Part shown: positions 1 to 27,178 of the stretch, in pieces | Layout of the letters: every line of letters begins with the position of its first letter | How positions within the stretch are numbered: the first letter of the stretch is position 1 | Origin: a virus | Reading direction: 5' to 3' (one strand) | Virus record (IMG/VR): IMGVR_UViG_3300037882_000583 | Location: 1 to 27,178 of that record | Length of the DNA: 27,178 nt | Notes under the pieces: model-generated | The model's database searches: none | What the model was told of the DNA's origin: nothing | Seen by the model: only the letters and a program-made list of their open reading frames with translations | Made by a program: the position numbers and the translations under genes

Positions 1-389
1 CCCGCTGATTTATACCCATCCCTGCCCGTGAGCATAATCAGACCGCGCCCACGGAAAACCCACCCGTCATCAGTCCCGATGCGGTTCCCCATCCGCCCGC
101 TATAGACCTTGTTGGCCAGCTTCTTCGGATTGCGGGCGAACGGCTCTGCGGATTCGATTGTCGGAAACCGGTGCGGCCATACCCGCGTAAGACGGGCGGC
201 AGAGTAGGACAGCCCCTCCTCCAGCCGCTCAAACCCCATGCTCTCATGCGCGCATTGTGCGAGGAACGCGGCGGCCCGTTGCGGGGTGTTGATTTCAAAC
301 CTATCGCAGGCAGCCCGTAGCGGCTCCATGAACAGCCGCGCATCGGCTGCGCTGGCGGCAGCTAGGTAGACGCCGGGTTCGATGTCCAT
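1..389 (-). CDS. GH19 chitinase-like endolysin (C-terminus cut off by window edge)
   Basis: This muralytic enzyme would cleave the host peptidoglycan glycan strand at lysis. Translating from the ATG at 389 gives 129 residues that run off the left edge without a stop. The N-terminal part of a GH19 endolysin is recognisable: a helical start, AQCAHESMGFERLEEGLSYS (residues 44-63) with probable catalytic Glu49 and a second acidic pair at 57-58, then GRGLIMLTGRDGY (114-126), the hallmark substrate-cleft segment. No signal peptide or transmembrane segment is seen, so export would need a holin or host route. It lies 6 nt downstream of the preceding gene; the ribosome site (ACGGA) is weak. The frame, the motifs and the expected length (about 190-210 residues in the family) all support a genuine partial gene. 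Family assignment is confident; catalytic residues are inferred by motif. Confidence 0.9.
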   Translation of the reverse strand, partial: MDIEPGVYLAAASAADARLFMEPLRAACDRFEINTPQRAAAFLAQCAHESMGFERLEEGLSYSAARLTRVWPHRFPTIESAEPFARNPKKLANKVYSGRMGNRIGTDDGWVFRGRGLIMLTGRDGYKSA

Positions 390-395
390 TGCGGG

Positions 396-599
396 TCATT
401 CCGTCTTGATATTCTGCGGTTCTACCCACCGGATAAACCTAACCTCCACCTCAACAACCCCACATCCGCCACTATCTATGCAGGTGCGAACTTTCTTTAA
501 CGCATGTACAGACGGAAACAATTTCGTTCCGTCAGCGTCGTAGTCAATGTGGTGCTGCCAATCAATACCATCCATGAAGCAGCGGCTCGGTTCATTCAT
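396..599 (-). CDS. Small hypothetical protein (67 aa)
   Basis: I do not recognise this 67-residue soluble protein. It has no membrane segment and no clear motif; two cysteines (in RTCIDSGGCG) sit mid-protein and the C-terminal half is rich in beta-formers (VVEVEVRFIRWVEP). The ATG at 599 has GGAGTGAGTT directly upstream, and the gene starts 3 nt after the stop of the previous gene and ends 6 nt before the endolysin start, so it is probably cotranscribed and possibly coupled. Position next to the endolysin suggests late expression, but there is no evidence for a lysis role. Confidence 0.6.
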   Translation of the reverse strand: MNEPSRCFMDGIDWQHHIDYDADGTKLFPSVHALKKVRTCIDSGGCGVVEVEVRFIRWVEPQNIKTE

Positions 600-602
600 A
601 AC

Positions 603-806
603 TCACTCCGTATCGCACGGCTTGTCACCCGCAGGCCAATCTCCAAACAATGCGGAAAAATAATCGCACTGCGCCCGCAGCATCGCCGCGACGTTGCCGC
701 AATACGCGGCGGTTTCCCATCTATTCAGCGCGTCGTTCAAATCGTTTGCGCGATTGTGTTCAACAGGTCTGTGATAATCGGAGAAGCGGTATATCTTAGC
801 GCTCAT
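603..806 (-). CDS. Small hypothetical protein (67 aa)
   Basis: This 67-residue soluble protein is of unknown function. Its start lies inside the end of the upstream winged-helix-like gene (11-nt overlap) and its stop is 3 nt before the next start, which fits the compact operon. The sequence is mostly helix-forming with aromatic residues (ALNRWETAAYCGNVAAML and DYFSALFGDW). There is no signal peptide and no zinc motif. Confidence that it is a gene rests on its tight packing and lack of a better frame here. Confidence 0.55.
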   Translation of the reverse strand: MSAKIYRFSDYHRPVEHNRANDLNDALNRWETAAYCGNVAAMLRAQCDYFSALFGDWPAGDKPCDTE

Positions 807-1176
807 CTGGCATCTTCTGTCCGCAGCAGGGGCAGCAATCCAAGGACTTCCTGCGAAGCCAAATCACATCACCCTCAAGGCAATACCCGCCCCGGTCTTT
901 CCGGTATCCCGGTCCGGCAACCCTAATGGAACATGCCGCCAGGAACCCAGCGAGCTTATGCATGTGGACGGCGATTGTTTTCCGCTCATCCTCCGGCCCG
1001 TCCTCATCGCCATACACCAGAGCCGCAAGTTGTGCCGCCGTCGCCACCCTCGGCCTGATTCGCAGAAGATGGCCGAAGATGAGTTGCCTGATCCTGGACA
1101 GATGCAGGCGGCCACCGTTGGTCAGCATCAGGTCGCCGGTCGGCTCGTCGTAAATGTCCAGTTCAGGATTTGCCAT
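796..1176 (-). CDS. Winged-helix (OmpR-like C-terminal) DNA-binding protein with Cys-pair tail
   Basis: This 126-residue protein resembles the winged-helix effector domain of OmpR-type regulators. The order of elements matches: RLHLSRIRQLIFGHLL (first helix), VATAAQLAALVYGDED (middle helices), ERKTIAVHMHKLAGFL (recognition-helix-like, compare the family's vdvHisrLRkKL), then IRVAGPGYRKDRGGYCL (wing, compare the family's GxGYrl). No receiver domain is present. The C-terminus carries CCPCCGQKM, a small zinc-knuckle-like cluster. It probably binds DNA and could act as a late-gene or host regulator; that role is inferred. It overlaps the upstream zinc-motif gene by 14 nt and the downstream gene by 11 nt. 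Winged-helix proteins of this size occur in phages, but sequence similarity by eye is moderate. Confidence 0.6.
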   Translation of the reverse strand: MANPELDIYDEPTGDLMLTNGGRLHLSRIRQLIFGHLLRIRPRVATAAQLAALVYGDEDGPEDERKTIAVHMHKLAGFLAACSIRVAGPGYRKDRGGYCLEGDVIWLRRKSLDCCPCCGQKMPDER

Positions 1177-1384
1177 GCACCAGCCTTAGATTTGGCGACG
1201 TATGCTTATCGCAGCACCGCCGCAGTTTGCCCTCGGGGATATTGTCGCCGGTATGGAATGTGAACGGCTGCTTGCAGACGCGGCAATCGGTCCGCCACTC
1301 AATTGAGGCGGGGCCGTCAATCTCTGCGGTGACGCTGACCAGGGCGAACCACTGGCCGTCTGCCTCGATTTCCAGGTCTGCCAT
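1163..1384 (-). CDS. Small Cys/His (zinc-finger-like) protein, 73 aa
   Basis: This 73-residue protein has an N-terminal beta-rich segment and a potential zinc site formed by CRVC, then CC and H (pattern C-x2-C-x18-C-C-x2-H in residues about 34-60). It is not assignable to a named family. The start codon shares one base with the stop of the SprT-like gene (TAATG), so it is likely translationally coupled to it. Co-occurrence of two Cys-rich small proteins and a zinc protease here is a pattern, not proof of function. Confidence 0.6.
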   Translation of the reverse strand: MADLEIEADGQWFALVSVTAEIDGPASIEWRTDCRVCKQPFTFHTGDNIPEGKLRRCCDKHTSPNLRLVHGKS

Positions 1385-1737
1385 TAGAACAACTTCGGGT
1401 CGAAGCCGTGATGCTTGCAGACCAGCAATGACAATCGCTTGAACTCCTCGCCATGATCCGATTGCCTTCCCGGCGTCCGGTTGTGCATCTGATGTAGGTG
1501 AATCATTTCATGGGCCATGGTTGCAATCATGCTGGCTGTGTGTCCGTTGCTGGCCTCGGAAATTGTAATAGTGTGGCCATTATCTCCGAACTGATATACC
1601 CCGCGCTTGTCTGTGGATTTGTTGATGCGGAATTTAACCGCATCAGATGGCGGGAGTTTCCAGCGTGAGAACGGCAGGGTAAGGGCGAGGAGGTCATAGG
1701 CAGCCCTGGCGATTTCTGGCGTTAACCGCAGGGTCAT
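1384..1737 (-). CDS. SprT-like zinc metallopeptidase
   Basis: This 117-residue protein has the zincin signature HEMIH at residues 76-80 (MAHEMIHLHQ) and a downstream HGEEF (His95) that fits the third zinc ligand of the SprT/SPRTN-like family. The upstream ITISEASNGHTASMIATM segment matches the helix leading to the active site. Family members are cytoplasmic proteases, and the eukaryotic ones act on DNA-protein crosslinks; the phage role is unknown. The phage forms are typically about 120-200 residues, so this is a minimal version lacking the C-terminal zinc ribbon; the adjacent downstream gene, coupled through TAATG, encodes a separate Cys-rich peptide that might supply that part (inference). 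It lies 15 nt after the NUMOD4-HNH gene. Confidence 0.8.
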   Translation of the reverse strand: MTLRLTPEIARAAYDLLALTLPFSRWKLPPSDAVKFRINKSTDKRGVYQFGDNGHTITISEASNGHTASMIATMAHEMIHLHQMHNRTPGRQSDHGEEFKRLSLLVCKHHGFDPKLF

Positions 1738-1752
1738 TTGACACTCCGCTTA

Positions 1753-2292
1753 CTACGTGAGGTGCTTCCAATTTGTGCCTCGCACTATGGCTCTTATGGA
1801 CTCTCTGGCGACGCCGTATTGCGCGGCAAGCCGCGACTGCGGCACGATTCGCGGCCTGTAGTCGCGGCGTATCTGGCGAACCTGTTCCTCTGTTAGTTTG
1901 GAGGAGCCGTTTCTTTCGCCGCTATTGTCGCGACCATGCCGGCGCTTGTCGTGTTCGTTTTCCACGCGGGTTGCCCAGCGCAGATTATCGGCAGTGTTGC
2001 TTGTGCTATCGCCATCCCAGTGCGCGGCCTCATGCTTGGGAGACGGCGGAGAGCCATGAAATGTGATGCAAATCAGACGGTGTACTTCGCAAAGCTTTCT
2101 CGCCCCGCTTCCGTCGCATAGGTGCAGAAAGTAGCGGTTGGCCCGCCTGTTAAGCGTCGGCTTAAGAACTCTGCCGGGCCACGTACCGTGACCACGAGTA
2201 ACTCGGCGGATGCGCCCCAGACTGGACGCCTCATAAGAGGGCCATCCGGGAATTGCGCGCCATTCTTCTGGTGGTATGATTGCATCAGCCAT
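1753..2292 (-). CDS. NUMOD4-HNH homing-type endonuclease
   Basis: This 179-residue free-standing endonuclease probably cuts DNA at a specific site and spreads itself by homing. Domains in order are: NUMOD4 (EEWRAIPGWPSYEASSLGRI, residues about 9-28), an HNH_3 core (VHRLICITFHG, then AHWDGD and NTADNLRWAT, about 80-115), and a C-terminal helix-turn-helix (KLTEEQVRQIRRDY and SRLAAQYGVARESIRAIVRG). The ATG at 2292 was chosen because AGGAGG lies 5 nt upstream; a GTG at 2307 in frame would overlap that ribosome site. It sits between the phosphoesterase and SprT-like genes without interrupting either, and neither neighbour looks split. The 69 nt upstream (2293-2361) hold no terminator with a T-tract that I can see. 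Confidence 0.9.
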   Translation of the reverse strand: MADAIIPPEEWRAIPGWPSYEASSLGRIRRVTRGHGTWPGRVLKPTLNRRANRYFLHLCDGSGARKLCEVHRLICITFHGSPPSPKHEAAHWDGDSTSNTADNLRWATRVENEHDKRRHGRDNSGERNGSSKLTEEQVRQIRRDYRPRIVPQSRLAAQYGVARESIRAIVRGTNWKHLT

Positions 2293-2361
2293 CTTGACCT
2301 CCTTCACAGGTTGGGCTGGTTAGGGCCGGGGCCGGTGTTCAAGCACCGCCTCGGTCCGCAA

Positions 2362-3318
2362 TTATACTCTCTTTCCCCTGAAATATGCTACCCCGTCTAA
2401 TACGACACAGAATTCCGGATGTAGAAGCCTGCCGTCGTCGCCAAATGTAGCCACAGCGAAACCAGACGCCCAATTGCGTGGGGAGTCCTCGTCATATTCA
2501 AAGGCGGGATTTTCGTGGGTAACATCTGCAAGGGTGCCAGTATCAACGCCCCAGCGAGGCCCGCTGTAATCAGATAAGATTGTTGCCTGCAACCGGTGCA
2601 GGTGTCCCGTGAAGATGTTCCGACCTGCCTTTAAGGTATTATTCCACGTTGAATGAATTCCGTTATGATACCTGTGTTTGATCATCGTGTGCCCGTTCAC
2701 CATGATCGACCATGACTCCTCCCACTCTGGCAGGAAGTCGGCCAGTTTTGTGTACGGCATGCCCTCAAGGTCCGGGGCTTTCATCGCCAGCATCCGTTCT
2801 AAGCGGATATCGTGATTGCCGATTGTGCGACGGCGCTTGCATTTCTTGCCAGCCGCCATAACAACCTCGTGCATCCGTTCCTGCAGGGCTTCGGTTTCCT
2901 GCTTGATGGTGGGTGCTTTGGATTTTGACCAGCCAATCGGGTCTTGCCGGCACAGTCTGGCGCCATCAAGCATATCCCCATTCGCCACAACCATCGTGGG
3001 CTGTAGTTGCTTGCAGATGCTTACCAGCGCCCTATGGGCTATGGATGGCTTACCGGGCCAGTAATGGGCATCGCTGAATACGATGACATTGCCCCGGATG
3101 TTTGGTTCAATTGCACGGAAGCCGCCCGGTCCCGGGGCGTCATTGAGTGGGCTGTCGGTGTCTAGGAAAATGCCGTAACGCTTTTCAACATGTCTCCGGC
3201 GCGTCAATACCGGCCTGACACCTATCCCTAGATGCTCGGCAACTCGTGTGCCGGATTTGAATGTGCGCCAGAGGGCAATGAACTCATCGTCAGAACAAGC
3301 CTGTTGGCTCTTGCTCAT
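2362..3318 (-). CDS. Calcineurin-like metallophosphoesterase
   Basis: This 318-residue protein is a binuclear-metal phosphoesterase. Metal-binding motifs occur in canonical order: D-x-H in VFSDAHY (83-85), GD in VANGDMLD (114-115), GNHD at 167-170, and GHLH at 238-241, plus an additional NGH at 208-210. The first about 50 residues form a separate helix-rich segment (DDEFIALWRTFKSGTRVAEH and the RRRHVEKRYGI region) that looks like a helix-turn-helix and may contact DNA. Such proteins occur in many phages; substrates (nucleotides or DNA ends) are usually unknown. No signal peptide, so cytoplasmic. It lies 46 nt after the secreted 97-residue protein gene. Confidence 0.88.
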   Translation of the reverse strand: MSKSQQACSDDEFIALWRTFKSGTRVAEHLGIGVRPVLTRRRHVEKRYGIFLDTDSPLNDAPGPGGFRAIEPNIRGNVIVFSDAHYWPGKPSIAHRALVSICKQLQPTMVVANGDMLDGARLCRQDPIGWSKSKAPTIKQETEALQERMHEVVMAAGKKCKRRRTIGNHDIRLERMLAMKAPDLEGMPYTKLADFLPEWEESWSIMVNGHTMIKHRYHNGIHSTWNNTLKAGRNIFTGHLHRLQATILSDYSGPRWGVDTGTLADVTHENPAFEYDEDSPRNWASGFAVATFGDDGRLLHPEFCVVLDGVAYFRGKRV

Positions 3319-3364
3319 GCAGTGTCACAGGCGGCGCGGCAGCACCGCCTGGCCTTTGCTGTTG

Positions 3365-3658
3365 TTATAGGGATTCGCCTTGTTTCTGTACCGATCCCCA
3401 ATCTGTTCCGGCTGCTACAATGCAAGCCTTCCCCTTGGGGTCATGGACTACAATTGTGAATGTAGCCCCGCCTTCAGACGCGAATATCTCGACAATCCCG
3501 GCCCCCTCGCCAGTTATTCCGCCATCAACAGGATACTCATGCCACTTGCTTGCCAAATGGTCCCTGACTCCCTCGTATTCGGCGCATGGCAGATTCACGC
3601 TAACAGCCCCGGCAGCGTTCGGGATCAGGCAGATCGTCAGCGCCAGGGCGTATTTCAT
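3365..3658 (-). CDS. Small secreted or periplasmic protein (97 aa)
   Basis: The protein begins MKYALALTICLIPNAAGAVS, a clear signal peptide with an Ala-Gly-Ala cleavage site near residue 18. There is no lipobox, so it is not a lipoprotein. The mature part is about 79 residues with two cysteines (in LPCAEYEG and GKACIVAAG) that could form a disulfide in the periplasm, and a beta-rich centre (GIVEIFASEGGATFTIVV). This type of exported small protein is seen beside lysis genes in several proteobacterial phages, but its function is not established. Its start overlaps the stop of the membrane protein gene in an ATGA, so the two are probably coupled and made together. An outer-membrane spanin is unlikely because it lacks the lipid-attachment cysteine. 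Confidence 0.75.
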   Translation of the reverse strand: MKYALALTICLIPNAAGAVSVNLPCAEYEGVRDHLASKWHEYPVDGGITGEGAGIVEIFASEGGATFTIVVHDPKGKACIVAAGTDWGSVQKQGESL

Positions 3659-3882
3659 TGTCTGCTCTCCGCTATGCGGTCCAATCGCTGACCGAGGTTT
3701 TCGATGGCATCCAAGATGCGGCGCTCGACAGCCTCAAGGCTGGTCCGGCGGGCGTAATTCTCCGCAACGTGAACTTTGAATAGCGCCAGATCTGTGGCCA
3801 TATCTGACCTGGATTTCATTGACCAGCCGGCAATTGCCAAAGCAATTGGCGATAGAAGCGTCAGCCAAGGCAGAATCTCCAT
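3655..3882 (-). CDS. Single-pass membrane protein with coiled-coil tail (75 aa)
   Basis: One hydrophobic segment spans residues about 4-20 (LPWLTLLSPIALAIAGW). The rest is a charged helical tail (KVHVAENYARRTSLEAVERR and on to the C-terminus) with heptad character. The layout matches small inner-membrane proteins found between tail-tip and lysis genes in many siphoviruses, sometimes annotated as holin-like or as of unknown function. It follows the tail hub gene by 11 nt and is coupled by ATGA to the secreted 97-residue protein. It could be a lysis accessory protein or an inner-membrane spanin-like partner; neither is shown by sequence. Confidence 0.75.
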   Translation of the reverse strand: MEILPWLTLLSPIALAIAGWSMKSRSDMATDLALFKVHVAENYARRTSLEAVERRILDAIENLGQRLDRIAESRQ

Positions 3883-3893
3883 TGCATCCCCCG

Positions 3894-6392
3894 TTACTCG
3901 TAAACGTCCGGTCCCATCTCAATCAGTTCCAGTTCAACACGGGGGATTGGCGGCTCATCCTCTCCGCTACTTTCAACAGAAAACTTCCATTCGGCAACCT
4001 CGAAATTCTTGTCTGTCAGTTCAAACCGCGCCCAGCTTAAATCAACGCCGTCAGTCGGCTCTATCTGCAGCCCCTTCATTAGCGTAGTGGGGAAGCTGAC
4101 TGACATCTGTTTCCGGCGGCGCTCAAGTTCAATCTTCAGAATGCGGGTTCCCATGAACTCGGATTCCGTGAACGGCAGATTCATCTCAATTGCCAGTTCT
4201 TCACCGCCGTCTTCCTCGATATACCGGCTATTGCTGACAACCGGAAGATTGGCGGGCTGGTCGAAGTTACGCGGGCCAGCGTATGTTCCCTTAACTGTGT
4301 TGCATGTTTCCCGTCTTGGGCGGCGGGTATTCAGGCTAATGCCGCCAACTGCATCGCGCTCGTCCAGATCCACCAGCGGAAGGCGATACGCACCAACAGC
4401 GAGTTTCCATTTGTCCCCGCCGACAGGTGGCAGCAGACGGCCAGCACAGGATGATAACAACCCTCGCAGCACGTCGCCCTTATCCTGGTCGGTGTCATAG
4501 ATGCCGCAGGCTGTGTAGCGCGGCTCACTTAGGAGGCGGATGGCCCATCCATCGGATGTGTTGTCACCGCTATCCGTCATTCCTATAACAACGCCGTCCA
4601 AAGCGTTACGACGCGTTGTGGCAAGGGAAAACGATGTCTGACCGGTCCTTACAATGTAATAAGTAGTATCCTCGGCCAATGGGGAGGGAAGTGTTGCGCC
4701 GCTTTGCGGATAAACCTCGCAGGCCATCCCGGTTGTGAACCCGGAAACCTTATCCTGCGTAAGCTCCATGGACTCTACCATGAACCCGCCGCCGCCATCA
4801 TCTGTCAGGCTTATATTTCTTCCGGCTATTGCGTCCGCCCTAGATGCAGCAAGTTTGATTTTTATCGGATCACTCGTTGGTATTACGAAATAAATCTCTC
4901 CAGAAACCAACGGAGATGGCACTCCGGGCGGGGTATTGTCTGTTATCTTAACGGGAAGCCCAGGATATATCGGTCCGATTGAATCTTCCAAGGCCAATTG
5001 AATTGTGCTGTTTGCAACATCAACATCGGACGCGCCAACCAAAACATCCGCGTAGGCCACAATTCGCATTGTGAACGTACCGGTTGAGCCGGTGGTGTAT
5101 GTTATCTGGTTAGAAGAATTTCCGTATTCAAATATTGTGGTTGTTGTGCAATTCCAGAGATACTTAACGCCCTCTTCCAGATTTGCAGCTAATGTTCCAG
5201 TGGTCTCCAGAATTATTACCGCAAAACCAGCACCGGTTCTTGGCTTCCATATGAATTCATCCGGCGTGATAACATCTGTTGTGGCATTGCCGCTGAACCC
5301 CATTTCATTGCCGGTCAACTGAAAACGAGTGAATTGCTCGATGGTCGTATGCGTTCCAGTGCCGGTAGTTGTGAAATTAATCCCGTTCGTTCCGGCCTGA
5401 GCATCGGCCAGCGTTGGATGTAGAGTGAATGTGATTGTCGGGATTGCTCCGCCGCCGCCGTTCCAGTCCACGGTTTTCTTGACGTAATAGAGCGTGCTGA
5501 CAACTAGAGGGGCCGGCAATGTGCCGCTCGATATCACATAGATTGCCGTGCCGGTATCGAACCCGCCGCCGGTAAACGTAATAAAATCGGTTGTGGTATT
5601 GACCGTAAACGCCCTTCCGCTGGACATTGTAAACGTATCTTCCCACGCCGGCAGGGCGACTTCCTCATCACAGATATTTGCTTCTGCGGCGAAGTTGTTG
5701 ATGTCGATATCTTCCAGCTTTACAACGCTTCCATAGCCATATTTCTCATCGGTCAGGAAGTGCAGGATGGCGAGGGCTGAATTGGTGTTGTAATCCGTCA
5801 GCCCAGTGCGCGGATCGTATCGAAGCCCGCCGCGAATGCTGGCGCTGAAGTTCGGAATATTGTTGTCCCAATTGCCTGACAGATTAACGAGTTCAATAAT
5901 GGTGTAAGCTCTGCCGCGAACCCTGTGATCCGTTGTCCATTTGGTAGGGAAGGACGCATTCAGCGCCTCGTCTACCGTTTGGTCAGGGTCTCCGAGATGG
6001 TGATAAGCCCGGATTTCCCCGTTGCGTGCGCCGAATGCAGAACCGTCGCCGTTGAAGAATATCTGCTCATCATCGGCATAGATTGAATCGATGCCCTTGA
6101 TTTCCTCGGCTGACCAGATGATGCCAATCCAGACTGCGGTTCCAAGGCGCTCAAGAAAGAATATCGTTCCGCCCACACGGGCCGCGCCCTGGACAATCTG
6201 CCTCGGGGATAGGGGTTGCCGCACCGTTATGGTCCGGTCATCCATCGTTAGCGGGTTCTTCCTGGGCTTCTTCTGCAGAAGCATCCCAACAACGGTTGTC
6301 AGGGCCGTGGTGACAAGGGTTACTGCTAGGGATGATAGGAAGGCCGCGATTGCCGGAGCCGCGCCCAATGCCACAAATGCTGCCGGAGGCAT
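3894..6392 (-). CDS. J-like tail-tip / baseplate hub protein with a large internal insertion
   Basis: This 832-residue protein is the probable central tail-tip (hub) protein that binds host receptor or supports the receptor binder. The N-terminus has the hydrophobic stretch usual in this family (residues 5-40), followed by VRQPLSPRQIVQGAARVGGT (58-75), typical of J-like hubs in proteobacterial siphophages. The core runs through ITELVN-like beta sheets, LRYDPRTG and LAILHFLTDEKYGYG to AEANICDEEVAL (236-247) and then resumes at SEPRYTACGIYDTDQ (622 on). Between them lies a roughly 370-residue insertion of four similar modules (separate entry). The C-terminus stops at MGPDVYE, with no fibronectin domains, so the receptor-binding part may be the insertion or another protein. 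Start overlaps the upstream stop (TGATG). Confidence 0.82.
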   Translation of the reverse strand: MPPAAFVALGAAPAIAAFLSSLAVTLVTTALTTVVGMLLQKKPRKNPLTMDDRTITVRQPLSPRQIVQGAARVGGTIFFLERLGTAVWIGIIWSAEEIKGIDSIYADDEQIFFNGDGSAFGARNGEIRAYHHLGDPDQTVDEALNASFPTKWTTDHRVRGRAYTIIELVNLSGNWDNNIPNFSASIRGGLRYDPRTGLTDYNTNSALAILHFLTDEKYGYGSVVKLEDIDINNFAAEANICDEEVALPAWEDTFTMSSGRAFTVNTTTDFITFTGGGFDTGTAIYVISSGTLPAPLVVSTLYYVKKTVDWNGGGGAIPTITFTLHPTLADAQAGTNGINFTTTGTGTHTTIEQFTRFQLTGNEMGFSGNATTDVITPDEFIWKPRTGAGFAVIILETTGTLAANLEEGVKYLWNCTTTTIFEYGNSSNQITYTTGSTGTFTMRIVAYADVLVGASDVDVANSTIQLALEDSIGPIYPGLPVKITDNTPPGVPSPLVSGEIYFVIPTSDPIKIKLAASRADAIAGRNISLTDDGGGGFMVESMELTQDKVSGFTTGMACEVYPQSGATLPSPLAEDTTYYIVRTGQTSFSLATTRRNALDGVVIGMTDSGDNTSDGWAIRLLSEPRYTACGIYDTDQDKGDVLRGLLSSCAGRLLPPVGGDKWKLAVGAYRLPLVDLDERDAVGGISLNTRRPRRETCNTVKGTYAGPRNFDQPANLPVVSNSRYIEEDGGEELAIEMNLPFTESEFMGTRILKIELERRRKQMSVSFPTTLMKGLQIEPTDGVDLSWARFELTDKNFEVAEWKFSVESSGEDEPPIPRVELELIEMGPDVYE
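4530..5642 (-). repeat. Four tandem divergent beta-modules inserted in the hub protein
   Basis: Residues about 251-621 of the hub hold four repeats of roughly 80-90 residues with a shared pattern: a glycine/threonine turn, a TLPxPL-type turn, a YY-V strand, a hydrophobic-alternating strand, then Ala-rich R/A-DA-AG and a TG-rich end. Examples are GTLPAPLVVSTLYYV, GTLAANLEEGVKYLW, GVPSPLVSGEIYFV and ATLPSPLAEDTTYYIV. Modules 1, 3 and 4 also share ADAQAG, ADAIAG and NALDG. The DNA here looks more A/T-rich than its flanks (by eye). Similar modules occur in many phage surface proteins, so an adhesin-like exchangeable role is likely. Confidence 0.75.
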
Positions 6393-6781
6393 CAGATCCT
6401 CCAGCCTATGCTACATTCGGAAATCGGCTTCAATCTGAACTCTCCGCTCGGATGAAAGAATCTCGCCTGCTCGCCCAGACAAATACCCAACGCCAAATCA
6501 AACCCGCTATCATGTTCTGGTTCGCAGCCGATTGGATCGCCACGCCTTGCCAGCAATGGCGGAACCTCTGTCAGCCCATATTCAGCGGCAACGCCCCGGC
6601 AGAACTCCAGGTAACTGCCCTGTGATGGGTCATGCTTGGCTGTTATCTGAACGCCGGTCTGGGCGTGGATTGCCGAGGCAACGTCAATACCGCAATTGAA
6701 TAGAAGCGCATCATGGGTCTTTTTGCGGCTGTCCCTGATGTAATCGGCAAGCCGCGTCTGCCAATCCGGTAGTCGCTTCAC
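6392..6781 (-). CDS. Tail-tip assembly protein, DUF6950 / NlpC-P60-like
   Basis: This 129-residue protein sits immediately before the hub gene, the position where many siphophages encode a small NlpC/P60-like tail protein. It matches the DUF6950-type outline: RLPDWQTRLADYIRDS at the start, then FNCGIDVASAIHAQTG (28-43) where the family usually has a DC...FA...TG segment, and a C-terminal FHPSGEFRLKPI. The usual catalytic-type cysteine is present (Cys30), but the flanking WGxxDC is altered to FNCGID, so peptidase activity is uncertain. The start is GTG, sharing bases with the previous stop (GTGA). Hydrolytic or purely structural roles both remain possible. Confidence 0.7.
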   Translation of the reverse strand: MKRLPDWQTRLADYIRDSRKKTHDALLFNCGIDVASAIHAQTGVQITAKHDPSQGSYLEFCRGVAAEYGLTEVPPLLARRGDPIGCEPEHDSGFDLALGICLGEQARFFHPSGEFRLKPISECSIGWRI

Positions 6782-7344
6782 AGTGTCCGGTCCTGCAGTT
6801 CCGCCATATATTCAAGCCCGAGGTCTCCGGGGTATTCGTGCAGTTGGTCCTCGTGGGTATTCCGCAATCCCTGCCCGACTTGCTGACGGATCAGCGGGTC
6901 TTCGGTCGAGATGATGATAGACGCCTCTCCGATATCGTCCTTCAAAACAGGGACATCCATGAGAGTGGCGGCTAGGCAGACGGCATTCCCGATAATCGCC
7001 CCGGACGAATCAAGGAATGCGATATAGAACTTGGCCGGCCCGCCCTGGCGGCAATAGTCCTTCGCCATCGTCAGGAAGTTCCATAGGTCTCCAGTCTGCG
7101 GTATACCCTGCAGGGTGAAGGTGATGGCCGTTGCAGCCCCGTCACCCTTCTGACTGATACTGGATATCCCGCCATATCCACCGACGCCATACCATGTCAC
7201 ACCCTGGTATTGCAGGGCGCCTACACCGCTATGAACGCGGACCGTATCAAGGGCAAACTCAAGCTCTACCATGAACCTGATATTTAGGCCGGTAGAAGAA
7301 CTGGCATTCAACGCGCTTAAAAGCTCGGGAGCAATGAACCGCAT
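6778..7344 (-). CDS. Minor tail protein, DUF2163 / gpL-like
   Basis: This 188-residue protein has the pattern of tail-tip proteins found before the NlpC-like gene in HK97- and GTA-like tails: MVELEFALDTVRVHSGVG (start of a beta domain), TWYGVGGYGGISSISQKG (the YxGxG turn), a central region with KDYCRQGGPAKFYIAF, and the tail HEYPGDLGLEYMAELQDRTL. In related phages this segment reads PGDKGFE-vaaLQ. It probably links the tail tube end to the hub. Its stop/start junctions with both neighbours (TGATG upstream; GTGA downstream) show close coupling. Confidence 0.75.
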   Translation of the reverse strand: MRFIAPELLSALNASSSTGLNIRFMVELEFALDTVRVHSGVGALQYQGVTWYGVGGYGGISSISQKGDGAATAITFTLQGIPQTGDLWNFLTMAKDYCRQGGPAKFYIAFLDSSGAIIGNAVCLAATLMDVPVLKDDIGEASIIISTEDPLIRQQVGQGLRNTHEDQLHEYPGDLGLEYMAELQDRTL

Positions 7345-7856
7345 CAGGTACTCGCAGCAACAAGGGCAATGAAATAAGTCGCCGTGTTCCCGGTCGAGCC
7401 GTTGGTGAATTTCAGCTTATCGGTGCTGCCGGCGGCGCAGTCCCAATCAGTTGCATTGCGTTTCGTGGCCAGGAAGATATCGCCAGGCCCAATAGCCCAT
7501 GTATGGGTGGCGGAACCGAACCCGGCAAGGAATGTCGCAGCCGTGCTGTTACCCATGGTGATGTTGTGGCTGTTGCCGGTAGACCCGATAACGCACAGAG
7601 CCTTGATGCCGGCTGGGCTGAAGGTATCTCCGAAAGCGTCTGTCAGGCTGCCGACGATATCCAATTCTTCGCTGCTATTGGCGGAAATGGTTCTGGTATC
7701 GTGGAATAGACGATCACCCTGATCTGCCCCGGTTCCCGTGGTAATGGACCAGGAAAACTTCTTGTCCAACTCATCCTTGGGGATTGAGTTATCCAGGGCG
7801 TCTGTGAGATTGAGAAACAGCCTTGCCCTGATGGAACCAGATAATGCTTGGCTCAT
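7344..7856 (-). CDS. Beta-structured tail protein of unknown function (170 aa)
   Basis: This 170-residue protein is threonine/serine/glycine-rich and all-beta in appearance, with segments FSWSITTGTGADQGDRLFHD, SLTDAFGDTF and NITMGNSTAATFLAGFGSAT. The same architecture (DLFHDTRTL..., SLTDAFG..., FLAPFG...) is seen in many phage contigs as a tail-associated protein near the tip. No enzymatic motif is present. Role inferred from position between the DUF2163-like gene and another tail protein; it could be a tail-tip or side-fibre component. Confidence 0.68.
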   Translation of the reverse strand: MSQALSGSIRARLFLNLTDALDNSIPKDELDKKFSWSITTGTGADQGDRLFHDTRTISANSSEELDIVGSLTDAFGDTFSPAGIKALCVIGSTGNSHNITMGNSTAATFLAGFGSATHTWAIGPGDIFLATKRNATDWDCAAGSTDKLKFTNGSTGNTATYFIALVAAST

Positions 7857-8482
7857 AGTTGCGGTACATCCTGAATTACAAAGGGTTCGCCAGCGATAAG
7901 CCGGCCCGGAGCTTGAGCGAAGTTCCCCATCCCGCGCATCTTGAATATGCCGGTAGGGCTGGAGACCGTCAGGGCCGCATTGTCAGCGGGTGATTTTCGG
8001 AGCGGCGGCCAGATTGTCAGCGTGGCCGGTCCTGTAGACGCGCCGCTGTTGGCATCTTCCGTAACCATGTAAAGGTTGCTTTCCAGCGCAAAATAATCCC
8101 CGCGCCGCATGATATTGGAGATGTTATTGGTCCAGCCGTCAGTAACTAGAGATGTGCTGCCAACAGACTGGCCCGAGCCGTTAACAAGCGGAGAACCGGT
8201 TGCCGTTCCCAATGCGGTTGTTCTCTGCGGATCTCCGAAAGCGAATGTCCCGTAACCGTTCTTCTGCGCCCGGAACCATGCCAGCCATTGTCCGGCCTCG
8301 TTGGTATTGGACTTCATCGGGATCAGGCTGACCTCGAAAACCCAACTGCCGCCACCGTAATCGAATGAGTGAGGAACGCCGGTAAACGGCATCCACTCCG
8401 TGACAACATAATCCTTCGGCATCCAAATGCAGGTTGCCCACCGCGAGGTTGACGGCGGGGCGTATGGGTATGTAATGGCCAT
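7853..8482 (-). CDS. Minor tail protein, distal-tail region (209 aa)
   Basis: This 209-residue protein lies directly after the tape measure gene, where distal-tail or minor tail proteins are encoded. Recognisable features are WVFEVSLIPMKSNTNEAGQW (46-65), FRAQKNGYGTFAFGDPQRTT (69-88), then a GWTNN..., RRGDYFALESNLYMV and ATLTIWPPLR order found in siphophage minor tail proteins. It has no signal or membrane segment. The gene ends in an ATGA overlap with the next. It probably forms part of the ring that ends the tube and anchors the tip; this is inference from position and family pattern. Confidence 0.75.
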   Translation of the reverse strand: MAITYPYAPPSTSRWATCIWMPKDYVVTEWMPFTGVPHSFDYGGGSWVFEVSLIPMKSNTNEAGQWLAWFRAQKNGYGTFAFGDPQRTTALGTATGSPLVNGSGQSVGSTSLVTDGWTNNISNIMRRGDYFALESNLYMVTEDANSGASTGPATLTIWPPLRKSPADNAALTVSSPTGIFKMRGMGNFAQAPGRLIAGEPFVIQDVPQL

Positions 8483-8485
8483 GGC

Positions 8486-10147
8486 TTACCTGAACGCCGG
8501 CAGCGCGCCGCGCTTCTTGGAGTCCGACAAATGGGCCTCGGATGAGCGGACAATCTGTGGCATCGCCCGCGCTATCTGCGCCCGCACGCGGGTCTGGTCC
8601 AGTGTGGAACCCTGGAAGTTGAAGTTGTTCACGATTGTAGAGCCGCCGGACCCTGAGCCATTGGGGAATATGTCGCCGGACTGGCTGGGAACAAACAACT
8701 CTGGGCCATCCTCACCAACCGTATACGGCATCCCGCCCCTGACAGGGCCGCCCGATGCACGTCCTGTGGTTCCTGGGAACGGGTCTGCCGACAATCCGCC
8801 GCCGAATGCCCCGCCAACAAGGCCGATAACGCCCGAGATAATTCCGCCGATACCGCCAGAGCTAGACCCGCTACCGCCGCCAGCCAACCCCATCAGGCCA
8901 TCGGCAATTCCGGCAAGGATGGAATTCAGGTTGTTAAGGAAGATGGTCTTGAAGTCAGTCGTTCCCTGAGCCGCCGCCACAAGGTCATTGGTCAGGCCAG
9001 ATATGGCATCGCCGAAGTACATGGTTTCGTCTGCGGCCTCTTGTGTGAGGCTGCTGAATTTGACAATGCCTGTATTTTTGTTTTCCCAGGAATCGTCATT
9101 CAGGATTTCGCGGATGTCTTTTAGCCAGTCTGGGGTTGCTGTGCTTTTCCCGCCACCGCCACCCGTTCCGCCGCCGCCGCCATCACTGGGCGGTATGATT
9201 GTAGTAATCTTCTCTAAAAGCTGGCGGCGGAATTTAATTTCCTCGTTCAACACTTCAATTCGCGCCATTGCCACCTGCTGCGCCGTGGAGCTTGCGGTCT
9301 GCCCCATCGTACCCTTGCTGCCGGTTGTCATTCGGCCAGTCTCAACTTGCTTTAATAGGGCGGCGCGTTCCTCAACAAGCTCATCAAGTTTCTGTTGCTC
9401 GGAAGCATCAATGAGGCCGAAATTAACAGCAACCTGAATGACCCATTTTGCAGAAGCCTTTTGTAGAAGCTCATAAAGAGTAGACAGGCTATCAACGGCC
9501 TCGTCGGCCTGCTTAACAAAATCATCACGCAACACTATGCCGAGTTCGTTTGCCCGCTTTGCAAACCTATCCAGCCCGTCTGCACCTTCCTCAAACAATG
9601 GAATCAACTTGTTTGCGCTCCGGCCTAGAATTGTCGCCATATCAGAAACGAATTTGCCCTTATCAGCCGCGTTCTGATACGCCTCTGCAATATCTCTAAA
9701 TACTGCCTCGTTACCTCTTGCCTTGCCCTCGTTATCAACAAAAGCAACGCCCATGCGATTAAATGCCTCAACGGCAGATTTGCTGCCGTTTGCTGCGTCA
9801 CCAATACTCCGCGATAACTTTCCAAACGCGGATTCTAGTTGGCCATCTTCAACGCCACTTTGTTTGGCAGCATATTGAAGTTCCTGAAAGGCAGACGCAC
9901 TAAGGCCAAGCTGCTTTGCCATCTCGCCTATACCGGCAGCGGCCTTTAACGCCCCGCTGCCAAAAGAAATGATCTGCTGAACGCCAATAGCAACGCCAAG
10001 TGTACCGGCAATGTTACGCAATCCCCTAAATGCGCCCTGCACATTCTTGGCAAACTTCTGTGTCTCTTGCGTAGCCTTGCCCAGGTCATTACGCAGAGAG
10101 GCAACATTCGCGTGGAGGTCGATTGTCAGGTCCGCGATGGTCGGCAT
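8486..10147 (-). CDS. Tail tape measure protein
   Basis: This 553-residue protein sets tail length and is ejected with the DNA. Its N-terminal third is long-helical and coiled-coil-like (DLHANVASLRNDLGKATQET and following), then a region with GLSASAFQELQYAAKQSG-type helices, seen in many tape measures. A Gly-rich linker lies at residues about 325-340. The last third contains hydrophobic Gly-rich stretches (GGIISGVIGLVGGAFGGG), which could be membrane-active. It then has the conserved tail segment RASGGPVRGGMPYTVGEDGPELF, which is split here by my wording only, and a C-terminal INNFNF-like strand. It follows the GT frameshift product by 4 nt. Length predicts a tail near 80 nm (inference). Confidence 0.92.
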   Translation of the reverse strand: MPTIADLTIDLHANVASLRNDLGKATQETQKFAKNVQGAFRGLRNIAGTLGVAIGVQQIISFGSGALKAAAGIGEMAKQLGLSASAFQELQYAAKQSGVEDGQLESAFGKLSRSIGDAANGSKSAVEAFNRMGVAFVDNEGKARGNEAVFRDIAEAYQNAADKGKFVSDMATILGRSANKLIPLFEEGADGLDRFAKRANELGIVLRDDFVKQADEAVDSLSTLYELLQKASAKWVIQVAVNFGLIDASEQQKLDELVEERAALLKQVETGRMTTGSKGTMGQTASSTAQQVAMARIEVLNEEIKFRRQLLEKITTIIPPSDGGGGGTGGGGGKSTATPDWLKDIREILNDDSWENKNTGIVKFSSLTQEAADETMYFGDAISGLTNDLVAAAQGTTDFKTIFLNNLNSILAGIADGLMGLAGGGSGSSSGGIGGIISGVIGLVGGAFGGGLSADPFPGTTGRASGGPVRGGMPYTVGEDGPELFVPSQSGDIFPNGSGSGGSTIVNNFNFQGSTLDQTRVRAQIARAMPQIVRSSEAHLSDSKKRGALPAFR

Positions 10148-10151
10148 TCAA

Positions 10152-10717
10152 TCAACCCCTTTGTCTGATCTTCCTTGAACTGGCCTTTGCGCTACGTCTC
10201 ATGCCGTCGCGTTGCCGCTCCTCGTTCCTTATGGAATCGAAGGCAACCCACTCGACAAGTTCCGCAGATGTTAACCGGCGGCTCAACTCTGCTACCGTCA
10301 TGCCCAGCCGTTCAGCTAAGACAAAACGGTAACGGCGGGCTGGCCGCCCCTTCAGTTTTTTATTGTGTCCTCAACCGACTTAGCGCCCAGCTTGTTCAGC
10401 TTGAACGCTGCATCCGCCAGACGGTTTAGAACCACCTGGCTCTTCTTTCCCAGCGCCTCCACTTCCGCCTCGGTGAACAGCAGGTTCCCCGACTCGTCGC
10501 AGAGTGTGAACGCCACGAGCCTTGCACGGGCGTTCTGCATCGCAGAGCCGATCTTGTCGATCCCGGCAGCGGCACCGCTCGCAATTTCCCATGCGTCCCG
10601 TTCCCCGGATGTCATCATGCGTAGCAGGGCGACTTTCCCGGCACCCCATTCCGGCACCTTGACCTCCACTTTCGGGAGATCATCGGCGGCAAGGATTTCC
10701 TCCTTGGTTATTCCCAT
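10152..10717 (-). CDS. Tail assembly chaperone GT, -1 frameshift product
   Basis: A -1 shift at 10355-10361 joins the G frame to a 67-codon downstream frame that has no start of its own and ends at TGA (10154-10152), 4 nt before the tape measure start. The fused protein would be 188 residues. The added part reads LKGRPARRYRFVLAERLG, then MTVAELSRRLTSAELVEWVA, then a basic tail. The LGMTVAELSRRLTSAELVEW pattern is that of T-domains, which bind the tail tube. This frame fills what would otherwise be a 200-nt gap. The site and the domain agree well, but frameshift efficiency cannot be judged. Confidence 0.88.
10334..10361 (-). promoter_or_regulatory. Programmed -1 ribosomal frameshift signal (A AAA AAC plus hairpin)
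   Basis: On the minus strand the zero-frame codons ATA AAA AAC TGA contain the classic slippery heptamer A AAA AAC at 10361-10355, directly before the stop. After 6 nt, GGCGG (10348-10344), loop CCAGC and CCGCC (10338-10334) form a five-pair GC hairpin at the spacing expected for a stimulatory element. Confidence 0.88.
10352..10717 (-). CDS. Tail assembly chaperone, short (G-type) product
   Basis: This 121-residue acidic/helical protein precedes the tape measure and follows the tail-tube gene, the fixed position of tail chaperone G. It starts MGITKEEILAADDLPKVEVK and contains LRMMTSGERDAWE, typical of G-like proteins of HK97-type tails. It ends IKN followed by TGA. A slippery heptamer overlaps the last codons, so some ribosomes should make the longer GT form. 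G and GT together hold the tape measure and recruit tube subunits. Start overlaps the tube gene stop in TAATG. Confidence 0.85.
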   Translation of the reverse strand: MGITKEEILAADDLPKVEVKVPEWGAGKVALLRMMTSGERDAWEIASGAAAGIDKIGSAMQNARARLVAFTLCDESGNLLFTEAEVEALGKKSQVVLNRLADAAFKLNKLGAKSVEDTIKN

Positions 10718-11133
10718 TATGTAGTGCCTCGCGCCAGGGCAGAGCCGTCACCGGAACGCAGCGTCACTTGGCTCATTGCCATTTCGCCAACGCTGTTGCC
10801 GAGGATGGGATAGGACTCAATCACGAAGTTGCCTGTGTATTCAGGGTTCGTTGTCGAAACCGTCGTGTTAACGGCCCGGAACTTGCAGGCAAACGCAGCC
10901 GCGCCAACAAGCGGCTGGATCGTCGCATCCACTTTCGCAGAGGCAAAATCCTGGTAGAAGTTCACCGAAGCGGACTTGACCAGCAGACCTGGAAGATGGC
11001 TGTGGGTCGTATCGCCCATCGCCGAATTGTCTTGCATGTCGGCATCGTAATTGAGCGTCAAACTCTCAACGTGGTCCGATAGGTCTACGGCGTTAATCAT
11101 GACATAGGCGTTTTTCAGAACGAAATCAGCCAT
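10717..11133 (-). CDS. Major tail tube protein
   Basis: This 138-residue protein is the probable tube subunit. It has the tail-tube outline: MADFVLKNAYVMINAVDLSD at the start, DADMQDNSAMGDTTHSHLPG (30-49), then GEMAMSQVTLRSGDG near the end. The ATG at 11133 has AGGAGG 8 nt upstream, the strongest ribosome site of the tail genes, fitting the high copy number of a tube protein. It ends 1 nt into the chaperone start. A longer paralogue lies immediately upstream in transcription, so one of the two may be a minor or alternative tube protein. Confidence 0.82.
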   Translation of the reverse strand: MADFVLKNAYVMINAVDLSDHVESLTLNYDADMQDNSAMGDTTHSHLPGLLVKSASVNFYQDFASAKVDATIQPLVGAAAFACKFRAVNTTVSTTNPEYTGNFVIESYPILGNSVGEMAMSQVTLRSGDGSALARGTT

Positions 11134-11145
11134 TGCGGGTTCCTC

Positions 11146-11868
11146 CTACTGAATTCCGAAAACAACTGCATAAAGAAATGACGGGCCAGCAGACCCGCCG
11201 ATGGTGTGACTGACCCGCCAAATGGTGTCGGTGACGGGGCCGGCGGCGCTCACAAACTCAGCCCCGATTGCGTTCTTTTGTGCGAATGTCAGGCGGGTGG
11301 TGGGAGAACTGAAGCCCGCCGTATCGCTTTGGATAATCACATCCAGCGTCGGGGATGTTCCCGTCACCGCAAGCACATGCAATGCGCCGTATATGCGCTG
11401 GCTGGATGATGCCGCCCCGACTGTGAATTGCGAGCCGTTGCCGCTGGTGCTGCGGAGTTCGTTATTCAGAACAGTCCCGCGTATCAGGCCGTAACCATCC
11501 GCGCCCCTCGCAGCCGCGCTGAACGGCGCAACCTCGCCGATGGAGCCGAGCATTTGGTATTCGGCCTGCACAGCCTGGAAGAAATACGCAACGGAACCCT
11601 CAGTGGAACCGGACGCCAGAACACTGGCGGGCCACGCTGCCGCACCGGCATTGGCAAACAGTCCGGGGTCTATATCGGTTCCGTCCCAATACCCAGACAC
11701 GCCAAGCGATGCGACCTTAAGGCCAGCGAGGTAAGATCTGGCATCATCCCCGAGGGCGGAGTTTTCCGGCACGTCCGCGCCATAATCCAGAGCAACCTCG
11801 CTGATTCGCCCGGACATATCATAGCCGCCGATCAGCACTCGTTGATTTTTGACGATAAAATCGGCCAT
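11146..11868 (-). CDS. Second tail tube-like protein with extra C-terminal domain
   Basis: This 240-residue protein is a paralogue of the 138-residue tube protein in the next gene. The first about 135 residues align along their length: MADFIVKNQRVLIGGYDMSG, then DYGADVPENSALGDDARSYL-like, and GLIRGTVL where the shorter protein ends ALARGT. The remaining about 105 residues form a beta-rich, serine/glycine-rich domain (GSQFTVGAASSSQRIYGALH and on) that the paralogue lacks. It may be a tube protein with a surface domain or a tube-terminal variant. Gene order (tube-like pair, then chaperone) fits a duplication followed by domain gain. Which of the two is the main tube subunit cannot be decided from sequence. 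Confidence 0.75.
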   Translation of the reverse strand: MADFIVKNQRVLIGGYDMSGRISEVALDYGADVPENSALGDDARSYLAGLKVASLGVSGYWDGTDIDPGLFANAGAAAWPASVLASGSTEGSVAYFFQAVQAEYQMLGSIGEVAPFSAAARGADGYGLIRGTVLNNELRSTSGNGSQFTVGAASSSQRIYGALHVLAVTGTSPTLDVIIQSDTAGFSSPTTRLTFAQKNAIGAEFVSAAGPVTDTIWRVSHTIGGSAGPSFLYAVVFGIQ

Positions 11869-11874
11869 GCCCGG

Positions 11875-12264
11875 CTATTCCCTGTGATTGATTTCAAAAT
11901 CCATGACGACTTGCTTGACCTCGATATTGTCGTCAGTCAGTTCCAGCGAGTTCAGCATGAAGATTTCCTCGATGGTGACGCCCGCCGAAGTCCCCCGGAA
12001 CCGCTGCAATGCAAGCCTAACCTGCACAGCCACTGCCCTTGCAGATGACCATGACGATGCAAACACACTGACCTGATACCGTGGCCGTACCATTCCGGTG
12101 TCTACGCCCATTGCGCTGATCCGCTCGGCGCTGACTTCTCGATAAACAACGAAGGGGAGTGTCGCGGATTGCGCGGCATTCACCGGATATATGCGATGAG
12201 ATGTAAGTGCAGTCAGTCCAGCCGCCCCGTCCAGCAGGGCGAATATGGCCTCGGCTATTGCCAT
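11875..12264 (-). CDS. Tail terminator/completion protein, DUF3168-like
   Basis: This 129-residue protein matches the DUF3168 (gp17-like) tail completion family: short helix AEAIFALLDGAAGLTALTSH, RIYPVNAAQSATLPFVVYR (the family's IYPxxapQgaxlPyvvy), then YQVSVFASSWSSARAVAVQV and a C-terminal VMDFEINH strand. It would cap the tail tube and join it to the head. It lies 6 nt before the tube-like gene and 1 nt after the 86-residue protein gene, in the expected neck-to-tail position. Confidence 0.87.
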   Translation of the reverse strand: MAIAEAIFALLDGAAGLTALTSHRIYPVNAAQSATLPFVVYREVSAERISAMGVDTGMVRPRYQVSVFASSWSSARAVAVQVRLALQRFRGTSAGVTIEEIFMLNSLELTDDNIEVKQVVMDFEINHRE

Positions 12265-12265
12265 G

Positions 12266-12526
12266 CTAATTGCTCAGGCGTGCGGATATTGCTAGGCCAA
12301 GCGCGCAAACCTCCAGCATGGCCTCGCGCTGTTCGCTATCTTCCGACGCTGCGTAGACTGCGCGCACCGTGTCTGTATACATCTTGATTAGCTCTTTCGT
12401 CGGCAGGCTCGACAACGCCGATGACCTATCGACAACAGACTGGAGTGCTAGTTGCTGGTCGTTCGGCAGCGCGGCCATGGCCCGTTGCAATGGGCTGGGC
12501 TTGCCGTTCATGAACCGTCCTAGCAT
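12266..12526 (-). CDS. Hypothetical helical protein between neck genes (86 aa)
   Basis: This 86-residue, mostly helical protein is not recognised. It begins MLGRFMNGKPSPLQRAMAAL and continues with two predicted long helices. No zinc, signal or membrane motif is present. It sits between the HK97 gp10-like gene (TAATG coupling) and the DUF3168 gene, where most siphophages have no extra gene. A neck accessory or assembly role is possible but unsupported. Confidence 0.6.
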   Translation of the reverse strand: MLGRFMNGKPSPLQRAMAALPNDQQLALQSVVDRSSALSSLPTKELIKMYTDTVRAVYAASEDSEQREAMLEVCALGLAISARLSN

Positions 12527-12984
12527 TAACGCTTCCTCCGTCTGGCAAGCCGCTTAATGATGTTGTTAATCTGCGGGCCTAACCGCGTGGCGATGCGCTT
12601 GCTGGCTTCCGTGGCCTTGCTATCCAAGGCCGGTCTAAGGAACGGGCGCGCCGTTATAAACCGCGTGCCGAACTCAATGAATGAGCCGTAGAACGCATCC
12701 TTGGACCAGCCGACACTAACAGTCATGTCGCCTTCGCGCGGGCGTGCGCGCATACGCTTCATGATGCTGGCCTTCAGGAACCCGGCCTTTCGCAGCTTGC
12801 GCTTGGACATTTTCTTCAGCGAGGATTCCGCCCTGATTGGGGCGAGACGCTGGGCTTCCTTGCGGATTACCTCTGCGCCATCAAGCATCGCCCCGCGTAG
12901 TGCTTTGCGGGCAATCTCCACCGGCAACTGCTTGAATACTTCCTTGACCTCGGCTAACCCTTGAATCTTGCCGAGTTCAATCAT
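12526..12984 (-). CDS. HK97 gp10-like neck protein
   Basis: This 152-residue protein matches the HK97 gp10 family of head-tail joining/tail completion proteins. Features are the helix LAEVKEVFKQLPVEIARKAL, a basic central part with KRKLRKAGFLKASI, then GWSKDAFYGSFIEFGTRFIT (the family's Y...fvEfGT segment) and ARPFLRPAL. The start was placed at the ATG 12984-12982 because the in-frame TTG at 12987 is weaker; the ATG shares a base with the head closure stop (TGATG). The C-terminus is strongly basic (ARRRKR). Confidence 0.87.
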   Translation of the reverse strand: MIELGKIQGLAEVKEVFKQLPVEIARKALRGAMLDGAEVIRKEAQRLAPIRAESSLKKMSKRKLRKAGFLKASIMKRMRARPREGDMTVSVGWSKDAFYGSFIEFGTRFITARPFLRPALDSKATEASKRIATRLGPQINNIIKRLARRRKR

Positions 12985-13340
12985 CAATCCCCGCCCGAGT
13001 TAACGCTGGTATCTCGATGAACCGTGCAGCGCAGCGTCAATCCCGCTCGCCTGCCGTTCTCGACAATCTCAAAGATATCGTACACATCCGACTCGTACAG
13101 GATGCGATAGTCCTTCTGGTTCAGGCCGGAGATGTAACGGATGACAAACACGCGGTCGATTTGCGCCGCACGCTGGTCAGATTGGAAAACCTCTTTTCCC
13201 GTCTGTTCCCGAACTTCCGCCCATACCGTCGATGATGTCGCCCATGTCGCGGTAACTTCACCAGCCGCGTCCCTGGCCCATGTCGCAACCTGTATGACTA
13301 TCCGGCGGTCCTTCTTGCCGGCATTTGAACTGCCCAGCAT
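12984..13340 (-). CDS. Head closure / head-tail adaptor protein (SPP1 gp16-like)
   Basis: This 118-residue protein is of the Phage_H_T_join type. It has RRIVIQVATWARDAAGEVTA (an early beta hairpin), WAEVREQTGKEVFQSDQRAA, then RVFVIRYISGLNQKDYRILY and DIFEIVENGRRAGLTLRCT, the family order. It would stop DNA leakage and join connector to tail. It is coupled to both neighbours by TGATG overlaps. Confidence 0.87.
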   Translation of the reverse strand: MLGSSNAGKKDRRIVIQVATWARDAAGEVTATWATSSTVWAEVREQTGKEVFQSDQRAAQIDRVFVIRYISGLNQKDYRILYESDVYDIFEIVENGRRAGLTLRCTVHRDTSVNSGGD

Positions 13341-13918
13341 CAGAAACCAACATTGGCAAACGGGGCCAGCAGGGCGTCAGCGGCAAGCGGAACCTTCCCC
13401 ATGGTCAATTCACTAACTTCCTCGCGGTGTTCATACCAGTGGCCGATCAGCAGCAGCATGGCCTGGATAATCGGGCGTATCTCGCCGATGGTGCTGGCGG
13501 TGTATCCGGCAACAAACCGCACCTGTACCGCAGAGAGCTTCTGCGATTGCAGTAGCGGCCATGTCTGGTTTTCAGCCAATGCAATACGTCCAGGGCGGGC
13601 CGAGGAATCAACCTGATAGATGCTCGCGGAAAGTGTCTGCAGCGTTCCGTCAGTGTCGTAATACTTGATGTGCGTTACGCTCTGCAGCGGCGGGCGCGGA
13701 ACCTGAACATCGCGGGACGGGAACTCATCCAGGAACCAGTCCCAGGTCTGCGTAAACAACGCCAGCCCGCAGCGACGCTCGACATATTGCCTAGCGGCGG
13801 TAATCAGCGCCTCGATCAGCGCGTCCTCTGTTTCGCCATCAACCCTCAGATGGTCCTTTGCCTCCTGCAGCGTGATAGGCTCGAAGGCCGGGGCAGTTAC
13901 CAGCGTTATGTTAATCAT
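13340..13918 (-). CDS. Head-tail connector protein (gp6 / phiE125 gp8-like)
   Basis: This 192-residue protein forms the adaptor ring under the portal. Recognised segments are PITLQEAKDHLRVDGETEDA (15-34), LIEALITAARQYVERRCGLA, the TQTWDWFLDEFP strand, then a beta region ending ALAENQTWPLL, and helices IIQAMLLLIGHWYEHREEV. This order is characteristic of the gp6-like family. It overlaps the upstream gene in ATGA. The last residues (LLAPFANVGF) match the conserved C-terminus seen in relatives. Confidence 0.9.
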   Translation of the reverse strand: MINITLVTAPAFEPITLQEAKDHLRVDGETEDALIEALITAARQYVERRCGLALFTQTWDWFLDEFPSRDVQVPRPPLQSVTHIKYYDTDGTLQTLSASIYQVDSSARPGRIALAENQTWPLLQSQKLSAVQVRFVAGYTASTIGEIRPIIQAMLLLIGHWYEHREEVSELTMGKVPLAADALLAPFANVGF

Positions 13919-14217
13919 GCCGACACGCCTTTCGCCCTCGCCCAGAATTCAATCTTTTCCCCCACAGCTACGGCACCAGTCCCAACCCATCGCTCGACAT
14001 GCCTTCCGGCTTTGGTGATGGCGAAGTCGTAATGATAGTTCCCGGTGCTGTCCTTCGTAATGTCTGATGGCGTCGGATAGTTCTTTGTCACTTCCGTTCC
14101 GTCCGGCTCACGAATGACAAGCACAACAGCCGTTGGGTCAGTAGCAGCGCCGGCAATGTTTGTGAACGCACAGGAACAGCGTTTCAGGTCTCCGACATCA
14201 TAGGCCGTGGTGGTCAT
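13915..14217 (-). CDS. Ig-like beta-sandwich structural protein (100 aa)
   Basis: This 100-residue protein looks like a single immunoglobulin-like or head-associated beta-sandwich: YDVGDLKRCSCAFTNIAG, then AVVLVIREPDGTEVTKNY and DSTGNYHYDFAITKAGRHVE ending in WVGTGAVAVGEKIEFWARAK. Proteins of this shape occur next to connector genes in many siphophages. It lies between the 1040-residue repeat protein and the connector gene, coupled to both by ATGA. It might attach a head or neck fibre; that is inference. Confidence 0.72.
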   Translation of the reverse strand: MTTTAYDVGDLKRCSCAFTNIAGAATDPTAVVLVIREPDGTEVTKNYPTPSDITKDSTGNYHYDFAITKAGRHVERWVGTGAVAVGEKIEFWARAKGVSA

Positions 14218-17200
14218 TGAATCGTCGCCCCTCCAACGCTTCCAGATATTCCCGCCCCCGGCTTACTGCCGGAGACAGACGCGCCGCCAGATGAGGCGCT
14301 AATAGAACTACCGGGAGCAGACCCCGTGATAGCTGCTCCAGCAATTGTGTTTTCAATGTCGGCAAGCCCAGGAACAGAGGCCGCCGTTATGGTCAGCGTA
14401 ACATCTGAACCTGTAACGAGATATGAGCCTGCTTCGGCAGACAGTATGCGGCCAAGTTCAAGACCGGCATCAAATCCGGTAATGACATATCCGCCGGCAT
14501 TGGCTTCTATCAGGCGGTTGAAATACAGGTCCGCGTCAGAGCCTGTTACCGCATAGCTACCAGCGCCAGCTATTAACTGGCGGTCGAATTCCAGGGCCGC
14601 ATCGGAACCAGTTACGACATACGATCCCGCCTCTGTATTGAGGACGTATGTTCTATCAAACGTAGCGTCTTGACCTGTGACCGAATAGCTACCTGCCCCA
14701 GCATCAACCGCATAGGTGCGGTTAAACGTGGCATCTTGACCGGTTACAGCATACGATCCGGCCTCAGCCGCTACGGCCCTGCCAAGATTTAGAGCAGCGG
14801 TTTGGCCGGTAACGGCATAACTGCCAGCTTCGGCGACAACCTCGGCACCGCATGGCGGGTTTGTTCCGCTATCGGCCAGCGCACCAGTGACGGTGAAATC
14901 GCCGCCGCTACCACGATTTGTCTCAAATCCCGTTGCGGGGCCGCGCAAATAAACAATTGGAGCGGTGCCGGTCGGCGTTGACCCGTCAGCACCAAGAGAA
15001 ACCGCGCCACCAGAAGCGTGGATGAACTTCCGGCGATTGGCCTCGACGCTGAAATCAAAGTAAACGCCCTGAGCAAACCAAAAATCCGCCAGATCGCCAT
15101 TCAGTTTATTTGCGCCATCGCTAGGACGCGCACCCACACCCCAATCAGTCGCGGTGTAATCAACGTCAAATGCGGCTCCAGCATCTGTTTTAACACCGCT
15201 GTCATCCGCATCGTTAACCCAGATGCTCATCAGCTTGTTGCCGGCGGTGAAATTCGTGTCCCATGACATCAGGACAGACATCCACCCGCCCGCAGACGTG
15301 CGGTTAACGGCCCCACCTAAAGTGGCGGAAATGGCCCCCGTACTATCTACAACAAATACCTGAAATCTATTTGCAGCAGTGCGTTCAATAATTACCGCTG
15401 CATTGCCGGCATTCAGTATGCGCTGGCGAACTCCGTCGCCAGCAGCGGCGAATTTGACCCAAAAACAGCACGTCCCCCGAGAATTATTCGCAGAGCCAGT
15501 CAGGTCCGCGCCGCGAGTCAGGTAATCATTCGTACCGTCGAACGTAACGCCAGCAGGACAATTCCATGTTCCGGCGGGCGTATATTCCAGCGCCGCATCA
15601 GAACCGGTTACCGCATAAGACCCGACCCCGGCATCGAGGACATAGGTCCGGTCAAATGTGGCGTTCTGCCCCGTAACCGCATAACTGCCCGCGCCCGCAT
15701 CAACCGCATATGTGCGATTGAACGTCGCGTCCTGTCCGGTGACGGCATAACTACCGGCCTCGGCGGATAGGCTCAGGCCCTTGGCAAGTACTGCATCCTG
15801 TCCAGTTACGGCATATGAGCCGCCATCAGCGATGATCTGTTTGTCATGCTCTAGCGCCGCAGTCTGTCCCGTGACTGCGTAACTGCCTGCGTTAGCGTCC
15901 GCAACATATGTACGATTGAACGTAACGTCCTGACCGGTAACGGCGTAGGAGCCGGCATCGGCAAGAAGTGTCAGGCCCTTGGATAGTGTGGCATTCTGAC
16001 CGGTGACGGCATAGCTTCCGGCATTGGCGGCAACTACACGCCCATACTGCGTCCCGGCGGTTTGCCCGGTGACGGTGTAGGAGCCGGCATCTGCAGCAAG
16101 TTCCAGAGCGGCTGTTGTCCCGCCAATCGCCAGATAACCGAATATAAACGCTGTGCCAGCGGTGGTCCAATTCAGGACGAACTCAGTTGACGTTGAGGCG
16201 TCGATATCTGCTTCAGCGGATACAGTCCCGATAGCCGTGGGGCTTCGGATGCTAATGCACTTCGTCGCCGACGTACCGCCGTTGCAATCAATCGGGTCGC
16301 TGGCGTTATCTTCGATCCAGAAGCAACACCGACTGTCTGCAGATGGAATGCCGAAACCGAAAGAAGCTGCGCGATCCCCGGCCGTATAGCCTGAATTATT
16401 GACCACAGCCGTAGTGTTGAAGCCCGCCAGCATAACAAGCTGTGGTTCAAACCCTACGTTAGTGGCCTTGGTCGTAACACTGGTCGGTGCCGTCTCAGTG
16501 CCAGCTGCGACATTGATGTTGGCACCGCCGATGCAGAGATAAGAAACCGTCAGACTTGCGGCGGGCGCATTAAGAGGATCAATCGTGAACCCGTCACTAT
16601 CGAACGATACAAGCGCGAATTCGCTGTCTACAGTGCCGGTTGATGCCGTAAGCGTCTTGATGCAGTTATTGTCACATAGGTCACCATAAAATTCATTTAC
16701 CGTCGCGCCGTCATCACCTGCGGACTCCCACACCCAATCAGCGGTGGATGAAGTTGCAACGCCGATGCCGAAATTAGCGTCTGCGGATACAAATGATCCC
16801 GCAGTTGTCGCTAATCTACTCCAGACGAATATCGCGGCCTTTGGCTGGAACCCGACGCCGGTCTCCGCGATGTTTCCAGTGCCGGTGCCGGTGTCGAAGT
16901 TGTCCGCGAAGACGCTCAGATCGTCGCCGCCTATGGCGACATACTGGATCGCAACGCCCGCCGCGGTCGTGGTCCAGTTTAGCGTGAAGCCGTCAGTGTC
17001 GAACGATACGAGGACCGCCGCTAGATCGGTGGTCGTCGCATTGTCGTCGTTCTTGAATATGCAGGAGGTCTCACTAAACCCCACCGTCATATTCTGCGTG
17101 CCTACGCCGTCATTGTTTTGCCAGCAATGACACTGGTTCCGCGCCGCAGTGCTGCCGGTCGTGAAACCAAACATACGGTGATCGTCGGCGCCGGTAGACC

Positions 17201-17336
17201 CAGCGGATTTGAAGCTGGCGAAGAATATAATGGCTTTCGGAACCAGGCCGTTACCAGCGCCAGTGAAATTGTAGCTCTGGTTCCCCGTACTAGCGGGGCT
17301 GGTTATTTCGCCTGTCTCTGACCAAAATGACGGCAT
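14214..17336 (-). CDS. Large repeat protein with lectin-like (LamG) domain, probable virion fibre/decoration
   Basis: This 1040-residue protein has a modular layout visible by eye. Residues 1-410 hold three tandem beta-domains of about 135 residues, each with an x-VGFxPK- or P-rich strand (32, 161, 293) and a closing segment ending AIGG, CIGG or AIGG (near 135, 269, 404). Residues 411-586 are eight 22-residue repeats. Residues 587-830 form a LamG/concanavalin-like domain (VTFDGTNDYL and CCFWVKFA ... WVND ... DFWFAQG). Residues 831-984 are seven more 22-residue repeats. Residues 1001-1036 are four exact 9-residue ISGSxPG-type repeats. No signal peptide. Position between connector and capsid genes, and the carbohydrate-binding type of domain, suggest a surface-exposed head or neck fibre; this is not proven. 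Start has GGAGTAGGT directly upstream. Confidence 0.8.
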   Translation of the reverse strand: MPSFWSETGEITSPASTGNQSYNFTGAGNGLVPKAIIFFASFKSAGSTGADDHRMFGFTTGSTAARNQCHCWQNNDGVGTQNMTVGFSETSCIFKNDDNATTTDLAAVLVSFDTDGFTLNWTTTAAGVAIQYVAIGGDDLSVFADNFDTGTGTGNIAETGVGFQPKAAIFVWSRLATTAGSFVSADANFGIGVATSSTADWVWESAGDDGATVNEFYGDLCDNNCIKTLTASTGTVDSEFALVSFDSDGFTIDPLNAPAASLTVSYLCIGGANINVAAGTETAPTSVTTKATNVGFEPQLVMLAGFNTTAVVNNSGYTAGDRAASFGFGIPSADSRCCFWIEDNASDPIDCNGGTSATKCISIRSPTAIGTVSAEADIDASTSTEFVLNWTTAGTAFIFGYLAIGGTTAALELAADAGSYTVTGQTAGTQYGRVVAANAGSYAVTGQNATLSKGLTLLADAGSYAVTGQDVTFNRTYVADANAGSYAVTGQTAALEHDKQIIADGGSYAVTGQDAVLAKGLSLSAEAGSYAVTGQDATFNRTYAVDAGAGSYAVTGQNATFDRTYVLDAGVGSYAVTGSDAALEYTPAGTWNCPAGVTFDGTNDYLTRGADLTGSANNSRGTCCFWVKFAAAGDGVRQRILNAGNAAVIIERTAANRFQVFVVDSTGAISATLGGAVNRTSAGGWMSVLMSWDTNFTAGNKLMSIWVNDADDSGVKTDAGAAFDVDYTATDWGVGARPSDGANKLNGDLADFWFAQGVYFDFSVEANRRKFIHASGGAVSLGADGSTPTGTAPIVYLRGPATGFETNRGSGGDFTVTGALADSGTNPPCGAEVVAEAGSYAVTGQTAALNLGRAVAAEAGSYAVTGQDATFNRTYAVDAGAGSYSVTGQDATFDRTYVLNTEAGSYVVTGSDAALEFDRQLIAGAGSYAVTGSDADLYFNRLIEANAGGYVITGFDAGLELGRILSAEAGSYLVTGSDVTLTITAASVPGLADIENTIAGAAITGSAPGSSISASSGGASVSGSKPGAGISGSVGGATIQ
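14229..14336 (-). repeat. Four 9-residue C-terminal repeats
   Basis: Residues 1001-1036 read as AAITGSAPG, SSISASSGG, ASVSGSKPG, AGISGSVGG: a period of nine with small residues and x-I/V-S/T-G-S, likely a slender beta-structured or collagen-like tail. Confidence 0.85.
14385..14846 (-). repeat. Seven 22-residue repeats (second block) in the 1040-residue protein
   Basis: The repeat tyrosine falls at residues 840, 862, 884, 906, 928, 950 and 972, again exactly every 22. Units 10-12 closely match units 6-8 of the first block (FNRTYAVDAGAGSY and FDRTYVL), suggesting a block-level duplication around the lectin-like domain. Confidence 0.95.
15579..16106 (-). repeat. Eight 22-residue repeats (first block) in the 1040-residue protein
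   Basis: The tyrosine of the AGSYAVTGQ-type motif recurs at residues 420, 442, 464, 486, 508, 530, 552 and 574, an exact period of 22 (66 bp) with no insertions. Unit pattern: hydrophobic-x2-A-x-A-G-S-Y-A-V-T-G-Q-x-A-x-F/L. The DNA copies differ at many synonymous positions, so this is not a recent simple tandem duplication. Confidence 0.95.
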
Positions 17337-17367
17337 ACCTACTCCATATCAGCGCGTTGCCGCGCGC

Positions 17368-17739
17368 CTATTTCCACTCCGGTCTATCGTTGTCCTCAAT
17401 CCCCACGCAGAATATCCGGTGCTTTCTGCCGCACTGGTCGCAGTGGAAGATGTAAATGTCCGTCACCTTCTCGTCGGGGTGGGATTTCCTGCCCTCGATG
17501 AAATGGTTTTCAGGGTGACGGCAGCAATGCGCGATCTTCTGGTTGTGTTCCAGGTACTCGAAGAACTTCTGCGGCAACCAGCCCCGCGGGAAGTCCGCCA
17601 CTTTCACCTTGGGGCATGACGGCACCTGCGTTTCCGGCAGTACCGCGCCCTTCGCATACCGTCCGAAGCGGCGCGTGAATGTGTCGGGCTTTGGATCGGG
17701 AAGTTTGAGGCGTGTCTTAGTAAGCTGTGTGGGAGGCAT
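17368..17739 (-). CDS. Zinc-ribbon-like protein (123 aa)
   Basis: This 123-residue protein has a C-terminal CDQCGRKHRIFCVG (residues about 100-113) that looks like half of a zinc ribbon, with further Cys/His residues at IAHCCRHPENHF giving enough ligands for one zinc site. The N-terminus is basic and proline-rich. It is otherwise unknown. The start overlaps the stop of the ACG-start gene in TAATG. The location between two likely structural genes is unusual for a zinc protein; a role in assembly is only a guess. Confidence 0.68.
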   Translation of the reverse strand: MPPTQLTKTRLKLPDPKPDTFTRRFGRYAKGAVLPETQVPSCPKVKVADFPRGWLPQKFFEYLEHNQKIAHCCRHPENHFIEGRKSHPDEKVTDIYIFHCDQCGRKHRIFCVGIEDNDRPEWK

Positions 17740-18158
17740 TAGGCCAGAGTCGCAAGCGAGGCGCCGAAGTTAAGAGTGAACGTCTCGCCGTTGCCGACCG
17801 CGAACGTCGCGCCATAATCATAGGCGCATTGCAGCCGGTCCGTCGTTGACGTGTCATCGTGGATGGAGACGTACCGGGCCGTTGCGGTCCAATCCGCTGC
17901 GCCCGCAGTCCACACCACATCAACCGCCGTCATTGTGACGGTGCCACCAGTTCGCGTGGAGTCGTTCTGGATGTCTTCTCCGCCGGCAGTGTAACCAGTG
18001 CCAGTGATCTGCGTCAGGTCGGCAAGCTCATCATCTGTCGCCACAGTCGGAGCATCCGTGTGGATTACCGCCCTGAACGTGTCGGTTGTGCCGAACCAGT
18101 CGAATGCCTTATCGGCCAAGCCTTGGACGAATGGCTCATATTTCGTGTACGTAGCCGT
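17739..18158 (-). CDS. Small virion-associated protein with apparent ACG start (139 aa)
   Basis: The reading frame upstream of a TTG at 18119 stays open to a TAG (18170-18168) and encodes TATYTKYEPFVQGLADKAF. In related phage proteins the start reads MATYxKFxxFVEDLAxK (from memory), so ACG at 18158-18156 sits exactly where Met belongs. AGGAGG lies at 18169-18164, 5 nt before ACG. No ATG, GTG or TTG occupies that place. The remaining sequence (LADLTQITGTGYTAGGEDIQ, then VVWTAGAADWTATARYVSIH and GNGETFTLNFGASL) is the common phage beta-protein often near capsid or tail-fibre genes. Its function is unknown, probably structural. The starting codon may be real, or an ATG mutated to ACG, or a sequencing error. 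Confidence 0.72.
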   Translation of the reverse strand, partial: TATYTKYEPFVQGLADKAFDWFGTTDTFRAVIHTDAPTVATDDELADLTQITGTGYTAGGEDIQNDSTRTGGTVTMTAVDVVWTAGAADWTATARYVSIHDDTSTTDRLQCAYDYGATFAVGNGETFTLNFGASLATLA

Positions 18159-18169
18159 GGGAGCCTCCT
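18156..18169 (-). promoter_or_regulatory. Strong Shine-Dalgarno preceding an ACG codon
   Basis: AGGAGG (18169-18164), spacer CTCCC, then ACG (18158-18156). The site overlaps the TAG stop of the HNH-AP2 gene. Spacing is optimal for ACG and far too long (about 45 nt) for the TTG at 18119, which decides the start. Confidence 0.75.
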
Positions 18170-18662
18170 ATTTGACTGCGGCGAATTCGCCGTGCAGCCG
18201 CTCGGCCGCTTCGCGATATGCCTGGTGGGCCAATTCGGGCGTGTCATGAAGCCCGAGCGAGTGGGTGACGCCATTAACGGTTATCCGGGCATACCATTTC
18301 CCGGACTGCCCATGGACGTGAGCACCCTTCAACCGCGAAGTGCTATTTGATTGAACTCCGCGATTGCATTGATTCTGCGACCTTGTTGCCAGCCGCAGAT
18401 TGCACCAACGATCATCCATGCGATCACGATTCGCGTGATCTACGGTTGACGGCATTTCGCCAGTCATCCACATGAACGCCAGCCGCGATGCCTTGTAGAC
18501 GCGGCCATCAACGCCGATTAGCCGATATCCCTGCACAGGCTCTTGATGCCCGACCACATCGCCGACCTTGACGCGATTGCTGGTCTGTTTTGCCCAATAA
18601 AAAAGACCCGTCTCAGGGTCGTATTTCATCAGTTCTCGTAGCCGTTCGCGAGTAAGCGTCAT
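18168..18662 (-). CDS. HNH endonuclease with C-terminal AP2-like domain
   Basis: This 164-residue protein is a free-standing homing-type endonuclease. It begins with LRELMKYDPETGLFYWAK (the HNH_3/AP2 family N-terminal beta unit), followed by VYKASRLAFMWMTGEMPSTV, DHANRDRMDDRWCNLRLATR (the H-N-H core, residues about 75-94) and SQNQCNRG. The C-terminal part, KGAHVHGQSGKWYARITVNG followed by HSLGLHDTPELAHQAYREAA, is an AP2-like DNA-binding domain. It is coupled by ATGA to the Rossmann-like gene and supplies the ribosome site for the next gene in its last codons. Its insertion in this operon looks complete, with no interrupted neighbour visible. Confidence 0.9.
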   Translation of the reverse strand: MTLTRERLRELMKYDPETGLFYWAKQTSNRVKVGDVVGHQEPVQGYRLIGVDGRVYKASRLAFMWMTGEMPSTVDHANRDRMDDRWCNLRLATRSQNQCNRGVQSNSTSRLKGAHVHGQSGKWYARITVNGVTHSLGLHDTPELAHQAYREAAERLHGEFAAVK

Positions 18663-19681
18663 GTCAGCTTATCCGGCATCGTCGGCAGTGTCCTGCCCCG
18701 CTGTATGTGCTTGGCCATCAAAATGAAGTGTTCCCCAGCCTGTATCCACCCGTCGCATACATCGGCGGTACGAGTTACGCGGGCCAGATCCTGCTCGTAT
18801 TTGGGAAGCTCAGTCATCAGAGATTCCAGCGGTATGCCGTCCAGCCCCGCTTCCTGTGCATTGTGTATCATCGTCCGCACAGCCTTGCAGATTGCGCCGA
18901 TGGCCGTCCGGGCCTCGCGGTTTTCCTGCAACTTCTCGCGATATATTTTCAAGTCCTGCTCAAAGAATTCCGGTGTTGCCCAGCCAACCTTCGGCAAGTC
19001 CCATCCATAGCGGTGATTGGACTTCAGCAAAGGGCATTGCTCTGGAACGATTACCTTGATGCCAAGCCCATGACAGATGCCCATCAGATATGCGGCGGCA
19101 GAATTCTGGTGGCCCCACTCATCCTCCAGCATCATATCGACGCCCCAGATGCCGATTTCCGCAACAGTCTGGCCCATCTTGTGCTGCCAAATCGCCAGCC
19201 CTAGCATGTAACCAACGGATGACATGAAATAATCTGCACCGCAGGCTTCAACGACTTCATCCAGCGGGTACTTGATTGAGCCGGGAATATCCTCATGGAC
19301 TTCCTGCATATAGACGGGGCAGGTTAGGGTTCCCAACAGCTTCATGTATCCAGAAAGAACCTGTTCCCGCTTATCTTCTGGAACTCCGGCGGTCATCGTA
19401 TTGATGAAATGCTCGCGGCGGTGAATTTCAAACCCGGCGTCAAACCGTTTCATATCCACAGGATTGCAGCGCCACGCCAAACCCCAGATTTCCAGATCCG
19501 GGTCATCCCATGGTACCATGTTCCGCGTTGACGGGGCGGAACCGACAATTGCTATGCGCCTGCCCTTAGCGGCAAATGGCACAAAAGTTTCAACATCGTC
19601 CCTCTCAAGGGCCGGAACACCTAAATTAAGTCCGCCGGCGGCGCGATCCACCCACTCCGCATTCTCGTCCCGAGGCGTCAT
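18659..19681 (-). CDS. Rossmann-like phage protein (MptE/DUF115-like?), 340 aa
   Basis: This 340-residue protein starts with a Rossmann-like strand and loop, RRIAIVGSAPSTRNMVPWDD, and has repeated WGL/WGVD features (EIWGLAWRCN and EIGIWGVDMMLEDEWG). It lacks a metal or DxD motif I can trust. The overall look is of 6-hydroxymethylpterin diphosphokinase MptE-like or DUF115-like folds, which are often linked to surface sugar transfer; this is a weak assignment. The last 100 residues are helical. The ATG at 19681 is chosen because it overlaps the methyltransferase stop (ATGA); an in-frame start at 19747 would overlap the methyltransferase gene by 70 nt. Together with the methyltransferase it may modify a virion or DNA component, unproven. 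Confidence 0.62.
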   Translation of the reverse strand: MTPRDENAEWVDRAAGGLNLGVPALERDDVETFVPFAAKGRRIAIVGSAPSTRNMVPWDDPDLEIWGLAWRCNPVDMKRFDAGFEIHRREHFINTMTAGVPEDKREQVLSGYMKLLGTLTCPVYMQEVHEDIPGSIKYPLDEVVEACGADYFMSSVGYMLGLAIWQHKMGQTVAEIGIWGVDMMLEDEWGHQNSAAAYLMGICHGLGIKVIVPEQCPLLKSNHRYGWDLPKVGWATPEFFEQDLKIYREKLQENREARTAIGAICKAVRTMIHNAQEAGLDGIPLESLMTELPKYEQDLARVTRTADVCDGWIQAGEHFILMAKHIQRGRTLPTMPDKLT

Positions 19682-20337
19682 GCGGCGGCCCCGTTCTTTC
19701 GGAACAACCACCAAGTCGCATGATCCATGCCGGTCAGGTGCTTCCACTCAAATTCACAGGCAACCGGAGTAAGCGTAGGCTGCAGCTTCATCATCTCCGC
19801 GCCAAAATCGCACTTCCAGATATGAGAACCGCGCCAGGGAACATGCTCATCCTTGGCTGCGAAGTATTCACATATAAGAATCCAACGCTTGCTTACGCGG
19901 TAGAGTTCATTCAATGCCAGATGCCGTTCCTCGGGCGAAACGTGTATTAGGCAGCCGTTGGTGAATACAAGGTCACATTCATTGCTGACAAAACTCAAAT
20001 CCTGCGCCGCGTCCGCCGTTACCGTGCATCCATGCACAATGGCCCGCAGCATGTCCCGCGCTGTGCGGTTCGGTTCCGTTGCCGCCAGTTGCGCGTCCGG
20101 CAGCAACTTCCGCAGCGCCACCAGATTATCGCCCTGACCGGCGCCAATCTCCAAAACCGACTGCGGCGCAAATCCCATCCGCGACAAAACCTTGTGCAGC
20201 CAAGCCTCACGGATCAATACACCGTCCTTTGTTACGGGGTTTCTCTCGAAGTACTGATCCCCGATATTGCCCGCCCAATCTGAAAGCGGGTTCGGCTTTT
20301 CCGTCTGCATTGGCGCAGTAAGCGGATAATTTATCAT
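19678..20337 (-). CDS. Class I SAM-dependent methyltransferase (pseudaminic-acid-associated type)
   Basis: This 219-residue enzyme has motif I VLEIGAGQGDNLVALRKLLP (61-80), the acidic residue after strand 2 in AATEPN (Glu88), and the motif IV-like DLVFTNGCLIHVSPEERHLA. The N-terminal segment DWAGNIGDQYFERNPVTKDG resembles the start of pseudaminic-acid-biosynthesis-associated methylases. A small-molecule or sugar substrate is therefore more likely than DNA; there is no DPPY motif. The start overlaps the stop of the AT-hook gene (ATGA) and its own stop overlaps the next start (ATGA), so the three genes are coupled. Substrate remains unknown. Confidence 0.82.
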   Translation of the reverse strand: MINYPLTAPMQTEKPNPLSDWAGNIGDQYFERNPVTKDGVLIREAWLHKVLSRMGFAPQSVLEIGAGQGDNLVALRKLLPDAQLAATEPNRTARDMLRAIVHGCTVTADAAQDLSFVSNECDLVFTNGCLIHVSPEERHLALNELYRVSKRWILICEYFAAKDEHVPWRGSHIWKCDFGAEMMKLQPTLTPVACEFEWKHLTGMDHATWWLFRKNGAAA

Positions 20338-20543
20338 GCAACCGCCTTCCGGGGCCGCCCCGGTCCGCGCTTCTCCATCTTGTTTTCCGGGGCCGCATCA
20401 ATAGACGCTTCCTCGGTTGCCAGTTCCGCATCGCCACGGCGGATTAGCTGCTCTGCAGTTCCGGGCGAAACATCATATGTCTCGCCGATCCTGTAACCGG
20501 CCTCGAGACAACCCATCTCGTGCCGGATGATTTTGACTTTCAT
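20334..20543 (-). CDS. Small protein with C-terminal AT-hook (69 aa)
   Basis: This 69-residue protein begins MKVKIIRHEMGCLEAGYRIG and ends with KMEKRGPGRPRKAV, an AT-hook (core GRP) that binds the minor groove of A/T-rich DNA. The middle, YDVSPGTAEQLIRRGDAELA, matches the small phage protein family that resembles a KOW/ribosomal-like or head-joining peptide. Start is ATG at 20543 with GGAG 5-6 nt upstream. The in-frame start 30 nt upstream would lie inside the terminator hairpin, so it is rejected. It is the first gene after the terminator. Confidence 0.7.
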   Translation of the reverse strand: MKVKIIRHEMGCLEAGYRIGETYDVSPGTAEQLIRRGDAELATEEASIDAAPENKMEKRGPGRPRKAVA

Positions 20544-20552
20544 CAATTCTCC

Positions 20553-20587
20553 AAAAGAAAAGGGCCGCCCCAATGAAGGAGCGGCCC
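20553..20587 (-). terminator. Intrinsic terminator after the capsid operon
   Basis: On the minus strand a ten-pair stem (GGGCCGCTCC / GGGGCGGCCC, one T-G pair) at 20587-20578 and 20571-20562 closes a loop TTCATT and is followed by TTTTCTTTT (20561-20553). It lies 22 nt past the stop of the 148-residue... that is, the gene ending at 20609, and just before the AT-hook gene. Confidence 0.85.
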
Positions 20588-20608
20588 CAGGTTGGCAGGA
20601 GTACTAGA

Positions 20609-21052
20609 TTACGCGGTCCCCTGAGTAGTGCCGGCCTGAGCCGGATGGCCAAACAGCGCAAACGCCGCAAGCGCGCCTGCGGCAGTCGAGCCGGACGAGG
20701 TGACAGTGAGTCGGGTCCAACGGGAAGTTCCCTTGTAACCCAGGATTCTCACCTGATCGTCAGACGCGAAGGTGAACGCAGCGGCAGTTTCCGCAGCGGT
20801 CCCCTCGGTCTGGCTAATCATATCGCCATCCGCAACGGAAGCGGCACCGCCGCCGGTCGAACTGGAGAATTCCTCCAGCAGGACAGTCCAAGTGGCGTTC
20901 GTGTCGCCCAAGGTTCCCGTCAAGATGCCGTAGGTCACGGAGTCGTAACCCTGATGGTCAAGGATGGTGCCCGCATGGGCAACATCCGATGTGCCGATGG
21001 TGACAGGCGAAATAACCTGTTTCAGCACTACATTACGAAGAAGGTCTCTCAT
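20609..21052 (-). CDS. Head-associated protein downstream of capsid (147 aa)
   Basis: This 147-residue protein follows the major capsid gene by 14 nt and is the last gene before a terminator. It starts MRDLLRNVVLKQVISPVTIG and has ILDHQGYDSVTYGILTGTLG, TWTVLLEEFSSSTGG and DDQVRILGYKGTSRWTRLTV, the pattern (…lDlqGfdSa… and …vGYxGxxRyvrvt…) seen in small proteins behind HK97-type capsid genes. A head decoration or head-fibre-binding role is suggested by position. A GGAGG ribosome site lies 8-9 nt before the ATG. Confidence 0.75.
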   Translation of the reverse strand: MRDLLRNVVLKQVISPVTIGTSDVAHAGTILDHQGYDSVTYGILTGTLGDTNATWTVLLEEFSSSTGGGAASVADGDMISQTEGTAAETAAAFTFASDDQVRILGYKGTSRWTRLTVTSSGSTAAGALAAFALFGHPAQAGTTQGTA

Positions 21053-21066
21053 GTCTATGCCCTCCC

Positions 21067-22398
21067 TTACGTCGAGAACTTGAGGGCTTTAAGCGCCTCG
21101 AAGTGGACCGCATCGCCGCCGACACGCTTGGTGGCGTAGAACCTTACATAGGGTTTGTTCGTAAACGGGTCACGCAACGTGCGTATACCGGTACGATCTA
21201 CGATCTGATAGGACAGGCCCATGTTGCCGAACCAGAGGGCGTTGGTGCCTGCCGTCGAAGAGTAGTTCGGCAGATCCTCCAACTCCGTCACCGGATAGCC
21301 AAGCAGCGTGGAGGGCTGGCCTTCAAACATCGAAGGCAGCCAGATGTAGCCGTTCAACGTGGCGTCACCCTTCAGGGTGCGAACCGCGCCGAGCGTGGTC
21401 TTGTTCATGAAGAACCGAGCGCCATTGCGGTACGCGGCCTTCATCGAATGAACCAGACTGATGATCTTGTCCGATCCGTTCGGGGCAGTACCAAAGCCGG
21501 CATTGGTGCCGGTCAGGATATGCTCGAACACGCCCCAGCTGCGGGAAGCATCCACAGTTGCCGCCGTGGTGTAGTTGTAGAAACCACGGGGCTGGGCAAC
21601 GCCGGAACCGGACACGAAAGCCGTGTTCTCCGTGCGGGCCAGCTTGTCGGCAATCTTGCCGGCCAGCCAGCTTTCAACGTCGAACATCGCGTCGTCCAGA
21701 ACCTTCTGCGTGGCTTCCGGCATCGCGTAGGACTCGTGAACCGGAATGCGCCACTTGCCGACCGTCGGAGAATCCGTAGCTGTGCGGGAGGCCGTTTCAC
21801 CAACCCAACCAGCGCCGGCCTCGTCCAAATCGTTGATGCCTTCCAAAGCGTCCGTCGAGATGGTCGTCTGGGAAGCAACCTGGCGCATCGGCGAGGTCTC
21901 AAAGACCTTCATGATGATCCGGCCACCCATATCGGGAGTGACCAGATATCCGCCATCGGGATCTGAACCAACAGACATGGCTTTCTTGTCCATGTCGGTC
22001 ATAGTCTCTGCACCCTCGCGCATCCACTTCACCAGGGCCGACTTGTAGGCGCGGAAGCCGTCCGCATCCACAGGGTCCGGGGCGCGCTTGCCCTTGGCCT
22101 GGGCGTGAAGGCGGGTCTGCAGGTTGAACTGCTCGATTGCCTTCTGCTCTTCGTCCTTCTGCTCGGACTTGCTGGGCCGATTGGCCAGCGTTGCAGCCTC
22201 AAGAGCGGTCTTTTCAGTCGCCTTGATGGCGTCATGGAGTTCATCCATGCGCTTGTTGATCTTCAGAGTCTCTTCCTTCTTCGCCGAATCCTCGGCTCCG
22301 AGTTTCTGAATAGACTTCTGATTTTCCTCGTTCGCGGCCTTCAGGGCCTCGTACGTGCGCATCTGTTCATCGAACAGTGCTTTCAAATCATTATCCAT
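21067..22398 (-). CDS. Major capsid protein, HK97 family
   Basis: This 443-residue protein builds the icosahedral head. The first about 110 residues are a charged, heptad-like coiled coil (MDNDLKALFDEQMRTYEALK and on), the delta domain that acts as internal scaffold and is cut off by the prohead protease. The fold region begins near TDMDKKAMSVGSDPDGGYLV, continues with the E-loop region and has ASQTTISTDALEGI and VESWLAGKIADKLARTENTA segments typical of the family. The C-terminus has RDPFTNKPYVRFYATKRVGG followed by a short tail. A GAGGT ribosome site lies 7 nt upstream. It is directly downstream of the protease, as in HK97. Confidence 0.94.
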   Translation of the reverse strand: MDNDLKALFDEQMRTYEALKAANEENQKSIQKLGAEDSAKKEETLKINKRMDELHDAIKATEKTALEAATLANRPSKSEQKDEEQKAIEQFNLQTRLHAQAKGKRAPDPVDADGFRAYKSALVKWMREGAETMTDMDKKAMSVGSDPDGGYLVTPDMGGRIIMKVFETSPMRQVASQTTISTDALEGINDLDEAGAGWVGETASRTATDSPTVGKWRIPVHESYAMPEATQKVLDDAMFDVESWLAGKIADKLARTENTAFVSGSGVAQPRGFYNYTTAATVDASRSWGVFEHILTGTNAGFGTAPNGSDKIISLVHSMKAAYRNGARFFMNKTTLGAVRTLKGDATLNGYIWLPSMFEGQPSTLLGYPVTELEDLPNYSSTAGTNALWFGNMGLSYQIVDRTGIRTLRDPFTNKPYVRFYATKRVGGDAVHFEALKALKFST

Positions 22399-22403
22399 GA
22401 GTG

Positions 22404-23123
22404 TTACCTCGAAAGTGAACGGTGAAAGGATGCCAATCGCGCAAGTTGTCTGGCGATTAGCGTTGATTGCCCTTCGTCCTCATCCCGAGGTTCCGATGCG
22501 GCTTTGAAACCGTGCAAAGCAATTGCCTTTGCGCGGGCGTGCGAGAAGCCGCCTACATCCCGTAGGAAGTCCTCGTAATCTCTGATTGTCTTGATGTGTT
22601 CTGCGGCCTTCACGTCGCTGATACGCGCCTTGCCATTGGCCGGCATCGTCACAACGGATAGCTCGATCAGTTCAATTGCAGTCAATGTGCGCTTCGGTTC
22701 CTCCGGCTTGGTGCCGATCTTGGAACCCTTCACGCGAAAGCCGATGCTCAAGCCGTCGATTCCGGGGCGCGGGTCCATTTTCATCAGCGAATATACCTCT
22801 GCGCCGCGCGGGGCCCTGGTGTTCAGAACGCCTTCGACGAATAATCCGTTGTCGTCCTCTTCCATCTTGGTCCAGACGCCAATCGGCAGATCATCCTGCG
22901 GCGAACCGAGGAACCCGCCGCCGTGATTCAACAGCATCGGTGGCAGAGACTTCATTTTCTTCCAGTCGCGCAGCGTTTCCTTGAAAGCCTTCGGCCCGAT
23001 CACGTCGCCATAGCTATCGACATTGCCGAAGTATGCGCCGTAACCGGAAAAGGTTCCATCTGCGGCCCCCTGCGCAAACTTCGTCTCAAACTTGATTGAG
23101 TCGCCCCAATTAAACTGGCTCAT
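22404..23123 (-). CDS. HK97-type prohead protease
   Basis: This 239-residue serine protease processes the capsid delta domain. It has DGTFSGYGAYFGNVDSYGDV (the usual fxGyaavfgnvDsyGDvi segment), LLNHGGGF with probable catalytic His66, and DGLSIGFRV with Ser125 as the likely nucleophile. The ATG at 23123 was preferred because GAGGGGG lies just before it; an upstream in-frame start at 23135 gives a longer overlap. It overlaps the portal stop by 14 nt and precedes the capsid gene by 5 nt. The C-terminal part, SHARAKAIALHGFKA, is a helical tail that relatives use to bind the capsid. Confidence 0.93.
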   Translation of the reverse strand: MSQFNWGDSIKFETKFAQGAADGTFSGYGAYFGNVDSYGDVIGPKAFKETLRDWKKMKSLPPMLLNHGGGFLGSPQDDLPIGVWTKMEEDDNGLFVEGVLNTRAPRGAEVYSLMKMDPRPGIDGLSIGFRVKGSKIGTKPEEPKRTLTAIELIELSVVTMPANGKARISDVKAAEHIKTIRDYEDFLRDVGGFSHARAKAIALHGFKAASEPRDEDEGQSTLIARQLARLASFHRSLSR

Positions 23124-24378
23124 CGTCCCCCTCACTATCCCCCGCCGCCGGTTTAGGCGCGTCGGGCGTCTCCGCTGGCGGCTTTACGTCCCCCGGCCCC
23201 ATGTTCAAGGGCCGTAACGGGTCGTCCAAACCGTCTAGCGGGTTCAAATCCTCAAGGCTGCGGGCCTCATTTCTGGTCATCCAGCCGTCCAAAATGCCTG
23301 CCTTATAGAAGTTAGCGCGCGATGTATGGTCGCCACGCAGCAGGGATTGAACGGAAAACTTGCTGAATAGCCCGCTATCCTGCTCTGCATCGGTCAATAA
23401 CTGCCCGTCTATCGACTGTTCCCAGCGGGTAATCCACGGCCCGAGGGAGTGGATGACATGCGCTAGGAAGAATTGCTCGGCAGATGCGAAGGTGGACGCC
23501 TTGTCCGCCTGCATCATCATAATCGGAAACACTCGCAGCGCCCGTCCGGCATCTTCAATCGCAAAGCGGCGCATTTCCATCGCCTGCTGCTCAATGCCGG
23601 TCTGCGCCATCGCCATCCACTTGTAACCAGCGTCGAGAACTGCGGTGTTGTTCGCGTTCTCGCCGGAGAAGGCGTCATTCCAGGCCTTCTTGATGCGTTC
23701 GACCTGTTCGGGGCCGATATTCTGCTCGGAACTCAGCACGCCAGGAGGCCGTCCACCGCGTTTTGCCAGCGTGGAAGCGTTCTTTTCCGCCTGCAACGAG
23801 TACCCAATCACCTCCGCCGCAAGCTTAACCGCGTCCAAACCGCTCACGGAATCCCATGACGGACCGCGCAAATGGAAGATTTTGTCCTTAGAAAGCGTCT
23901 GAACGTCCTGATTGGGCAGGCGTAATTCATACTCAAAATCAAATCCCTTGGTGTTTTTAATCGCAACCCACGACGGCAACAGCGGCAGAAGCTCAACAAT
24001 GCCGCTCCGCAGCCTATTGATGAACGCATACCCGTTCCCGCCCAGCACTGAATGAAACATCAGCGTCTCGCGGAAGCTGAAACTGCTCTGCCACGAGTTC
24101 GGGCGCAGCGTCAGGATCTTGTAGAGCGGATGTTCCCTTGCGGGTTCCTTCGACCGCCCATCGTCGCTGGACTGGTACAGCTTCAGCGGCATCTGCGCGA
24201 TGCCCTCGGCCAGAACTCGCGTCCCGCACAGGAACGCCATCGCCTGCAGCGCCATCAGGGGCGTAATAACAATTCCCGTTGACGACGTGCGCCCGCCGAA
24301 CAGTTCAACAAATAGCTCGTATGGGTGCGTAATCGACGCAGATGATTTGCGGGAGAACAGCCTGGACCAAATCCCCAT
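23110..24378 (-). CDS. Portal protein, HK97 family
   Basis: This 422-residue protein forms the dodecameric DNA gate. It begins MGIWSRLFSRKSSASITHPY, has MALQAMAFLCGTRVLAEGIA and QMPLKLYQ (the conserved vx.cvxxia...a.lPlkly block), EHPLYKILTLRPNSWQSSF, then FHLRGPSWDSVSGLDAVKLA and GILDGWMTRNEARSLEDLNP (the family's G.lt.NEaR...gl.p). The C-terminal PAAGDSEGDDEPV is a low-complexity tail. It starts 6 nt after the TerL stop and overlaps the protease by 14 nt. Length is normal for the family. Confidence 0.94.
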   Translation of the reverse strand: MGIWSRLFSRKSSASITHPYELFVELFGGRTSSTGIVITPLMALQAMAFLCGTRVLAEGIAQMPLKLYQSSDDGRSKEPAREHPLYKILTLRPNSWQSSFSFRETLMFHSVLGGNGYAFINRLRSGIVELLPLLPSWVAIKNTKGFDFEYELRLPNQDVQTLSKDKIFHLRGPSWDSVSGLDAVKLAAEVIGYSLQAEKNASTLAKRGGRPPGVLSSEQNIGPEQVERIKKAWNDAFSGENANNTAVLDAGYKWMAMAQTGIEQQAMEMRRFAIEDAGRALRVFPIMMMQADKASTFASAEQFFLAHVIHSLGPWITRWEQSIDGQLLTDAEQDSGLFSKFSVQSLLRGDHTSRANFYKAGILDGWMTRNEARSLEDLNPLDGLDDPLRPLNMGPGDVKPPAETPDAPKPAAGDSEGDDEPV

Positions 24379-24384
24379 CAGGTA

Positions 24385-26754
24385 TCAGTCCAGTACAGTG
24401 ACACCGCTCGCGGGGATTGGGATTGCGTTATTCGCAGCCCGCTTGACCCCCATTGCCAATACAACAATACCATCTATTCGCCCCAATGATTTTCTCTTGG
24501 TGAACTTCCGGCTGCCTGCTGGGTCCATTTCGAGAACCGCATTCAGCGAACACATAGTCGTGACAGGATTTTTTTGTATCCGTGCGTGTTTATTCAAGAT
24601 CGCCGTTTCCAGCGCATCCACCGCAGGCCCCATATCCTTGAAGCCCTGCCCGAACGGCACCAGCTTCAACCCGCGCGGATAATCCTTCGATCCCTCGACG
24701 TATGAGGGAACGTCAGCCTCGTCTAACTCCCGTAACAGGTCGTCAATGCGCCAGCGGTCATAAGACAGTTCAACGATATTGAACCGCTCGACCGCTTCGC
24801 GTATCGCAGAGGCTATGAATCCGTAATCAATCGACCTGCCGGGAACCGATTCAATGAACCCCTCCCGCTTCCATACCGAGTATGGAACGTGTTCCCTGTC
24901 CTCGCGCTCCCGCATGGAATCCTGTGGGGTCCAATACTGAACGAAACAATCAACCTCGCCGTCATCATCGGGAAACGTAAACCCCAATGCAGTGAGGTCA
25001 TTCTTGCCGGACAGATCCAGACTTAGATAACAGCGGCGCTTTTCAAACGCAGCCAGGTCAATATCGGCAAGAGAGCCGTTCCAATGCTCCACCGATATCC
25101 ATGGGCTTTCAGCATCTGTCCATTCGCAGAAGTTCAATCTGCGGACGATGCTTTCCTTGGACGGCATCCCCTTTGCTTCGGCGACTTGCTCCCGCAGGTA
25201 CTTCACGGGAACCGAAACGCCCAGCAGCGGGTTAGCCTTTAACCAAACGGCCTCGTCTCGGTAGTCGTCGCCCTCGCTGTTAACGACTATCGCATCATTC
25301 TGAACACTGCTGCAGCGGCGGATTTTGCAGGTAGTAGAGTGCGCGTTGAATAGCTTCTGCAGTATCTCCGAGGTGGCCGATTGAACGGTTACAGGGAGAG
25401 CAGAGGAACCCCCTGGCCTTTCCAGTATCGTGGTCATGATCGATGACCATAATGCGTTCCGTAGATCCGCATATTCCGCACCCCGCATCAGAGAGCTTTC
25501 TAGCGATCTCTTGAGGGATACCAAACTCTCGTAGTCGTTGGGTGCGAGCCTGCTTGCGGCGGTATCCAGGTCGAGCGGCCAACCACTCGCGCTTGTACTC
25601 GGCAACGCGCTTTTGGTTTCTGGCGGCCCACCTATCAACGTTCGCCCGTTGTCGTTTTTTGAACTCGGGGTCGTCGTTGCACTTTTTCCGGTGATAGCAG
25701 GACGGACAGAGCCCGAGCGCCTTTTGCTTTCGCTCGGGATGGCAGGTGGCTGGTCGGCCCCCGCGCCATGTCTTGAGATAGCATGTGTGACAAAGCCCAG
25801 CGGCTTTATGGCGTCGATCTGGGTGACAATCAGCGTATCGCATGTGCAAGAGGTTAGCAAATAATCTGTCGCAGCGCCAGCCCTTCTTTCATATATATGC
25901 GAACCAACATCTAATCCGCAAACGTAAGCAAACCAGGTGTCGTTATGGTCCAGCCCCTCAAGGATTCTGCGGCTGTACTCGTGGTGCTGCCAGCAAACCG
26001 AGTTCCGATCATAGCCGGAATTGGTGATTTCCAGTATCAGGGCCTGCCTTCTGCCCTTAGTTCCGGCCCGCATCTTGTCCACAACGATGGCTGTGGGGTG
26101 TTCGTGGACCTCATCAATGGCCGCGTAGTGGACCCTTTTGCCGTCCAGGCCCCGTCCTTCGGACGATACCGGGCGGAAATATGACCCGCTCGGCATGTGC
26201 GCGATGTTGTTCACGGTCTTGGTCAACCGCTTCTGCAGCTGCGGCGACGTGTCCACCATGTTCTCGGCATCACGGAACAATATCTTGGCCTGGTCCTGAG
26301 TGACGGCAGCGGCGTAGCAGTGCGCGCCAACCTCCCCATCCCCGACCATCATATAAAGCCCGAGGCCCCCAGCGAGCGGAGACTTTCCGTTACCCTTGCC
26401 GATCTCGACATAGGCGGTTCGGAACCGGCGATAGCCATCCGGCCCCTTCCAGCCGAATAAACTGCCCACAATGAACTGCTGGGCAGGCTGTAAAACGAAC
26501 GGCTGGCCGGCATGTTCGCCTTCAGCGAGGCGCAAAACATCTGGGAAGAACCCAATTGCCCGCTCCGCAGCCTCCCGATCCCAGGCCAATCCACGCCCGG
26601 AACCGCTTTCTAGATCGTCTAGATGCCTCTGACAGGCCAGCCTAACAAGCCTGCCGGCAACAATCTCGCCGGCAACTACAGCCCTGGCATACCTCTCAAC
26701 GGGGTCAGCTGGCGAAATATCGCTCGGCGGGGTCTGCTGATTTTGATTTTCCAT
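24385..26754 (-). CDS. terL: Terminase large subunit, interrupted by a 211-codon insertion
   Basis: This gene encodes the DNA packaging ATPase/nuclease, in one open frame of 789 codons. The N-terminal ATPase has Walker A GKGNGKS (119-125) and Walker B AIDEVHEH (Asp214/Glu215). After FAYVCGLD (Asp282) the family sequence breaks and resumes at EGDDYRDEAVWLKANPLLGV about 211 codons later. The nuclease domain has LSLDLSGKND, LSYDRW and RIDGIVVLA with its acidic residues. Removing 25276-25908 leaves 578 residues, a normal length. In this frame the inserted part has no known domain; it is the off-frame reading of an HNH gene. The ATG 26754 has AAGGCGG before it and overlaps terS by 50 nt; an in-frame TTG at 26796 lacks such a site. 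Whether the protein is made whole, spliced or broken is open. Confidence 0.88.
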   Translation of the reverse strand: MENQNQQTPPSDISPADPVERYARAVVAGEIVAGRLVRLACQRHLDDLESGSGRGLAWDREAAERAIGFFPDVLRLAEGEHAGQPFVLQPAQQFIVGSLFGWKGPDGYRRFRTAYVEIGKGNGKSPLAGGLGLYMMVGDGEVGAHCYAAAVTQDQAKILFRDAENMVDTSPQLQKRLTKTVNNIAHMPSGSYFRPVSSEGRGLDGKRVHYAAIDEVHEHPTAIVVDKMRAGTKGRRQALILEITNSGYDRNSVCWQHHEYSRRILEGLDHNDTWFAYVCGLDVGSHIYERRAGAATDYLLTSCTCDTLIVTQIDAIKPLGFVTHAISRHGAGADQPPAIPSESKRRSGSVRPAITGKSATTTPSSKNDNGRTLIGGPPETKSALPSTSASGWPLDLDTAASRLAPNDYESLVSLKRSLESSLMRGAEYADLRNALWSSIMTTILERPGGSSALPVTVQSATSEILQKLFNAHSTTCKIRRCSSVQNDAIVVNSEGDDYRDEAVWLKANPLLGVSVPVKYLREQVAEAKGMPSKESIVRRLNFCEWTDAESPWISVEHWNGSLADIDLAAFEKRRCYLSLDLSGKNDLTALGFTFPDDDGEVDCFVQYWTPQDSMREREDREHVPYSVWKREGFIESVPGRSIDYGFIASAIREAVERFNIVELSYDRWRIDDLLRELDEADVPSYVEGSKDYPRGLKLVPFGQGFKDMGPAVDALETAILNKHARIQKNPVTTMCSLNAVLEMDPAGSRKFTKRKSLGRIDGIVVLAMGVKRAANNAIPIPASGVTVLD
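25276..25908 (-). mobile_element. HNH-bearing insertion within terL
   Basis: Relative to the expected Asp-Glu junction (GLD / EGDD), 633 bp (211 codons) are extra. The insert holds one HNH gene, about 65 nt before it and 19 nt after it. The length is a multiple of three and the TerL frame stays open across it. No complete group I core could fit outside the endonuclease gene. An alternative boundary (after T 25913 and after G 25277) would satisfy the group I U/G splice rule and join CGF to EGDD. Confidence 0.75.
25295..25843 (-). CDS. HNH / endonuclease VII-type homing endonuclease nested in terL
   Basis: This 182-residue enzyme is in a different frame from TerL on the same strand. The N-terminus has two zinc-knuckle-like repeats (CHPDRRHKAAGLCHTCY and CHPERKQKALGLCPSCY), a basic linker, and then the endonuclease VII-like core CGICGSTERIMVIDHDHDTG (residues about 126-145) ending KARGFLCSPCNRSIG, a ββα-metal fold with HNH catalytic His in DHDHDTG. 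ATG at 25843 is the first good start; a TTG 6 nt upstream is possible, and an in-frame TGA lies further up. The ribosome site is weak. Presumably it cleaves terL genes lacking the insert. Confidence 0.92.
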   Translation of the reverse strand: MRYADCHPDRRHKAAGLCHTCYLKTWRGGRPATCHPERKQKALGLCPSCYHRKKCNDDPEFKKRQRANVDRWAARNQKRVAEYKREWLAARPGYRRKQARTQRLREFGIPQEIARKLSDAGCGICGSTERIMVIDHDHDTGKARGFLCSPCNRSIGHLGDTAEAIQRALYYLQNPPLQQCSE

Positions 26755-27106
26755 CCGCCTTGAACCTGGCGCGGGATTGCGGCCCCGCCATTCCAAATAT
26801 CTCTAGCCGCTTCCGAAGCTCCGACAGGTCAGCAGCCTTGAATTCGCTGGGGTCTTTCTCGTAATCCGCCAGCCGAACGCATAACTGCCCAAACGTATGG
26901 GAATCCTCTGGCCTGAGATACCCCGCATCAATCCGGTCCGGCGCGTATTTGTCCCAAACCGCCTTGGCCTTGCCCTTCACGAAAGCGGGGCGCTGCACTG
27001 TGCTGGGGTCCACCGGCTCAACCGTCACCGCACCTGCCGTGTAATCAAGCCGCTCCGTGCCGTTTATCAGGCGCAGGTCAGGGCGGCCCTTGGTACCGGG
27101 CTTCAT
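26705..27106 (-). CDS. terS: Terminase small subunit, P27-like
   Basis: This 133-residue protein recognises the packaging start site on DNA and loads TerL. It resembles the P27/Terminase_4 type: RPAFVKGKAKAVWDKYAPDR (the family's rPxflkg.a..lWde.ap segment), then GYLRPEDSHTFGQLCVRLAD and LRKRLEIFGMAGPQSRARFK near the C-terminus. The ATG at 27106 has GGAGG about 11 nt upstream; a TTG at 27124 overlaps that site. Its last 50 nt overlap terL. Only 47 nt of phage sequence precede it, so the packaging site presumably lies there or just outside the window. Confidence 0.85.
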   Translation of the reverse strand: MKPGTKGRPDLRLINGTERLDYTAGAVTVEPVDPSTVQRPAFVKGKAKAVWDKYAPDRIDAGYLRPEDSHTFGQLCVRLADYEKDPSEFKAADLSELRKRLEIFGMAGPQSRARFKADGKSKSADPAERYFAS

Positions 27107-27153
27107 AGTCTGGAATTCCTCCAAATGTTAACTTTGCAAATCGTGTGCGAAAG

Positions 27154-27178
27154 AGATCGGAAGAGCACACGTCTGAAC
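27154..27178. other. Illumina TruSeq adapter sequence at contig end (artefact)
   Basis: The last 25 bases begin AGATCGGAAGAGC and continue exactly as the standard read-through adapter. They are not biological; phage sequence ends at or before 27153. The 47 bases between adapter and the terS start contain no gene. Confidence 0.97.

Follow-up and report, generated by a model that had tools for sequence, protein, structure and literature searches.

A hidden HNH endonuclease gene inside an open terminase reading frame: a probable translated insertion in a phage packaging gene

Results

The large terminase gene (terL) of an environmental phage carries a 633-nt insert that holds a complete HNH endonuclease gene in another reading frame and leaves terL open from its start codon to its stop codon. 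The best explanation, to which we give a probability of about 70%, is that terL is read through, that the insert is retained in TerL, and that homing is served by an endonuclease made as a separate translation product. The window, as we call the whole stretch of DNA analysed, comprises the 27,178 nt of IMG/VR virus record IMGVR_UViG_3300037882_000583. An earlier note on this DNA had described an out-of-frame HNH gene within an unbroken 789-codon terL, and both the reading of the frames and the Pfam match of the nested product (PF02945, 1e-16) bear this out. The features are as follows.

26754-24385, minus strand: terL as a whole, stop-free from ATG 26754 to the stop at 24385, 789 codons
25909..26754, minus strand: 5' part of terL, N-terminal region and ATPase domain, from the ATG to the GLD codon (PF03354, 4e-28)
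25276..25908, minus strand: insert between GLD and EGDD, 633 nt, open in the terL frame (211 codons); 0-63 nt in relatives
25850..25908, minus strand: insert leader, 5' of the first possible HNH start, 59 nt, without a Shine-Dalgarno sequence
25295..25849, minus strand: HNH gene of the Endonuclease_7 type, TTG 25849 or ATG 25843 to TGA, in a frame different from that of terL
25276..25294, minus strand: insert tail, 3' of the HNH stop codon, 19 nt
24385..25275, minus strand: 3' part of terL, linker and nuclease domain, from EGDD to the stop codon (PF20441, 7e-28)

The two recognised domains of TerL flank the insert, TerL_ATPase at residues 91-261 and TerL_nuclease at residues 494-774 (Pfam). 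The start codon at 26754 has a weak Shine-Dalgarno sequence (AGGT), and the 5' part is 56-71% identical to its relatives; in kind, the terminase is nearest to those of proteobacterial phages and prophages. Nuclease residues D579, D665 and D760 show no variation across 49 sequences. As terL is essential in tailed phages, 211 extra residues in this motor could mean that the gene has been broken by a recent, lethal or near-lethal insertion, in which case the sequenced genome would be a dead end or defective copy; the single environmental record would suit such an event. Against this, 65 of the 66 columns that are at least 97% conserved in 48 relatives are intact in the window TerL, the other head genes (portal, protease and major capsid) are intact, and a depletion of stop-prone codons in the HNH gene, described below, suggests that this gene has resided for some time within a host frame that is translated. 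We therefore regard a broken terL as unlikely.

The conserved GLD and EGDD of TerL are separated precisely by the insert, whose ends are fixed to within about one codon and which coincides with the 633 nt that had been proposed at 25276-25908. Its length is a multiple of three, and its removal restores a normal TerL. The comparison with insert-free homologues that the earlier note had called for covered 153 relatives, namely those in which both TerL halves align up to the junction; extra length there was 0 nt in 111, 3 nt in 17, 54 nt in 18, 57 nt in five and 63 nt in two. Thus 128 relatives have 0 or 3 nt, 25 have 54-63 nt, and none exceeds 63 nt. The insertion site is a loop that already varies by 0-21 codons among relatives. 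The longer form of the junction is a loop, mostly with four cysteines; in L084, L086, L087, L090, L092, L094, L097 and L099 it sits exactly at this site, measures 18-19 residues and is zinc-knuckle-like.

The record ends in AGATCGGAAGAGCACACGTCTGAAC (27154-27178), which we take to be untrimmed Illumina TruSeq adapter. This apparent adapter at the contig end might raise the suspicion that the insert junctions, too, are artefacts of metagenome assembly, but a chimera would need two joins, each falling precisely between conserved codons and each preserving the terL frame, and the codon depletion fits a gene adapted to this nesting; an assembly origin is accordingly the least probable of the alternatives. 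No second HNH gene was found at the same TerL site in the phage collection (searched with a chimeric query), in viral contigs or in genome contigs, leaving one instance of the element at this site in the collections searched. Terminal repeats and a target duplication, including a likeness of the insert start to the 3' flank such as ShiLan has, were no better than in shuffled sequences and were discarded; the one exception, in a set of four DNA tests, was an inverted match, itself weak (p 0.03).

Read in the terL frame, the insert matched no family above cut-off in Pfam, PHROG or NCBIfam. In an AlphaFold2 model of the long TerL (49 aligned sequences; mean pLDDT 80.5, pTM 0.70), both TerL domains lie mostly above a pLDDT of 90. 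Within the insert, residues 285-390 and 471-487 are almost all below 50, and residues 391-470 are partly helical at about 56-80. The model suits a tolerance of the insert by TerL without proving it.

The nested gene is complete, as had been claimed. Its product matches PF02945 (1e-16) and phrog_2914 (1e-28), and retains in alignment the residues common to all aligned members, among them the DHDH motif of the active site, the Asn that follows and the Cys pairs for zinc binding. The HNH start lies at insert offset 59 (mod 3 = 2), which places terL in the +1 frame relative to the HNH gene. Outside that gene the insert has 59-65 nt 5' of the start, depending on the start codon, and 19 nt 3' of the stop, in agreement with an earlier estimate of about 84 nt. 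No Shine-Dalgarno sequence was recognisable before the HNH start. A direct search returned no close relatives of the window HNH, and a search for relatives of another phage HNH gave a single locus. Within the set collected for the survey below, its nearest relatives are non-nested genes, and the phage HNH examples whose surroundings were inspected are separate genes. A Vibrio phage PJN101 HNH, considered as a nested case, shares no more than a few bases with the end of thyX.

Elsewhere, the window holds two further HNH endonuclease genes of other families, apparently free-standing, at 1753-2307 (phrog_1492) and 18168-18662 (phrog_99), and at 14214-17336 a gene for a 1040-residue protein with many repeats of a GSYAVTGQ motif and no PHROG match.

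Phage homing endonucleases often reside in group I introns, and an insert that falls exactly between codons and whose removal restores a normal TerL is what an intron would leave. A group I or II intron core was sought with Rfam covariance models, and the insert gave no relevant match at the gathering threshold or at E<=10. Two positive controls run in this mode, the LittleE and BAKA phage introns, for which splicing is experimentally proven (PMC3706429), matched RF00028 at 3e-5 and 1e-4, respectively. RNA folding of the insert was no better than that of shuffles (z +0.5), against -4.9 for the BAKA intron. These results rule out a recognisable group I or II intron and strengthen the earlier argument against a standard group I element. 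A compact or new type of self-splicing intron, with a core overlapping the endonuclease gene and terL restored in the RNA, would have to escape the same tests with only about 80 nt outside the HNH gene. Moreover, if GLD is left intact, so that U closes the 5' exon, the last base of the insert is C, whereas group I introns usually end in G, and such an intron would not require an open frame. We consider it slightly less likely than a broken terL.

An intein was ruled out in the same manner: the window TerL had no match to TIGR01445, TIGR01443 or PF14890 (NCBIfam, Pfam), the models of which match control TerLs, and the earlier objection to an intein stands. An insert in the TerL of Stenotrophomonas phage SOVA965, considered as a parallel, is, judged from its sequence, an intein at the P-loop.

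TerL might also be made as two polypeptides, an ATPase and a nuclease, or ribosomes might bypass the insert, as happens in T4-like phages. The known bypass of gene 60 covers roughly 50 nt, which 633 nt far exceeds; the terL frame lacks a stop to end a first part and, on our reading of the sequence, has no ATG, GTG or TTG close 5' of EGDD; and neither route needs an open frame. Although in T4-like phages nrdA and gene 60, divided by mobE and mobA, yield parts that function jointly (PMC2988022), and the insert here is likewise located between two domains, we find both routes very improbable.

Is the open terL frame a matter of chance? When the codons of the window HNH gene were shuffled among synonyms, the terL frame stayed open in 15% of trials for the whole insert and in 30% for the domain, but with phage codon usage in only 1%. 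Taken by itself the window gene does not decide the matter, and a wider set of Endonuclease_7 domains was therefore collected: 228 distinct domains from fetched loci, mostly gathered by DNA patterns. In this sample, which is biased by the patterns used and whose sequences are interrelated, the +1 frame (that of terL) was stop-free in 11 of 228 domains, and all 11 were nested in a longer host frame. Among the non-nested genes there was no such case (0 of 217), where nested genes with closed host frames, as in introns, would go unrecognised as nested.

Non-nested genes had 5.3 stops in the +1 frame, with 5.2 expected from their own shuffled codons; nested genes had none, against a shuffled expectation of 1.1. 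Because this expectation is itself low, the make-up of the nested genes is depleted of stop-prone codons. In the window HNH gene these codons (NTA and NTG) amount to 3.9%; among 62 non-nested genes of similar G+C, a single one is this poor in them. Across the Endonuclease_7 genes, stops averaged 4.4 in the +1 frame and 10.3 in the +2 frame; since +1 stops are the rarer, the third-frame relation seen here is what a need for an open host frame would predict. The confinement of a stop-free +1 frame to nested genes makes it most likely that translation of the terL frame is what has kept it open across the insert. The earlier note had left four options standing. Its translated 211-residue insertion is now clearly favoured by the survey, and its other three have lost ground: a compact splicing element through the Rfam and folding results, bypass through an open frame that it would not need, and a broken terL through the residues that are kept.

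Ten of the 11 nested Endonuclease_7 genes are in TerL genes, nine of these in inteins (L237, L312, L333, L388, L401, L408, L418, L441 and L452). Pfam Intein_splicing (PF14890) was confirmed in all six that were scanned:

L237:4590-7166, TerL gene with an intein holding an Endonuclease_7 gene
L312:330-2960, the same arrangement
L333:3-1946, the same arrangement
L408:511-2904, the same arrangement
L418:2916-5291, the same arrangement
L441:8705-10315, the same arrangement

The intein assignments of L388, L401 and L452 were made by eye, and L401 runs off its contig end. In these TerL genes the endonuclease of the intein is encoded in a separate frame and is not part of the intein protein. Mean identity among the nine cases is 49% in the HNH frame against 30% in the host frame, which gives the host reading the look of filler from which stops are excluded. 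In the library searched, no publication dealt with TerL inteins that contain out-of-frame HNH genes; they may be described in a preprint on non-canonical intein architecture that PMC11855218 cites.

An RNA ligase gene (PF09414; L292:170-1303) has an out-of-frame Endonuclease_7 gene inside its domain, with the host frame open and without an intron match, and is by its sequence a second case lacking a splicing element. In a helicase-like gene (L273:3-1715), whose contig ends soon afterwards, an Endonuclease_7 insert is open in the +2 frame, not the +1; compared by eye, this gene resembles the helicase part of Pacc40 gp60.

Discussion

We propose that an HNH homing gene of the Endonuclease_7, free-standing type moved into a length-variable loop of terL between the ATPase and nuclease domains, where it stays unremoved. 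Ribosomes would continue across the insert in the terL frame and produce a TerL of 788-789 residues with a mostly disordered 211-residue insert that the two-domain packaging motor would tolerate and still function. From the same RNA, an internal start in the other frame would yield an active endonuclease; terL alleles without the insert would be cut by it at their conserved site, and repair would then copy the insert across. The insert would persist since the endonuclease gene is held free of terL-frame stops. An insert of 211 residues may well cost the packaging motor some activity. The nesting could even be of use to the phage, if TerL and the endonuclease VII-like protein share overlapping frames because the endonuclease has been recruited to packaging, for example to trim or resolve branched DNA, in an amount tied to that of TerL; we think this very unlikely.

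Should terL indeed be read through as we propose, homing genes that lack their own splicing device would seem able to settle within other genes by adapting their codons. Nesting can be tested from sequence by asking whether the +1 frame of an Endonuclease_7 gene is stop-free (11 nested genes, none of 217 others), and, as this was found in nested genes only, such elements can be sought systematically.

Several known systems share part of this arrangement. The group I intron in the capsid gene of LittleE (PMC3706429) likewise places an HNH-type homing gene at a precise site in a conserved phage gene, but its ribozyme core is detectable, unlike any in the window insert, and the intron closes the host frame (PMC11855218). 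In phages Aeh1 and T4, mobE in nrdA and mobA in gene 60 are, like the window gene, free-standing homing genes that entered an important gene; those insertions split their hosts into separate coding regions (PMC2988022), whereas the window host frame is uninterrupted. The TerL inteins described above also have an Endonuclease_7 gene in the +1 relation inside an open TerL frame, but there the open stretch is part of a protein-spliceable intein (PF14890), absent from the window, and both the TerL family and the site are different.

The closest likeness is to the ShiLan domain, a 202-codon (606 nt) insert in a phage methylase whose host frame is open and which holds an HNH gene in the third frame (PMC11855218; Genes 2025, 16:178). 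Neither an intron nor an intein was detected in that study, which documented a patchy spread (PMC11855218). In view of this published precedent, to call any functional option unprecedented would be too strong. On re-reading ShiLan and Pacc40 we found a frame relation identical to that of the window insert. Both ShiLan and the window combine an insert of a multiple of three (606 and 633 nt) between conserved codons with a stop-free host frame and a third-frame HNH gene; neither insert has a detectable intron or intein, and in both the host-frame product is mostly without confident structure. In its architecture, as far as sequence can tell, the window insert is thus a hidden HNH insertion of the ShiLan type. 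The differences are that the ShiLan element has a patchy spread and the window element was seen once only; that ShiLan belongs to mycobacteriophages, whereas the window terminase is most like those of proteobacterial phages and prophages; that the window HNH is of another family, Endonuclease_7; and that its host is an essential packaging gene rather than a dispensable methylase. A hidden HNH insertion is now seen in an essential packaging gene and with a different endonuclease family, which suggests that this architecture arose more than once and is not an oddity of mycobacteriophage methylases.
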